From Halorientalis persicus (GTDB lineage: Archaea; Halobacteriota; Halobacteria; Halobacteriales; Haloarculaceae), in contig NZ_FOCX01000002.1 in the NCBI RefSeq assembly GCF_900110215.1, positions 186,001-250,000 on the forward strand: 64,000 nucleotides of DNA, given 5' to 3'. The position numbers and the translations under genes are program-made. Positions 1 through 64,000 of the stretch are shown piece by piece (position 1 is the first letter of the stretch; each line of letters opens with the position of its first letter). The notes under the pieces were generated by a model. That model did not search any database, was not told the origin of the DNA, and worked only from the letters and a program-made list of their open reading frames with translations.

Positions 1-2063
1 TTGCCGGTAATGTTTTTCAGGCGGTCGACGAGGCCGTCCTTCTCGGGTTCGCCCGCGAGGGCGACCTCCAGGACCTCGCTGATGTGGGAGACGGGGATGA
101 TCTCGATCATCTCCTCGTACTCCTCCTCGATCATGACGTCCTGTTCGTTGGCCTTCGGGATGATGACCTTGTCGAGGCCGGACTTGGCCGCGGCCTCGAT
201 CTTGTGGGTGACGCCACCGACGGGCAACACGTCGCCCCGGACCGACAGCGAGCCGGTCATGGCGATGTTCTGCTCGACGGGCACGTCCTCCAGCGCGGAG
301 ATCACCGCGGTCGCGACGGTGATGGAGGCCGAATCGCCGTCCACACCGCCCTCACCGGCCTGGACGAACTGGATGTGGACGTCTTTCTCGGTGATGTCCT
401 CGTCGCTGAACTTCTTGATGATCGCCGAGACGTTCTGGACTGCCTCCTGGGCCATCTCCTTGAGCTGACCCGTGGCGATCACTTCACCGGGGCCCTGCGA
501 GGGCGTGACCTCGGCCATGACGGGGAGGACGATACCGGAGTCCTCGCCCATCACTGCGAGACCGTTGACGCGGCCGACCACGTCGCCCTGGTTGACGGTG
601 AGCTCGTAGTCTTTGCGGCGTTCGATGTAGTTGTCCGCGAGCTGTTGCTCGATGGAGCGGCTGCGGCGTTTGGCCTGCAACACGTCCTCGCGCTCGGTGT
701 ACTCCTTGTCCTCTGCGCGGGCGATGTCGCCGGCGACCCGCACCAGCCCACCGAGGTCGCGCAGTTTGAGGGTCAGGTGCCCCTTCCGGCCCGCGCGGCG
801 GCGGGCTTCGAGGATGACCTCTTCGACGGCTTCCTCGTCGAAGTGGGGGAGCCGCCCGTCTTTCTCGACCTCCTGGGCGATGAAGCGGGCGTACTTCCGG
901 CGCATCTCGGCGTCGTCCTCGATGGTGTCGTCCATGTACACCTCGTACCCGTAGCCCTTGATCCGCGAGCGCAGGGCGGGGTGCATATTCTCCATCGCGT
1001 CGAGGTTCCCGGCCGCGATCATGATGAAGTCACACGGGACGGGCTCGGTCTGGACCATCGCACCCGAGGAGCGCTCGGACTGGCCCGTGATCGAGAACTT
1101 GCCCTCCTGGATCGCCGTCATCAGCTTCTGCTGACTGCGGATGTCGAGGGTGTTGATCTCGTCGACGAACAGGACGCCCTTGTTGGCCTTGTGGATCGCG
1201 CCGGGTTCGACGCGGTCGTGGCTGGGCGTCTCCATGCCACCGGACTGGAACGGGTCGTGGCGCACGTCGCCCAGCAGGGCACCGGCGTGGGCACCGGTCG
1301 CGTCCTCGAAGGGTGCGGTGTTCTGCTCGGCGTTGTTGACGAGCAGGTTCGGGATCATCGCGTCGTTGCCCCGCGAGCCGTAGCGGAACGCGAGGTAGAT
1401 GACACCGGCCGCCAGGATGCCCAGCAGGGGTTGCTGGACGATCAACAGCGAGTAGCCGATGACGATAGCGATGATGATCCACATGAGGAAGCTACGCATC
1501 TGGTTGCGCTTGCGGGCTTCCTCCTTGTGAGCGTCGACGATCTGGTCCCCCTTGCCGGCGGGAACGGTCCGAACTTTCGGCTCGTTACCGTCGTCGGGGT
1601 TGTGATAGACGAGGACGTCCTGCAGTTCCTCCTTGGGGAGCAACTGGCTCATCGCCTTGGCGAGCATCGACTTCCCGGTCCCGGGCGAGCCGATCATCAT
1701 GACGTGGCGCCGCTGTTTGGCGGCCTTTTTCACCACGTCGCGGGCGTGGTCCTGCCCGATGACCTGATCGACCAGGCGGTCCGGGACCTCGATGTCGTGG
1801 GTCGAGTCGATGTCGAGGCCGCCGAGGATGTCGTCCTCGGCGTTCTCCTCGTCGACCGGAGCATCGATCTCGACTTCGCTACCGAGGTCGTCGATGGTGC
1901 CCTCGTTGCCGTCGGGAACGCCCGACTCGTCGTCGTCCCCATCGCGGACGCTCTCGACGCCGTCGATGTCGTCGACCACGTCGTCGAACGCGTCCGGGGA
2001 CTCCTCGGCGGAGTCGGGCCCCCCGTCTTCGGGGTCGTCGTCGGTGTCCGTATCGTTGCTCAT
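1..2063 (-). CDS. lonB: LonB, membrane-bound ATP-dependent Lon protease (3' end outside window)
   Basis: Archaeal Lon-type AAA+ protease that degrades regulatory and damaged proteins at the inner face of the membrane. The first 90 residues are very acidic. A Walker A (GSPGTGKS, about residues 125-132) follows. The AAA domain is split by a hydrophobic stretch of about 40 residues (about 187-225) with two membrane spans, the hallmark of LonB. The Walker B region reads VLFVDEINTLD. The C-terminal protease domain has the Ser of the catalytic Ser-Lys dyad in GDSAS and the Lys in VTHKIEAA. The visible 687 codons stop shortly before the expected C-terminus at the window edge. The ATG at 2063 is preceded by a TATA-like GTATATC (minus strand, about 2103-2110). 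It is divergent from nadM. Confidence 0.95.
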   Translation of the reverse strand, partial: MSNDTDTDDDPEDGGPDSAEESPDAFDDVVDDIDGVESVRDGDDDESGVPDGNEGTIDDLGSEVEIDAPVDEENAEDDILGGLDIDSTHDIEVPDRLVDQVIGQDHARDVVKKAAKQRRHVMMIGSPGTGKSMLAKAMSQLLPKEELQDVLVYHNPDDGNEPKVRTVPAGKGDQIVDAHKEEARKRNQMRSFLMWIIIAIVIGYSLLIVQQPLLGILAAGVIYLAFRYGSRGNDAMIPNLLVNNAEQNTAPFEDATGAHAGALLGDVRHDPFQSGGMETPSHDRVEPGAIHKANKGVLFVDEINTLDIRSQQKLMTAIQEGKFSITGQSERSSGAMVQTEPVPCDFIMIAAGNLDAMENMHPALRSRIKGYGYEVYMDDTIEDDAEMRRKYARFIAQEVEKDGRLPHFDEEAVEEVILEARRRAGRKGHLTLKLRDLGGLVRVAGDIARAEDKEYTEREDVLQAKRRSRSIEQQLADNYIERRKDYELTVNQGDVVGRVNGLAVMGEDSGIVLPVMAEVTPSQGPGEVIATGQLKEMAQEAVQNVSAIIKKFSDEDITEKDVHIQFVQAGEGGVDGDSASITVATAVISALEDVPVEQNIAMTGSLSVRGDVLPVGGVTHKIEAAAKSGLDKVIIPKANEQDVMIEEEYEEMIEIIPVSHISEVLEVALAGEPEKDGLVDRLKNITG

Positions 2064-2101
2064 AGAACCGTTGCTGTTAGCGAAAGGGAAGGGCTGTCGA
2101 C

Positions 2102-2111
2102 TGATATACTT
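2102..2111 (-). promoter_or_regulatory. TATA-like promoter element of lonB
   Basis: On the minus strand the sequence reads AGTATATCAG, about 45 bases before the lonB ATG. This places transcription start near 2080 with a short leader of about 17 bases. This is inference from spacing only. Confidence 0.5.
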
Positions 2112-2230
2112 TCTCCCCTATTCCGACCAGTGAGAACGGAGAAACCGCCAGACTGCGATCCGTCAGACGCTCCGTCGGGTGATCGCGAACGACTCGCGTG
2201 ATTTATCAAACAGCCCACGTACGTACTGGT

Positions 2231-2764
2231 ATGACACGGGGGTTCTACATCGGCCGCTTCCAGCCGTTCCACGACGGCCACCGCGAGATGACCGACCGCA
2301 TCGCCGAGGAGGTCGACGAGGTCGTCGTCGGGATCGGGAGCGCCGACGCCAGCCACACCGTCCGGAATCCGTTCACCGCGGGCGAACGGATCATGATGGT
2401 CTCGCGCGTCCTCGACGAACTGGACACCCAGACGTACGTCGTTCCCATCGAAGACATCGACCGCAACTCCGTCTGGGTGGGTCACATCCAGAGCATGGCA
2501 CCGGATTTCGACGTGGCCTACTCGAACAACCCGCTCGTGATCCGGTTGTTCGAGGAAGCCGGCATCGAAGTCCGCCAATCCGAGATGTACAACCGCGGTG
2601 ATCTGAAAGGGTCCCGCATTCGAGCACGGATGATCGAGGGCAAAGACTGGGAGCACCTCGTCCCCGACGCCGTCGTCGACGTGATCGACGAAATCGACGG
2701 ACTGGAGCGGCTCCGCCGGATATCGGGCGACGACGGCGGCGACGCGACCGAGAACGACCACTGA
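2231..2764 (+). CDS. nadM: Nicotinamide-nucleotide adenylyltransferase (archaeal NadM type)
   Basis: Joins NMN (or NaMN) to ATP to form NAD+ in the cytoplasm. The 177-residue protein begins with the nucleotidyltransferase signature GRFQPFHDGH (HxGH-type motif at residues 14-17). It ends with the second ATP-binding motif GSRIRARM, the equivalent of ISTTxR. Its length matches the archaeal family. ATG 2231 was chosen over an upstream in-frame start at 2198, because the TATA-like ATTTATCAAA at about 2200-2209 sits about 27 bases upstream and suggests a nearly leaderless transcript. The neighbouring CinA/PncC-type gene can also feed NAD salvage. Confidence 0.95.
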   Translation: MTRGFYIGRFQPFHDGHREMTDRIAEEVDEVVVGIGSADASHTVRNPFTAGERIMMVSRVLDELDTQTYVVPIEDIDRNSVWVGHIQSMAPDFDVAYSNNPLVIRLFEEAGIEVRQSEMYNRGDLKGSRIRARMIEGKDWEHLVPDAVVDVIDEIDGLERLRRISGDDGGDATENDH

Positions 2765-2782
2765 GACCCCACACGACAGCAG

Positions 2783-3556
2783 ATGATAACCCTCGCCTCC
2801 GATTTCGGCTCACCGTACCCGGCCGCGATGAAAGGCGTCATCCTGCAGGAGTCGGACGCGCGTCTCGTCGACGTGGCCCACGACTTCCCCCGGCAGGACG
2901 TGCGAACCGCCGCGTTCTGGCTCCGGGAGGTGCTCCCCTGGTTCCCGCCGGCCGTCCATCTGGTCGTCGTCGACCCCGGCGTGGGCACCGACCGGGCCGC
3001 GGTCGTCGCCCGCGCAGGCAACCACGCCCTCGTCGGCCCGGACAACGGCGTCTGCCTGCCGGCCGCCCGTCGATTGGCGGACGGAGCGGACGAAATCGAG
3101 GTCTTCGAGATCGATCTCGGCGACCCGGCGAGTTCGACGTTCCACGGGCGGGACGTGTTCGCGCCCGCGGCCGCGCTGGCCCACGATGCTGGCGTCGAAG
3201 CGTTCGAGAGCCGTTCGGAGTTCGCGCCGGTCGGGGAGTGGACCGACCTGACGTTCCCCGAACCGACGGTCGAGAACGGTCGCGCCGAGGGCGAGGTTCT
3301 GGTCGTCGACGGCTTCGGCAACGCGATCACGAACGTGCCCGGCGAGGTACTGGACGAACGGTACGGCGGGACGGTCCGCGTGAACGGCGAGTCCGCGCCG
3401 GTGGAACCGACCTACGCCGCCGTCGAGGCGGGCCAGCGGCTGGTGACCGTGGGGAGCCACGAGAACGTCGAGTTAGCGGTCAACCGGGGCCGGGGCGCGG
3501 ACGCCTTCGGCGTGGGCGTCGGCGACGCGGTGTCGATCGACCTCGATCACGCCTGA
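2783..3556 (+). CDS. SAM hydroxide adenosyltransferase (DUF62 family)
   Basis: A 257-residue member of the DUF62 / S-adenosyl-L-methionine hydroxide adenosyltransferase family. It hydrolyses SAM to adenosine and methionine and is related to fluorinase and chlorinase. Supporting motifs are SDFG near the N-terminus (residues 6-9), VDPGVGT (63-69) and GPDNGV. Length and start fit the family. It lies 18 bases after nadM on the same strand, so co-transcription is likely. The family is known to lower SAM or repair its spontaneous epimer, but the in vivo role in haloarchaea is not clear from sequence. Its 3' end overlaps the convergent cinA-like gene by 10 bases. Confidence 0.9.
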   Translation: MITLASDFGSPYPAAMKGVILQESDARLVDVAHDFPRQDVRTAAFWLREVLPWFPPAVHLVVVDPGVGTDRAAVVARAGNHALVGPDNGVCLPAARRLADGADEIEVFEIDLGDPASSTFHGRDVFAPAAALAHDAGVEAFESRSEFAPVGEWTDLTFPEPTVENGRAEGEVLVVDGFGNAITNVPGEVLDERYGGTVRVNGESAPVEPTYAAVEAGQRLVTVGSHENVELAVNRGRGADAFGVGVGDAVSIDLDHA

Positions 3557-4059
3557 ACCCGGTCGAGCAAGTCCGCGAGCGCCTGCCGGGCCACCCGTTC
3601 TTTGATCTCGGTCCGGGAGCCGTCGAACTGGTAGCGCTCGACGGTCGTCGTGGACTCGCCGCTCCCCCACGGACCGGCGTAGGCGACGCCGACGAAGACG
3701 GTCCCGATCGGGTGGTCCGCGCGGTCGCGCTCGGGCCCGGCCACGCCGGTCGTCGAAACACCCCATGTCGCGTCGGCGGTGTCGCGAGCGGCCTTTGCCA
3801 TCTCCCGGCCGACCCGCTCCGAGACCGCACCCTCGGCGTCGAGCGCCTCACGGGAGACGCCCAGAACCTCGCGTTTGGCGTCGTAGCTGTAGGTCACGTA
3901 CGAGCGGTCGAAGTACTCGCTGGACCCGGGCACGTCCGTCACGAGCGAGGCGACCAGCCCGCCCGAACAGGACTCGGCGGCCGCCAGCGTCTCGCCGCGC
4001 TCGGCCAGCGCCTCCCCGACCTGCGTCTCGATCAGTGGTTCCTCCCCGAACCCGTGCAT
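3547..4059 (-). CDS. pncC: CinA C-terminal family protein, nicotinamide-nucleotide amidase type (PncC)
   Basis: A stand-alone CinA C-terminal domain (170 residues), the family whose E. coli member PncC deamidates NMN to NaMN. The signature AESCSGG lies near residue 33, and STTGVAGP follows later, both typical of the family. The MocF-like N-terminal domain of full-length CinA is absent, as is normal for the short form. ATG 4059 was chosen over a GTG at 4071 because a TATA-like element (minus strand, about 4083-4091) would start transcription next to it. It is divergent from the DUF5059 lipoprotein and shares with it an intergenic region holding two palindromes. It may recycle NMN next to nadM. 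Confidence 0.88.
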   Translation of the reverse strand: MHGFGEEPLIETQVGEALAERGETLAAAESCSGGLVASLVTDVPGSSEYFDRSYVTYSYDAKREVLGVSREALDAEGAVSERVGREMAKAARDTADATWGVSTTGVAGPERDRADHPIGTVFVGVAYAGPWGSGESTTTVERYQFDGSRTEIKERVARQALADLLDRVQA

Positions 4060-4111
4060 ACCCGGAGCCACGGCACCGACCGTGTTGAAAGCCGCGACCC
4101 GCCGATCGGTT

Positions 4112-4126
4112 TTAGGTACGCCAAAA
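4112..4126. promoter_or_regulatory. Distal DtxR/SirR-like operator half (imperfect palindrome)
   Basis: The sequence TTAGG-TACG-CCAAAA is an imperfect copy of the TTAGG-N4-CCTAA palindrome at 4149-4162. It lies in the divergent region between the pncC-type and DUF5059 genes. The TTAGGN4CCTAA shape is typical of DtxR/IdeR/SirR metal-dependent repressors. The assignment is by motif resemblance only. Confidence 0.45.
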
Positions 4127-4148
4127 CTTCGACGGGTTTAAGTTTGGA

Positions 4149-4162
4149 TTAGGCAGACCTAA
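4149..4162. promoter_or_regulatory. DtxR/SirR-like palindromic operator at the start of the DUF5059 gene
   Basis: A perfect inverted repeat, TTAGG-CAGA-CCTAA, ends six bases before the ATG at 4168. A TATA-like TTTAAG lies just upstream (about 4137-4143). A bound repressor would therefore cover the transcription start of a leaderless message. This suggests iron- or manganese-dependent repression. Confidence 0.6.
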
Positions 4163-4167
4163 AACCG

Positions 4168-6654
4168 ATGGAAGCGAACAGACGGCAGCTGCTCCGGACG
4201 GCGACGGCCGTGGCCGCTGGACTGGGGCTCGCAGGGTGTAGTGGTAGTACAGATGACGGAGCGTCGACCGACACGGCGACGGACGCGCCCACGGACACGC
4301 CAGCGTCGACAGAGGACGACGCTGAGGTGGAACCCTCGGCGAGCGTCGGTGCGGGCGCGGCCGTCGCCGCCGAGTGGACGGTCATGAGCGCGCGGTTGGA
4401 CGACGCGTACACGCTCGGCCTGGCCGGGATGACCGGCGAAGGGGAAGCCGTCGCCGGCCGGACCTTCGAGCGCTTCGAGGGTGCCAACGGCGAGTACGGG
4501 GCTCACGAGTACCTCGAGGAGACGAGTACGACCAACTACGAGGGCTTCGAGAGCGGTCTCGTCGACCTCCGCGATGGGCTGTCCAGCGGCGACAAGGAAG
4601 CCGCGGAGGACGGCTGGCGCAGTGCCCAGCAACATCTCCGGGAGGCACAGATCGCGGTCGTCGGCGAGACGGGTGCGAACGCGCTCGGCGTCCTCCGCTA
4701 CGGTGTGGCGGTCAACGACGTGGAACTGCTGGCGGCCGCCGGCGAGACCGAGGCGGCGGCGACCGTCGCCGGCGAGATCAAATCGTGGTTCGAGAACGCG
4801 CCCGAACACGGCGCGCTGGAATCGGCCGACAGCGAGGCCTACGAGAGCCTCGAAGGTGCGATGGAAGACGCACGGCGTGCGGCGAGTGCCGGCAACGTGG
4901 CCACCGTCCGGAGCGCCAGCGATGCGGCCATCTCCGCGTCCGTGACCGGAGCGAACGCCATCGCCAGCGGGGACCTCGCGGCCGCCGGCCACCTCGCGGC
5001 CTACCAGGCCGAGGGCTGGGACGCCGCGGCACTCGCGTCGCTGGGCGGCCCCTCGACGAATCTCGCCCACGCCGCGGTCCTGAACAGCTACCGGGCGCGG
5101 GTCTACGACGCCCACTGGCTGGCGGCCCGAGGCGCGACCGACACCGCACAGACGATGGTCGACGACGTGTTCGAGCACTTCGAGACCGACGCACACGGCT
5201 ACCACGAAGCCCTCGAAGAGGCCGACGGCGAGGCCTACGAGGGCTTCGAGCGCGGCCTGAATTCCCTCTCGACGGCCATCGGCAACGGCGACAGCGAGGG
5301 TATCGACTCGGCGGTCGCCACCGTCGACGAGAACCTCGTCACCGGCATCGAGGCGCTGGCCGGGTCGACAGGCGCGACCCTGCTGGAAGCCGCCTTCTTC
5401 CGGGCCCGGGTGGCCGACGCCCGCGAGATCTACCGGCTCGGGGCCAACAACGTCGCGTCGGGCGTCGTCGGGTCGGTGTTCGAGCGGTTCGAGGCCGACG
5501 AGGCCGGCTTCCACGAGGCCTTCGAGGACACGGACGCCGAGAGCTACGAGGCCTTCGAGTCGGCGCTGTCTTCGCTACGGACGGCCATGGAGAACACGAA
5601 CGACAGCGGCGTCGAGACCCACGCGACGGCAGTGATGGACGAACTGCTGGGATACATGACGACCGCCGGCTCGACCGCACAGGTCAGCGCCGCCGAGTCG
5701 ACGTACGTGGCCGCCCGCGGGTTCGACGCGGCCGCGCTGGCCGCCCTCGACGAGCAGAGCCGCGCGAACACGGTCGTCACCGACGCCCTGACTTACTTCG
5801 AGGGCGGTGCCGGCGGGTTCCACGAAGCTCTCGAAGACGCCGACGGCGAGGTCTACGAGAGCTTCGAGGCGGATCTGAGCGCGGTCGGGAGCGCCGCCGG
5901 GAACGACAGCGACGCCTACGCCGCGGCGACGACCTTCTACACGCGAGCCGTCGAGGCGGCCTATGCCACCGTCGCGGCCGCCGGCGGCTCGTTCGGCGGC
6001 GCGGCGGGCACGATGGTCGACGCCGTGTTCACCAGTTTCGAGGCCAACGACGGCGGCATCCACGAGACACTGGAGGACGCCGACGAAGGAGCCTACGAGA
6101 ACTTCGAGAGCGGTCTGGACGGCCTCTCGACAGCGCTCGCGGAGAACGGTGACGTGCGCGGGGCCGCCAGCGCCTACGCGAACACCACCCTGCGCGCGCA
6201 GTTCGCCGTCGTCGGAGCGCTCGACGATGCGCCGGTCAGCGCAGACGGCGGGAGCACCGGCGAGGAGAAGCGTTACGCCGGTGGGCCGAACGTCCAGCAG
6301 GGCACGCCGAGCGACGCCGACCACGTGATCGATATGAACCTCGTCGCGTTCGACCCGAAAGAGATCACGGTCCAGAAAGGCGACACGATCGCCTGGACCC
6401 ACAACAAAGGCGAACCACACTCGGTCACCGCCTACGAGGACTCGATCCCGTCGGACGCCGAGTACTGGGCCTCCGGCGGCTTCGACTCGGAGTCGGCCGC
6501 CCGCGCGGGCTGGAACGGCGGTGACACCATCGAGGGCGCAATCCGCTCGGGCGAATCCTACGTCCACACCTTCGAGACCACCGGCACCCACGAGTACGTC
6601 TGCATCCCTCACGAGGAGATGGGGATGAAAGGCACCGTCGTCGTCGAAGAGTAG
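4168..6654 (+). CDS. Secreted DUF5059-type repeat lipoprotein with C-terminal halocyanin (cupredoxin) domain
   Basis: An 828-residue exported lipoprotein. The N-terminus has a twin-arginine motif (NRRQLLR) and a lipobox ending in LAGC (Cys24), followed by a Thr/Asp-rich linker. The body has six related segments of about 100-115 residues. Each carries a core like FHEALEDADGEAYESFE, with helices rich in Ala and acidic residues. The last ~115 residues form a type-1 copper domain: ligands are seen as His in EPHSV, Cys and His in YVCIPH, and Met in EMGM. The protein is probably anchored outside the membrane and could pass electrons. The upstream metal-regulator-like palindromes link it to iron or manganese status. 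The function of the repeats is unknown to me. Confidence 0.85.
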   Translation: MEANRRQLLRTATAVAAGLGLAGCSGSTDDGASTDTATDAPTDTPASTEDDAEVEPSASVGAGAAVAAEWTVMSARLDDAYTLGLAGMTGEGEAVAGRTFERFEGANGEYGAHEYLEETSTTNYEGFESGLVDLRDGLSSGDKEAAEDGWRSAQQHLREAQIAVVGETGANALGVLRYGVAVNDVELLAAAGETEAAATVAGEIKSWFENAPEHGALESADSEAYESLEGAMEDARRAASAGNVATVRSASDAAISASVTGANAIASGDLAAAGHLAAYQAEGWDAAALASLGGPSTNLAHAAVLNSYRARVYDAHWLAARGATDTAQTMVDDVFEHFETDAHGYHEALEEADGEAYEGFERGLNSLSTAIGNGDSEGIDSAVATVDENLVTGIEALAGSTGATLLEAAFFRARVADAREIYRLGANNVASGVVGSVFERFEADEAGFHEAFEDTDAESYEAFESALSSLRTAMENTNDSGVETHATAVMDELLGYMTTAGSTAQVSAAESTYVAARGFDAAALAALDEQSRANTVVTDALTYFEGGAGGFHEALEDADGEVYESFEADLSAVGSAAGNDSDAYAAATTFYTRAVEAAYATVAAAGGSFGGAAGTMVDAVFTSFEANDGGIHETLEDADEGAYENFESGLDGLSTALAENGDVRGAASAYANTTLRAQFAVVGALDDAPVSADGGSTGEEKRYAGGPNVQQGTPSDADHVIDMNLVAFDPKEITVQKGDTIAWTHNKGEPHSVTAYEDSIPSDAEYWASGGFDSESAARAGWNGGDTIEGAIRSGESYVHTFETTGTHEYVCIPHEEMGMKGTVVVEE

Positions 6655-6824
6655 ACATCGGGCCGCTACCGTGACGCCGAGGGGCGTCACTCGCTGTCTC
6701 TTCTTGCGCGATCGACTGCGAGACGCTGTCCGTTCGGGCTCAGCGACGCGGTCGGCTCGAAAAATGTCGGGTAGTTGCTCGGCCGCCACTCACTACGAAA
6801 CGAGAGTCTCCCGGTAAGACTCGA

Positions 6825-8402
6825 TTACTCCGCGGCGATGACGTCGTCGATGCGGACGATCATCGTCGCGGCCTCGGTCGCGGACTCGACGGCTTCCTCC
6901 TTGACCGCGGCGGGGTCGAGGACGCCGTACTCGACGGGGTCGCCGATGATACCCGTCTGGCCCTCGGAGATGATGCCGGCGCGCCCCTCGCTGTCGAACT
7001 CCGAGCGGAGGTCGACGAGCGCGTCGATGGGGTCCATGCCGGTGTTGGCCGCGAGCGTGCGCGGGAGCACGTCGACGGCGTCGGCGAAGGCCTCGACGGC
7101 CAACTGCTTGCGGCCCTCGATGCTCGCGGCCTCGTCGCGGATGTGGGCCGCGATAGCGATCTCGGCGGCACCGGCACCGGGGACGACGCCGCCTTTATCG
7201 AGCGCGGCGGTCACGACGTCGAGCGCGTCGTTGAGCGCGCGTTCGAGTTCGTCGGTGACGTGTTCGGTGCCGCCGCGGGCGAAGACGGTGACGGCGTCGG
7301 CGGCCGCACCACCCTCGATGAAGACGACGTCGTCGTCGTCGTACTTCTCGACGCGGACCGCGTCGGCCTCGCCGAGGTCGTCGGCTTCCAGCTCCTCGAC
7401 GGCGCCGGCGCGGGAGCCGCCCGTCGCGGAGGCGATGGACTTGGCGTCGTCGTCGCCGACGCTCTCGAAGGCGAGGATGCCCCGCTTTGCGAGGAAGGCC
7501 TTCGCGCGGTCGGCGATGTCACCGGTGACGAACAGGACCTTCGCGCCGACGTCCTCGATCTTGTCGACGTAGCCTTTGAGTTCCTCTTCCTCGGCCGCGA
7601 TGGCCTGGTCGAGCTGGTCGACCTCGGTGATGTTGTACTCGGCGTCGATGCTCGACTCCTTCAGGTCGACGTCGTTGTCGACGACGGCGATGGCGGCGTC
7701 GTCGACGGAGCGGGGCATATTCTCGTGGCCCGGCTCCTCGTCGACGAGGACGCCCTCGACCAGTTCGGTCGCCGAAGAGGAGGCACCGGTCTGGGTCCGG
7801 ACGGTGATGTTGTCACGGACGACGCCGGCGTCGGTGTCGACGTGCTGGACGGCTCCGACGACGGTCTCGGCCAACTTCTCGGCGTTGACGTCGCCGGTGC
7901 CCTTGCCGGTCATGGAGGACTCGGCGACCGACAGGAGCGTCTCCTCGTCCACGTCGGCGTCGAGCGTCTCGGCGTCGATCGAGGCCTGGGCGAGCTGTGC
8001 GGCCTCGTGGTACCCCTCGACGATGGTCGTCGGGTGCACGTCGTCGTCGAGCAGGTCCTCGGCCTGCTTGAGGAGTTCGCCTGCGAGGACGGACGCGGTC
8101 GTCGTCCCGTCACCGACCTCGTCCTCCTGGGTCTGGGCGACTTCGACGATCATCTGTGCGGCGGGGTGTTCGATCTCCATCTCTTCGAGGATCGTCGCCC
8201 CGTCGTTGGTGATGACCACGTCGCCGGAATCGGAGACGAGCATCTTGTCCATCCCGCGAGGGCCCAGCGTCGTCCGTACTGCCTCGGAGATCGCCTTCCC
8301 CGCGGCGATGTTGGATGTCTGTGCGTCTTCCCCTTCTGTCCGCTGGGAATCCTCGTTGAGAATAAACATGGGCTGGCCGCCCATCCGTCGCTGTTGGCTC
8401 AT
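6825..8402 (-). CDS. Thermosome subunit (group II chaperonin)
   Basis: A cytoplasmic ATP-dependent chaperonin subunit of 525 residues. Family motifs include TTLGPRGMDKML, the ATP-site VTNDGATIL and GDGTTT. The C-terminus ends in VIAAE, without the Gly-Gly-Met repeat tail that some haloarchaeal paralogues carry. This may mark it as a distinct paralogue (CCT3-like), but paralogue assignment needs alignment. ATG 8402 was chosen over a GTG at 8408. A strong TATA box (minus strand CTTTTATATA, 8430-8439) lies about 30 bases upstream. Confidence 0.95.
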   Translation of the reverse strand: MSQQRRMGGQPMFILNEDSQRTEGEDAQTSNIAAGKAISEAVRTTLGPRGMDKMLVSDSGDVVITNDGATILEEMEIEHPAAQMIVEVAQTQEDEVGDGTTTASVLAGELLKQAEDLLDDDVHPTTIVEGYHEAAQLAQASIDAETLDADVDEETLLSVAESSMTGKGTGDVNAEKLAETVVGAVQHVDTDAGVVRDNITVRTQTGASSSATELVEGVLVDEEPGHENMPRSVDDAAIAVVDNDVDLKESSIDAEYNITEVDQLDQAIAAEEEELKGYVDKIEDVGAKVLFVTGDIADRAKAFLAKRGILAFESVGDDDAKSIASATGGSRAGAVEELEADDLGEADAVRVEKYDDDDVVFIEGGAAADAVTVFARGGTEHVTDELERALNDALDVVTAALDKGGVVPGAGAAEIAIAAHIRDEAASIEGRKQLAVEAFADAVDVLPRTLAANTGMDPIDALVDLRSEFDSEGRAGIISEGQTGIIGDPVEYGVLDPAAVKEEAVESATEAATMIVRIDDVIAAE

Positions 8403-8429
8403 AGTCACTAATGAGGTGGTCAGCGGTTC

Positions 8430-8439
8430 TATATAAAAG
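8430..8439 (-). promoter_or_regulatory. Strong TATA box of the thermosome gene
   Basis: The minus strand reads CTTTTATATA in an otherwise GC-rich region, 28-37 bases before the ATG at 8402. It fits a canonical haloarchaeal core promoter with a leader of only a few bases. Confidence 0.75.
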
Positions 8440-8574
8440 TTACTATCGGAGGAAACGGAGAGACGGCGACCGGATGTGAGGGACCACAGCAGTCGGGGAC
8501 TCAGGCGGGGTCGGCGACGGGACGCGTCGTCACGCGGGCAACCGTTATTACAGGGCCGTTCGTTACCTCGGTGG

Positions 8575-9396
8575 ATGCTGGAGCTGGAACACGAGTTCCG
8601 CGTCGTCGACGTTCACGTCCGGCTGGAACCCGACGAGTCGCGACGCTCCGACGGCCGGACGGGAGATCCCGAGACCATCGAGCGGGAGATGCACCAGGCC
8701 GGGGTCGTCCGGTCGGTCGTGTTCCCGGGTTCGCGGGACGGCAGTTATCTCAAGGTCAACAACGCCGTCGCTCGGATGAGCGTCGGGCGCTCGTTCGTCG
8801 CGTTCGCCCGGATCAACGGGGCCCGGGACGCCGGATCGAGTGCGGGCGCGCGCCTGCGCAACCTCGCCAGTTCCCGCGAGGACCACCACACCTCGCCCGA
8901 GGACGTGGAACAGTACGCCTACGACGACCGCTTCGCCGGGTTCAAGCTCCACCCTGCGGCCGACGGCCTCCCCGACGAGGAAGTGCTGGAACGGCTCGCC
9001 GACGTTGGCCTCCCGGTGCTGGTCCACGCCGGCCGGCAGTTCCCGCCCCGGGCCGTCGCCGACCACCTGCTGGACTACGAGTTCCCCGTGATCGTCGAAC
9101 ACTTCGGCGGCTACCCGCTCGACCGCGAGTTGATCGCGGACGGCATCGCCCTGCTCGATCGCTGGGAGTCCTGCTTCCTCGACACGAGTTTCGTCCGCTT
9201 TCGCACGCCGCTGGAACGGGCGATCATGGAACACCCCGACCGGATCTGCTTCGGCAGCGGCGCACCGGCCACCCACCCCGACGTGGGCCTCATGGAGATT
9301 CTCACGCTGGACGTGCCCGAAGACGCCATGCGGAAGGTGTTCTCGAAGAACCCCTCCCGGGTCGTCCCGGAACTGTCCTCGTCGGGCGGCGAGTGA
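8575..9396 (+). CDS. Amidohydrolase-fold protein with altered metal-ligand motifs
   Basis: A 273-residue TIM-barrel protein of the amidohydrolase superfamily (amidohydrolase-related type). It shows the usual strand landmarks: VVDVHV, GFKLHP, VLVHAGR, VIVEHFGGYP and CFGSGAP. In active relatives the first motif is DxHxH and the last is GSDxP. Here the second His of the first motif is Arg and the late Asp is Gly. Catalysis may be changed or lost, and the substrate cannot be predicted. ATG 8575 was preferred to an in-frame start at 8476 because homology-like sequence begins here and a TATA-like GTTATTA lies about 28 bases upstream. Confidence 0.75.
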   Translation: MLELEHEFRVVDVHVRLEPDESRRSDGRTGDPETIEREMHQAGVVRSVVFPGSRDGSYLKVNNAVARMSVGRSFVAFARINGARDAGSSAGARLRNLASSREDHHTSPEDVEQYAYDDRFAGFKLHPAADGLPDEEVLERLADVGLPVLVHAGRQFPPRAVADHLLDYEFPVIVEHFGGYPLDRELIADGIALLDRWESCFLDTSFVRFRTPLERAIMEHPDRICFGSGAPATHPDVGLMEILTLDVPEDAMRKVFSKNPSRVVPELSSSGGE

Positions 9397-9449
9397 ACTC
9401 CATCGCTCCGTCCGTCTCGTAGTGTTTATCACTGACACCTGCAGAGAGG

Positions 9450-10952
9450 GTGACAGTGGGTGGGCACATCGACTGGCGAAACCGGTACGTGCTAGCCCTG
9501 GCTGGCGTCGTCGCCCTCGGAGCCGCCCTCCGGCTGTACGGCCTCGGCGTCGAGAGTATCTGGGTCGACGAGGCGATCACACTCCGGTTCGTCACGAACC
9601 ACGGCCCCCTCGAACTCCTGTGGGTCATCCCCAGCAAGCAACCCCACCTCCCGCCGTACTACGTCTTCCTCGATTTCTGGGTCACGGCCGTCGGGACGAG
9701 CGCGACCGCCGTTCGCTTCCCCTCCGCAGTCTTCGGGATCGTCTCGCTACCACTCCTGTACCTGCTGGGCCGTGAGCTGTTCGACAGGGAGACCGGGCTG
9801 GTCGCGACACTCGTGTTCGCCGTCGCCCCGTTCCAGCTCTACTACGCCCAGGAGACGCGGATGTACAGCCTGTGGACGGTGCTGACGCTCCTCTCGTTTC
9901 TCGCCTTCCTGTGGCTCCGACGGCGGCCGACCCGTCGGCTGGCCGCGGGCTACGTCGTCGCGACACTTTCGACCGCCGCCGTCCACCCGTTCGGCCTGTT
10001 CGTCGTCGTCGCCCAGGGGCTCGTCCTCCTGATCGAGCGCCTGCTGGCCGGCGACGGGCTCACGCTCGACGGGCTGACGGCCCTCGAACGGGCTCAGGCG
10101 GCCTGCTGGGCGTTGCTCGCGCCGATCCTCGTCGTCGGCATCCTGAAGGTCGAGTCGGCCGTCGTGGGGTTCAACTTCATCTCCCCGCCGGGCCCCGGAC
10201 GGGTCACCGGCACCGTGGTGGAATACTTCACGACCGCGGGCGGGACGGCCGAACTGGCAGTCGGGTCGCTGGTCGCCGTCGGTGTCGCACTCGCGCTCCG
10301 GGCGCGACCGCTCGGGCGCGAGCGTCACCTGCTCGTCGTCTGGGCACTCGTGCCGATCCTCGGGCTGGTCGCGGTCTCGTACCTGGTGACGCCGCTGTTC
10401 TGGGACCGGTACACGATCACGGCGTCGCCAGCGTGGATCCTGCTCGCGGCCCGCGGGTTCACGAGCCTCGCCCGCGACCGGTTGCCCCTCGGTCTCGAAC
10501 GCCGTCACGTCGGCTACGCACTGGCCGGCCTGCTGGTCGTCTCGATCCTGCCGGCGACCGTGCACTACCACACGACCGACGAGAAAGAACAGTGGGACGA
10601 GGCCGTCCCCGACCTCGAAACAGCCGCGGAATCGGACGATCTGGTCCTGGTGATCGACCGGGCGGGGCTGTCGGCGTTCGAGTACTACCGGACGCGAGGC
10701 GACATCACCGTCCGACCGATCCACGCCGGGTGGCGGGCGAACGGGAGCTACGTCACGCCCAACGCGACGCTCCGGAACGTGACCGCCGGCCACGACCGGG
10801 TGTGGCTCGTCCTGACACACCTCTGGTTCCTGCCGGGCGAGCGCCAGCGGATGCTGGACGTGGCGGGCGAGGGGCGGCAGGTGGTCCGCCACCGGGAGTA
10901 CGAGAGTATCGAGGTCTATCTGCTGGCAAACCGGACTCAGCGCCAGTCGTAG
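9450..10952 (+). CDS. Integral-membrane glycosyltransferase, GT39/PMT-like family
   Basis: A 500-residue multi-spanning membrane protein of the GT-C fold. The first extracellular loop carries the acidic motif WVDEA near residue 38, and a later segment reads YYAQETRMYSL, both typical of the dolichyl-phosphate-mannose-dependent (PMT_2/GT39) group. About ten hydrophobic spans precede a soluble C-terminal domain of about 120 residues. It probably moves sugar from a lipid carrier to protein or lipid on the outer membrane face. The GTG start at 9450 fits a TATA-like TGTTTATCA at about 9423-9431. Its 3' end overlaps the convergent glycosyltransferase by 16 bases. Confidence 0.85.
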   Translation: MTVGGHIDWRNRYVLALAGVVALGAALRLYGLGVESIWVDEAITLRFVTNHGPLELLWVIPSKQPHLPPYYVFLDFWVTAVGTSATAVRFPSAVFGIVSLPLLYLLGRELFDRETGLVATLVFAVAPFQLYYAQETRMYSLWTVLTLLSFLAFLWLRRRPTRRLAAGYVVATLSTAAVHPFGLFVVVAQGLVLLIERLLAGDGLTLDGLTALERAQAACWALLAPILVVGILKVESAVVGFNFISPPGPGRVTGTVVEYFTTAGGTAELAVGSLVAVGVALALRARPLGRERHLLVVWALVPILGLVAVSYLVTPLFWDRYTITASPAWILLAARGFTSLARDRLPLGLERRHVGYALAGLLVVSILPATVHYHTTDEKEQWDEAVPDLETAAESDDLVLVIDRAGLSAFEYYRTRGDITVRPIHAGWRANGSYVTPNATLRNVTAGHDRVWLVLTHLWFLPGERQRMLDVAGEGRQVVRHREYESIEVYLLANRTQRQS

Positions 10953-11839
10953 ACGGACACGGCGCGGTCGGTGCGGTCGGCCCGGCCGTTTGGGTTGCGC
11001 GCGGCCGTTCGGTCGCGCCACCGGGCACGGACGCCGTCTTTGAGCCCGACGGCGAGGCCCGACAGCACGTCCCGGCCGTTGCCGAACCACTGTGACGGTT
11101 CGATGGAGCCGCCGGCGACCGCCCGGAGCCCACCACCGGCGTCGCGAACGGCGTGGCCGACCAGCCGACGGAGCACGGTCGGCCGGACGCCGTAGTTCTT
11201 CGCCAGCCGGTAGGCCAGCGAGCGGTACTTCCAGCGCCAGTCGGTGTCGGTCACGCCACCGTCGGTGCCGTACTCGCCGCGGACCGACATATCGCCGCGC
11301 CAGGTCACCTCGAAGTCCTGCCCGGCCAGTCGGTGGGCCACGTCGCGCGCGCCACCGGTGCGGAGGTACTCGTCGAACCCGTCGATAGCGTCGAGTGCCG
11401 CCCGGGTGAAGGCGGCGTTGTCGCCGTTGAAGTAGGTAACCGTGCGGCCCTTGATGCTCGTTGACTCGACGCTCTCGGTCGTCATCCCGGCTTTGAGTTC
11501 CTGGTGGGTCGGGCCCGAGACGACATCGGCGGTCTCGATGCCGGCTGCAAGCGCCGACTGCCACTCGGGTTCGACGGCCAGTTCGTGGTTGACGAAGGCG
11601 ACGACGTCGCCGCTGGCCCGGTCGAGACCGGCGTTGCGCGCCACGTTGAGCCGGCGGTCGGCGATCTCGACCAGCAGATCCACGTCGGCGCGGTCCCGAA
11701 CCATCCCCGTCGTCCCGTCCGAGGACGGACCGTTGACCACGACGATCTCGGCGTCGGACGCGTGGTCGGCGAGGGCGTCTAAACAGCCCGCGAGCCGGTC
11801 GCGTCCGTTGAGTGTCGGGACGACCACCGAGAGATCCAT
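10937..11839 (-). CDS. Family 2 glycosyltransferase (GT-A fold)
   Basis: A 300-residue cytoplasmic glycosyltransferase. The N-terminus (LSVVVPTLNGRDRLAGCLDAL) is a textbook GT2 start. The NDP-sugar site contains VVNGPSSDGT, then NVARNAGLDRASGD, and an FVNHE segment stands where the DxD motif would be. It pairs tail-to-tail with the membrane GT39-type enzyme, consistent with a surface glycan or N-glycosylation role, but the sugar and acceptor cannot be told. A T-rich element (minus strand about 11864-11873) about 28 bases upstream of the ATG is probably the promoter. Confidence 0.87.
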   Translation of the reverse strand: MDLSVVVPTLNGRDRLAGCLDALADHASDAEIVVVNGPSSDGTTGMVRDRADVDLLVEIADRRLNVARNAGLDRASGDVVAFVNHELAVEPEWQSALAAGIETADVVSGPTHQELKAGMTTESVESTSIKGRTVTYFNGDNAAFTRAALDAIDGFDEYLRTGGARDVAHRLAGQDFEVTWRGDMSVRGEYGTDGGVTDTDWRWKYRSLAYRLAKNYGVRPTVLRRLVGHAVRDAGGGLRAVAGGSIEPSQWFGNGRDVLSGLAVGLKDGVRARWRDRTAARNPNGRADRTDRAVSVYDWR

Positions 11840-11879
11840 ACTCCCCGTTCCCCGCCGGACCCCTAAAAAACTCGTGCCG

Positions 11880-12587
11880 TCAGGGGACGCGGGTGTGCCA
11901 ATACGAGACCGACGCCAGGCGCTTGCCCAGCGGCGAACTGATCAGCGTGGTGTCGATGTCCCGAAACACGCTGGCCAACTCGTTGGGAATCTCGCGGTAG
12001 AGCCCGTACGGGAACGCGAAGTCGTGATCGTCGTCCACGAGGTGGAGACCGGCGCTGTCGAGCAGTCGGGACACTTCCCAGCGCGAGTAGAGCCGCGAGC
12101 CCATCGGGAGAGCCCAGTTGTACAGCGAGCGCGTGGTGAAGCGATTGAACGTGTCGAAGAAGACCTGGTTGCGCGAGACCCGCCGCATCTCGCTCAAAAA
12201 GGAGGCCGGCTGGTCGGCCAGATGGAAGAATCGCATCGCGATCACCGAGTCGAAACTGTCGTCGGGGAACGGCAGCCGGCCGGCGTCGCCCCGCATCAGG
12301 TCCATGTTCTCCGCGACGCCCGCGCGCTCGGCTTTCTCCCGGCCCTGCTGGAGCATCGGCCCGGAGATGTCGAGTCCGACGACGTTCGCCCCGCGCTCGG
12401 CCAGCATGACCGTGAACCGTCCGGTCCCGCAGGCGATCTCCAGCACGTCCCTGTCCTCGACCGGCCCGATCGCGTCAAGCACGGCCTGTTTCTCCCGCCG
12501 ATCGATGAGCCGTCCCCCCCGTGAGAACCGTTTCTCCTCGTACTCCTCGGCGATATCGTCCTCCTGATACCACTCCTGTCCCTTCAC
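11880..12587 (-). CDS. Class I SAM-dependent methyltransferase
   Basis: A 235-residue Rossmann-fold methyltransferase. The SAM-binding motif I reads VLEIACGTGRF, with VVGLDIS as motif II and DSVIAMRFFHL as a later motif. It resembles the UbiE/COQ5-like small-molecule group but also has a C-terminal extension, and the substrate is unknown. A GTG start at 12587 was chosen. The TATA-like TTTTATGG (minus strand about 12615-12622) lies about 30 bases upstream, and the longer reading from 12821 would add low-complexity, AT-rich sequence that does not look coding. Confidence 0.8.
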   Translation of the reverse strand: MKGQEWYQEDDIAEEYEEKRFSRGGRLIDRREKQAVLDAIGPVEDRDVLEIACGTGRFTVMLAERGANVVGLDISGPMLQQGREKAERAGVAENMDLMRGDAGRLPFPDDSFDSVIAMRFFHLADQPASFLSEMRRVSRNQVFFDTFNRFTTRSLYNWALPMGSRLYSRWEVSRLLDSAGLHLVDDDHDFAFPYGLYREIPNELASVFRDIDTTLISSPLGKRLASVSYWHTRVP

Positions 12588-12861
12588 GGTTTGTGCCTGA
12601 TTGCGACTCGCAGTCCATAAAACGATACTGAAACGCATCGCGCGACCGCGCCAAAAGTCCCGTAATAGTAAACACACCAATACGTCTGTATCCGAACCAG
12701 AAATCGACCGACCGGAACCGACGGACGGAGGGGCGTTATCGATTCCGGCAATTTGTGTCGGCAGACTTTGTATAAGGATGCATAATACGCACTTATTTGT
12801 TCCTATTGTTTTGTCATACATATAGCCAAGTTTTACCCGTCGTGTTCGGCCACGTGCAGGT
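12588..12861. other. AT-rich divergent intergenic region
   Basis: This 274-base region is much richer in A and T than its neighbours (12640-12840). It holds TATA-like elements for the methyltransferase (minus strand, about 12615-12622) and for the small HTH gene (plus strand, AAGTTTTAC at about 12829-12837). I see no further gene in it. Confidence 0.6.
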
Positions 12862-13149
12862 ATGAGTACGACGCCGGACGAAAGTACGCACGCGGAGAAC
12901 AGTGAGGAGAGTCCACTTGCAGATCCGGATTTCCGCGAGCGGTTGCGCGAGCTTCCGCCGAGCGCGAAGCTCGTCGCGAAGGTACTGGAGGGTGACGCAC
13001 CGCTCTCGCAGGGGCAACTCGCCGAGGAGTCGCTGCTGCCCGATCGGACGGTACGCTACGCGCTGAACCGGCTGGAAGAATCCGACCTCGTGGGATCGCG
13101 GTACAGCTTCCACGACGCGCGCAAGCAGGTCTACTACCTGAGTCACTGA
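12862..13149 (+). CDS. Small winged-helix (MarR/TrmB-like) transcriptional regulator
   Basis: A 95-residue DNA-binding protein. After an acidic, disordered N-terminus of about 25 residues, a winged helix covers about 32-95. The helices contain SAKLVAKVLEG, then QGQLAEESLLPDRTVRYALNRLEESDLV, and a short wing ends in QVYYL. This pattern fits haloarchaeal MarR-like regulators. The target is unknown. The leaderless start at 12862 is supported by an upstream TATA-like element. It is divergent from the methyltransferase and could regulate it. Confidence 0.8.
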   Translation: MSTTPDESTHAENSEESPLADPDFRERLRELPPSAKLVAKVLEGDAPLSQGQLAEESLLPDRTVRYALNRLEESDLVGSRYSFHDARKQVYYLSH

Positions 13150-13188
13150 CCGCAGGCTCTTTTGCCCGGCGTACCTCAGGGGTGGGGT

Positions 13189-13962
13189 ATGGACGTTTCC
13201 CGGGTCCCCGTCGACACCGCCACGCGCGGCCCCGGCGGCGCGACGAACGCGTATCTGCTCGGCAGCGACGACGCCCTCCTGATCGATCCGGCCGCCCGGA
13301 CCGACGCCCTCGACGAGGCCGTCCCAGACGCAGATCCGTCCCACGTCGCAGTGACACATCACCACCCGGATCACGTCGGTGCGGTCGCGGAGTACGCCGA
13401 TGCCTGCGACGCGACCCTGTGGGCACGCGCCGGTCGCGCCGACGGCTTCGAGCGAGCCACCGGCCGCACGCCCGACCGCACGTTTCGCCCCGGCGACCGG
13501 ATCGAGACGGACGACGGCCCGGTCGAGATCGTCGATACGCCCGGCCACGCACAGGAACACGTCGCGTTCACGTGGGATCGGGGCGCGGTCGTCGGCGACC
13601 TGGCGGTCGCGGCCGGCAGCGTCGTCGTCGGTGCGCCGGAGGGTGATATGCGCGCGTACCTGACGAGCCTCCGCAGACTCCACGCTCGTGGCTTCGCGAC
13701 GCTGTACCCCGGCCACGGCCCTGTGATCGACGATCCCGACGCGACGCTCGCCAGGCTGATCGACCACCGGCTCGACCGCGAGCGGACGGTCCGGCGGGCC
13801 GTGGCAGAGGGCGCTCGGACGGTCGAGGAAGTCCTCGACGGGGCCTACGACAAGGACCTCACCGGCGTTCGCGACCTCGCGCGTGCGACCGTGCGCGCTC
13901 ACCTCGAAAAGTTGGCCGTCGAGGGCGACCTCGACTTCGACGGCGAGCGGGCCGAGCCCTAA
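13189..13962 (+). CDS. MBL-fold metallo-hydrolase (glyoxalase II / LACTB2-like)
   Basis: A 257-residue cytoplasmic metallo-beta-lactamase-fold hydrolase. The metal-binding motif THHHPDH (residues 56-62) is intact. Later ligands are seen in DTPGHAQEH, VVGD and YPGHGPVI. The C-terminal ~70 residues look like the winged-helix tail seen in LACTB2-type hydrolases (RARATVRAHLEKL-like helix). A thioester or RNA substrate is possible. ATG 13189 was chosen rather than the TTG at 13162. Its stop codon overlaps that of the convergent MoxR gene. Confidence 0.88.
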   Translation: MDVSRVPVDTATRGPGGATNAYLLGSDDALLIDPAARTDALDEAVPDADPSHVAVTHHHPDHVGAVAEYADACDATLWARAGRADGFERATGRTPDRTFRPGDRIETDDGPVEIVDTPGHAQEHVAFTWDRGAVVGDLAVAAGSVVVGAPEGDMRAYLTSLRRLHARGFATLYPGHGPVIDDPDATLARLIDHRLDRERTVRRAVAEGARTVEEVLDGAYDKDLTGVRDLARATVRAHLEKLAVEGDLDFDGERAEP

Positions 13963-14906
13963 ACTGTCGGCACCGGAATCTCGTCGAGGATCCCCTGGAC
14001 GATGCTCTCCTTCTGCACGTCGTCGACGCGCGCGTCGGGCGTGAGGACCAGCCGGTGGGCGAGCGTCGGTTCGGCGACCCACTTCACGTCGTCGGGCGTG
14101 ACGAACTCCCGGCCCTCGATCACGGCGCGGGCGCGGGCGCTCTCGAACAGCCGCTGAGTTCCGCGGGGCGAGACACCCACCTCGACCCGTCGGTCGTCAC
14201 GGGTCGCGCGGGCGATGGCCGCCATGTAGTCGAGCAGGTCGTCCTCGACGCGGACGGCCTCGGGCGCTTGCCGGACGGCCTCCACGTCACCGGGGGCCAG
14301 CACGGACTCGACGGTCGGGCTGAGGGCGTCTCGGCCGCGGCGGCGCTTCAGCAGTTCCACTTCGCCGTCCTCGTCGGGGTAGCCGATGGCGGTCTTGACG
14401 GCGAAGCGGTCGACCTGCGCTTCGGGCAACTCGAAGGTTCCTTCCATCTCGACGGGGTTCTGGGTCGCCATGACGAAGAACGGCTGGGGGAGCTGGTGGG
14501 TCTCGCCGTCGACGGTGACCTGGCCCTCTTCCATGGCCTCCAGCAGCGCCGACTGGGTCTTCGGCGGGGCGCGGTTGATCTCGTCCGCGAGGACGACGTT
14601 GGCGAAGATGGGGCCGTCGGCGAACTCGAAGGTGCGGTCGCGTTCGTTGTAGACGTTCGTGCCGGTCACGTCCGAGGGGAGGAGGTCGGGCGTGAACTGC
14701 ACACGCGAAAAGGAGAGCCCGAGCGCCGTGGCGACGCTTCGGGCGGTGAGGGTCTTGCCGGTGCCGGGCACGTCTTCCATGAGGACGTGGCCGCGGGCGA
14801 CGATACCGAGGAGGACTGTTTCGAGGAACTCGTCGTCGGCGACGACGGCCGATCCGACCTCCTCGCGAACCGATTCCAGGGCGGAGCTCGCTTCGGGGAT
14901 CTCCAT
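13959..14906 (-). CDS. moxR: MoxR family AAA+ ATPase
   Basis: A 315-residue MoxR-type AAA+ ATPase. Walker A is EDVPGTGKT (residues 44-52), Walker B is ADEINRAPPKTQ (from 107), sensor 1 is FFVMATQNPVE, and GVSPRG marks the later sensor region. MoxR proteins act as chaperones for metal insertion or for VWA-domain partners. In many haloarchaea the next genes encode DUF58/VWA proteins, but none lies downstream here. ATG 14906 gives the usual family N-terminus, and a longer in-frame reading from 15065 would run into the tRNA. Confidence 0.92.
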   Translation of the reverse strand: MEIPEASSALESVREEVGSAVVADDEFLETVLLGIVARGHVLMEDVPGTGKTLTARSVATALGLSFSRVQFTPDLLPSDVTGTNVYNERDRTFEFADGPIFANVVLADEINRAPPKTQSALLEAMEEGQVTVDGETHQLPQPFFVMATQNPVEMEGTFELPEAQVDRFAVKTAIGYPDEDGEVELLKRRRGRDALSPTVESVLAPGDVEAVRQAPEAVRVEDDLLDYMAAIARATRDDRRVEVGVSPRGTQRLFESARARAVIEGREFVTPDDVKWVAEPTLAHRLVLTPDARVDDVQKESIVQGILDEIPVPTV

Positions 14907-15011
14907 GTCCGATCCATCCACGTCGCCGCATTTAGTGGTTGGGTCGCTGAAAGATCGCTCCGTCTTCCGAATCGAAACGGATAAAGACCAACCGGCAAAA
15001 CGTTGGAGTGA

Positions 15012-15096
15012 GCCGAGGTAGCCTAGCCTGGCCAAGGCGGTTGCTTCGAGAGCAACTGTCCTCACGGACTCAGGAGTTCAAATCTCCTCCTCGGCG
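15012..15096 (+). tRNA. tRNA-Ser (anticodon CGA)
   Basis: A class II tRNA that folds completely. The acceptor GCCGAGG (15012-15018) pairs with CCTCGGC (15089-15095), with discriminator G at 15096. The anticodon stem GTTGC/GCAAC encloses the loop TTCGAGA with anticodon CGA, which reads UCG serine codons. A long variable arm GTCC/GGAC follows. The T arm is AGGAG-TTCAAAT-CTCCT. There is no intron and the CCA end is not encoded. Copies of its 3' half recur downstream. Confidence 0.95.
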
Positions 15097-15101
15097 TCAT
15101 T

Positions 15102-15147
15102 TTCGCGGCGCAATACGGTGAGCGAAGCGAACCGTCAGCGCCGCGAA
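15102..15147. repeat. Long inverted repeat just after tRNA-Ser
   Basis: TTCGCGGCGC (15102-15111) pairs perfectly with GCGCCGCGAA (15138-15147). Inside it ACGGT (15115-15119) pairs with ACCGT (15131-15135) around a short loop. It could be a tRNA terminator/processing hairpin or part of a repeated module. Confidence 0.75.
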
Positions 15148-15154
15148 TGACCCG

Positions 15155-15168
15155 CAGGAGATTTGAAT
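15155..15168 (-). repeat. Inverted partial copy of the tRNA-Ser T arm
   Basis: The minus strand reads ATTCAAATCTCCTG, matching the T-loop and 3' T-stem of the tRNA-Ser gene at 15077-15088. Confidence 0.6.
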
Positions 15169-15198
15169 CAGGGAGTGGAGCGAAGCGGAACGACCGTG

Positions 15199-15220
15199 GT
15201 TCAAATCTCCTCCTCGGCGT
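15199..15220 (+). repeat. Direct repeat of the tRNA-Ser 3' end, copy 2
   Basis: It matches the T loop, T stem and 3' acceptor strand of tRNA-Ser (15076-15096 in the gene), ending in TCGGCGT. It has no 5' half and cannot form a tRNA. It looks like an attachment-site or duplication scar. Confidence 0.8.
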
Positions 15221-15333
15221 TTTCCACGAGCCAACACGGCGAGTGAAAACGCCGTCGAGCGATTTGAGCAGACGAGTCGCAGCCCCGGAACGGCCGAGCG
15301 GAGCGAGGCCGCACGCCCGGAACGTCTCGGCGT

Positions 15334-15363
15334 GTTCAAATCCCCGCCTCGGCGTCATTTTCG
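15334..15363 (+). repeat. Direct repeat of the tRNA-Ser 3' end, copy 3
   Basis: It begins GTTCAAAT, has CCCCGCC in place of CTCCTCC, then returns to the gene sequence through GGCGTCATTTTCG. The match extends beyond the tRNA into its flank (15096-15105). It therefore carries more than an att core. Confidence 0.75.
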
Positions 15364-15477
15364 AGGGACGGCGAGTGACGTGCGCCGCGGAGGAAGACCA
15401 CTCGGTTCCGCCACCGCTTTTCAAAAACCCACGAAGGGAGGCGGTGTAATCAAGCGGCGGCGTGCGTATGTGATGGC

Positions 15478-16806
15478 ATGGCAAAGACAGATGCGGGTGG
15501 GCCGGAGGGGCCGGACGGCTGGCCGGTCGTCGGCAACACCTTCCAGTTCGCGCGCGATCCGTTCGCGTTCTACGAGCGGTGTGCGGACTTCGGGGACGTA
15601 GTGCCCTACGAGGTCGGCGGGATGACGTTCTACCTCGTCACCCACCCCGAAGACATCGAGCGAGTTCTCTCGACGGATCACCGCAAGTTCGAGAAGGGAG
15701 CCTTCCAGCGCGAACAGTTGAGCGGCGTCCTCGGCGAGGGGTTGCTGACGAGCGAGGGCGAGCGGTGGCGCGAGCAGCGCCAGCGCATCCAGCCCACCTT
15801 CGGGCCGGAGAAGATCGACTCGTACGTCGAGGTCATGACCGACTGTGCCCAGCAGGCCGGCAGGCGATGGTGGGACGGGCGACAGATCGCGGTCGACGAC
15901 GAGATGCGCCGCATCACCGTCCAGATACTCGCGCGGTCGCTGTTCGGGACCGACATCAGCGACCACGTCGAGACCATCGCGGACGCGATGGGCGACATCG
16001 GCGCCCAGGCCGAAGCGCCGGCGGCGACGGCCCTGCTCCCGGAGTGGCTCCCGACGCCGTGGGACCGCCGGGCCCAGCGTGGCGTCGACGCCATCGACGG
16101 CGTGATCGAGGACCTGATCGAGCGCCGGCGGGGCGACGCCGAGGGGCGGGACGACCTGCTCTCGACGCTCCTGGTGGCTCACGACGATGGCGAGATCACC
16201 CGGGGGACGCTCCGAGACCAACTCGTCACGTTCCTGCTTGCGGGTCACGAGACGACCTCGCTGGCGCTGACCTACACCTGGTACCTGCTGGCGGAGAATC
16301 CAGCGGTCCGAGAGCGGTTACACGACGAGATCGACGACGTACTCGGCGATGCGGTCCCGACGATGGCGGACCTCGGAGACCTGTCCTACACCGAGCAGGT
16401 CGTGACCGAGGCGATGCGGTACTACCCGCCAGTGCACCGGGTCGTCCGCGAGGCCAGCGAGGACGTGCAGTTGCGCGGCCGGGCCGTCGAGGCAGGGTCG
16501 ATCCTCACGATGCCTCAGTGGATCGTCCATCGGGACGCACGGTGGTACGACGACCCCCTGAAGTTCCGGCCCGAGCGGTGGGTCGAGGACCGTGACCGCC
16601 CGGAGTACGCGTACTTCCCGTTCGGCGGCGGGCCGCGGCGCTGTATCGGGATGCGCTTCGCGAAGCTAGAGGCACAGCTCATCCTCGCGACACTGGCCAG
16701 AAATTTTCGGCTAGAACTGGTCGGCGACGGCGGGCCGCTGGACCTCACGTCGGGCGTGACCGCATCGCCGACCGAATCCGTCGAGATGGTGCCCCGGGTA
16801 CGCTGA
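15478..16806 (+). CDS. Cytochrome P450
   Basis: A 442-residue soluble haem-thiolate monooxygenase. The I-helix motif AGHETT lies at 255-260, the K-helix ExxR (EAMR) at 311-314, PERW at 365-368, and the haem loop FPFGGGPRRCIG has its Cys ligand at 389. The general look is that of the haloarchaeal CYP174-like group. The substrate (possibly a carotenoid or fatty acid) cannot be inferred. The redox partner is not adjacent. ATG 15478 gives the normal N-terminus with its proline-rich WPVVGN motif. Confidence 0.95.
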   Translation: MAKTDAGGPEGPDGWPVVGNTFQFARDPFAFYERCADFGDVVPYEVGGMTFYLVTHPEDIERVLSTDHRKFEKGAFQREQLSGVLGEGLLTSEGERWREQRQRIQPTFGPEKIDSYVEVMTDCAQQAGRRWWDGRQIAVDDEMRRITVQILARSLFGTDISDHVETIADAMGDIGAQAEAPAATALLPEWLPTPWDRRAQRGVDAIDGVIEDLIERRRGDAEGRDDLLSTLLVAHDDGEITRGTLRDQLVTFLLAGHETTSLALTYTWYLLAENPAVRERLHDEIDDVLGDAVPTMADLGDLSYTEQVVTEAMRYYPPVHRVVREASEDVQLRGRAVEAGSILTMPQWIVHRDARWYDDPLKFRPERWVEDRDRPEYAYFPFGGGPRRCIGMRFAKLEAQLILATLARNFRLELVGDGGPLDLTSGVTASPTESVEMVPRVR

Positions 16807-16811
16807 CGACG

Positions 16812-16989
16812 CTCACTTCGTTCGGCCCGCCGCGCCCTGCTCGCGGGTCGTTCCGCCTCCCCGCTCGCCCTCTCTCCGCGGCTCCTCACTTCGTTCGGCC
16901 AGCCGCGCCCTGCTCGCGGGTCGTTCCGCCTCCCCGCTCGCCCTCTCTCCGCGGCTCCTCACTTCGTTCGGCCAGCCGCGCCCTGCTCG
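16812..16989. repeat. 73-bp tandem repeat, about 2.4 copies
   Basis: The unit begins CTCACTTCGTTCGGC and recurs at 16812, 16885 and 16958, an exact 73-base period. Copies 1 and 2 are nearly identical and the third is truncated before the end of the small membrane-protein gene. There are no unique spacers, so this is not CRISPR. It fills almost the whole gap between the P450 and the convergent gene. Confidence 0.9.
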
Positions 16990-16994
16990 CAGGC

Positions 16995-17270
16995 CTACGG
17001 CCCGCTGGCTCTTTCCGAGGCCTCACTCTGTTCGGCCTCGCCTGTCACATCACCCGTCCGATCCGTCGCGAACCCGGTCCGGAAGGCGATGTAGGCGAGG
17101 ACGCAGATGAACAGGATCGGCGGCAGGATCATGAAGCCCCAGAGCCCGTCGAGCCCCCACTGGAGGAGGAGGATCACGTCCGCAATCCCGAGCGCGAAAA
17201 AGGGCAGGATCCAGAGCGCCGCCTGCTTGCGGCTGACCCCGCCCTCGTCGCCGGACAGCAATTCGTCCAT
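16995..17270 (-). CDS. Small two-span membrane protein, function unknown
   Basis: A 91-residue protein with two hydrophobic segments (about residues 18-37 and 44-64), joined by a short loop and followed by a hydrophilic, acidic C-terminus. The span composition and clean ATG at 17270 support a real gene. I do not recognise a family. It ends next to the 73-bp tandem repeat and is divergent from the P-type ATPase gene 160 bases away. Confidence 0.7.
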   Translation of the reverse strand: MDELLSGDEGGVSRKQAALWILPFFALGIADVILLLQWGLDGLWGFMILPPILFICVLAYIAFRTGFATDRTGDVTGEAEQSEASERASGP

Positions 17271-17356
17271 ACCTCACGTTCGGCTTTCGAGGTGAAAAGC
17301 ACCGCGTTGTCCACCCCGCCCGACCCACCCAGAGTTGTTAACAGATTCGCGCTCAG

Positions 17357-17407
17357 TTATTAATGAAAGGCAGTACGGGGCGGGGTAGTAACAGCGCGAT
17401 TAATAAG
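17357..17407. promoter_or_regulatory. P-ATPase promoter with inverted-repeat halves
   Basis: TTATTAAT (17357-17364) and its reverse complement ATTAATAA (17399-17406) flank a GC-rich centre. The right half also serves as a TATA box about 25-30 bases before the ATG at 17431. The arrangement could be an operator for a metal sensor. Confidence 0.5.
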
Positions 17408-17430
17408 ACCTGAACGGCTACGGTCACGTA

Positions 17431-19740
17431 ATGACCGACGGTACCGTGGACGGCGATGGGGACGCGGGCGAGGCGGTCCAGCTCCGGCTTGAGGTGCCGG
17501 AGATGGACTGTCCGTCGTGTGCCGGGAAAGTCGAGAACGCGCTCGACGGCGTCGACGGCGTGACCGGGTCGGAGTTCAGTCCGGCGACGGGCGTGGTCAC
17601 GCTGACGGCGACCTCGGCGGCGGCCCGCGAGGCGGCCGTCGAGGCGGTCGAGGCGGCCGGCTACGAGGTGACCGACGCGTCCGAGGGCGGGACGGAGCGG
17701 TCGGGACCGGCCGCGACGGAACCGGTCTGGAAGACGACGCGAGCGAAAAAGACCGCCGTCGGTGCCGTGCTGTTGCTGGTCGGGCTCGCGGTCCGATTCC
17801 TGCCGCTGGGGCTGGACGTGGCGGTCGCCCGGCCGTTCGGCCACCCGCTGTTCGCTGCCGACGTGGTGCTGCTGGTGGCCGTCGTCGCGAGCGGCGAGGT
17901 GATCGTCCGGAACGGTTACTACTCGGCGCGGAACCTGAGCCTCGACATCGACTTCCTGATGACCGTCGCAATCCTCGGCGCGACGGCGGTGTCGCTGTTC
18001 ACGCCCGAGCGGTTGCTGATCGAAGCGGCGTCGCTCGCAGTCCTGTTCAACGTCGCCGAGTTGCTGGAACGGCACGCCGTCGACCGGGCGCGGAACTCCC
18101 TGACCGAACTGCTCGAACTCGCGCCCGAGCGGGCGCTGGTCCGTCGGGACGGGGAACTGACCGAGGTCCCTGCCGGCGAGGTCGCAGTGGGCGAGACGAT
18201 CGTCGTCGAACCCGGCGAGAAGGTCCCGCTGGACGGCGAGGTGATCGAGGGCGAGAGCGCGGTCAACGAGGCTCCGATCACGGGCGAGAGCGTCCCCGTC
18301 GACAAGACCGTCGGCGACGAAGTGTACGCCGGGTCGATCAACGAGAGCGGCTACCTCGAATTCGAGGTGACCGCCGGAGCCGACGACACCACGCTCTCGC
18401 GGGTGATCGACCTCGTGGAGGGCGCACAGGAGCGCAAGACCGACCGCGAACAGTTCGTCGACCGCTTCGCGAGTTACTACACGCCGATCGTCGTCGCGGC
18501 AGCCATCGTCACCGCGACGGTCCCGCCGCTGGTCCTCGGGTGGCCCGGGATCGAGTGGCTCGTCAACGGGATCACGTTCCTCGTGATCGCCTGTCCCTGC
18601 GCCTTCGTCATCTCGACGCCGGTCACGGTGGTCTCTGGCGTGACTAGCGCGGCACGCAACGGCGTCCTCGTGAAGGGCGGCGACCACCTCGAAGCGATGG
18701 GCGAGGTCGACGCCGTCGCCCTCGACAAGACGGGGACACTGACGACCGGCGATCTGGGCGTGACCGACGTGGTGCCGCTCAACGGCAACGACGAGGAAGA
18801 CGTGCTCCGCTGTGCCCGCGGGCTGGAGGCCCGGAGCGAACACCCCATCGCGACGGCAATCGTCGGCCACGCCAGCGCCGAGGGCGTCGAGAACGGCGAC
18901 CGCGGGGTCGAGGGCTTCGAGAGCCTGACCGGGCAGGGCGTCCGCGCCGACCTCGGCGGTGCGACCCACTACGCCGGCAAGCCCGCCCTGTTCGAGGACC
19001 TGGGCTTCGATCTCGGCCACGTCCACTTCACGACCGACGCGGGCGAGTTACCCGCCGACGCCCGCGACCAGTGTGAGCGCGCGGGCTGTCTCGACCTCGT
19101 CGAGGACACCATCCCGCGGCTCCAGAGCGAGGGCAAGACCGTGATCCTCGTCGGCACCGAAGAGGAAGTCGAGGGGCTGATCGCCGTCTCCGACACGATC
19201 CGGCCGAACGCGGCCCGCACCGTCGCGGCGCTGCGCGAGCAGGGACTGACGACGGTGATGCTCACCGGCGACAACGAGGGGACCGCCCGCGCCGTCGCCG
19301 AGGAAGTCGGCGTCGACGAGTTCCGGGCCGGTCTCCTCCCCGAGGAGAAAGTCGAGGCCATCGAGTCCCTGCAGGACGAATACGGCGAGGTCGCGATGGT
19401 CGGGGACGGCATCAACGACGCGCCCGCCCTCGCCACGGCCGACGTGGGCGTCGCAATGGGCGCGGCCGGGTCGGACACGGCCATCGAGACCGCCGACGTG
19501 GCCCTGCTGGGCGACGACCTCTCCCGACTTCCCTACCTCACGAAACTCGCCAGCCGGGCCAACGGCGTTATCCGGCAGAACATCTGGGGCTCGCTGGGCG
19601 TCAAGGCCGTCCTCGCGCTCGGAATCCCCTTCGGCGTCGTCGGCGTCATCCACGCCGTCCTGATCGGCGACGTGGGGATGACCAGCGCCATCACCGGCAA
19701 CGCGATGCGGCTGGCGCGGCTGAAGCCCGAGGACCTCTAA
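17431..19740 (+). CDS. Heavy-metal P1B-type ATPase, probably Zn2+/Cd2+/Pb2+ exporter
   Basis: A 769-residue metal-efflux ATPase. The N-terminal metal-binding domain has MDCPSC (residues 25-30). About eight membrane spans are present. TGES is at 284-287, the CPC metal site at 388-390, the phosphorylated DKTGT at 432-436, and GDGIND at 658-663. A Lys in the seventh span (about 725) and the Asp of GDVGMT in the eighth (about 747) are the hallmarks of the P1B-2 group (ZntA/CadA), not the copper group. It stands alone, with a promoter carrying inverted-repeat halves that could bind a metal sensor. Confidence 0.93.
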   Translation: MTDGTVDGDGDAGEAVQLRLEVPEMDCPSCAGKVENALDGVDGVTGSEFSPATGVVTLTATSAAAREAAVEAVEAAGYEVTDASEGGTERSGPAATEPVWKTTRAKKTAVGAVLLLVGLAVRFLPLGLDVAVARPFGHPLFAADVVLLVAVVASGEVIVRNGYYSARNLSLDIDFLMTVAILGATAVSLFTPERLLIEAASLAVLFNVAELLERHAVDRARNSLTELLELAPERALVRRDGELTEVPAGEVAVGETIVVEPGEKVPLDGEVIEGESAVNEAPITGESVPVDKTVGDEVYAGSINESGYLEFEVTAGADDTTLSRVIDLVEGAQERKTDREQFVDRFASYYTPIVVAAAIVTATVPPLVLGWPGIEWLVNGITFLVIACPCAFVISTPVTVVSGVTSAARNGVLVKGGDHLEAMGEVDAVALDKTGTLTTGDLGVTDVVPLNGNDEEDVLRCARGLEARSEHPIATAIVGHASAEGVENGDRGVEGFESLTGQGVRADLGGATHYAGKPALFEDLGFDLGHVHFTTDAGELPADARDQCERAGCLDLVEDTIPRLQSEGKTVILVGTEEEVEGLIAVSDTIRPNAARTVAALREQGLTTVMLTGDNEGTARAVAEEVGVDEFRAGLLPEEKVEAIESLQDEYGEVAMVGDGINDAPALATADVGVAMGAAGSDTAIETADVALLGDDLSRLPYLTKLASRANGVIRQNIWGSLGVKAVLALGIPFGVVGVIHAVLIGDVGMTSAITGNAMRLARLKPEDL

Positions 19741-19741
19741 C

Positions 19742-20530
19742 TTACTCCCCCTCGAATTCGGGCTCCCGGTCCTCCAGCATCGCCGCGAACCCCTCGCGGT
19801 GGTCGTGGCTGTCCCAGACCTCCCGCGAGCGCTCGTACTCCATGTCCAGCCCCTCCTCCAGGGACACGTCGAAGGCGCTGTTCAGACACCCCTTGGCGCG
19901 GGTCATCCCCATCGGGGCCCGCGTCGCGAGTTCGTCGGCGTACGCGCGGGTCGCCTCGTCGACGGTCCCCGGTTCGACGACCTCGTTGACCAGGCCGATC
20001 CGCTCGGCCTCGTCGGGGTCGATCGTATCCGATTTCAGCACCAGTTCTTTGGCCTTCGCCAGCCCGATCAGCCGGGGGAGGCGCTGGGTGCCCCCGCCGA
20101 ACGGGAAGATGCCGAGTTTCGTCTCCTTGAGGCCGTAGGCGGCGTCGGCACCGATGATCCGGAAGTCGAAGGGCAGGGTCAGCTCGAAGGCCCCGGCGAT
20201 GGCGGCCTTCTCGATGCCGACGACGGTGGGCACCGACAGTGCCTCGATCCCGTCGAAGACGCCCCGGAGGCCGTCGTAGATTTCCTGATGGCCGTCCATG
20301 TCGGCCTCGGCCATCAGTTCCAGATCCATCCCGGCCGAGAAGACGGGACCGTTGCCCAGCAGTGTCAGCACGCGCACGTCCTCGCGGTCGTCGACGGTCT
20401 CGATTGCCGCCCGGAGGTCGTCGACGACCGTCAGGTCCATCGCGTTGCGTTTCTCGGGGCGATCCAGCAACACGTCAGCGCGGTGGTCCTCGAACGAGAC
20501 GGCGACGGTTCCCGATCCGATCGGTTGCAT
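19742..20530 (-). CDS. Enoyl-CoA hydratase/isomerase family protein
   Basis: A 262-residue crotonase-fold enzyme acting on acyl-CoA thioesters. It shows RPEKRNAMDL at the N-terminus, an oxyanion-hole motif FSAGMDLELM, and EKAAIAGAFELTLPFDFRI. The second catalytic position reads ETKLGIFPFGGGTQRLPRLIG. In the second oxyanion motif the usual GGG/AGA pattern is IAGA. The precise reaction (hydratase, isomerase or other) is open. ATG 20530 gives the normal start. It is convergent with the P-ATPase gene, with one base between the stops. Confidence 0.88.
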   Translation of the reverse strand: MQPIGSGTVAVSFEDHRADVLLDRPEKRNAMDLTVVDDLRAAIETVDDREDVRVLTLLGNGPVFSAGMDLELMAEADMDGHQEIYDGLRGVFDGIEALSVPTVVGIEKAAIAGAFELTLPFDFRIIGADAAYGLKETKLGIFPFGGGTQRLPRLIGLAKAKELVLKSDTIDPDEAERIGLVNEVVEPGTVDEATRAYADELATRAPMGMTRAKGCLNSAFDVSLEEGLDMEYERSREVWDSHDHREGFAAMLEDREPEFEGE

Positions 20531-20607
20531 GGGGTCACCCACTGCAGAGGGAAACAAAAAGACTCGGTCGCGCCACCCGCGCGGGACGGTGGGGAGTACT
20601 CGGCCGA

Positions 20608-20730
20608 TCAGATCGCGAACGAGTGGCTCCGGCAGTTGGGGCAGGTCGGGCGGGCCTCGCCGGTGGTCGAGAGGTCCTGAATCCGTGATTCAGCGCCACA
20701 GGACCGGCAGATGAGTTCGTGATGTCCCAT
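20608..20730 (-). CDS. Tiny zinc-ribbon protein (40 residues)
   Basis: An open frame of 41 codons with two paired cysteine knuckles, CRSCG and CPNC, separated by about 19 residues. This is the pattern of haloarchaeal small zinc-finger proteins. It starts at ATG 20730 and ends TGA at 20608. A TATA-like CTTTAGAA lies about 25-30 bases upstream on the minus strand. The protein probably binds one zinc ion and mediates protein or nucleic-acid contacts. The partner is unknown. Confidence 0.8.
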   Translation of the reverse strand: MGHHELICRSCGAESRIQDLSTTGEARPTCPNCRSHSFAI

Positions 20731-20814
20731 ATATCAGCGTTCGTGGAGTGATTCTAAAGACGTCCCGACCGTTCTCGGTTCGTGAGGACAGTGGGTTGGA
20801 ATAACCTCACGGTC

Positions 20815-21693
20815 TCACTTCTCGAGCAGGATCGTCGCGTCGCCGGTGAGGGCGGGGTCGCCATCGTCGTCCCGGAGGACCGTCTCGAACCGCCAGCGGT
20901 CGGCCGCGAGGCGCTCGGTCGCGGTGACCTCGGCGGCGACCGTCTCGTTGATTCCGACCGGACCACGGAAACTGAGGTTCTGGGAGAGGTAGATCACGGT
21001 GCCAGGAAGCCGGGCCAGGGCTGCGCTGATCACCCCCGCCGTGAGGGCACCGTGGACGATCCGGCCGCCGAACCGCGTCTCGGCGGCGAATGCCTCGTCG
21101 AGGTGGAGCCGGTTGGTGTCGCCGCTCGCCTCGGCGAAGGCCGCGACATCGGCCGCCGAGAGTCGCTTCTCGAATCGGAAGGTCTCACCCTCTTCGATCG
21201 ACTCGGGGCGGTCCCCGTCGTCGGTGAACGCCCAGTCGACCCGATCGTAGGCCGTGTCGTTGGTTCCAGGACGGTCCGCGGCCAGCACGCCGCCATCCGT
21301 GCCGATCCGGGGACCGACCTGTGGGATGTAGGTGGCCAGATCCGTCGTCGTCACGACACCGACGAGTTCGCCGTCCTCGAGCACCGCGAGTCGTTTCCGA
21401 CCGGTATCACGGAACACCGCGACGGCCCGCTGGACCGGGGCCGCCGGAGCGACGGTCGGTGGCTCGCCAGCCGTGACTTCACCGACCGGTGTCGCCTCGA
21501 GGTCGATCTCTTCGATCACCAGATCGACGATATCGGTCAACTCGACGATGCCGACGGGTTCGCCGTCTGCCACGACGATCGCGGAGCCGATCGTCTCCTT
21601 CCGGAGTCGCCGGGCGACTCGTTCGACCGGGCGGTCGGCGGGAACGGTCACCGCGGGCGAACTCATCACCTCGCGGACGGTAATCGGTATCAC
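20815..21693 (-). CDS. CBS-domain pair fused to a MaoC-like hotdog hydratase domain
   Basis: A 292-residue fusion. Residues 5-120 hold two CBS motifs (one starting VREVMSSPAVTV, then a second containing VVTTTDLA), which usually sense adenine nucleotides. Residues 155-290 form a MaoC/R-specific enoyl-CoA hydratase hotdog domain with the hydratase-2 motif GDTNRLHLDEAFA followed by IVHGAL, so the catalytic Asp and His appear present. The start is uncertain. GTG 21693 gives a compact CBS start, but GTG 21705 and an ORF from 21774 are possible. The fusion suggests energy-dependent control of an acyl-CoA step. Confidence 0.82.
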   Translation of the reverse strand: MIPITVREVMSSPAVTVPADRPVERVARRLRKETIGSAIVVADGEPVGIVELTDIVDLVIEEIDLEATPVGEVTAGEPPTVAPAAPVQRAVAVFRDTGRKRLAVLEDGELVGVVTTTDLATYIPQVGPRIGTDGGVLAADRPGTNDTAYDRVDWAFTDDGDRPESIEEGETFRFEKRLSAADVAAFAEASGDTNRLHLDEAFAAETRFGGRIVHGALTAGVISAALARLPGTVIYLSQNLSFRGPVGINETVAAEVTATERLAADRWRFETVLRDDDGDPALTGDATILLEK

Positions 21694-21862
21694 GGTAGTG
21701 GCCACCTGGACCAGCGGGTGCCTGAGCGTTGCTATGAACGGCCCGTTGGCCCAGTGTGGTAGCTGTTGACACAACTAGCCCTCTATATCGACGGCCGACC
21801 CGGCCGCCGCCACGCCGTCGGGGCCGGGATATCTTTTCATACCCGCCGGTCGTACTGTGAGT

Positions 21863-22300
21863 ATGAACGAGGCCACCGTCGAGGGCGTCGGTGTCGGCGT
21901 CGGCGACGAAGGCTCGGGCGCGCCCGTCGTCGTCCTCCGTGCGCGGGACGAACTCCTGCCGATTTTCGTCAGTAGCGACCAGGCCCAGTCGATGCAACTG
22001 GCCATCGAGGGCGAACCGTTCGACCGACCGCTCACACACGACCTGTTCGTCGAGATGGTCGCCGAGTTCGGCGGCGCTATCGACAAGGTTCGCATCGACG
22101 ACCTCGCGGACGGCACCTTCTACGCCAAGGTCGACGCCGAGCAGTACCACGGCGGCGAGCGCAAGGAACTGGTCTTCGACGCCCGCCCCAGCGACGGCAT
22201 CGCGCTGGGCCTTCGGGTCGACTGTCCGATCCTGGTCTCGGACGAGGTGCTGGACGCCGCCGGCCGCCCGCCCGAGGAGTTCGACGTCGAGGGCACCTGA
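21863..22300 (+). CDS. Bifunctional nuclease family protein (DUF151)
   Basis: A 145-residue protein of the BFN/DUF151 family, whose characterised members have DNase and RNase activity. The conserved core includes LPIFVSSDQAQSM, then LTHDLFVEM, and the signature DARPSDGIALGLR, all in the expected order. ATG 21863 was chosen over an in-frame ATG two codons upstream. The cellular role in archaea is unknown. Confidence 0.88.
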   Translation: MNEATVEGVGVGVGDEGSGAPVVVLRARDELLPIFVSSDQAQSMQLAIEGEPFDRPLTHDLFVEMVAEFGGAIDKVRIDDLADGTFYAKVDAEQYHGGERKELVFDARPSDGIALGLRVDCPILVSDEVLDAAGRPPEEFDVEGT

Positions 22301-22325
22301 TCGGTCCTCCCAGCGACTGAGAGAC

Positions 22326-22341
22326 GACGGCCGTCTTTTTT
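22326..22341 (+). terminator. Hairpin plus T-run after the BFN gene
   Basis: A perfect palindrome GACGGCCGTC (22326-22335) is followed at once by six T residues (22336-22341), 25 bases after the BFN stop. It fits a terminator. The T-run is also 31-36 bases before the UspA ATG and could act as that gene's TATA region. Confidence 0.5.
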
Positions 22342-22371
22342 ACCGCGCGACGAGAACGTCGAAACGAACCC

Positions 22372-22863
22372 ATGGTAGATCGCGACTACGACACGATTTT
22401 GGTGCCGACAGACGGGAGCGAGGGCGCGCTGGCGGCGGCCGAACACGCCGTCGGACTGGCCGAGCGCTACGACGCGACGATTCACGCCCTCGCAGTGGTC
22501 GACGTGGACGACGTGGCGCTAACCACACCGACCGACACCGATCTGGGCGATCTGAAGTCGACGCTACGGACACAGGCACAGGCCGACATCGACGAGATCG
22601 TGAGCCTGGCCGGTGCCGAAGGCCAGTCGACCGAGGAAGCGATCGTCCCCGACACCGAGGAGGCGATCCTCGTCGGCGTTCCCCATCGGGCTATCGTCGA
22701 CTACGTCGAGGACGAGGGGATCGATCTGGTCGTGATGGGGACCCACGGTCGGCAGGGTCTCCAGCGCGTCCTGCTCGGGAGCGTCGCCGAGCGCGTCGTC
22801 CGGACCTCGCCGGCCCCAGTCATGACGATCCGGCCCACTGACGAGGACGCAGACGAGGCGTGA
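22372..22863 (+). CDS. Universal stress protein (UspA family)
   Basis: A 163-residue single UspA domain. The N-terminus (YDTILVPTDGSEGALAAAEHA) and the ATP-binding C-terminal loop GTHGRQGLQRVLLGSVAERVV are both present, so it should be a nucleotide-binding type. The particular stress cannot be inferred. It is convergent with the coaD gene, whose stop codon abuts its own. Confidence 0.92.
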   Translation: MVDRDYDTILVPTDGSEGALAAAEHAVGLAERYDATIHALAVVDVDDVALTTPTDTDLGDLKSTLRTQAQADIDEIVSLAGAEGQSTEEAIVPDTEEAILVGVPHRAIVDYVEDEGIDLVVMGTHGRQGLQRVLLGSVAERVVRTSPAPVMTIRPTDEDADEA

Positions 22864-23334
22864 TCAGTTCCGGACGCGGCCGTGTTCGTCGATCTCGCCG
22901 CGGACGATCCGCGTCGAGGAGATGCGTTCACCGTCCTCGGCGAGGACGTAGGGCGCGACGATTCCCTCGATGGGGTCGAACCCGTTCTCGCGCCGCAGGT
23001 CGTTGATCGCCGCCAGTTCCGGGGCCGTCTCCGGTGAGACGACCAGCGCGTCGATGTCCGGTTCGTCGCTGACGATCCCGTGCTCGTCGGTCAGCCGTCT
23101 GATCTCCACCTCGCGGCCCCATTCGTCGAGATCCCCGAAGGCGGTCTCCAGCGCGGCCCGACGCCGATCGAACGGCGGCACGTCGCGTGTCCGCGACGCC
23201 CGCGCGAACGCGTCGCTCGTCAGGCCGACGATCAACCCCTCGTCCCCGTACTTCAGCGCCGTCTCCAGGAGGTTGCGGTGGCCGTCGTGGAGCGGCCCGA
23301 ACGTCCCGGCGACGGCGACACGAGTTCCGGTCAC
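22864..23334 (-). CDS. coaD: Phosphopantetheine adenylyltransferase (archaeal CoaD)
   Basis: Makes dephospho-CoA from 4'-phosphopantetheine and ATP. The 156-residue protein has GTFGPLHDGH near the N-terminus (HxGH-type motif 16-19) and the second ATP motif ISSTRIVRGEI near residue 138. The spacing fits the archaeal/eukaryotic PPAT group rather than bacterial CoaD. A second CoA-pathway gene, the phosphopantoate ligase, lies at the far end of the window. Confidence 0.93.
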   Translation of the reverse strand: MTGTRVAVAGTFGPLHDGHRNLLETALKYGDEGLIVGLTSDAFARASRTRDVPPFDRRRAALETAFGDLDEWGREVEIRRLTDEHGIVSDEPDIDALVVSPETAPELAAINDLRRENGFDPIEGIVAPYVLAEDGERISSTRIVRGEIDEHGRVRN

Positions 23335-23397
23335 AGTCGGACTTGGCGCGCCAGGTACTTCAACGGCGACGACCGCGAGTCGATTCGCCGGGCGCGA

Positions 23398-23541
23398 CTA
23401 CAGCCCGACGAGGTCGTCCAGTTCCACCTCGTCGAGGCGGCCACCGCAGACCGCACACTCCTCGACGTGGTCGGGTGCCGATCCACCTTCCATGTGCAGG
23501 TTGCCGCAGTCGGTACACACCTCGAACTCTGCCTGAAGCAT
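23398..23541 (-). CDS. Small zinc-ribbon protein (47 residues)
   Basis: A short protein with two CxxC knuckles, CTDCG near residue 9 and CAVCGG near residue 32. An acidic segment between them and an acidic tail are typical of haloarchaeal small zinc-ribbon proteins. ATG 23541 was chosen. The frame runs further upstream to 23736, but that part is Ser/Arg-rich shadow of the opposite strand. It probably binds one zinc ion. Function unknown. Confidence 0.78.
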   Translation of the reverse strand: MLQAEFEVCTDCGNLHMEGGSAPDHVEECAVCGGRLDEVELDDLVGL

Positions 23542-23647
23542 ACGGGAGCGGATCCCGTCGCCTGTCGGATGTGTTTTGTGGTGATGTGTCGGAACAAAAA
23601 TAGGAGTGGCGTCGGCCTTATCCGTCGCCGAACCGAACCCCTCGGGT

Positions 23648-24115
23648 ATGAGCGGGGATTTGGCGGCACGGCTCGACGAGACGTTCGACGGGGACCCGCC
23701 GGACGACGTCGACGAGGCGGCGCTCGACCGGCTCAAAGCCGTGGCCTACGTCATGGACGAGAGCATCCGGGTCCCGGGCACGGAGGTCCGGGTCGGCCTC
23801 GATCCGCTGGTGAGTGCGGTCCCGGTCGTCGGTGACGTGATCAGCGGCGGGCTCTCGCTGTACATCGTCGTCGAATCGGCGTATCTCGGCGTCTCGTACG
23901 CCACGCTCGCGCGAATGCTCGTCAACATCGCCATCGACGTGGGCGGCGGGGCCATCCCGTTCGTCGGGACCGTCTTCGACGCGCTCTGGAAAACCAACGT
24001 GCGCAACGTCGAACTCCTGCTCGACGAACTGAGCGGCGAATCACAGCCGGGCCCGGTCACGGACCCGGACGAACCCGAGCCGGTGCTGATCGAGGTCGAC
24101 GAACCCGCCGACTGA
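23648..24115 (+). CDS. DUF4112 domain membrane protein
   Basis: A 155-residue protein. A helical N-terminus leads to the DUF4112 core: GLDPLVSAVPVVGD, followed by hydrophobic spans (about 63-85 and 95-115) and VGGGAIPFVGTVFDALWK. The C-terminus is acidic and proline-rich. Family function is unknown. The tight double Pro-x-x-Gly-Asp/Thr turns suggest re-entrant membrane segments. ATG 23648 gives the best start. Confidence 0.88.
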   Translation: MSGDLAARLDETFDGDPPDDVDEAALDRLKAVAYVMDESIRVPGTEVRVGLDPLVSAVPVVGDVISGGLSLYIVVESAYLGVSYATLARMLVNIAIDVGGGAIPFVGTVFDALWKTNVRNVELLLDELSGESQPGPVTDPDEPEPVLIEVDEPAD

Positions 24116-24161
24116 GGACCGTTCTCCCGACACTTATAGTCTCGCGCCGACAGGCTGAGGC

Positions 24162-25643
24162 ATGAAGCTGCAGGCCCGGGAGATCGATATCGGGACCCGG
24201 ACACCGACGGTGATCCTCAACGGTGCCGACGCCGCCGAACTCGGTGCCCACCCGCTCGACCGCGTCGAGATCGACCACGACGGGGGTACGGTCGTCGGGA
24301 TCGTCGAGTTGACCGAGGAACTCGTCGCCGAGGGTGAGCTGGCGGTGACGCGCCCGCTCGGCCACATCGAGGGCGAGGTCACGGTGACCATCGCGCCCAG
24401 CCCCAGTTCGGCCTCCTACGTCCGGAAGAAACTGGACGACATCGAACTCGAAGCCGGAGAGATCGAAGACATCGTCACGGACATCAAGTACGATCGGCTC
24501 ACGGACGCGGAGCTGTCGGCGTTCGTCACCAGCATCTATACGAACGGGCTCTCGCGGGCCGAGATCGTCAATCTCACCGAGAGCATGGTCGCCGCCGGCG
24601 AGACCATGCACTGGGACCAGGCGGTCGTGGCGGACAAACACTCCATCGGCGGTGTCGCGGGCAACCGAGTGACACCGATCGTCGTCCCAATCGTCGCCGC
24701 GGCGGGCGTGACCATCCCCAAAACGTCTTCGCGGGCGGTCACCTCGGCCGCCGGCACGGCGGACACCATGGAAGTGTTCTGTGACGTGGAGTTCGGTCTC
24801 GACGAGATCCGCGAGATCGTCGCCGAGACCGACGGCTGTATGGTCTGGGGCGGTGGCGTCAACCTCTCGCCGGTCGACGACAAGATCATTCGCGTCGAGA
24901 CGCCCCTCTCGCTGGACCCGCCGGGGCAGATGATCGCCTCTGTCCTCTCGAAAAAGAAAAGCGCCGGCTCGACCGAGATCGTCATCGACATCCCCTACGG
25001 CGAGGGGGCGAAGGTACCCAGCCTCGACGCCGCCCGAGAGATGGCCGAAGACTTCGACCGCGTCGCCGACGCCCTCGGGATGGCCGTCGACTGCGCGATC
25101 ACCCGGGGCAACCAGCCCGTCGGCACCGGGATCGGCTGTGGCCTCGAAGCCCGGGACGTGCTCGCGGTCCTCCAGGGCGAGGGGCCCGACGACCTCCGGT
25201 CGAAAGCCGTCACACTCGCGGACATACTCCTGTCGGCGTGTAACTGTGACGAGTCGGCCGCCGCCATCCTCGACGACAGCCGCGCGCTCGCGAAGTTCCG
25301 CGAGATCGTCGCCGCACAGAACGGGAACCCGGACGTGACGGTCGACGATCTTCCCATCGGGAGCCACACGGCGACGGTCGACGCCCGGCGCGAGGGCAGG
25401 GTCAGCCACGCCAACAACCGGCTGGTCAACGAGTGTGCGCGCCGCGCCGGCGCACCCAAGGACAAGGGTGCTGGGCTCGATATCGCCGCGAGAGTCGGCG
25501 ACGCCGTCGAGGCGGGCGAGGCGCTGTTCACGATCCACGCCGAGACCGCCGAGAAACGCGACGAGGCCGTCCGGTTCGCCCGCGAGAACCAGCCCGTCCG
25601 TGTGAACGCGCCCGACGAAGCGCTGGTCGAGCGGTACGGGTGA
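24162..25643 (+). CDS. AMP phosphorylase (archaeal DeoA-like)
   Basis: A 493-residue nucleoside-phosphorylase-family enzyme that converts AMP and phosphate to adenine and ribose 1,5-bisphosphate. An archaeal-type N-terminal domain of about 85 residues precedes the phosphorylase core, with KHSIGGVAGN as the phosphate-binding signature and SSRAVTSAAGTADTME following. The C-terminal domain ends in VRVNAPDEALVERYG. In haloarchaea the pathway feeds pentose salvage through ribose-1,5-bisphosphate isomerase. The archaeal type III RuBisCO needed for the classical AMP pathway is not in this window. Confidence 0.95.
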   Translation: MKLQAREIDIGTRTPTVILNGADAAELGAHPLDRVEIDHDGGTVVGIVELTEELVAEGELAVTRPLGHIEGEVTVTIAPSPSSASYVRKKLDDIELEAGEIEDIVTDIKYDRLTDAELSAFVTSIYTNGLSRAEIVNLTESMVAAGETMHWDQAVVADKHSIGGVAGNRVTPIVVPIVAAAGVTIPKTSSRAVTSAAGTADTMEVFCDVEFGLDEIREIVAETDGCMVWGGGVNLSPVDDKIIRVETPLSLDPPGQMIASVLSKKKSAGSTEIVIDIPYGEGAKVPSLDAAREMAEDFDRVADALGMAVDCAITRGNQPVGTGIGCGLEARDVLAVLQGEGPDDLRSKAVTLADILLSACNCDESAAAILDDSRALAKFREIVAAQNGNPDVTVDDLPIGSHTATVDARREGRVSHANNRLVNECARRAGAPKDKGAGLDIAARVGDAVEAGEALFTIHAETAEKRDEAVRFARENQPVRVNAPDEALVERYG

Positions 25644-25728
25644 CCTGTAGTCAGAAGAGCCTTCTAATTTCGCACTTCATTTGAATAGCTCCCGAATCCT
25701 TTTGGCTCAATACCACATTTTGTTCTCT

Positions 25729-26409
25729 ATGATGCCTCTTTCTCCATTCAAACCGATTGAAATTCTCCAGACAGAAATTCATAACCGACTCACACCGAGG
25801 GAGAAGGAAGACCAATTACACACCGAATTACGCGGGGAAGAATACGAATTCACTATTATAATTGATGGGGAAGCAAGAGATCTAACGCTCAGTATTGAGA
25901 ATTTAGGGATCGACTGCAATGACTCTGTCAACATCGGTCTCCGATTAGAAAACTACGAACTTCCAACGTCGCGCGAGGGATGGGAAGAAGACCTAATTTA
26001 TGTTTATATTCACTCTTTCCTTCGTGGTAAGGAATCAGCCTCTGAGCTTGCCAACCCCTTGATGGCGGACTTATCAATAAGTGGGTATAGCCCACATGAC
26101 GTTCGAATCAGTTTCTGGGTTTCTACAACTGCTAAATCAGGCATTTGGGATGCAGTAGCGAGAGTAGCATTTGTGATTTCTCAGTATCACGAGGATTGGT
26201 TTGAGAATCTACGGGAAGTTCGGGACGAATGGTCAGAAATCTATTTTGATGAAGATGGGGAGATTCCGATGGGAGTCGGAACTGAGATATCCGAATGTGT
26301 TGAGGAACAGGATCCATTTCAGGGGTATGGGTTGGTGCTGGATTATATTCAGTACAAGGATGAGGAACAGCAGGAGAGAACCGAACCCTCGGCATTATCA
26401 AACCGATAA
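25729..26409 (+). CDS. AT-rich orphan gene, hypothetical protein
   Basis: A 226-residue protein with no family I recognise. It has mixed alpha/beta composition, no signal peptide, no membrane spans and no obvious catalytic motif. Its base composition and codon use differ sharply from every neighbour: many A/T-ending codons (AAT, GAT, ATT, TTA), while flanking genes use almost only G/C-ending ones. This is strong evidence of recent acquisition. Paired ATGs at 25729 and 25732 are the best starts, and an earlier TTG at 25681 is possible. It follows AMP phosphorylase by 85 bases and ends near a hairpin element. Confidence 0.65.
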   Translation: MMPLSPFKPIEILQTEIHNRLTPREKEDQLHTELRGEEYEFTIIIDGEARDLTLSIENLGIDCNDSVNIGLRLENYELPTSREGWEEDLIYVYIHSFLRGKESASELANPLMADLSISGYSPHDVRISFWVSTTAKSGIWDAVARVAFVISQYHEDWFENLREVRDEWSEIYFDEDGEIPMGVGTEISECVEEQDPFQGYGLVLDYIQYKDEEQQERTEPSALSNR

Positions 26410-26532
26410 ATACGCACATTCATTGTGTCTGCCGTTGTACACATTTCTCGCTGAAACTACTATCCGTCGAGCGGCGGAGCCGCGAGGCGGTTCACCGGAC
26501 GCGAACGGAGTGAGCGTCCGGGAAGTTTTTAT

Positions 26533-26593
26533 ACTAAATTTTTGCGACGAGTGGTTCGCGCGAAGCGCGAACCCGAGGAAGTAAAAATTTAGT
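26533..26593. repeat. Hairpin element at the end of the citramalate synthase gene
   Basis: Outer arms ACTAAATTTTT (26533-26543) and AAAAATTTAGT (26583-26593) are perfect inverted repeats. An inner stem GGTTCGCGC (26553-26561) pairs with GCGCGAACC (26565-26573) around GAA. The right outer arm covers the stop codon of the gene. A related element lies at 58291-58350. Confidence 0.8.
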
Positions 26594-28133
26594 CGTCAGC
26601 CAAGACCTGCTCGGGTTCGTTCTCGATCAGGCGGTCGATGGCTTCGACCATGGCCTCGACGGACGCTCTGGTGATGTCGGCGTCGGAGACGGCGACGGTG
26701 ACGGTGTTGTCGCCGCGGGACATCTCGACTTCGACGGTGACGACGGCGTCGGTGCCGCCGGTGATGGCGTCGACGTGGTAGGAATCGAGCGAGGCGTCGG
26801 CGGCGCGGCCCAGCGCCTGCTGGACGGCGGAGACGGCGGCGTCGACGGGGCCGTCACCGTGGCCCGACGCGACGCGTTCCTCGCCGTCGACTTCGACCCG
26901 GACGCTCGCGGTCGGGGTGCCCGACCCGCTCGCGGCGGTCATCTCCAGGAGCTTGACCCGGCGCTCGCGGTCCTGGCCGACGACTTCCTCGGCGATAGTC
27001 AGGAGGTCGGCGTCGGTGACGCGCTTGCCCCGGTCGCCGATGGCCTTGACGCGTTCGACGACCGCGTCGATCTCGTCGTCGTCGGCGTCGATCCCGTGTT
27101 CCTCGAGGGCGGCGGCGACGCCGGCGCGGCCGGCGTGTTTCCCGAGGACGAGCCGGCGCTCCCGTCCGACTTTCTCGGGCGGGTAGGGCTCGTACATCGA
27201 GTCGTCTTTCAGGGTGCCGTCGGTGTGGATGCCGCTCTCGTGGGTGAAGGCGTTCTCGCCGATGACGGCCTTGTTCGGGGCCAGCGGGACACCGGTCGTC
27301 CGGGAGATCAGCTGTGCGAGGTCGTACACCTCGGTCAGATCCATCGGCTGGACGTCGTAGCCGTGGTCCAGCGCGATGGCGACCTCTTCGAGGGCGACGT
27401 TGCCGGCCCGTTCGCCGATGCCGTTGATGGTGCCGTGGACGAGGTCGGCACCCGCGGCGACGCTCACGAGGGCGTTCGTCACAGCCAGTCCAAGGTCGTC
27501 GTGGGTGTGAGTGCTGGTCGGGCCGAGGTCGGTCATCGGCTCGATCCGTTCGAGCGTGTCGTCGGGCGTGGCGTGGCCCACGGTGTCGGCGTAACAGATC
27601 CGGTCGGCACCGGCGTCCATCGACGCGCTCATCAGCTCTTCGAGGTACTCGACGCGGGCACGAGAGCCGTCCTCCGCGATGACCTCGACCCAGAGGTCGT
27701 GGTCTTTGGCGTAGGCGACCAGTTCCTCCGTGTTCTGGACGTTGTCTTCGTGGGTGGTCCCGACTTTCGTCTCGATGTGCTTGTCGCTGCCCGGGACCAC
27801 GATGGTCACGCCGTCGACGTCACAGTCCAGCGCGAGGTCGATGTCGTTCTGGATGCCTCGCGAGAAACTCGTGATCGTCGCGTCGAGATCGAGGTCGGTC
27901 ACGCGTTTGATCGTCTCGCGCTCGCCCGGCCCGGTGCAGGCGCTGCCGGCTTCGATGAAGTCTATCTCTGCTCGATCGAGTCCGCGGGCGATGCGCGCTT
28001 TCTCCTCGGGCGTCAGCGACACACCCGGCGCTTGTTCGCCGTCGCGCAGCGTCGTATCGAGAAACTGTACGTCGTCGACGTCACTCAGGTCCCGGAGCTG
28101 TGGGTGGCTCCCGAAGAAGCTACTGTCTGTCAC
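26589..28133 (-). CDS. 2-isopropylmalate / (R)-citramalate synthase family enzyme
   Basis: A 514-residue acetyl-CoA-dependent aldol-type synthase for the start of leucine or isoleucine synthesis. DTTLRDGEQAPG (from residue 26) opens the catalytic TIM barrel. THTHDDLGLA carries the metal-binding HxH-type motif, and HESGIHTDG follows. The C-terminal ~120 residues form the allosteric regulatory domain. LeuA and citramalate synthase (CimA) are hard to separate by eye, so I leave both. A leader of roughly 95-100 bases with a hairpin precedes the ATG, which is unusual in a genome with mostly leaderless genes. Confidence 0.9.
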   Translation of the reverse strand: MTDSSFFGSHPQLRDLSDVDDVQFLDTTLRDGEQAPGVSLTPEEKARIARGLDRAEIDFIEAGSACTGPGERETIKRVTDLDLDATITSFSRGIQNDIDLALDCDVDGVTIVVPGSDKHIETKVGTTHEDNVQNTEELVAYAKDHDLWVEVIAEDGSRARVEYLEELMSASMDAGADRICYADTVGHATPDDTLERIEPMTDLGPTSTHTHDDLGLAVTNALVSVAAGADLVHGTINGIGERAGNVALEEVAIALDHGYDVQPMDLTEVYDLAQLISRTTGVPLAPNKAVIGENAFTHESGIHTDGTLKDDSMYEPYPPEKVGRERRLVLGKHAGRAGVAAALEEHGIDADDDEIDAVVERVKAIGDRGKRVTDADLLTIAEEVVGQDRERRVKLLEMTAASGSGTPTASVRVEVDGEERVASGHGDGPVDAAVSAVQQALGRAADASLDSYHVDAITGGTDAVVTVEVEMSRGDNTVTVAVSDADITRASVEAMVEAIDRLIENEPEQVLADD

Positions 28134-28232
28134 GGTGTGTCCACCATCAGGCAGAACCGAGAATTTCGCATCCAGCCGCCTTGCGGCGACTTCCTCTATC
28201 CTCCGTCGGGGTATGGTCCGACATTGTACCCC
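28134..28232 (-). promoter_or_regulatory. Structured 5' leader of the LeuA/CimA gene (candidate leuA-Halobacteria-type RNA)
   Basis: A TATA-like AGATTAATG (minus strand about 28252-28260) puts transcription start about 95-100 bases before the ATG. The leader holds a hairpin (GCCGC/GCGGC, arms at 28175-28179 and 28183-28187). A conserved RNA motif called leuA-Halobacteria has been described upstream of such genes. I have not aligned this leader to it. A 13-codon frame at 28196-28237 overlaps the leader, but its ATG may lie before the transcript start. Confidence 0.45.
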
Positions 28233-28292
28233 ACCATTGACCAGTCCCGCGCATTAATCTATTGGATTCGAGACAGCGGCCGAACGCACGAC

Positions 28293-28760
28293 TCACTCGG
28301 TCGTGTCGGCGGCCGGGTCGTCTTCGGTCGAGACGGCCGTCGGATTGTCGTCGGTCGGTTCCGCGTCGCCGTCCGGTGGTTCCCCACGTTCGACGACCAC
28401 TCTGTCGCCGACTTCGACGCCCTCGGCGCTCCCGGCGGCGAGTTCGATTATGGTGTCGGCCTTGGCGACGCCGAGGCCGGTCCAGGGCGAGAGCGTTGCC
28501 ATCTTCACGACCTCGTCGTCCCGCAACCAGAGCACGTCGAGCGGCGTCCGGACGAACAGCATATGGATCACCCGCCGGGGCACCGTGTCACGGAGTCGGT
28601 AGAAGAAACCGGGCTCACCGAACTCGAAGACCAGTGCGTAGTCGTCGGACACCGTCGACTGTCCCATCAGCCCGATCGTCTGTGAGACGAACGAATCGGC
28701 GAGGTCGACGGTCGTCGCCAGCGCTCGCCGCTCACCTGCGGCCTCGTGCACGACGCGCAT
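28293..28760 (-). CDS. DUF192 domain protein
   Basis: A 155-residue DUF192 family protein. Family landmarks are the N-terminal QTIGLMG (processed 'RxxGLM' position), then VIHMLFVRTPLDVLWL and the closing TIIELAAGSAEGVEVGDRV. No signal peptide is evident. A long acidic Asp/Thr-rich tail (from about residue 125) is typical of haloarchaeal proteins. Function unknown. It sits between the leader of the LeuA/CimA gene and the kinase block and is probably its own unit. Confidence 0.88.
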   Translation of the reverse strand: MRVVHEAAGERRALATTVDLADSFVSQTIGLMGQSTVSDDYALVFEFGEPGFFYRLRDTVPRRVIHMLFVRTPLDVLWLRDDEVVKMATLSPWTGLGVAKADTIIELAAGSAEGVEVGDRVVVERGEPPDGDAEPTDDNPTAVSTEDDPAADTTE

Positions 28761-28908
28761 ACCCCTCGCTCGCCCGGTGCCGACAAAACGTTTTGGTCGG
28801 GGCCCGTGCCGTCGTCCCTGCGTTTCGGGTCCGATCGCGGGCCCGCTGCGTTTCAGGCAGTGAGAACTGGAGGGGATAGTTGAAATTAGGGTGGTCAGTA
28901 GAGCGACT

Positions 28909-30648
28909 ATGGCCAGTAGTCTCTCGACCGTCGCGCTGGCGTACTACACGCTACCGGCGGTTGCGACACTGTTACACGCCGTCCTCGGCTACTGGATCTA
29001 TCGTCGCCACTGGGACCGGGCAGGGGCAAAGTGGTTCGTGATCACGCTCGGTACCGGCGGGCTCTCGGCCTTTTTCTTCTGGATTTACCTGCTTGCCCCG
29101 CCGGTGGGGGTCAAGCGAGCGCTGTTTTTCCCCATCGTGCTGTTCGCGTTCTGTTCGTACATCTCCTTCACCGTGTTCACCGGCAGGTACACGGGCAGTA
29201 ACTTCCATCGCCACTGGCTGGTCCGCGCCGCGTTCGCGATCATCCTCGGCGGGTTCGTCGTGCTCTCCCTGTTCAGACCGGCCGGCCTCTACACCTCCAA
29301 CGTCCGGTTGATCCAGGAGCCGATCACCTACTACGCCTACGAGGTCGAGGCGGGACTGGGTGGCATCTACCTGCTCATCTACCTGCTCGGCGGATACAAC
29401 ATCTACAAGCTGTTCGTGTACACGCTCTCGACGTCGGCGCAGGCGACGAGACAGCTCGCACTGCTGATCGCCGCCGTGCTCTCGGTCATCGGCATCACCG
29501 CCGCGAGCGAGTTCGGACTCTTCCCTGCGGAACACCTCAACCACGCCACCTACGCGACGATCCTGTTCAACGTGTTCGCGACGCTCGCACTGTTCCGGTT
29601 CGACCTGTTGAACGTCCAGCCGGTGGCGCGCAACGCCGTCGTCGAGAACCTCCGAGACCCCGTCCTCGTCCTCGACAGCGAAAGACGCGTCGTCGATTTC
29701 AACGAAGCCAGCACCCGGATCTGGCCCGACCTCGACGCCCACGTCGGCGAACCGTTCGAGGCCGCCTGTCCGACCCTGGCCGAGGAAGTCGATCCGGCGG
29801 GCGACGACGAAGGGGCACGGCTCACCATGCCGGCTGACGGGCGTGACCGTCACTATTCGGTCACTGTCTCGCGGGTCGCCCGGCGTGACGGCGACGACGA
29901 GTGGCTCTCGGTCCTCCTGCGGGACGTGACGGCCCTCGAACAGTCCCGCTGGCAGCTCCAGAAGCAAAACGAACGCCTCGATCAGGTCGCCTCCACCATC
30001 TCCCACGATCTGCGCAACCCGATCAACGTCGCCGACGGCTACACCGAAATCCTCCAGGGCATGATCGACGAGGACGGTCTCGACGCCGACGAGGGCGAAC
30101 AGGCGCTGACTCACCTCGATCAGATCCAGACCAGTCACGACCGGATGGAAGCGATCATCGACGACATCCTCACCATCGCTCGCGAAGGCAAAACCGTCGA
30201 CGAGACCAACCCGGTCTCACTGGCGACGGCCGCCAAAGACGCCTGGGAGAACGTCGACACGAGCGACGCGAGGTTGACCGTCGACGGCGACTGCACGCTC
30301 CAGGCCGACCGCTCGAAGTTTCTCTCGATCCTCGAGAACTGCTTCCGAAACGCACTCGACCACGGACCCCACGACGTGACCGTCGAAGTTGGCGCGACCG
30401 CGGACGGCTTCTACATCGAAGACGACGGCCCCGGTATCCCCGCAGAACACGCGAGCAACGTCTTCGAGTACGGCTACACCACCACCGACGAGGGGACCGG
30501 GCTCGGCCTCTCCATCGTCAAGACCATGGCCGAATCCCACGGCTGGACCGTCGATCACGACACCGACTACGATGACGGCGCACGCTTCGTGTTCAGCGAG
30601 GCCAGTAGCGAACCCGTGACCGAGACCCCACCGTCCGTCGTGGAGTGA
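28909..30648 (+). CDS. Seven-TM sensor histidine kinase (paralogue A)
   Basis: A 579-residue membrane kinase. About seven hydrophobic spans fill residues 10-240, resembling the N-terminal 7TM region of haloarchaeal histidine kinases. A PAS-like domain follows (from VENLRDPVLVLD). The HisKA box is STISHDLRNPINVADG. The HATPase has an N box (NCFRNALDHGP), G1 (EDDGPGIP) and G2 (GTGLGLSIVK). ATG 28909 fits a TATA-like element about 25-30 bases upstream. No response regulator is adjacent. The next gene is a close paralogue sharing long identical DNA. Confidence 0.9.
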   Translation: MASSLSTVALAYYTLPAVATLLHAVLGYWIYRRHWDRAGAKWFVITLGTGGLSAFFFWIYLLAPPVGVKRALFFPIVLFAFCSYISFTVFTGRYTGSNFHRHWLVRAAFAIILGGFVVLSLFRPAGLYTSNVRLIQEPITYYAYEVEAGLGGIYLLIYLLGGYNIYKLFVYTLSTSAQATRQLALLIAAVLSVIGITAASEFGLFPAEHLNHATYATILFNVFATLALFRFDLLNVQPVARNAVVENLRDPVLVLDSERRVVDFNEASTRIWPDLDAHVGEPFEAACPTLAEEVDPAGDDEGARLTMPADGRDRHYSVTVSRVARRDGDDEWLSVLLRDVTALEQSRWQLQKQNERLDQVASTISHDLRNPINVADGYTEILQGMIDEDGLDADEGEQALTHLDQIQTSHDRMEAIIDDILTIAREGKTVDETNPVSLATAAKDAWENVDTSDARLTVDGDCTLQADRSKFLSILENCFRNALDHGPHDVTVEVGATADGFYIEDDGPGIPAEHASNVFEYGYTTTDEGTGLGLSIVKTMAESHGWTVDHDTDYDDGARFVFSEASSEPVTETPPSVVE

Positions 30649-30707
30649 CCGGTCCGCGGACCGCTACACCGGCCAAGCGGTTTCGGGACGTGTAACTGGA
30701 CGAGAAC

Positions 30708-30717
30708 CTATATTTGT
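30708..30717 (+). promoter_or_regulatory. TATA box of kinase paralogue B
   Basis: CCTATATTTG lies 19-28 bases before the ATG at 30736 in otherwise GC-rich sequence. It shows that the second kinase has its own promoter despite the tandem order. Confidence 0.65.
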
Positions 30718-30735
30718 CGATTGGTATCTAGAGCC

Positions 30736-32493
30736 ATGGCCGTCTCGGCGATGTACCTGGCGTACGTCGGCCTGCCGGTCCTGACGGCCGTCATCGGCGT
30801 CGGGTTGATCTACTGGATCTATCGGTTACAGTGGGATCGGCCCGGTGCGAAGACGTTCGTCCTGCTCTTGCTCGTCGGGAAGGTGTGGATGCTGTCGGTG
30901 GTCGCCCACATCGTCGTGTCCGATCCGGACCTCCAGCGGGCGGCCGCGATGCTGGAGACGAGCGCCGCCTTCGGCTCCTACGGCCTCTTCGCCGTGTTCG
31001 TCTCCCAGTACACGGGATCGGGATTCCACCGCCATCCGATTGCACAGGCCGCGCTCGCCGCCCTCGTCGGCGGGACCACCGTCCTCTCGTTTACCAACTG
31101 GTCGCACGGACTGCTGTACCAGCGGCTCGTCTTCCGGCGGGAGCCGTTCACTTACTACGAGTTCGTCTACGAGCCCGGCTTCATCGTCCTGATCCTCCTG
31201 CTGGCGGCGGTGATCGGCTACGCCTGGTCGGTGCTGGTGAAGTACCTGCTCTCCACCTCTCAGCGGTCGGAGGTGCAGTTGGTCCTCCTGCTCGCGGGCG
31301 GGCTCGCCATCGCCGTCGCGCAGGTACTGGGGAAAGCCGGCGTCTTTCCGGCCGCGGGGCTGGCTCACGCTGCCTACGGTGCGCTCCCGTTCAACGTGTT
31401 GACCACAGTGGCGCTCTTTCGGCTCCGGCTGTTCGACATCCAGCCGGTGGCGCGCAACGCCGTCGTCGAGAACCTCCGTGACCCGGTCCTCGTCCTCGAC
31501 GAGGACGGCCGCGTCGTCGATTTCAACGGGGCCAGCACCCGCATCTGGCCCAACCTCGGCGAGCACGTCGGCGAGCCACTCGGGATCGCCTGTCCGGACC
31601 TGACCGATGCGGTCTCGTTCCCCGAGACCAGCGAGGAGACCGCCGGACGGCTCACCGGCCAGTTCGACGGCGCGGAGCGGCACTACTCGGTCAACGTCGC
31701 GCAGGTCAGCCGCGGCCGCGACGACCGTCACTGGTACTCCGTTCTGTTGCGGGACGTGACCGCGCTGGAGCGGTCCCGCTGGCAACTGGAAAAGCAGAAC
31801 GAACGCCTCGATCAGGTCGCCTCCACCATCTCTCACGACCTGCGCAACCCCATTCAGGTGGCCGACGGCTACACCGAGATGCTGGACGACATGGTCGCGG
31901 CGGACGGCCTGAACGCCGCCGACGCCGACGAAGCCCAGGCGTACCTGCGAAAGACGAGCGAGACTCACAGCCGTATGGAGGCGATCATCGGTGACGTACT
32001 CACCATCGCCCGCGAGGGCAAAACCGTCGAATCGACCGAACGGGTCGCCCTCTCGACCGTCGCCCGCGACGCCTGGGCCAACGTCGACACGAAAGACGCC
32101 ACACTCACCGTCGCCGACGACCGACGGCTCCAGGCCGACCGGAGCAAGCTCCTGACGGTCTTCGAGAACGTCGTCCGCAACGCAGTCGACCACGGCCCCG
32201 AGGACGTGACCGTCGCGGTCGGCGCGACCGCGGACGGCTTCTACATCGAAGACGACGGCCCCGGTATCCCCGCAGAACACGCCGACGACATCTTCGAGTA
32301 CGGCTACACGACCACCGACGACGGCACTGGGCTGGGACTCTCCATCGTCGAGACCATGGCCGAGTCCCACGGCTGGAGCGTCGAACTGGAGACACCGGAT
32401 GGAGAAGGGGCGTCCGCGGGGACGCGATTCGTCTTCACCGGTGTCGGCGGTGGCTCGGTCGTCGACGATCAGGATCCACAGCCCACGTCCTGA
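30736..32493 (+). CDS. Seven-TM sensor histidine kinase (paralogue B)
   Basis: A 585-residue kinase with the same architecture as its upstream neighbour: about seven spans, PAS-like domain (VENLRDPVLVLDEDG), HisKA (STISHDLRNPIQVADG) and HATPase (NVVRNAVDHGP, EDDGPGIP, GTGLGLSIV). The transmembrane part has diverged well beyond the kinase core, so the two probably sense different things while acting on similar partners. It has its own TATA box. A 62-base stretch of the HATPase region is identical to paralogue A. Confidence 0.9.
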   Translation: MAVSAMYLAYVGLPVLTAVIGVGLIYWIYRLQWDRPGAKTFVLLLLVGKVWMLSVVAHIVVSDPDLQRAAAMLETSAAFGSYGLFAVFVSQYTGSGFHRHPIAQAALAALVGGTTVLSFTNWSHGLLYQRLVFRREPFTYYEFVYEPGFIVLILLLAAVIGYAWSVLVKYLLSTSQRSEVQLVLLLAGGLAIAVAQVLGKAGVFPAAGLAHAAYGALPFNVLTTVALFRLRLFDIQPVARNAVVENLRDPVLVLDEDGRVVDFNGASTRIWPNLGEHVGEPLGIACPDLTDAVSFPETSEETAGRLTGQFDGAERHYSVNVAQVSRGRDDRHWYSVLLRDVTALERSRWQLEKQNERLDQVASTISHDLRNPIQVADGYTEMLDDMVAADGLNAADADEAQAYLRKTSETHSRMEAIIGDVLTIAREGKTVESTERVALSTVARDAWANVDTKDATLTVADDRRLQADRSKLLTVFENVVRNAVDHGPEDVTVAVGATADGFYIEDDGPGIPAEHADDIFEYGYTTTDDGTGLGLSIVETMAESHGWSVELETPDGEGASAGTRFVFTGVGGGSVVDDQDPQPTS

Positions 32494-32498
32494 GCCGG

Positions 32499-34190
32499 TC
32501 AGTCGTCTGCGGGGCGGGACGCGCCGCCGATAGCCGCGTCGGGCTGGCGGGACGCGTCCGGGAGTCGAAACCGGTCGAGGAGGTCAGTCAGGTCGCTCGC
32601 TTCGGCCGACAGCGACTCGGTCTGCTCGGCGACGGCCGAGACCGACGCAGTCTGCTGGCGGGCGGCCGTGGCGACGGTCTCGGTTTCGGCGGCGGTCTCC
32701 TCGCTGATCGAAGCCACCTCGTCGACCATGTCGACGACTTCCTGCGTGGTCTGGGCCTGGTCGTCGGTCGCCGTCGAGATCTCCTTGACGCTCGTGTGTA
32801 ACTCGCCGACCACCGCGACGATGTCCTCGAAGTTCGATAGCGTCCCCTCGACGGTCGCGATGCTGTCGGTCACCTGGTCGTTCATCTCGCGGGCGCTCGC
32901 GGCGGTATCGTCGGCCTCACGCTGAACCTCGGCGATGAGCTCGGACATCTCGTCGGCGGAGTCGCGAGCCTCGTCTGCCAGCGCCTTCACTTCGTCTGCG
33001 ACGACGGCGAAGCCCTCACTGTCCTGGCCGGCGCGTGCAGCCTCGATGGAGGCGTTCAGTGCGAGCAGATTCGTCTCCTCGGCGATGGCCTCGACGTCGG
33101 CGACGATCTCGTCGATCCGTCCGATCTTCGTCGCGAGCCCCGCAACGTCCTCGGCAGTACGGTCGATACGCGCCTCGACCGCGTCGAGTTCGTCGATAGC
33201 GTCAGCGGCAGCCTCACGCCCCGACCGACCCCGCTGGGCGGCTTCCTCCGCAGTCTCGGCGACCTCGTCGGCCGAGGCTGCAATCTCTTCGACCGTCGCC
33301 GAGAGTGTGTTCATCTCGGTGGCGATCTCCTGCAACCGGTCGCTCTGGGTGGCCGCGCCCTCGGAGATCTCCTCGGTCGAACCGGCGATCTCGTCGCTGG
33401 CGCGATCGATCTCGACCACGGAGGACTGCAGGTCGTCGCTCGTGTCCGCGACCGCACCCGCGAACGCCGCCACGTCGCCGATGGTGTCGGCCAGCGTCGC
33501 CAAGAGGTCGTTGTAGTTGTCGACGACGGCCGCGTGACTGTCGTCGTCGGCGTCGAGTTCGACGGTCGCGGTCAGGTCGCCCTCGCGGGCCTGTTCGGTC
33601 GCGTCGGCGAAGGCCGCGGCCATCGCTTCGAGGCTCGCGGACCGTTCTTCGAGTTCGGCGGTCATCTCCTCGAGTTCCGTCGTGTAGCCGTCGAGTTCGT
33701 CGGCCATCGTCGACAGCGACTCGCCGAACTCGCCGGGGACCGCTTCGTCCAGGACCGGCGCATCGAACTCCTGGCGGGCCAGGGCGTCGGCCTGTCGGGA
33801 GACCGTGGTCAGGTACTCGCTCATGTCGGCGACGGCGTTGGTGAGCGAACCGACCTCGTCGGGCTGGTCCGACCGGGTGGCGGTTACGTCGAGGTCGCCG
33901 GTCGCCACGGCCGCGACCGTCCGTTCGAGTTCTTTGATCGGCGTGACCAGATCCTCGCGCGTGATCAGGAGCGTGTTCAGGAAGGCGACGACGGCCGCGA
34001 CGACGAGCGCGCCGACCAGCGCGACGCGGACCAGTCCGGAGACCAGAAACGGGAGGACGGCCTGGGCCAGTGAGATCGCGAACTGGATCACCACCGCGGC
34101 GACGACCTTCCGCTCGACGGAGTCGGTCACGCCGAGCCGATCCATCGTCCCCCAGAGCAGGGAGCGGTACCGATCGAGAAATGCGTCCAT
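32499..34190 (-). CDS. Methyl-accepting chemotaxis transducer lacking an extracellular sensor domain
   Basis: A 563-residue transducer. Two hydrophobic spans (about 27-47 and 50-72) are joined by almost no loop, so there is no periplasmic-type ligand domain. HAMP-like segments follow (from [10 protein letters not shown]). The coiled-coil signalling domain carries the hairpin tip [18 protein letters not shown] near the centre, flanked by methylation helices rich in Glu/Ala. The stimulus may come from inside the cell or from a partner protein. ATG 34190 is supported by a TATA-like GTTAAAAC (minus strand, about 34213-34222). It is convergent with the kinase pair. Confidence 0.9.
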
Positions 34191-34411
34191 ACATTTCGAC
34201 TGTCTCGATGGACACGTTTTAACGCTCGCTCGATTCTCATTGAGTGAAATCCCATACGGGCGCGATGGGCAGAGAGGTCGAGGAACCACACTGTCGAATT
34301 CATCGCTGATATCCCCGGTGAGCGTGAGCCGGGCAGTCCCGCAACCAGACATCCGGGCGGCGGAGACCGAGAGCCGGGCTATTGAAACCGGAGTGGGGCC
34401 AGAGACGAGGT
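34191..34411. other. Intergenic region between transducer and HNH-like gene
   Basis: Only the divergent promoter of the transducer (TATA-like at about 34213-34222, minus strand) is visible in these 221 bases. I see no gene or repeat. Confidence 0.5.
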
Positions 34412-34996
34412 ATGGAGAAGACGCCGACCGGCACCACCGTCGGGGTCGACGACCCCTACGCCCACGTCGACCGGTGTGACCACCTCACCGACGCGGGGAA
34501 GTGTCGGTTCGCGGTCGAACAGGGCGACCGCGATCCGGCCTTCGCCGACGCCCGTAGCGCCGAGGAGTTCCAGTGCCCGGTCGCCGGCGACCGCGACGAG
34601 GAGGGCCTGACCGGCCCCTGGGAGTGGGCCGACTGCCCGCACTTCAGCTGTCGGGACCACGGCCGGCGCGGCGCGGGCGGCGCGACCGCGAGTCGGGAGT
34701 GTGCCCGCTGTGGGCTGGAATCGCGACGGCTGGCCCACTCCGACGAACGGCCGTTGCTGGAGGAACACCACCTCTCCTACGCCGACGGGGCCGAGGAGGA
34801 CGGCGATCCGAGCCACGAGATCACCGTCGTCCTCTGTCGCTGGTGTCACTCGAAGGTCCACGACTCGTGGGCGCGTATCGGCGACGACGTGAATCCCGAC
34901 GCCGAGGCCATCGCCGAGGCCGAGTCCCGCCGCGCCCGCGAGCAGGACGAACTCGACTTCTCCTCGGCGGCCGAGCGGTTCGACCGCGACCAGTGA
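34412..34996 (+). CDS. Haloarchaeal Cys-rich protein with an HNH-nuclease-like C-terminal half
   Basis: A 194-residue protein. The N-terminal half has scattered cysteines ([16 protein letters not shown]). The C-terminal half reads ECARCG, then [11 protein letters not shown], then [15 protein letters not shown]. This order of CxxC, HH and CxxCHxxxH matches HNH (McrA-like) endonucleases, with both zinc knuckles and the catalytic His intact. Whether it cuts DNA is unproven. ATG 34412 was chosen over an in-frame codon at 34382. It lies just upstream of guaAA on the same strand. Confidence 0.75.
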
Positions 34997-35038
34997 GTTT
35001 CGGGCGACTTATCCGTCCCGTCGGTCTGTGTCCTCCCA

Positions 35039-35587
35039 ATGACGCGTATCGACGTGGTCGACAACCACGGTCAGTTCACCCACCTGGAACACCGCGCGCT
35101 CCGGGACCTGGGCGTGGACGTGGAACTCATCGACAACACCACCCCGCCCGCGGAGGTTGACGCCGACGGCCTCGTGCTCTCGGGCGGTCCCGATATCGAG
35201 GACATCGGCAACTGCCCCGACTACCTCGAGCTGGACGTGCCCGTGCTGGGCATCTGTCTCGGGATGCAGATCATCGCGGCCGAGCTCGGCGGCCGGGTCG
35301 ACGCCGGCGACTACGGCGGCTACGCCGACGTGACCGTCGAGATCACCGACGACGCCGATCCCCTGATCGGCTCGCTCGCACCCGAAACGCGGGTGTGGGC
35401 CAGCCACGCCGACGAGGTCAAGGAAGTCCCCGAGGGCTTCACCCGAACCGCCAGAAGCGACGTGTGCGGCGTCGAGGCGATGAGCGACACCGAGCGCAAC
35501 CTCTACGGCGTCCAGTGGCACCCCGAAGTTTCCCACACCGAAGAGGGCGAAGCCGTCTTCGAGAACTTCCTCGGGATCTGCGAGTGA
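35039..35587 (+). CDS. guaAA: GMP synthase glutamine amidotransferase subunit A
   Basis: A 182-residue class I glutaminase subunit that supplies ammonia for XMP to GMP conversion. The nucleophile elbow GICLGMQ has Cys73, and the catalytic His161 and Glu163 lie in WHPEVSH. In archaea GMP synthase is split into two polypeptides, and the ATP-pyrophosphatase subunit B is not in this window. A TATA-like GACTTATCC about 30 bases before the ATG suggests a separate promoter from the HNH-like gene. Confidence 0.95.
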   Translation: MTRIDVVDNHGQFTHLEHRALRDLGVDVELIDNTTPPAEVDADGLVLSGGPDIEDIGNCPDYLELDVPVLGICLGMQIIAAELGGRVDAGDYGGYADVTVEITDDADPLIGSLAPETRVWASHADEVKEVPEGFTRTARSDVCGVEAMSDTERNLYGVQWHPEVSHTEEGEAVFENFLGICE

Positions 35588-35723
35588 GCGGTCTCCGGGC
35601 GGTCGCTCCACCCTCTTTCGCCATAGCGGGCCCGAGAGTGGATTTTTCACCGGGTATGTGAACGATCCACTACAGTCAGGAAGGCATCAAGAACTATAGC
35701 GGAGGGGAATCCAACCAGCAACA

Positions 35724-37622
35724 ATGACCCAGACTCAGGGCGATCTCGCCGGGCTCTCGCGGTTCATCTTCCGCGCGCCCAACTGGTATTCGACCATGAC
35801 GTTCGCCCTCGTAATCGCCGCCGTCACCGGCGTCGCCGTGTTCGACGGCCGGTTCGTCCTCGGTGACGCGTGGGAAGGGATCTTCTTCATCGGCCTGCCG
35901 ACCATCGCCGCGAGCGTCCTCACGCCGTACGTCGACGGCCGGCTCGGCGGGCAGTTGACACCCAACCGCGCGTCGCTGCTGGCGCTGACCTGTGAACTCG
36001 TCACCGTCGCGGTGCTGGTGGTCGCGGGCCTAATCGTCCTCGTCACGGGGCCCATACAGGACCTGGTCCTCGCAGCGCCCGTCGTCGACGCGCTCGGCCA
36101 GCAGTTCGTCTTCGACGCGCTGTTGCTCGCGCTGGCGTCGATCTTCGCGATCCGGCTGTTCGTGATCGTCGCCGTCTCCAGACACTCCCTGCCGGTCGCG
36201 GCGATCCCCGCCAGCATCCAGACCGTCGCGGCCGCCGTCCTCCTCTTTATCTACAGCGGGACGCTCCGGTTCCTGGAGGTCGGTGGCCCGATCGTCAACG
36301 CGTACCTCTCCCGGCGCGCGGCGGCACCCGAGGAGCTGTCGGTCGTCGTCCCGCAGGACTTCGCGGTGCTGGCCGCGGTCTGTCTCATCTATGCCGGCGG
36401 TGTCGCGCTGTTCCTCCGGGCCATCGACTCCCCGTGGCGGCGGAGTCTCGACGTGTCCGTGCTGGATTTCGTCCGCGGGTTCATCGGCCACATCGCCGAG
36501 GGTACCCGCGAACTGGAGGATTTCTTCGAGGAGATCGGCGAGGAGGCGATGGTGCCCGTGACGGTACTGGTCTTCCGGACCGAGAACGGCGCGGAGAAAG
36601 CCCGCTTCGTCCTGCCGATGATCCACCCCGGCCCGATGGGGGATATCGGCGGCGGCAACCTCCCCGAGCGAGTCGCCCGACGGGCCGAGGGGCTTGCGTT
36701 CCCGCCCCACGCCACTGCCGGTCACGATTTCAACCTCGTGACAGAACGGGAGGTCGACACCATCCTCGACGCCGCCGACAGCGCCATCGGGGAGATCGAG
36801 TTCACCGACGAGGCGACGGTCTCCGTCCGGGCCAGTGAGGGGGACGCGAAACTCGTCGGGCAGGCCTTCGGCGACGACGCCCTCGCGGTGGCGACCTACG
36901 CCCCGGAATTCGCCGACGACGTGGAGTACGCGGTCGGGCTCTCGGCGGCCGCGGAGGCCCGCTCGGCCGGCCTCGACGACGTGATGCTCGTCGACGCCCA
37001 CAACAGCAACAACGGGCTGGAGGGCGAGGACCTGGGCCACGTCACCCCCGGGAGCAGGCGGTCGTTCGACATGATCACCGGGGCCGGCGCGGTCGGGGAA
37101 CGACTCCTCGACGCCGAGCGCGGCCAGCCGAACCTGGGCGTCGCCTGGGACGAGACGCCCTGGGAGCCCGAAGAGGGGATCGGTCCGCTCGGCGTCCGGG
37201 TGGCCGTCCTCGAAGTCGGCGAGCACCGCACCGCGTACGTGCTGGTCGACGGCAACAACATGGAACCGGGCCTGCGGGGGACGCTCGTCGACGCCATCGA
37301 GGGCGTCGATCACGCCGAGGTGATGACGACCGACACCCACATCGTCAACACCGTCGAAGCGGACAACCAGGTCGGCGCGGCCATCGACGACGACGAACTC
37401 GTCGCTATCGTCACCGAACTGGTAGCACAGGCCACCGACGACCTCGAACCGGTCGAGGCGGGCATGGCCTCCGAGCGAGCGGCGGTCACCGTCTTCGGCA
37501 ACGACCGGACCGAGACACTCGCGTCCCACGCCAACGCGATGATCTCGATGGGCGCCACGCTGGCCGCCGCCGTCATCGTCGCCGTCCTGACCATCTCGCT
37601 GTTCCTCTTTGCCCTCATGTAG
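35724..37622 (+). CDS. DUF2070 family membrane protein
   Basis: A 632-residue protein of the archaeal DUF2070 family. About six or seven hydrophobic spans occupy the first 240 residues. A large soluble domain follows, with conserved stretches MIHPGPMGDIGGGNLPERV, DAHNSNNGLEG and LVDGNNMEPGLR. One last span ends the protein. Conserved Asp/His/Asn residues suggest a metal-dependent enzyme on the membrane, but no activity is known. A TATA-like ACTATAGCG lies about 30 bases upstream of the ATG. Confidence 0.9.
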   Translation: MTQTQGDLAGLSRFIFRAPNWYSTMTFALVIAAVTGVAVFDGRFVLGDAWEGIFFIGLPTIAASVLTPYVDGRLGGQLTPNRASLLALTCELVTVAVLVVAGLIVLVTGPIQDLVLAAPVVDALGQQFVFDALLLALASIFAIRLFVIVAVSRHSLPVAAIPASIQTVAAAVLLFIYSGTLRFLEVGGPIVNAYLSRRAAAPEELSVVVPQDFAVLAAVCLIYAGGVALFLRAIDSPWRRSLDVSVLDFVRGFIGHIAEGTRELEDFFEEIGEEAMVPVTVLVFRTENGAEKARFVLPMIHPGPMGDIGGGNLPERVARRAEGLAFPPHATAGHDFNLVTEREVDTILDAADSAIGEIEFTDEATVSVRASEGDAKLVGQAFGDDALAVATYAPEFADDVEYAVGLSAAAEARSAGLDDVMLVDAHNSNNGLEGEDLGHVTPGSRRSFDMITGAGAVGERLLDAERGQPNLGVAWDETPWEPEEGIGPLGVRVAVLEVGEHRTAYVLVDGNNMEPGLRGTLVDAIEGVDHAEVMTTDTHIVNTVEADNQVGAAIDDDELVAIVTELVAQATDDLEPVEAGMASERAAVTVFGNDRTETLASHANAMISMGATLAAAVIVAVLTISLFLFALM

Positions 37623-37710
37623 TTACCGAATCTGATAACCCGACGGGACGTTTTAAGCCGCGGCCAGTCCGACCGTCGGGAAACGGCGGACGACCGCCGG
37701 TGACACGACG

Positions 37711-39895
37711 ATGCAACCGCTACTGGCACCGGAGAACACGAGCGCCGCGACCAGCCGACCGGCACGCTTGGCGGTCTACGGTGTCTGCCTGTGGCTGTGT
37801 CTGCTCGCAGTTACCGGGCCGGCCGTGGGTGGCTCCATCGATGCCGGTTCGGTCGCCGCGAGTGACACCGCGCCGCCCGCTGTCGCGCTCGCCTAGGAGG
37901 ACTGTTTCGGGCCGGACACGTTCGAGGGCGTGGCCGGCGATACGGTCGAGATCTCGACCAGTTGCGGCGGCTACCTCCTCGTCGGCGGGGACAAGACGGT
38001 CGAATCTTCGTCGAACCGGAACTTTCTGGACCTGCTGTACGTCTCCGGTGGGACGACGTTCACCGTCAACACGCGCCTGCTGGGCACCGACCAGTCGGCC
38101 TACTCCGGGAGCGTCGTCAGCTACGCCCAGAAGTACGGCGCGGACACGAAGCCCGAAAACACCGCGGAGTTCGACGGGTTCGAGTTCGTGAACGAGGACG
38201 GCGAGGTGATCGCCGAGGACCTCGAGGGATTCAACGAACAGGTCGGGATCACGCGACTCCCGCGACCGGTCCAGCCCGCTCGCTACCGGTTGCTGGCGGG
38301 AGCCAACGAGACGCTCGTCTTCGGCGACGACGACGTGCCCTACCTGAAGGGGCCGCTCGACCGGTCGAACCTCAGGCTGACCAAACCGAGTTTCGAGGGG
38401 GGCCTCGAACGGAGCGTGGCACCCCAAGGGCGCGGCCGACGAGGACTTCACACCTGCGACCGACCGGAACTGGGTCGCGGCCGGCGATCGCGTGCAGATC
38501 AGCGGTTTCTCGACCGCCGGGTTCCGCGGGACGCTCGCGACCATCGAGGGCGACGGGCTCGACCAGCTCCGGACCCTGCTCGACTATCCCGAGGGCGTCA
38601 ACGTCACCGTCGAACACCTGAATCCCGGGGTGAATCAGGAGCCCGAACAGGTCACGTTCGACAGCGCGAACGCCCAGGACCTGTTCGTCGACTTCACCGA
38701 CGGCGAGTCGTCGTTCTCGATGGTCCTCGACACGTCGAGTGGGACGTGGTTCGGTCAGCGGTCGGCCCCCGGCGACCGGTTCAGAGTGACCTTCGAGTTC
38801 GAGGGGACGGCCGGCGAGGAGTATCGGTTCCCGACCGGGGGCGGGCTACCCGGGCCGTTCACCGCCCAGTCGACGGCCGACGACGACCGCAGCGAGCAGT
38901 ACCCCTACTTCGACAGCGGGGAGACGACCGTCGAGTCGACGACGAATTTCACCGTCGTCGAACCCCGGATCGACTACAGCGAGGACCAGTTGACGGGGGA
39001 CGGGGAGTTGATCGTCGGCGAGAACGGCCAGTACCGGCTCACCGGGTCGACGACGTACGCGCCCGGGACCGACATCGAGATCCAGCTCATCTCCCGGGAC
39101 GGCCCACCGCCGACGAAGATACAGATCGACGACGTGTCCATCGCGGCCGACGGCAACTTCCGGACGCCAGCGGTCAGCTTCGCCGAACTCGATCCCGAGC
39201 ATCCGGTCGAGGCCGAACTGTTCTTGCGTGACCAACTGGTCGACCGCCGTCCCGTCGTCATCGCCGACGATCCCGACAATCCGGCCGAACTCGCGCTGGT
39301 CGAGGCCACCTCGTCGGTGACGATCACCGAGGGCGAGTCGCTGTCGGCGCTCGCCGCCACGGTCGAGAACACGGGCGTCGCGGACGGGAACGCCAACGTC
39401 AGGCTCCGGATCGACGGCGACCTCTGGGGGAACCGGACGGTCACCGTCACCCCGGACCGGAACCGAACCGTCGCCTTCGGCAGTTCCTACCCCTCGTTGC
39501 CGCCCGGAGAGTACCCCTACACCCTCAGGCTGGCCGGCAAGGACCGGACGCTGTCGGGCACGCTCGTGATCGAACCCGGCTCGACCCCGGCGCAGACGAC
39601 GACCCCCGAACCGAGCACGCCGGAGACGGCACAGCCACCGACTGCGACGGTGGACGACACGCCCCAGTCACCACCCACTCGGACCGCGACGGTGACGCCC
39701 GATCCGACGACCACCGTCGCGACGAACGCCTCCGCGCCGAGCGATGACTCGGAGGGGTCGCTACTCGGGGGGGTGCTCGGCTACGTCACGTCGGTACTCC
39801 CGTACACGCTCGGCTCGATGGTGTTCGTGATACTCGCGTACGTGGTCGCACGGGCAGTCGTCACACGACGGGGCGGCAGCGAGAGCGCGTCCTGA
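37711..39895 (+). pseudogene. Broken S-layer-like surface protein gene (nonsense codon plus frameshift)
   Basis: The parts of one exported protein lie in two frames. A signal-like N-terminus starts at 37711, and its frame meets TAG at 37894-37896. The same frame continues at once with EDCFGPDTFEGVAGD. Near a run of six G (38397-38402) the coding frame shifts by one base. The continuing protein (from ASNGAWHPKG) then runs to 39895 with a Thr/Pro-rich linker and a C-terminal membrane anchor. Removing one G restores a continuous frame there. The beta-rich repeats resemble haloarchaeal surface glycoprotein domains. Either it is a true pseudogene or one lesion is a sequencing error, and the TAG would still remain. 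Confidence 0.75.
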
Positions 39896-39899
39896 GAAA

Positions 39900-40139
39900 T
39901 TACTCGAACAGGTCGTCCACGGCGGATCGCGCGGTCAGCGCGGCGTCGTCGGCGACCTGTTCGGGGTCGCGCGTGTCCGAGGGTGCGTTGAGGTACACGT
40001 CTACTTCGAGGATCCCGTCCTCGAAGGTGACGGTCACGTCGAGGTCGGTGACCTCGGACTGTTTGTAGCGTGCGAACACGACCCCCTCCGCGGCGTCGGC
40101 GGCCGTCTCCACGACGTCCTCGTCGGTGGGCTCGCCCAT
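39900..40139 (-). CDS. DUF3194 protein, prefoldin-linked
   Basis: A 79-residue protein of the DUF3194 family. This small archaeal family is usually encoded beside prefoldin beta. It is acidic, with VTVTFEDGILEVDVYL as its core strand region and a C-terminal helix. ATG 40139 lies one base before the end of the prefoldin gene region, so the two are translated together. Function unknown. Confidence 0.85.
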   Translation of the reverse strand: MGEPTDEDVVETAADAAEGVVFARYKQSEVTDLDVTVTFEDGILEVDVYLNAPSDTRDPEQVADDAALTARSAVDDLFE

Positions 40140-40140
40140 C

Positions 40141-40530
40141 CTATGCGCCGCCGGCACCGGGACCCATCGGGCCGCCACCGCCGCCGGCACCGCCGAGCAA
40201 CTGCTGGAGCTCCTGCTGGAGTTCCTCGAACTGCTCCTGGACGCGCTCTTCCTGCTTTTCGAGCGTGTCGACGCGCACTTCGAGACTCTCGACGGACTCC
40301 TCGAGATCGTCTTTGGCTTCGTCGTACTCGGTCTTGACGAGCAGTTCACCGACCTCGCGGTACATGGTGGTGTCCTCGTCCACGTCGTCGAGCTCTTCGA
40401 GCGCGGTCTGGGACTCGGTCAGCTGTGTCTCGGCCTGCTGTTTCTGGGCGGCGACCTGCTGTGCCGTCTCCTGAAGGTCCTGTAGCTCCTCGATTTTCTC
40501 CTGTGCTTCCGGCGGCAGATTACCCTGCAT
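40141..40530 (-). CDS. pfdB: Prefoldin subunit beta
   Basis: A 129-residue prefoldin beta subunit. It forms part of the hexameric chaperone that delivers unfolded proteins to the thermosome. Two long coiled-coil helices flank a hairpin ([19 protein letters not shown]). A Gly/Pro-rich tail ends the protein, as is typical in haloarchaea. ATG 40530 was chosen over a longer in-frame reading. A gap of only one base separates it from the DUF3194 gene. Confidence 0.93.
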
Positions 40531-40679
40531 ACCCGGACTCTCGGCATCCGGAGTGAAAAACCCACGCATCTCACTACTCCACCGCGTCGCCGACTGTCCT
40601 GCCGGTCACGGGAGGGAACGCCAGCGAGGAACGGCGGACGGAGGGCGGACGCTGGGCGGCCGAGAGCACGGCCGAGCGA

Positions 40680-41078
40680 TCAGGATTCGGCCTGCTGACC
40701 GTCGTCGATGGCCTCGACGTGTTCGGCCCACTTCTCGACGGTCGGCTGGCCCCAGTACCGTGCGGTGTTGCTCCGCGGGTCGTAGTCGACGATGCCCGCC
40801 TCGTCGAGTTTCGGCAGGTGCCGGTGATGGAGGTTGATCGCCAGCCGTTCGCGCTCCTCGTCGCTTTCGTCCGACGCGAGCGCGTCGACGAGGTCGTCGA
40901 GCGTCGCCACCTCGATCCCGGCCCGCCGCAGGAACAGGCAGACACGGCGTCGGCAGTCGTTCGAGAGCAACGCGAACACCTCGTCGATGGGCGGCGTCAC
41001 TACCGCACGGTTCGTGCCCAGTGGATTCGTCGCGTTCGGGGACCGCACCGATCGTTCGGGCTGATGGTCGTCTCTCAT
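40680..41078 (-). CDS. Small haloarchaeal HTH protein (ArsR/DUF7344-like)
   Basis: A 132-residue protein. A winged-helix domain spans about 30-110. It begins FALLSNDCRRRVCLFLRRAG, goes on to HHRHLPKLDEAGIVDYD, and ends with a wing (SNTARYWG). Haloarchaea have many such short proteins with this layout, thought to act as DNA-binding regulators. ATG 41078 was chosen. It stands between the large PAS/GAF regulator and prefoldin beta, on the same strand as both, where the conserved gene block would normally be continuous. Confidence 0.8.
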   Translation of the reverse strand: MRDDHQPERSVRSPNATNPLGTNRAVVTPPIDEVFALLSNDCRRRVCLFLRRAGIEVATLDDLVDALASDESDEERERLAINLHHRHLPKLDEAGIVDYDPRSNTARYWGQPTVEKWAEHVEAIDDGQQAES

Positions 41079-41133
41079 GGAGGCTACATAGATTACTCGT
41101 GTGCCCTCCCGCATGAGAGGGATACCTAGCCAT

Positions 41134-44100
41134 CTAGGTACGGCCGTCGTCGAAGTACGCCGAGAGCAACTTCCCCAGTGCGTGCCGGAGGTGCTGGTGG
41201 AAGGTCGGCGAGGCGATGTCGAGCGAGTCGGCGACCGCTTCGGCGGTGCTAGCACGCGGCCAGTCGAAGTAGCCGGCGAAGTACGCCGCCGACAGCGCCG
41301 CTCGTTGTCGGTCGGTGAGCTTGTCGTCGACGCCCGCACACGGATCATCGGCGGCGTCGGGCCAACCGTCACCCTCGCGTTTGGCCGCGAGCGTGACGCC
41401 ACCGAACCGTTCGTCCAGCCGCTCGGTCAACGCCCGGAGGTCGAACCCGCGGGGCGCGGCCGCCTCGACGACCACCTCGCCGGCCTCGGCTTCGATCGCG
41501 AGCGGCTCGACCCCGGACTCGAACAGGACGGACGTGATCGACGGCTCGACCCGCGCCTCGAAGACGGCGTGATCGTCGTTCTCGGTGACCAGCCGGAGCG
41601 AGTCGGGTACTGGCATCCCCGGTTCCTCGGCCAGCGCGTGTACGTCCTCGGGCGGTGCGGTGACGGCGACGTAGTGGAGGGGGGCCCCACTGGACGCTTT
41701 CGCCGATCCGAGCAGTCGGCACGCGCAGTCGAGGTTCGTCGAGACGGTCCCGAAGAACGTGTCCGGTTCGTCGAGTTCGAGCGTCATCTCGATCGGGACG
41801 TCGGACTCGATGAGCTGACGGTTCTGCGTGGCGCTGATCGCGAACCCGACCATCTCGCCCAGCACCTCGAACGCCTTGATCTCGCGGTCGCTGAACGCGC
41901 CCGGCCGGTCGGCGTACACCACCAGCACGCCGTGGGTCACCGTCCGATGGGTAAACGGGATGGCCGCGACCGACCGGAAGCCGTGCTCCAGCGCGGGGTC
42001 CCGGAACGGCTCGAACAGCGGGTCCGACTCCACGTCGTGGACGACCGTCACCTCGCCTGTGTCGAGGGTTTCGGCGGCCAGCGCGGCCCGTTCGTGATCC
42101 GGATCCGCCGGAATCTCGACCGCGTCCAGGTACGCGGCCCCCTCGCCGGCCCAGGCATCGGGTTCGACGAACTCCGTGCCCGGACGACCCACGCCCGTGA
42201 AGGCGAACCGATACAGCGACGACCCGCCGAGTCGGTCACAGACCGTCTCCTCGATCTCCTCGGCCGTCGCGGCCGCCGCGAGCGCGCCGATGGTCTCCTG
42301 GACGAGTTCGTTGATCCGGTTCAGCGTCTCCAGTTCGTCGCGCTGATTCCGGAGTCGCCGCTCGCTCTCTTTGCGTTCGGTGATGTCACGGACGACGCCG
42401 ACGGTCCCGGCGAACTCCCCGTCGTCCGAGGGCAGGAGGGAAAAACGGTTCTCGACGGGTACCTCCTCCCCTGCGGCCGTCCGGAGTGTGCCCTCGACCG
42501 TCCCCACAGACTGCTCGCCGTCGAGCATCGCCTCGCGTTGCTCGCGGGCCTTCTCGACGACGTCGTCGGCCCCGAACCACCGTGCGTCCAGCCCCTCGAA
42601 CGACGCCGGGTCGAACCCGAGTTTCGCCTCGGCCGCCCCGTTGACCATCCGCACGTCGTGGTTCTCGTCGGTCATGTAGACGCCGTCGCTCATCGTCTCG
42701 ACCAGCGTCGCATAGCGCTGGAGTTCTTCGGTGCGCTCCCGCAACTGTTCCTCGCGGTCGGCCCGCCTGAACGCCGACTCCACGTCCGCCGCGAACAGTC
42801 GACCGAGTTCGCGGTGTCGCTCGTCGAAGGCCGACGGTTCGGTCGAAGCGATACTGAGCATCCCGTACCCCTCGATGGGGAGCAAGAGCGCGCTCCGGGC
42901 CGGGCCGTAGTCGAAGTCGGTGTCGAGGTCGCGCATATCGTCCACGATCATCGACTCGCCGCGTTCGTAGGCGTCACCGACGAACCCCTCGCCGACGGCG
43001 TACGTCGGGGGCATCTCGTCCAGCCTCTCGTCGTCGGTCGCCACCGCGACGGGTTCGAGGCGGCCGTCGTCGGTCACCATCCGGACGCCCGTCGTCGCGA
43101 ACGCGAAGTGCTGTTGTGAGACCTCCGCGGCCGTCTCGGCGACCTCGTGGTGGGTCTCGGCGGCCATCAGTTCCCGCGTCCCACAGTGGAGTTGTTCGAG
43201 CAACTTCGCACGCTCCCGGCGGTCGCTCACGTCCCGAACCAGTCCCAGCGTGGCGAGGTCGCCCTCCAGGGGCATGAACCGGACCTCGATGGGGAACGAC
43301 TCGCCGTCGGCGTCGATGGCTGTTCCCCTGATCGTCGCGACCGTCTTCTCGTCCCGTTCGACCACTTCCTGGCGGCGTCTGATCCCCTGCTGGGCCGTCT
43401 CCTCGGTGACGAATTCGGTGAGGTGTTCGCCCATCATCGTCTCGATCTCGTACCCGAACAGGTCCGCCAGCGTATCGTTTGCCTCCTTTACTCGCAGATC
43501 GTCACCCATGACGTAGACGCCGTCGCCGACCGTCTCGAGGATCGTCTCGTAGCGTTCGAGTTCGCGCTCGCGCTCTTTGCGCTCGGTGATGTCCCGGATC
43601 AGCCCGATGGTCGAGTACTCCTCGTCGTCCACCAGTCCGAACCGCCCTTCGACCGGGAGCCGCGTGCCATCCTCGCAGTGTAAGTCGAACTCCATGGTTG
43701 TGACCGACTCCTCGCCCCGTTTGAGTGCCTCCGACATCCCGAGGCCGCGCTCGGCCGTCCCCGGATCGGTGAACTCCGAGACGTGCCGTCCCAGGACGGC
43801 CTCGCGGTCGGCATCGACCATCTCCGCCATGGCGTCGTTGACCTTCCGGACGTATCGGTCGTCGTCGGCCACGTATACCCCGTCGCCGATGGTGTCCAGT
43901 AGCGACTTGTAGCGTCTGAGATCGCGTTCGCGTTCCTTGCGCGCTGTGATGTCGCGGACGAGGCCGATCGTCGCGTACCCCTCGTCGGAGATCAGCGAGA
44001 ATCGCCCCTCGACGGGAATCGAACTGCCGTCTTTCCGGACGAGATCGTACTCGATAGTCTCGACTGTGCGGTCGGTCTCTTGCATGGCCCTGGCCAGACG

Positions 44101-44712
44101 CCTGCTTCGGTCGACGGTCTCGGCGTCCATGAACGCCGAGAAGTGCATCCCGAGTATCTCCTCACGGTCGTACCCGGACAGGTCCGTCATGGCGTCGTTG
44201 ACCTTCGCGACCCGCAGATCCTCGTCGAGGACGTACACCCCGTCACCGACCGTCTCCAGCAGCGACTTGTACCGCGAGAGATTCCGTTCGCGCTCCCGGC
44301 GGTCGCTCACGTCCCTGGCCGTGCCGGCGAGACCCCACACCTCGTCGTCCTCGTACAGCGGCGCGGCCGTGACTTCGTGTGGAATCTCCCGCCCGTCCGC
44401 GGTTTCGAGGTGAAGCTCCGCGGTCACTTCCTCGCCCGCCGCGACGCGGTCGAGCGCGTCCACCATCCGCTCGCGGTCACGAGCCGTGACCAGCGTCAGC
44501 GGGTCGACCTCCGCGAGGGTCTCCTCGGAGTACCCCAGGACGGCCTCGAACTTCTCGTTCCAGTCGACGAGTCGGCCCGACCGGTCGAAGACGTAGTACA
44601 GATCCGTCAGCGTGTCGAGGATCGTCTGTGACGCGTCTTCGGGATCCGGCCACTCACTGCGGCTGTCCGGGTCGACCCACCAGTCGCCCTGCTGGCCCAG
44701 TGCCCGACTCAT
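41134..44712 (-). CDS. Multi-PAS/GAF regulator with bacterioopsin-activator-type HTH
   Basis: A 1,192-residue cytoplasmic sensor-regulator. From the N-terminus there are four PAS domains (about 30-150, 155-265, 280-390, 400-510), a GAF domain (about 520-660), a fifth PAS (about 680-800) and a second GAF (about 810-955). A Bat-like domain follows, then a C-terminal HTH-10 helix pair (from LTDRQRAALSAAYFAGYFDWPRASTAEAVA). The PAS units are internal duplications, with closing phrases such as GLVRDITARKERERDL. It has no kinase domain, so it probably binds DNA directly in response to light, redox or small ligands. The HTH is intact. It lies inside the normally contiguous L37Ae-to-prefoldin cluster. 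Confidence 0.9.
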   Translation of the reverse strand: MSRALGQQGDWWVDPDSRSEWPDPEDASQTILDTLTDLYYVFDRSGRLVDWNEKFEAVLGYSEETLAEVDPLTLVTARDRERMVDALDRVAAGEEVTAELHLETADGREIPHEVTAAPLYEDDEVWGLAGTARDVSDRRERERNLSRYKSLLETVGDGVYVLDEDLRVAKVNDAMTDLSGYDREEILGMHFSAFMDAETVDRSRRLARAMQETDRTVETIEYDLVRKDGSSIPVEGRFSLISDEGYATIGLVRDITARKERERDLRRYKSLLDTIGDGVYVADDDRYVRKVNDAMAEMVDADREAVLGRHVSEFTDPGTAERGLGMSEALKRGEESVTTMEFDLHCEDGTRLPVEGRFGLVDDEEYSTIGLIRDITERKERERELERYETILETVGDGVYVMGDDLRVKEANDTLADLFGYEIETMMGEHLTEFVTEETAQQGIRRRQEVVERDEKTVATIRGTAIDADGESFPIEVRFMPLEGDLATLGLVRDVSDRRERAKLLEQLHCGTRELMAAETHHEVAETAAEVSQQHFAFATTGVRMVTDDGRLEPVAVATDDERLDEMPPTYAVGEGFVGDAYERGESMIVDDMRDLDTDFDYGPARSALLLPIEGYGMLSIASTEPSAFDERHRELGRLFAADVESAFRRADREEQLRERTEELQRYATLVETMSDGVYMTDENHDVRMVNGAAEAKLGFDPASFEGLDARWFGADDVVEKAREQREAMLDGEQSVGTVEGTLRTAAGEEVPVENRFSLLPSDDGEFAGTVGVVRDITERKESERRLRNQRDELETLNRINELVQETIGALAAAATAEEIEETVCDRLGGSSLYRFAFTGVGRPGTEFVEPDAWAGEGAAYLDAVEIPADPDHERAALAAETLDTGEVTVVHDVESDPLFEPFRDPALEHGFRSVAAIPFTHRTVTHGVLVVYADRPGAFSDREIKAFEVLGEMVGFAISATQNRQLIESDVPIEMTLELDEPDTFFGTVSTNLDCACRLLGSAKASSGAPLHYVAVTAPPEDVHALAEEPGMPVPDSLRLVTENDDHAVFEARVEPSITSVLFESGVEPLAIEAEAGEVVVEAAAPRGFDLRALTERLDERFGGVTLAAKREGDGWPDAADDPCAGVDDKLTDRQRAALSAAYFAGYFDWPRASTAEAVADSLDIASPTFHQHLRHALGKLLSAYFDDGRT

Positions 44713-44813
44713 CCGTTACTCCCCCCCCAGACGAACGTCGCTAGCCCTGGTAGCGACGGCTGCTCGATCATATGCCGGTCTAGTCGAAGCGTCTGATAAG
44801 CGTATCGCCGGTG

Positions 44814-45074
44814 TCAGAGACTGCCACAGGCGGTCGCGTCGGCCGCTTCACCGACCGAAACGAGCGTCGACCAGGTGTTGATCCCTGCCCGGAGTGCCAC
44901 CAGGTCGTCGGCCTCGACGGTCACCGTGACGGTCGCGGCCTCGCGGTCCAGCGTCGCCGTCGTCCGGTCGCCAGCGATGGCACCGACCTCGGGACGGACG
45001 CTGTGCTCGACGGTTCGGGCACGACGCTCGTCTTCGAACGTGAACGAAAGAACGGCGTCGTGGGCGCGCGCCAC
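44814..45074 (-). CDS. KEOPS complex subunit Pcc1
   Basis: An 86-residue Pcc1-like protein, the dimerisation subunit of KEOPS, which makes the t6A modification of tRNAs. The fold core (TVTVTVEADDLVALRAGINTW) is intact. The start is GTG 45074, one base after the rpoP stop, so translation is coupled. Gene order L37Ae-RpoP-Pcc1 is typical of archaea. Confidence 0.9.
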   Translation of the reverse strand: MARAHDAVLSFTFEDERRARTVEHSVRPEVGAIAGDRTTATLDREAATVTVTVEADDLVALRAGINTWSTLVSVGEAADATACGSL

Positions 45075-45075
45075 G

Positions 45076-45210
45076 CTAGTTGACGTCGACTTCCTTCACG
45101 TCGCGGCTGCGCTCTTTCAGCAGGACGCGGTGGCCACAGTACGGACAGCGGACGCCGCCGTACTCGTCCAGTTCCACGTCGCGCTTACAGCGGGAACACT
45201 TGTAGCTCAT
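45076..45210 (-). CDS. rpoP: DNA-directed RNA polymerase subunit P (Rpo12)
   Basis: A 44-residue zinc-ribbon subunit of archaeal RNA polymerase. It has the two knuckles CSRC and CPYCG and a basic C-terminus ([10 protein letters not shown]). ATG 45210 overlaps the TAA of the L37Ae gene (sequence TAATGA), a classic coupled arrangement. The length is normal for the family. Confidence 0.95.
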
Positions 45211-45488
45211 TACTCCTCGTCGTCGGACAGGGCCGCGCGGATCGAGCGCGTGACGGTCTTGCCACCGGGCGTCTCGGGGCGGTACGTGCCACCCGCGAAC
45301 TTGTAGTCGCAGTAGCCACACTGCCAGATGCCGGTGCCCTGGCGCTCGACGGACTCCTTGCCGCACTCGGGACACTCGTGTTCGTCGCGCATATCGTCCT
45401 CGATGTCCGCGACGCGGCGTCGTGCGACGCGGCCGTAGCGAGCGCCGAACCGGCCGGCGCTTCCCGTCCGTGCCTTGTCTTTGGCCAT
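45210..45488 (-). CDS. rpl37ae: Ribosomal protein L37Ae (eL43)
   Basis: A 92-residue large-subunit protein. It shows [14 protein letters not shown] near the N-terminus and a zinc finger with CPECG and CGYCD knuckles, then [13 protein letters not shown]. It heads the L37Ae-RpoP-Pcc1 unit. The region upstream (45489-45555) should hold the promoter, but no strong TATA is obvious to me. Confidence 0.96.
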
Positions 45489-45555
45489 AGTACCGTTGTA
45501 TCGGCACAGCCCGCTGATAAACCCTGCGTGTTCGGACGGCCGAACGCGGGTGAAA

Positions 45556-46281
45556 TTACTCCCGGAGCCCGGCCTCGCTCAGCGCCTCGTTCAGGTCCGC
45601 CCGGACCTGCTCGCCCAGCTCGCGGTCGCCAGCGGTCGTGACGACACGGTTTTCCTGCACGCTGGAGCCGTCCCGGATCAGCAGGCGGACGTTCCCGTTG
45701 GCGTCGGCCCGCGTGGCCTTCGCCCGGACGCCGCCCCGCGAGCCCGAGCCGGAGGCGTCGATGGGGCCCGGGATGATCTTCTTGACGTGGGGGTGGCCCG
45801 CGACCGTCTCGATGGCCTGTTTCCCCGCCCGCTCGCCGATGAGCGTGGTGTGGGAGCCGCCGAGGATGTCGGCCGTCGACGCCTCCACGACCTCCAGCGC
45901 CGGCCGCCCCTTCCGCTCGATCACCGCCGTCACGGGATCGTCGCCGGTCACCCGATAGAACTCGTAGTGGACCTGGCCGCGAACGGCCCGGAGCACGGTC
46001 CTGTCACCCGTCGCGTACACCTCCTCGGGTCGTTTGCGCCTGATCTCGTCGGCGATCAGGCCCGCGAAGTTGCGGAGTTCGATCACGTCGCTCTCCCCGT
46101 CGGGATCTTCCGGCGTGGTCGTGATCGTCCGCCGGCTGACGACCTCCTCGTCCAGCAAGGTCGTGACGGTCGCGCGGTCGCGCGAGAGGTCCAGCACCAC
46201 CGTGTCGGCGTTGGCCGTCCGACAGACCAGACAGTAATCGCCCGGCCGGTCGAGTTCGCTGGCGCACTGCCGACACTCCAT
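45556..46281 (-). CDS. DUF2103 family protein with N-terminal zinc knuckles
   Basis: A 241-residue protein. The first 22 residues hold two CxxC pairs (CRQC, CLVC), a likely zinc ribbon. The rest matches the archaeal DUF2103 family, with [13 protein letters not shown] and [14 protein letters not shown] as landmarks, followed by a basic [16 protein letters not shown] segment that could bind nucleic acid. Function is unknown. ATG 46281 begins the Cys motif directly, so the start is secure. Confidence 0.85.
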
Positions 46282-46332
46282 GCCTCCGTGTCGGTGATTC
46301 GACGGGATAAGGGGGGCGGTTCGGGTCGTCGA

Positions 46333-46827
46333 CTACAGGCACTCGTGGGACCAGCTATCCGCGCCACCGTCATCGAGCGAGAGGTGGTAGTCCTCGACGC
46401 TGTTCTCGCCGTCACAGAACGGGAAGCCGACGTGCACCAGCGACCCGTTCGACCGCTCGACGACGTAAACCACCGCCGCGTCAGCGGTCACGTTCTCTAT
46501 CGTGACCGAGGTGGTCTCGTTGGGCGAAAGCGTGAATCGCTCGCCCCGAACGCCGTCGTCGTCGACGGTGACGTTGCGGTAGCCGTACGCCCACTGCACC
46601 TCTGTGTAGGCGAAGAGCCCGTCACTACGGTTGTCCGTCGTCGCGCGGAACAGCACGTCGGACCGGTCGTCGACGTTAGGCACGACGTACGCCGAGAGGT
46701 TGTACGCCGTCGAGTCCCGGTTCTCGAACGTGGCCGTTCGGGAGTCGCTGGACTGGAGGACGCTACAGCCCGCAGTGACGAGCGCGAACGCGACGAGGAG
46801 GACAAGGGCGGATCGTGTCGCTTGCAC
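46333..46827 (-). CDS. Secreted lipoprotein, function unknown
   Basis: A 164-residue protein with a hydrophobic signal and a lipobox ending TAGC (Cys21). The mature part is beta-rich and acidic, with several N-glycosylation sequons (NLS, NRS, NVT, NET, NGS). It is likely anchored outside the membrane. No family recognised. Confidence 0.75.
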   Translation of the reverse strand: MQATRSALVLLVAFALVTAGCSVLQSSDSRTATFENRDSTAYNLSAYVVPNVDDRSDVLFRATTDNRSDGLFAYTEVQWAYGYRNVTVDDDGVRGERFTLSPNETTSVTIENVTADAAVVYVVERSNGSLVHVGFPFCDGENSVEDYHLSLDDGGADSWSHECL

Positions 46828-46875
46828 TGTCGAAAGAAAGTGTAGGTAGACTGTTAGTAATTTCGACGCGTCGGC

Positions 46876-48264
46876 TCACCCCAGGTCCGCCGGATCGACC
46901 TTCAGATACTCCCGCAGGAGAACCGTCGCGTAGCTCCCCTTCGGCAGTGCGAAGGAAAACGAGAGTGGATCGCGCTCGACTTCCAGCTCCGTCCGCACCA
47001 GCACCGCCCGCCGGGTTCCCGTCGAGTGGAACTCCCCGGGCAGGTCGAAGTCTTCTGGGCCAATACCCACGTCCGAAAGCACCTCGCGCTCGATCTCGCC
47101 GGGTTCGCCGTCGCCCAGGCCCGTCTCGGTCCCCACTAGCGGCGCGGTGACGAACGCTCGCCCGCGCTCGCAGTGACGGGTCACGGTGTCGACCCGATCC
47201 GCGTCGACGCGCTGGAGGCGATCGGTGTCGGGCACGGTCAACTCGGCCGGCGCGTCGCTGTCGGTGAAACAGACCACGTCGCCCGTGACGGGTCGGTCGA
47301 AGGGCAGGCCGCGGGCCAGTCGCTCCGACAGAATCCGGTTGAACACGTACGACTGGGCGGCGTTGACGACGAGTTGCTGGAGATTGCTCGGCATCGTCTC
47401 TAGGGCCGCCCGGAAGTCCCCCGGGTCGTCGGCGTCACGGTCGACAAGTTCGTGCAACATCGCCCGCTCGTAGTTCAGATAGCCCGGCAAGGCGTCGAGG
47501 GCGGCCTGCCAGTCCCGTGAGCCCGCTGCGACCTCTTCGACGCGTGCGCGGGCCGCCTGCGTCTCCTCGGGTTCGCGCTCGGAAGGCCTACCCACGTAGG
47601 CAAGAACTGCGCCCTCCCAGTTCCCGCGAACCACTTCGAGGCCGACCTCGTGGGTGATCGGGCGGTGGCTCCCGAAGCGCTGCTGGCCGAAGTAGTTGGG
47701 GACGCCGACGGTGACGGTGTCGTCCGTGGCTGTCGCGTCGTCGCCCTCGTCGTCTCCAGCCGCACCCGCGAACGTCCGGAGGTCGTCGGTGATCGCGTCG
47801 ACCAGGTCCGGTCGCTCGGGATCGCGAACGGTCACCTCGAAGGCGTTGCCCGCCAGATCGCCGAAGAAGATGGGGCGGCCCGTCCGGCCCAGCACGTCGA
47901 TGTCGGCGTCGGAGAGGGCCACGTCGGCCACGGCCTCGGGGTCGGCGTCGGCGACCGAGAAGAGTTGGGTCGTGACGGCGTGTTTGTCCTTCGTGCCGGC
48001 CCAGGAGATCCGCTCGCGGCTGGATTCGAGCGCGTTCGAGAGGGCGCTCGCGAAGTCGTTGGTGTCCCAGCCGGTGAGAGTGGCTCGCAGGAGGACGTGC
48101 GGGTACGCGCCGGGGTCGGCGTCGACCGGTTCGGGCTCGAACGCCTCGATCTCGGTGACCCGGAAGTCCTCGGGGTCGACGCGCAGGCGGCCGCCGATGC
48201 CATCGGCGTCGCTCACGTAGTACTCCATCCCGACAGCGCGCTCGACGGGCTCGGCCTCTCGCAT
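46876..48264 (-). CDS. truD: tRNA pseudouridine(13) synthase TruD
   Basis: A 462-residue TruD family enzyme. The catalytic Asp lies in [27 protein letters not shown] and [12 protein letters not shown] are further family motifs, and the insertion domain between the two conserved halves is long, as in archaeal TruD. The start at 48264 gives a short acidic leader. Nothing suggests a defect. Confidence 0.95.
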
Positions 48265-48360
48265 CAGCCACCCACCCGGAAATCGGTCGTCATTGTCCGG
48301 GGTTGGACCCGCCCCGACAAAAGCCTGGAGATCCGCGACGGCCCGCCCGTTCCGGATCGC

Positions 48361-48999
48361 TCACGCCGCCTCGTCGTTCCGGTCGAGATACGTCAGCGCC
48401 TCCTCGTCGGGGACCTGTCGGAAGTTCCGGTAGTGCTGTCCCACGGCACGGAAGTGCTGGGGTGTGTCCAGACAGATCACCCGGTCGGCTTCCTCCTGCA
48501 GCGCCTCGATCGTGTCGGGCGGTCCGACGGGGACGGCAAAGAGCAGGGGATCGGCCCCGGCCTCGCGCACCTGTCGCAGGCACGCGCGGGCGGTCGAGCC
48601 CGTCGCGACGCCGTCGTCGACCACGACGACCGCCTGCCCCTCCAGTTCGCCGAGTCGCTCTCCATCCCGGTAGGTCGCCGCCTTCTGTCGCGCGGCGGCT
48701 GTCTGTGCTTGCCACTCCTCGCGGACGTACGCGCCGCTCACGTCGAGACGGTCGATGGCGTCCTCGTTGTACCACGTACTCCCGTCGCTGGCGACGGCAC
48801 CGATGGCGAACTCCTCGTTGCCCGGCGCGCCCAGTTTCTTCGCGACGACCACGTCCAGCGGGGCGTCGAGCGTGTCCGCGACCACACGTCCCAGCGGCAG
48901 CCCGCCCCGCGGAATCGCCAGCACGAGATCGACGACCACGCCCTCGCTCGCGAGTCGTTCGGCGAGTCGCTCGCCCGCGTCGATCCTGTCGGCGAACAT
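48361..48999 (-). CDS. Phosphoribosyltransferase family protein
   Basis: A 212-residue type I phosphoribosyltransferase-like protein. The PRPP loop reads VVVVDDGVATGSTARA, with both acidic residues and the TGST turn. DLVLAIPRGGLPLG forms the earlier PPi-binding loop. The substrate is unknown. ATG 48999 gives the family-like start (MFADRIDAG); the longer frame to 49086 is doubtful. Confidence 0.88.
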   Translation of the reverse strand: MFADRIDAGERLAERLASEGVVVDLVLAIPRGGLPLGRVVADTLDAPLDVVVAKKLGAPGNEEFAIGAVASDGSTWYNEDAIDRLDVSGAYVREEWQAQTAAARQKAATYRDGERLGELEGQAVVVVDDGVATGSTARACLRQVREAGADPLLFAVPVGPPDTIEALQEEADRVICLDTPQHFRAVGQHYRNFRQVPDEEALTYLDRNDEAA

Positions 49000-49113
49000 C
49001 GCTTCGACAGACGAGAGCAATGTGCAAAGGCGTCCGTGCCAACTATCCGTAGATCCTTGCGAGAGCGTTCCCACGTACCACAGCACGTCGAGAACTCGGC
49101 CGCCGTAGTGACC

Positions 49114-49509
49114 CTAGACGAGTTCGACGGCGAGTCCGTCGACCCGAGTAAAATCGCCGTCGTTGGTCACGACCGGCTCGTTGTACTGGAGTCCAGTCGC
49201 GGCGACGATGGCGTCGCCGGGGCCGAGTTCGGGTTTCTCGTCACTGACCACGTGTTGTCCCTCCAGCGCGCCGGCCTGACGCGCAATTTTTCCGTCGATC
49301 TCCACGACCGGCTTGTTCGCCACGAGTGCCTCGTACTTCCGGGCGTTCTCGAACGACTCCGAGCCCGCGCCAACACCGACGTAGAGTTCCTGAACCACGA
49401 TCGTTGGGACCCGTAGCGGCACGTCCGCCGACTCCAGTTCGGCCGCTTTCTCTATCGCGTTCCGATTCCGGTTGTCGAGTTCGATCAAGAATTCGGTGTC
49501 GAGGATCAT
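49114..49509 (-). CDS. vapC: VapC-type PIN-domain toxin
   Basis: A 131-residue PIN-domain ribonuclease. The four acidic active-site residues are all visible: Asp in MILDTEF, Glu in VVQELYVG, Asp in GPGDAIVAATG and Asp in VTNDGDF. VapC toxins cleave specific RNAs such as tRNA. Its first codons overlap the end of the antitoxin gene by four bases (ATGA), so the pair is co-translated. Confidence 0.92.
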   Translation of the reverse strand: MILDTEFLIELDNRNRNAIEKAAELESADVPLRVPTIVVQELYVGVGAGSESFENARKYEALVANKPVVEIDGKIARQAGALEGQHVVSDEKPELGPGDAIVAATGLQYNEPVVTNDGDFTRVDGLAVELV

Positions 49510-49751
49510 CCGTCGTCCTCGACACCCATGCGCTTTAGTCGCTCCCTCGTGTCCTCGATCCCTCGTTTCTCGGACCGTTCCAGCGCGTCCCGGTGCGTCT
49601 CTGCATCCACGACCGGCTCACCGTCGGCGAAATCCAGCAGCGTCCACTCGCTCGTCAGCCGTTCGATCGCCTCGCTGAACGTCTCGTCGCTTCGTTTCTG
49701 ACTCTTTATCCGCTCGTAAACGTCGTCGTCGAGGCGGACCTGATGGCTCAT
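49506..49751 (-). CDS. vapB: VapB-type antitoxin, ribbon-helix-helix
   Basis: An 81-residue antitoxin. The N-terminal strand (SHQVRLDDDVYERI) and the next helix form a ribbon-helix-helix DNA-binding fold, and the acidic and basic C-terminal helix (RSEKRGIEDTRERLKR) should wrap the toxin. The layout matches haloarchaeal antitoxins of this kind. It lies just upstream of and overlaps vapC. Confidence 0.87.
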   Translation of the reverse strand: MSHQVRLDDDVYERIKSQKRSDETFSEAIERLTSEWTLLDFADGEPVVDAETHRDALERSEKRGIEDTRERLKRMGVEDDG

Positions 49752-49793
49752 GCTAATACGTCGTTGACAGCGGCAGTTAGGCGTTTCCCCGCC

Positions 49794-50132
49794 TCAGAAC
49801 AGCGAGAGTTCGCCGGTCACGCGGTCGACGGCGTCCTCGTCGCCCGGCCCGACCGCCAGTGCGGTGACCGTCCCGGGTTCCAGCTGGGTGTGGCCGGCGT
49901 CCCGGACGACGGCGTTGGGCAGTCCCTCGCGTTCGGCCTTGTCGGCCAGCTCGAACAGTTGCTGTTCGCTCTCGCCTTTCAGGACGACCTTCTTTTGCCC
50001 CCCGCCTTTCCACTCTTTGCGGGTCCGGTCGGGTGTGTCCTCGTAGGCCGACAGCGACGCGTGGGCGACCTGGGCGGCGAGTTTGCCCTGACCCATCCCC
50101 ACGTCGGCGCGCGCGACGATTGCCTGTTTCAT
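49794..50132 (-). CDS. pth2: Peptidyl-tRNA hydrolase (Pth2)
   Basis: A 112-residue Pth2 family enzyme that releases peptides from peptidyl-tRNA. The family start [26 protein letters not shown] and the core GQKKVVLKG..., [14 protein letters not shown] are all conserved. The length is normal. It is followed downstream by the VapBC pair on the same strand, a chance or functional link (both act on tRNA). Confidence 0.94.
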
Positions 50133-50187
50133 GTCTTCGGGGAGCGGGCCGGTGACAATAGGTCTGACCGTTGGCCGTCGCGGATCC

Positions 50188-50197
50188 AATAATTTTA
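50188..50197 (+). promoter_or_regulatory. TATA box of dcd
   Basis: AATAATTTTA lies 26-35 bases before the dcd ATG at 50223 in GC-rich surroundings, fitting a leaderless or short-leader transcript. Confidence 0.65.
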
Positions 50198-50222
50198 GAC
50201 GGGCGACTGCGCTGGTAGGCGT

Positions 50223-50813
50223 ATGATCCTCTCGGACACGAATATTCTCGACCGGCTCGCCAAGGGCGACCTCGTCATCGAGCCGCTGGAGGACGTGGAC
50301 CTGCAGGTCCAGCCCGCGAGCGTCGATCTCAGGCTGGGCCGGGAGTTTCTGGAGTTCCAGCACGCCAACATCCCCTGTATCCACCCCAACAGCGAACAGG
50401 AAGTCGCCGAGTACGTCGACGAGACCCACGTCGAGGAGGGCGACGAGTTCATCCTCCATCCCGGCGATTTCGTCCTCGGGACGACCGTCGAACGCGTCGA
50501 GATCCCGGCGGACCTGATCGCCCACGTCGAGGGTCGATCCTCGCTGGGTCGACTGGCCATCGTGGTGCACGCGACAGCGGGTCTGTGCGATCCGGGGTAC
50601 CAGGGCCAGATAACCCTGGAACTGTCGAATCTCGGGACCGCGCCCGTCGCGCTGACGCCGGGGATGCGTATCTCCCAGTTGACTTTCACCGAACTGAAGA
50701 CGGCCGCGGATCGGCCCTACGGGGAGGAGCGGGGCTCGAAGTACCAGGACCAGTCGGGACCGCAGGCATCGAAGATTCAGGGGGACGACGAGTTCGGAGG
50801 CGACCAGGTCTGA
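50223..50813 (+). CDS. dcd: dCTP deaminase
   Basis: A 196-residue enzyme that converts dCTP to dUTP. Motifs are [10 protein letters not shown], the core [17 protein letters not shown] and [12 protein letters not shown] with the catalytic Glu. The C-terminal lid reads [13 protein letters not shown]. The final codons (about 50796-50813) are the first unit of a 75-bp tandem repeat that continues past the stop. Confidence 0.95.
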
Positions 50814-50986
50814 GCGCGAACCCTGTTCCGCGTCGCGCTCAGGCGTCGTCGCCGAGAACGAGGAGCATGAGGAGGCGACCAGGTCTAAGCGCGAACCCTG
50901 TTCCGCGTCGCGCTCAGGCGTCGTCGCCGAGAACGAGGAGCGTGAGGAGGCGACCAGGTCTAAGCGCGAACCCTGTTCCGCGTCGA
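50796..50986. repeat. 75-bp tandem repeat covering the tail of dcd
   Basis: The unit begins GGAGGCGACCAGGTCT and starts again at 50871 and 50946, an exact 75-base period; the third copy stops after about 40 bases. The first copy contains the last codons and TGA of dcd. In the later copies the same position reads TAA. It is not a CRISPR array, as there are no unique spacers. Confidence 0.9.
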
Positions 50987-51087
50987 TTTTCTTCGGCGAG
51001 AAAGCGTTCGGAGCGGGATCCGGTTCCGTCAAGCGAGTGAGCCGACCAGCACGGTTTTTATGCCAGTCGGTCCCGGAGGGAGGAGCA

Positions 51088-51984
51088 ATGAGATTCATCG
51101 AGGAGGTAGTGGTCGAGGAGTTCCTTCCGACCCTCCGTTCGATGCTGGCCGAGGAGTTACGGGAGCGGGGGTTGACCCAGAGCGAGGTGGCCGAACTCCT
51201 CGGAATCAGCCAGAGCGCCGTCTCGAAGTACGTCCACGGTGAGGTGGCGCGCAACGAGCGGCTCCTGGCCGACGAGCGGGTGGTCGACCTGGTCGAGCGG
51301 CTCGGTGACGGGCTGACCGACGGTGAGATGAGCCCCGTGCAGGCACTCGTCGAGGCCGAGGTCGTCATCCGGCAACTCGAACAGGGGGACGTGCTGGCCC
51401 AGATCCACCAGAATGAGGTCCCCGAACTGGCCGACTACGACGGCGCGTTCGACGTGCACGATCCGGACAGCGACGTGCGCGTTGCCGAACAGGCGCTGGC
51501 CTCGGTCCGCCGGGGGCTGACGGTGATCGAGAACACCACCGACTTCGCCCGACACATCCCGGCGGTGGGCACGAACCTGGTCGAGGCTCTCCCCGACGCG
51601 ACCAGCATCGAGGACGTGGTGGCGGTGCCCGGCCGGATCATCGACCTGAAAGGCCGCCCGGAGATTCCCGCCGAACCCGAGTTTGGCGTCAGCGAGTACG
51701 TCGCCAGCGTCCTCCTGACGGCCCGCGACCACGGCAGTGACGCCCGCGCGGCGATGAACGTCCGGTACGATCCCACGCTCGTCGACGCACTCGAATCCAG
51801 CGGGCACGCGGCCGTCGAGTTCGACGCCGAATCCGGGATCGACGACGCGATTCCGACCGCGCTGGCGGCGAACCCCGACGCTGACGTGCTCTACCAGACC
51901 GGCGGTTTCGGCATCGAACCCGTGATCTACGTCCTCGGTCCCGACGCGCCGACGGTCGCGGGCCGGCTCCGGGACAGCCGCTGA
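51088..51984 (+). CDS. ThiR-like regulator: HTH domain fused to ThiN (thiamine-phosphate synthase-like) domain
   Basis: A 298-residue protein. The N-terminal XRE-like HTH reads [25 protein letters not shown]. The C-terminal ~180 residues are a ThiN-like domain (from [22 protein letters not shown] near the end). HTH-ThiN fusions act as ThiR, a thiamine-phosphate-sensing regulator of thiamine genes in archaea, though some ThiN domains are enzymes. ATG 51088 has a strong purine-rich sequence (GGAGGGAGGAGC) just before it, unusual here, and was chosen over 51037. Thi4 in this window is a candidate target. Confidence 0.88.
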
Positions 51985-52646
51985 TGGCCGATCTCGACCG
52001 GGTACGGGCGTTCTACGGCCAGTGGGCCCACCTCTACGACCGACTGGCGACCGCGCCCGGCGTCCGGTCCTGGCGACGCCGGGCCGCCGCGGCGCTCGAT
52101 CTCTCGCCGGGCGACACGGTCGTCGAGATGGGGTGTGGGACCGGCGCGAACTGCCCGTTCCTCCGGGAGCAGGTCGGGCCCGACGGTCACATCGTCGGCA
52201 TCGACGTGACTCGTCCGTTGCTCGATCGGGCCCGGGAGCGGGCGGCCGACGCGGGCTGGACGAACGCACACGTCTGTGTCGGCGACGCGACCCAGCCGCC
52301 GATTTCGGGGCCGGTCGACGCCGTCCTCGGCACGTTCGTTCTCGGGCTGTTTCGTGATCCTGCGGCGGTCGTCGACGACTGGACCGACCTGTGTCGGCCG
52401 GGCGGCCGCGTCGCCGTCCTGAACTTCCAGTCCAGCGACCACCTGTTGGCCGCCCCGATCAACCTCGCGTTCGCCGCCTTCCTCTGGGCCGGCTCACCCG
52501 GCTGGAGCGTCCCGGACGAGTCCGTGACGGCGGCCTTCGAGCGCCGGGTCGACGCCGGGCGGACGGCGCTGGCCGCCCGCACCGACGACCGGCGCTACGA
52601 GACGTTCGGCGGCGGCTACCTCGGCCTGCTCTCCGGGCGCGTTTAG
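51984..52646 (+). CDS. Class I SAM-dependent methyltransferase
   Basis: A 220-residue methyltransferase with motif I VVEMGCGTGAN and GIDVTRPLL as motif II. An UbiE-like central region contains GTFVLGLFRDPAAVV and LCRPGGRVAVLNF. ATG 51984 overlaps the TGA of the ThiR-like gene (TGATG), so the two genes are co-translated. The coupling hints at a thiamine or cofactor role, but the substrate is unknown. Confidence 0.85.
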   Translation: MADLDRVRAFYGQWAHLYDRLATAPGVRSWRRRAAAALDLSPGDTVVEMGCGTGANCPFLREQVGPDGHIVGIDVTRPLLDRARERAADAGWTNAHVCVGDATQPPISGPVDAVLGTFVLGLFRDPAAVVDDWTDLCRPGGRVAVLNFQSSDHLLAAPINLAFAAFLWAGSPGWSVPDESVTAAFERRVDAGRTALAARTDDRRYETFGGGYLGLLSGRV

Positions 52647-52681
52647 GAACGCTTTTTTCAGACCTTTCAGTGTGTACGAAT

Positions 52682-53995
52682 ATGCTGTCCGCCAGGCGAC
52701 TCGCACCGCTCGCGGTCGCCCTCCTCCTCGTGCTGGCGGGGTGTGGGGCCGGCCCGGGCGACGGCACGACGACGGCACCGGCAGACACGGACGCACCGAC
52801 GGCAACCGACACACCGGCGTCGACCGACACGCCGACGCCCGGCGGAGCGGAAACGCCTGGCACGGCGACGCGCGACGAGGGGACACCGAGCAACGAGACC
52901 GACGACGGCGGAGAGACGACCGGATACAGTATCCAGGTGCGAAACGGGACGTTGCCGTTCGACGTGAACCGGACCTTCACTCGCGTGCAGGGGCTGGCCG
53001 GGACGGACGTGGAGCCGCGGCCGGTCGAGATCCGGAACCTGAGCGAGTGGCGGGGGAGTCTGCCGCGCATCGCCGCGAGTCCGCTCAACGCCGCGCTCGG
53101 GTTCGAGAACGTCTCGGTGAACTGGAGCGAGCCCACGGGACTGACTCGGGTGACCGGCTACGTCTACGTCCACCCCGGTTCGGGATCGCCCGCGACGGTC
53201 GAGCGCACCCTCGCACACGAGTTCGCGCACACGATCCAGTACCAGGCGAACCTGCTGCCGTGGCTCGATCGGTTGCAGACGGAGCGCGTCCTCACCGACC
53301 AGCGCAAGACCTACCGCGCGCTCCAGGAGGGTGGTGCCGTGTTCGTGGCCGACGCGTACGCCCACCGCTATCTCGACGTGCGAAACAACTCGGCGTTCGT
53401 CCGCGAGCGATACAGGGAGGGCGGGGCGGCCTACCGGTCGGCGCTCGCCCCGTACCTGTTCGGCAAACAGTACGTGGCCCACACCATCGACTCGCCCTCG
53501 AACCTGTCTGCGGTGTATCGGAACTACCCGCGGACGACCGAGCAGTTGCTGCACAACTACACGCGCCAGGAGGAACCGGAGAAGAACCTCACCGTCTCGG
53601 TGACCAGCGGGTCGTCGTGGCGGTTCCTCGGCAACAACACGATGGGTGAGATGACCACCCGTCACTCGCTGGGGACCGAACTGTCCGTCGAGCGGGCTGC
53701 CGCCGCGGCGACCGGCTGGGGAAGCGACGAACTGTCGGTGTTCCGGAGCAACACCGATCCGGACCAGTACGCGTGGGTCTGGACCCACCGCTGGGACAAC
53801 AGTAGCGAGGCCGCCGAGGCCGTCGCGGCGCTGGACGACTACCAGGTGTCGCGACAGACCGATACCGACCTCGACTTCCGGACGGTCCGGATCAGCGACG
53901 AGACGACCGCGCTGGTGTTCGGACCCGAATCCTTCGCCGACGCCGCCTCGGTCGACGGCACGACCGCCAACGTCACGGTACAGGTCGGAGCCTGA
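52682..53995 (+). CDS. Secreted metalloprotease-like lipoprotein with HEFAH motif
   Basis: A 437-residue exported lipoprotein. The lipobox LAGC gives Cys21, and a Thr/Asp/Pro-rich linker runs to about residue 80. The zinc motif HEFAH lies at 179-183, with a candidate third ligand Glu216 in LQEGGAVFVAD. Several N-glycosylation sequons are present (NRT, NLS, NVS, NWS, NLT). It fits an anchored gluzincin-like peptidase, but I cannot assign the family. A T-rich element 24-29 bases before the ATG may be its TATA. Confidence 0.78.
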   Translation: MLSARRLAPLAVALLLVLAGCGAGPGDGTTTAPADTDAPTATDTPASTDTPTPGGAETPGTATRDEGTPSNETDDGGETTGYSIQVRNGTLPFDVNRTFTRVQGLAGTDVEPRPVEIRNLSEWRGSLPRIAASPLNAALGFENVSVNWSEPTGLTRVTGYVYVHPGSGSPATVERTLAHEFAHTIQYQANLLPWLDRLQTERVLTDQRKTYRALQEGGAVFVADAYAHRYLDVRNNSAFVRERYREGGAAYRSALAPYLFGKQYVAHTIDSPSNLSAVYRNYPRTTEQLLHNYTRQEEPEKNLTVSVTSGSSWRFLGNNTMGEMTTRHSLGTELSVERAAAAATGWGSDELSVFRSNTDPDQYAWVWTHRWDNSSEAAEAVAALDDYQVSRQTDTDLDFRTVRISDETTALVFGPESFADAASVDGTTANVTVQVGA

Positions 53996-53996
53996 T

Positions 53997-54758
53997 CTAC
54001 GACTCGTACCGCGCGGCGTGAGCCTCGCAAAACTCGGGGTCGCGCAACTGCGCCTCTATCACGCCGGGCTGGCGATGTGGATTCGCCAGCCGACAGCCCT
54101 CGGTCGCACAGAAGTCCGCACCCGTCGCGAGGTAGTGGTAGACCTGTAGCACGTACCCCTTGATCGCCTCGGTCGTTCGGGGGTCGTCTTCGACCAGGAA
54201 CTCCCCCTCGACCTGTTCTTCGAGGACTTCCCGCGGAGGCGTGTCGCCGCTGACCATCGCCGTGCGCTGTTTCTCCTTGTAATACTGTTCGGGCTTGGCC
54301 GGGGCCTCGTAGAGGCCGGGCACCGAGACCAGCGCCGGCTGGCCGAGAACGTTGACGCGCTTGTGCCAGCGGCCGTCGTGGTCGCCCCAGGTCCCCAGCA
54401 CGCGGTCCAGTAGCGGGACGTGGAGGTGGTCGAGCGAGCGCTCGTCGGCGGGCAGGCGCTCGCGCAGGATGTCCTGCACGGCCAGGCCGTCGTAGATGAC
54501 GCCGCCGGCCCGTTCGGGGTGGTCGAGGGCGCGCTCCTCGTACCGGACGATACCCAGCATCGTGTTGCCCGTCTCCCGGTCGTACGGGCTGAGAACTCTG
54601 GCCTCGGCGAAGGCTTCGGCGAGGTCGTCGTCCCGGTCGGCGAGAAATCGGTCCCGAACGTCGACGGTCGCGGGGACGCGCTGGTCGAGCCAGTCGGCGA
54701 CGGCGTCGGCGTCGGCCGCGGTCGTCGGCGCGCGGTAGAGCGTGACGCGGTCGAGCAT
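53997..54758 (-). CDS. Conserved haloarchaeal protein, function unknown
   Basis: A 253-residue cytoplasmic-looking protein. It starts MLDRVTLYRAPTT and has a mixed alpha/beta body with regular acidic residues. A Cys/His-rich C-terminus (CATEGCRLANPH, later FCEAH) could bind zinc. No family recognised with confidence. ATG 54758 was chosen; a longer reading to 55241 crosses into the reverse complement of the next gene and is a shadow. Confidence 0.7.
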   Translation of the reverse strand: MLDRVTLYRAPTTAADADAVADWLDQRVPATVDVRDRFLADRDDDLAEAFAEARVLSPYDRETGNTMLGIVRYEERALDHPERAGGVIYDGLAVQDILRERLPADERSLDHLHVPLLDRVLGTWGDHDGRWHKRVNVLGQPALVSVPGLYEAPAKPEQYYKEKQRTAMVSGDTPPREVLEEQVEGEFLVEDDPRTTEAIKGYVLQVYHYLATGADFCATEGCRLANPHRQPGVIEAQLRDPEFCEAHAARYES

Positions 54759-54820
54759 ACCCGACAGTCCGTGACCGCCCCAGTTACTGGTTTTGGGTGC
54801 GGCCGACCGCGTGTCCGGCG

Positions 54821-56107
54821 CTACTCCGGCGGCGTCACCGGCGGCGTGGGGTCCGGCGTCGGGGTGGGGACCGGACCACCGGACTCGCCCTCGCAGAACG
54901 CCGTGACGGCACCGTCGCCGGTTCCGACCAGGAGCAGGTTGCCCGTCACCGCGGGCGTCTCGTAGTTCCCGTATTGTTCCCGGTAGACCCAGATTCGATC
55001 GCCGCCGGAGTTCAGGGCCTCGACCACGTCGTCGGTCGCGACGTAGACCGCCCCGTCGGCGACCGCAGTCCCGTGCACGTCGCGGTCGTCGTACGAGCGA
55101 CACCACTGGAGGTCGCCGTCGGGTCTGTCGAGGACGTACAGGTTCCCTCCGGCAGCCTCGGTCCGGACGGAACCGACGACGACACGGTCGGCCGTGACCG
55201 CCGGGACGCGGAAGTCCTCGGTCGCGCCCTCGAACACCCACTCCCGGGTCCCGTCAGCCAGCGCGTAGGCCGCGACGGTCCCGAGTTCGCCGATGTAGGC
55301 GGTCCCGTCGCGAATCGCGATCGAACCGTAGGGCGTGGTGTCCTCGACGCGCCACCGTTCGGTCCCGTCGGCCGTCGAGAGCGCTCGGAACGGGCTGTCG
55401 CCGAGCAACAGCGTCTCCCCCGTAGCGGCCCCGACCTGGTTGCCGTCTGCGGTCCACCGCCGGTCCCCGGACGCGATCTCGACGGCGTGGATGCCGTTGC
55501 GACCGTTGGCGAACACCGCTCTGTCGGTCGCGACGACGTTCCCGTCGTGGTCGAACTCGCCGTCGCCGTAGAGCCAGCGGCGCTCCCCCGTGGCGGCGTC
55601 GACAGCGTGCAGTCCGTCCGCACCGGGCGCGACGACCAGCGGGTCGTCCCCGACGTCGAGTACCGCGACCTGTCCGCCGGAACTGAGCCGGTCGTACCGC
55701 CACTCGATGGCCCCCGTCGCCGGATCGAGCGCGACCAGCGCGTCCCCCTCGTAGGTGCCGACGTAGACCCGGCCGTCGGCGATTACCGGGTAGCAGTCGT
55801 CGACCGGCCCCTCGGTCCCGGTGTCGGTCGCCTCGAACCGCCAGCCACGGACCACGTCCTCGCGGGGCCCCGGATCGGCCGTCGCGCCAGTGTTTCGCGA
55901 GTCACGCTCACCCTGTGGCCAGTCGTGTGTCGCGTCGGTCACGGCCAGTTCGGCCGTGGCCGCGACGCCGATGGTCGAGGCGAAACTCGTCGGCTCGGTA
56001 CAGTCCCAGTCCGTCCCGGAGCCTGCACACCCCGCGATGGCGACCGCACTCGCGGCCCCCATCGCCTGCAGATAGCGACGCCGCGTCGGCGCGTGGTCCG
56101 TACCCAT
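54821..56107 (-). CDS. Tat-exported beta-propeller lipoprotein (PQQ-like repeats)
   Basis: A 428-residue lipoprotein. A twin-arginine-type RRRYLQ near residue 9 and a lipobox IAGC (Cys27) mark export and lipid anchoring. The body shows repeated blades with phrases like LYVLDRPDGDLQW, YALADGTREWVFEG and VDAATGERRWLYG, the PQQ/quinoprotein-type beta-propeller. No catalytic PQQ residues can be confirmed by eye. It probably serves as a scaffold or sensor on the outer face. Confidence 0.87.
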   Translation of the reverse strand: MGTDHAPTRRRYLQAMGAASAVAIAGCAGSGTDWDCTEPTSFASTIGVAATAELAVTDATHDWPQGERDSRNTGATADPGPREDVVRGWRFEATDTGTEGPVDDCYPVIADGRVYVGTYEGDALVALDPATGAIEWRYDRLSSGGQVAVLDVGDDPLVVAPGADGLHAVDAATGERRWLYGDGEFDHDGNVVATDRAVFANGRNGIHAVEIASGDRRWTADGNQVGAATGETLLLGDSPFRALSTADGTERWRVEDTTPYGSIAIRDGTAYIGELGTVAAYALADGTREWVFEGATEDFRVPAVTADRVVVGSVRTEAAGGNLYVLDRPDGDLQWCRSYDDRDVHGTAVADGAVYVATDDVVEALNSGGDRIWVYREQYGNYETPAVTGNLLLVGTGDGAVTAFCEGESGGPVPTPTPDPTPPVTPPE

Positions 56108-56159
56108 ACCGGACCCCTCTCTGGCCAGTTATTTCAGTCCAGTGATGAGACAGGAGCCG

Positions 56160-58169
56160 TCAGCGCGACCGACGGCGGGCGACGAGTCCCCCGGCGATCA
56201 CCGCGAGAACGGCGACGAGGACGCCGAACCCGGCACCGTCCGCCGCCGTTCCGGTCGCTGTCCCCGCCTGCTCGGTCGGCGGTGCGTCCACGGTTACCGT
56301 CGCCGTCGCGTTGCCGAGGCGGAACCGGTGGACGCCGGCCGCGGGTGCAGTGACGAACGCAACGTCCCGCTCGCCGCCGGGCTGGACGACGACTTCGCGG
56401 GTCGACACCACCGTGTCGTTCCGGTAGAGCGTGAGGGTCCCGGCGGCCGGGATCACGGCGTCGTTGCGGACCCGAGCCGTCAGTTCGAGGGCATCGCCCG
56501 CGGTCAGCCGCGACGCGTTCGCCTGCAGGTCGACGACGGCCGGCGGCGACGGACCCTCGACCGTGACCGTGACCGACCGGGTACCGACCGTGAGCGTGTA
56601 CGTGCCCGGACCGTCGAAGGTGTGCGCGAACGTGAGTCGCCGCTGTTCGCCGGGGTCGATCGACCCGGATCGACCGTCGCGGCGGCGGTCGTCGACCGCG
56701 AAGACGGTGTCGAACTCGCCGGATGCGTCGCCCGTATTCCGGACGATCACGTCGAGCGAGAGTCGTTCGCCGGTCGCGAGTTCGACCGGCTGGCCGGCGT
56801 CGAGCGAGCCGTTGCGGTAGGGCCCGTCGACTCGGTAGCGGTCGGCGGCCGGCGCGAGCGCGTACTCGATGCGCGGAGCCGCTCCCTCGAAGGCCCGCAG
56901 GTGTTCGGTCCGGGTCCACATCGACGGGACGGCGTCGGTCGTGGTGTAACGGTCCGCGAACCGGCCGACCTCGGCATCGGCGACGTCGGCTACGATGGAC
57001 TGGACGGCCGCCGCCGTCAGCGAATCGTCGGCCGCGTTCATTCGCTGGAAGACCCGCTGGAGCGTACGGCCGTCGGTCGCCAGCCGGATCTGTCGGTCGA
57101 GTTCGCCCGCCACGAGCGCGCCTTTCAGGTACGGCGTCCGTCCGGACCAGGTGGCCGGGTCCGCCAGTATCTCGCCGGGATCCGAGCGGGTGTTGCCGGC
57201 CTCGAGCCGTGTGCTGAACGCCCGGAAGCCGATCCGGTCCTGCTCGAGCGACAGCAGGGCGGCGTAGTACGTGGCGCTGGCCTCGGTGAACCAGCGTGTG
57301 CCGTCGTTGCGGTCGTAGGCCTGTCGCGTGTGGACGTACTCGTGGAGCCAGACGTTGTCGGGGACATCGAGCCGCTTGTTGTCCAGTACCCAGAAGGAGT
57401 TGCCACCGGTCTGGAGCCCCTGGACGGACCACTCGACGGCCGTCGTCGGCGCGGCGATCATGAGGACGCTCCCGTCGCGGTCGCCTACCCGCATCGCGCC
57501 CGAGGCCGCCGTCACCGACTCGAAGATGTCACTCCGGGGTTCGGCCAGCGTCGCGGCCGCCGGGACGATCAGCCGGAACCGCTGGCCGTGGGCCCGCCGC
57601 GTATACTCGGCGTGCGGGCCGAGAAACGCCATGGCCTCACTGGCGACACCTTCGCCGTCGATTCGCGTCCGCCGGTCGAGCGTGACGTTCTCGCCGCGCC
57701 AGCTCCAGGAGACGCCGACCTGCGGCGTCCGGACGAGCGCCCACGGACCGGCGTCGACGAAGGTGTAGTCACCCCGTCCGGCCAGCGGTCCCTCGGTGTC
57801 GCGGGTCTCGTTGACCGACAGTCGGTAGGTCAGGCTCGGCGCGTCCGTCCGGCCGTCCCAGGCGTACCGACCGTCCGACGCGGCGAACCCGTCGGTCTCG
57901 ATCACCGTCGCCCGGGCCGGCAGTTCCGTCTCCAGTTCGACCAGATTGTCGGGGTCGTCGAACCGTGCCGTGACCTCGATCTCGCCCGGCCGGTCGGGCG
58001 TCAGGTGCAGGCGTTTCGTGAGTTGCAACGTTCCGCCATCCTGTGCGGTGCCCATCGACACGTTCGCGGCGGGCGCGTCCGCAGCTTCGGCGGTCGCGGG
58101 CCCAGCCACGCCGACACCGAGTGCGATCACCGACAACAGACAGAATACCAGCACGCGTCGTCGTCCCAT
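56160..58169 (-). CDS. Exported M1/M61-like metalloprotease with PGF-CTERM-like anchor
   Basis: A 669-residue secreted protein. The signal peptide is about residues 1-27. The gluzincin motif HEYVH lies at 276-280, with Glu296 in RWFTEASATYY 20 residues later, the spacing of zinc peptidases of the M1/M61 type. The C-terminal half holds two beta-sandwich (CARDB-like) domains. The last ~25 residues read AGFGVLVAVLAVIAGG... plus a basic tail, close to the PGF-CTERM signal processed by archaeosortase; the usual Pro is Ala here. It should be glycosylated and surface-anchored. Confidence 0.83.
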   Translation of the reverse strand: MGRRRVLVFCLLSVIALGVGVAGPATAEAADAPAANVSMGTAQDGGTLQLTKRLHLTPDRPGEIEVTARFDDPDNLVELETELPARATVIETDGFAASDGRYAWDGRTDAPSLTYRLSVNETRDTEGPLAGRGDYTFVDAGPWALVRTPQVGVSWSWRGENVTLDRRTRIDGEGVASEAMAFLGPHAEYTRRAHGQRFRLIVPAAATLAEPRSDIFESVTAASGAMRVGDRDGSVLMIAAPTTAVEWSVQGLQTGGNSFWVLDNKRLDVPDNVWLHEYVHTRQAYDRNDGTRWFTEASATYYAALLSLEQDRIGFRAFSTRLEAGNTRSDPGEILADPATWSGRTPYLKGALVAGELDRQIRLATDGRTLQRVFQRMNAADDSLTAAAVQSIVADVADAEVGRFADRYTTTDAVPSMWTRTEHLRAFEGAAPRIEYALAPAADRYRVDGPYRNGSLDAGQPVELATGERLSLDVIVRNTGDASGEFDTVFAVDDRRRDGRSGSIDPGEQRRLTFAHTFDGPGTYTLTVGTRSVTVTVEGPSPPAVVDLQANASRLTAGDALELTARVRNDAVIPAAGTLTLYRNDTVVSTREVVVQPGGERDVAFVTAPAAGVHRFRLGNATATVTVDAPPTEQAGTATGTAADGAGFGVLVAVLAVIAGGLVARRRSR

Positions 58170-58290
58170 CGGTCACAGCGAGGGACAGCGCGAACTTAGT
58201 TCCGATGGCAGGTGGCGGTGGCTGTGCGGTGCGGTGGGTACGAGCACAGCATCCGCGAGCGCCCGTGGCGCTCGCGGCGGTTTTTCCCCA

Positions 58291-61251
<2,961 letters not shown>

Positions 61252-61255
<4 letters not shown>

Positions 61256-63723
61256 TCCCAGCCGTCGAGGCTCGACGTGGTCCGCTCGACGGCCTGTATC
61301 AGGTGATCGGTGTCGATGTGTGCGTCGGCCCGCATCGCCGTCCGGGCGGCGTTCTCCGCGACGAGTTCGAGGTCGCTGGCCGCGTACTCCTCGGTGCGCT
61401 CGACCACGGCCGACCAGTCGAGGTCGTCGGCCAGCGGCCGATCCCGGAGGTGGACGCCGAGGATTTCGCGGCGGGCGTCGGTGTCCGGCGGCGGCACTTC
61501 GATGCGTTCGTCGAACCGACCCGACCGCCGGATCGCGCCGTCGATGTCTTCGAGCAGGTTGGTCGCGCCGACGACCACCACGTCCTCGCCGACGTCTTCC
61601 AACTCGGCGAGCAACTGGTTGACCATCTGTTGTTCGCTGGTGTTCATCCCCCCGGTCCGGTTCCCGGCGATGGCGTCGATCTCGTCGACGAAGAGGACAC
61701 AGGGGGCGTTGGCCTCGGCGATGGCGAACAGGTCTGCGACGTTCTCCGCGGGCTTGCCCATCCACTTGCTCGTGAGGTCCGCGGGCGTCACGTCGAGGAA
61801 GCTGTGGCCGAGTTCACCGGCCAGTGCGGTCGCCATGTAGGTCTTCCCACAGCCCGGCGGCCCGTAGAGCAGGAGGCCGTTCAGCACGTCCAGCCCGTAG
61901 TCCTCGAAGCGGTCGGGATCGTCGAGGGGTTCGATCACCGTCGCTTCGAGGCGAGCTTTCAGGTCGGTCATCCCACCCACGTCGTCGAAGTCGATACCGG
62001 GATCGGGGTCGACCAGTGACCGGGCGTTCAGGTCCGCGCTGTCGGGCTGTTCGACGTGATCCTCGGCGTCTTCCGGCCCGCCCCAGTTCGGGATGGAAGA
62101 GTCGAGTTCGTCGGCGGCCGCGAGCAGATGTGACTCGCCGATCTCCTCGCCGGCCCGTAGTGCCTTCCGGGCGGCGTTCTCCGCGATCAGTTCGAGGTCG
62201 CTGGCCGCGTAGCCCGCCGTCGTCTCGACGACCCCCTCCAGATCGATTTCGTCGGCCGTCGGACGACCGGCGAGGTGGACCTCGACGATCTCGCGGCGGG
62301 CGTCGGTGTCCGGCGGCGGTACCTCGACGCGCTCGTCGAACCGGCCCGACCGCCGGATCGCGCCGTCCACGTCGTCGACGAGGTTGGTCGCGCCCATCAC
62401 GACCACGTCGTCGTCGCTGGCGCCCTCCAGTTCGGTCAGCAACTGGTTGACCATCTGCTGTTCGCTGGAGTTCATGTTCGCGTCGCCGTCCCGGGTCCCC
62501 GCGATGGCGTCGATCTCGTCGATAAAGAGCAGGCACGGCTGGTTCGCGCGGGCGATCTCGAACAGTTCCTCGACCTTCTGGGCGGGTTCGCCCATGTACT
62601 TGCTCGTCAGGTCGGCGGGACCGATCTCGATGAAGTCGTGACCCACTTCGCCGGCGAGCGCCTCCGCGATGTAGGTCTTCCCACAGCCCGGCGGGCCGTG
62701 CAGGAGGACGCCGTTGACGACGCCGATGCCGTACTCCTCGAACGCCGCGGGGTCTTCGAGCGGGCGGATCACCTTGTGCCGGAGCGTGTCTTTGAGGTCG
62801 TCCATCCCGCCCACGTCGCCAAAGCCCCGTTCGACCTGTTTGGTGACCAGCGACTCGGCGTCCATCTCGACGCCGTCGGGCTGGACGATCTCGTCCTCGC
62901 CGGCCGTATCCTCGCCGCCGAACGAGCGGTCGGGCGAACGGTCCGTGGCGCCGCTGGTTCCGCGATCGTCGCTCCCGCCACCTTCGTTCGAGAGCTGTTT
63001 CTGGACCCGGTCCAGCGAGAGGTCGTAGCCGTACTCGGCCAGCCGGGTCGGGTCGTCCGCGATGAACTCCGAGAGCCAGCCGTGGCGCTTGAACTCCCGT
63101 TCGCTGGCGTCGGGTTCGCGGAAGGCGAGCATGATCGAGTGATCGGCCGTCTCGCCACGGTACTCTGCGAGCCAGAAGGGGAGATAGACCCGCGTGACCT
63201 CGGTCACCTCGTCGAATCCGGCCGGATCGAACTCGCCGGGCAAGCCGTAGTTCTCGCGGAGTTTCTGGAGGAACACGTCGGCCCGATCGCCCCGGCCGGC
63301 GTCGCGCTGGCGCGCCCAGTCGGCGACCCGCTCGGGGATGAGGTCGCCGGCGGTGTCGTTGTCCACCTGAAACTGGAGCAACACGGAGGGACCGAGGCCG
63401 GGGCCGTCCCCGAAGTCGAAGTCGCCGGTCGCGACGTTCTGCAGCTTCCCGGTGTCCTCGGCATAGCGAGAGACGTGGGCGTCGTTGTCCGCCCACAGGC
63501 CGTCGAGGAAGACGGTGTCCTCGCGTTCTTCGCTCCCGAACCACTGGCCCTCGTCGGACTCGTAGCGGACGGTGACCCGGAACACGGGATAGAACACGCG
63601 GTGGAGGCGTTCGAGGCGTTCCGCCTCGCCCAACGGCGTGAGCGTCCGCCCTTCCAGCACGTCCCGCACCGTGTCGGCGTCGGGGAGCCGGTGATCCACG
63701 TAGATGTACGGCGGCAGTGACAT
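61252..63723 (-). CDS. Double-AAA+ ATPase (CDC48-like) with a distinct N-terminal domain
   Basis: An 823-residue AAA+ ATPase. D1 has Walker A GPPGCGKT at 343-350 and Walker B FIDEIDAIAG at about 400-409. D2 has Walker A at 621-628 and FVDEIDAIAG as Walker B. Both carry RRSGRFDE arginine fingers. The first ~240 residues do not look like the Cdc48 double-psi barrel. They end in an Asp/Gly-rich linker (about 245-285). It is expected to remodel or unfold proteins. ATG 63723 overlaps the stop of the next gene (TGATG), so the two are coupled; a GTG three bases earlier is less likely. Confidence 0.9.
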
Positions 63724-64000
63724 CACAGATCACCGCTGCGGATCGCGTCCTCGGCCGCCGACAGCGCCGCCTCGCGGTCGAACTCCTCGACGATGCCGTC
63801 GAGTTCGTCGGGGGAGGCGTCCGCGAGGTCGCGGGCGTGTTCGGTGATCCCCGGCACCGCGCGGATGATGTTGTCGATTATGGGGACCGTCGCGGTCTGA
63901 GCGGAGCGGGAGAGCGGATTCAGGTCGATGACGAGTTCGGTCTTGCCCATCTCCGCGAGGGCTTCGGCGCGGTCGCCGTCTTCGAGGGGGACCAGCACCA
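63723..64000 (-). CDS. 4-phosphopantoate--beta-alanine ligase, C-terminal part (5' end outside window)
   Basis: The visible 92 codons match the C-terminal end of the archaeal phosphopantothenate synthetase (COG1701): VPLEDGDRAEALAEMGK, then DLNPLSRSAQTATVPIIDN. The enzyme joins 4-phosphopantoate to beta-alanine in CoA synthesis. The stop codon TGA (63723-63725) overlaps the AAA gene start. The coaD gene at 22.9 kb belongs to the same pathway. Confidence 0.87.
   Translation of the reverse strand, partial: VLVPLEDGDRAEALAEMGKTELVIDLNPLSRSAQTATVPIIDNIIRAVPGITEHARDLADASPDELDGIVEEFDREAALSAAEDAIRSGDL

Follow-up and report, generated by a model that had tools for sequence, protein, structure and literature searches.

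Copies of the tRNA-Ser(CGA) 3′ end alternate with hairpins

Why is the 3′ end of the tRNA-Ser(CGA) gene of Halorientalis persicus repeated behind the gene? In the window analyzed here (64,000 nucleotides, whose positions are used throughout), the gene occupies positions 15012 to 15096 on the plus strand, as both ARAGORN and Rfam (RF00005, 54 bits) agree. Its last 20 nt (repeat E, 15077 to 15096, TTCAAATCTCCTCCTCGGCG) correspond to tRNA nt 54 to 73, starting from T54, and recur downstream in two direct copies at spacings of 123 and 135 nt. Copy 1 (15200 to 15219) is identical at 20 of 20 positions and copy 2 (15335 to 15354) at 18 of 20. An earlier note, made from the letters of this locus alone, had reported both the direct copies and an inverted piece, and both hold: the inverted piece AGGAGATTTGAA (15156 to 15167) is complementary to the tRNA end at all 12 of its 12 positions. 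A second, weaker inverted piece, GATTTGA (15261 to 15267), stands before copy 2. Outside this locus, the genome contains no match of this length to the tRNA-Ser(CGA) 3′ end.

The sequence between the copies is structured, and all of its features lie on the plus strand. Hairpin I of unit 1 (15097 to 15150) begins right after nt 73 with the T-rich stretch TCATTTTC, folds at −29.7 kcal/mol (z = −5.75), and belongs to a hairpin class that also stands behind other tRNAs. It is followed by hairpin II (15151 to 15219; −32 kcal/mol, z = −4.2), whose 5′ arm is formed by the inverted piece, whose core is TCAGGGAGTGGAGCGAAGCGGAACGACCGTGG (15168 to 15199), and whose 3′ arm is copy 1. Nearly the same cores are found behind Met, Arg, and Val tRNAs of this and other genomes. 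Hairpin I of unit 2 (15220 to 15250, TTTTCCACGAGCC...GGCGAGTGAAAAC) is recognized by its sequence and has hairpins of the same type in congeners; its fold is weak on its own (−12.7 kcal/mol, z = −1.4). The weak inverted arm, a core that recurs in distal units of several congeners (15268 to 15334, CAGACGAGTCGCAGCCCCGG...CGTCTCGGCGTG), and copy 2 complete the unit, and a terminal, partly decayed hairpin I, identified by comparison with congeners, follows the last copy (15355 to 15380, end approximate; TCATTTTCGAGG...). As a whole, the 304 nt 3′ of the tRNA fold better than 100 of 100 shuffled sequences (z = −5.5). The earlier note was right that hairpins follow the tRNA and copy 1, but the CACGG/CCGTG arms that it described are parts of two distinct hairpins.

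Within the locus, an Rfam search (cmscan, E ≤ 1) recovered the tRNA alone, and the array matches no known RNA family. A gene for a MoxR-type AAA ATPase lies upstream on the minus strand and one for a cytochrome P450 lies downstream. No integrase was detected among the six neighboring proteins tested (MoxR-type AAA ATPase, P450, P-type ATPase, metallo-beta-lactamase fold, and winged HTH proteins). Open frames cross the whole array on both strands (15062 to 15484, minus; 15147 to 15449, plus), and automatic annotation may therefore call spurious proteins there. We read the locus as a two-unit "tRNA-tail" array belonging to a haloarchaeal family of structured non-coding cassettes.

Units have a fixed anatomy and covarying cores

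The order of the parts is the same from unit to unit, with hairpin I directly behind the tRNA and hairpin II next. Hairpin I, which opens right behind nt 73 with a T/C-rich stretch, can be absent, as at one locus (L017). Hairpin II consists of the inverted arm, the core, and the copy, and its 5′ arm is complementary to the 3′ end of the host tRNA itself. The inverted arm matches its own copy better than it matches the copies of other tRNAs in 53 of 64 units (P = 3e−9, an optimistic value, as related units are not independent) and often has a single bulged base. Haloarchaeal units measure about 95 to 160 nt and vary in sequence.

Hairpin II cores fall into a few recurring types that are common to different tRNAs: the core TCAGGGAGTGAAGCGAAGCGGAACGACCGTGG occurs behind both Arg and Ser tRNAs, and near-identical cores occur behind Val and Met tRNAs. 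Type A (CCCTGnnAGTCGC...GTCTnnCTCCGG) and type B (GTAGAnnAG...CTnnGCGTGG) have a skeleton in common, with a conserved T·T mismatch. Core pairs covary structurally; two adjacent pairs of type A are paired in 32 of 33 cases, compared with 15 to 17 expected by shuffling (the units are not independent). The spacers at the tRNA-Ser(CGA) loci of related genomes likewise combine a limited number of hairpin types in varying order. A different, long hairpin block, roughly CCACCTTTTT...CGTGGGCGAAAAA, stands behind some copies (L044, L051, and L056 in this genome, L199 in the congener G003) and might represent a further type of terminator unit.

Amplification of a tRNA terminator module, one of two origins put forward in the earlier note, comes closer to this anatomy than the other. 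The unit does carry the tRNA 3′ end, a T/C-rich tail, and a hairpin. The inverted piece, in turn, belongs as 5′ arm to a second hairpin with covarying pairs, which the note had not recognized.

Copies of the own tRNA 3′ end are found across haloarchaea

Many tRNA genes carry such arrays, of which the earlier reader had seen one locus only. Among the tRNA genes found in the genome, 46 lie outside a tRNA cluster, and for 18 of these, nt 54 to 73 of the gene itself recur downstream in direct orientation (28 copies, 18 of them exact). The congener G003 has own-end copies behind 20 of 43 tRNA genes. Upstream of the array-bearing tRNA genes, the number of own-end copies is 0. When tRNAs were swapped, 3 of 1,452 downstream comparisons matched in H. 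persicus, each by chance or through a neighboring tRNA, and 3 of 1,222 matched in G003. These controls and the reversed-pattern control described below rule out chance and low complexity as the source of the copies. Own-end copies were also seen behind 2 of 33 tRNA genes of Halobacterium salinarum, an incomplete sample, and behind 0 of 28 in a Thermoplasmatales genome.

Both H. persicus (G000:C22, about 17000 to 21000) and the congener (G003:C1:2240734-2244715) also have a tRNA cluster of about 25 to 30 genes with a virus- or provirus-like layout, and the clustered tRNAs are without exact 3′-end copies. Behind tRNA-Gln(CTG) of H. persicus, ARAGORN reports another tRNA-Ser(CGA), placed partly over a tRNA-tail unit; this is probably a false call due to the copied 3′ end.

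A search pattern for hairpin II (ATTYGAA, 30 to 60 nt, GTTCRAAT), which was matched exactly and so misses diverged units, has 13 forward places in the H. persicus genome, all 13 behind tRNA genes, and the reversed control has 0. Four further genomes, one from the same family and three from other families or genera of the order, contain 52 places. Forty-five of them are behind a tRNA, where 38 of the 45 copies differ from the end of their own tRNA by at most one mismatch, and the remaining seven look like chance. The pattern is present in 184 of 195 haloarchaeal genomes, with reversed-control matches in two only, while 242 genomes of the phylum from outside the order have few matches, at about the control rate as judged from the table rather than from totals.

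The tRNA-Ser(CGA) gene itself was found in 37 of 39 related genomes, a good part of which have 1 to 5 copies within about 600 bp. Copy number varies, so the three-copy layout of H. persicus is not fixed among its relatives, and no large insert was found at this locus in the related genomes, where the earlier note had suggested looking for elements between the copies. Among 80 listed archaeal loci with the same 20-mer, copies follow in haloarchaea only (9 loci), with none in the roughly 40 listed loci of Thermoplasmata, Methanoperedens, Micrarchaeota, and others.

Whole units are gained or lost between related species

Related species differ in the cassettes that they carry, with no harm to the tRNA. 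At tRNA-Leu(CAA), three congeners have an empty site, in which nt 73 runs straight into CTGTTGGCC(A/G)CTACGGCC, and three other congeners have one unit of about 95 nt followed by the identical flank. The breakpoints between presence and absence fall exactly at tRNA nt 73/74. Two of the occupied sites have the same core and a different hairpin I, and two have most of hairpin I in common and a different core, so hairpin I and the core are exchanged independently of each other. With empty and occupied sites occurring naturally in a single genus, the origin of the tail repeats becomes open to comparative tests.

Turnover may be concentrated near the tRNA. At tRNA-Lys(CTT) and tRNA-Leu(TAA), the unit common to two congeners is the tRNA-distal one, and the extra units adjoin the tRNA. 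In arrays of at least two units, the proximal copy is the more exact one in 15 cases and the distal copy in 3, with 28 ties (P = 0.008, with units that are not independent). Such comparison of congeners does not separate gain from loss, since deletion between 20-nt repeats also leaves a clean empty site.

Hairpins I and II differ in strand bias

A T/C-rich tail is kept behind the copies: runs of at least four T's follow 42 of 177 copies (24%), compared with 1.5% of random places inside units. After a shuffle control, hairpin I is stabler as RNA of the sense strand in 109 cases and of the opposite strand in 32 (P = 6e−14, units non-independent), a bias that points to a function at the transcript level. 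The cores of hairpin II have no such bias (P = 0.33), so a purely RNA-level hairpin II was rejected as an account, and a role at the DNA level would also fit. We also considered whether the arrays compensate for weak terminators and discarded this idea: T-runs are equally frequent behind tRNAs with and without arrays, and the slightly lower T count behind tRNAs with arrays (P = 0.015) is not convincing. For Haloferax, one study reports termination at T-stretches as well as hairpins at some termination sites (PMC7237163), which makes a hairpin with a T-rich tail plausible as a termination or processing signal.

Recombination between tRNA-tail cassettes as an explanation

We propose that the arrays are probably recombining, structured tRNA-tail cassettes that are transcribed as pre-tRNA trailers, an explanation that has, in our estimate, roughly an even chance of holding as a whole. 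One cassette comprises hairpin I and hairpin II, with the 3′ arm of hairpin II copying host nt 54 to 73 and a T/C-rich tail again after it. Arrays would grow, shrink, and exchange parts when their identical 20-nt ends, or their cores, recombine with one another, for the most part on the side next to the tRNA, and the tRNA would survive because every such event rebuilds the same 3′ end and hence an intact tRNA. With less certainty, we suggest that transcription extends into the units, which would then form trailers of the pre-tRNA; hairpin II together with the copy and its T-rich tail could there serve as serial back-up signals for termination or 3′ processing. The arrival of a core behind a new tRNA, with arms that match this tRNA, is not accounted for by simple recombination.

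A possible but doubtful alternative is that the cassettes are actively mobile, as a non-autonomous hairpin element that enters at the T-loop/3′ end of the tRNA by means of a recombinase acting in trans, with new units added next to the tRNA, as in an integron array devoid of genes. Active mobility would agree with the exact boundaries and clean empty sites, with turnover at the proximal end, with imperfect palindromes whose arm has a recurrent single-base bulge, and with cores that lack strand bias and are the same at different tRNAs and in different genomes. However, units bearing a foreign tRNA 3′ end, which simple transposition would predict and which would have been its direct proof, were not found, and the six neighboring proteins of the locus offer no candidate recombinase. 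Carriers were not found either: the exact 20-mer and the type C core matched no viral contig, seven viral matches to a fragment of the type A core are without tRNA-end arms and look like chance, and the sole haloarchaeal plasmid match (Natrinema) is once more located downstream of its own tRNA-Ser(CGA). That a putative enzyme inserts folded single-stranded cores at the T-loop/3′ end, copying the tRNA's own end into both arms, so that a single set of cores could become established behind almost every tRNA and the tRNA would be restored intact each time, seems quite unlikely.

It is also unlikely that an array encodes a small RNA with a function of its own, as annotated for E. coli rttR, or acts as an antisense element whose inverted arm can pair with the 3′ end of the host tRNA and thereby control tRNA maturation. 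The free variation in its presence behind the same tRNA between congeners indicates that the array is not essential, and no Rfam family matches it, even though the covarying core with its conserved internal loops, the arms complementary to the 3′ end of the host tRNA, and the sense-strand RNA signature of hairpin I would suit either role. Nested att scars, the other origin put forward in the earlier note, would be left by integrative elements that use the tRNA 3′ end as attB. Integrases that target tRNAs duplicate a segment of the kind seen here, from the T-loop to the 3′ end. We nevertheless regard such scars as very improbable, because there is no integrase among the six tested neighbors and no inserted element between the copies at the locus in 37 haloarchaeal genomes. 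Neither this genome nor the related ones showed a large insert or a distant copy, the spacers between the copies are a conserved structured module, and the same pattern recurs at about 40% of tRNA genes.

Comparison with known systems

The att sites used by integrative elements of archaea and bacteria resemble the arrays in having a direct repeat that spans the tRNA gene's T-loop through its 3′ end, but the arrays are without an element or a nearby integrase and consist of many tandem units with short, conserved, structured spacers. Integron arrays (attI/attC) offer a likeness in the imperfect palindrome of each unit, the inferred additions at a fixed anchor, and the exact removal of units, whereas haloarchaeal units are free of genes and their palindrome arms follow the sequence of the host tRNA. 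Like MITEs and REP/REPIN elements, the units are short, non-coding, hairpin-forming, and numerous within a genome. They differ in that every place of the pattern in the H. persicus genome is behind a tRNA and in that, unlike the terminal inverted repeats of MITEs, which are identical across a family, their arms and termini follow each host tRNA.

Among known cases, the E. coli tyrT repeat (rttR/tpr) comes closest, with the same anatomy in one operon; the distal repeats of tyrT and tyrV we take to be the Rfam family RtT. In our own comparison, the tRNA-Tyr end recurs three times in direct orientation downstream of tyrV (+156, +334, and +512). The inverted arm GGGGAAGGAT stands before each copy and is complementary to it, and the tail TCACTTTCAAAAG comes after the tRNA as well as after copies one and two. 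Haloarchaeal arrays are alike in having tandem direct 3′-end copies downstream of a tRNA, with an inverted arm before each copy and a tail like that of the tRNA after it. In contrast, the E. coli units are near-identical and 178 nt long, while the spacings here are 123 and 135 nt and the units differ in sequence; tyrT copies include CCA and start at about nt 58, while haloarchaeal copies span nt 54 to 73; and the repeats of one operon stand against about 40% of tRNA genes in the two fully surveyed genomes. Unlike tyrT/RtT, the arrays also have several core types common to different tRNAs and no Rfam sequence match. These differences in sequence, unit size, core diversity, and spread over tRNAs set the arrays apart: they resemble the tyrT repeats in form, but we do not count them as members of the RtT family. 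The "t-elements" of Photobacterium tRNA operons may be a further parallel.

Within the open-access literature, we found no earlier description of the haloarchaeal arrays, although one may exist in subscription journals, which lay outside the search. If our reading is right, duplicated tRNA 3′ ends in haloarchaea should not be taken for the att sites of integrated viruses or plasmids, and open frames that cross units should not be called as genes. The tails of many tRNA genes across a whole archaeal order would then contain a structured element, apparently not described before, that turns over fast and copies its host tRNA, and what was a curiosity of the single tyrT operon of E. coli would extend to a haloarchaea-wide system.
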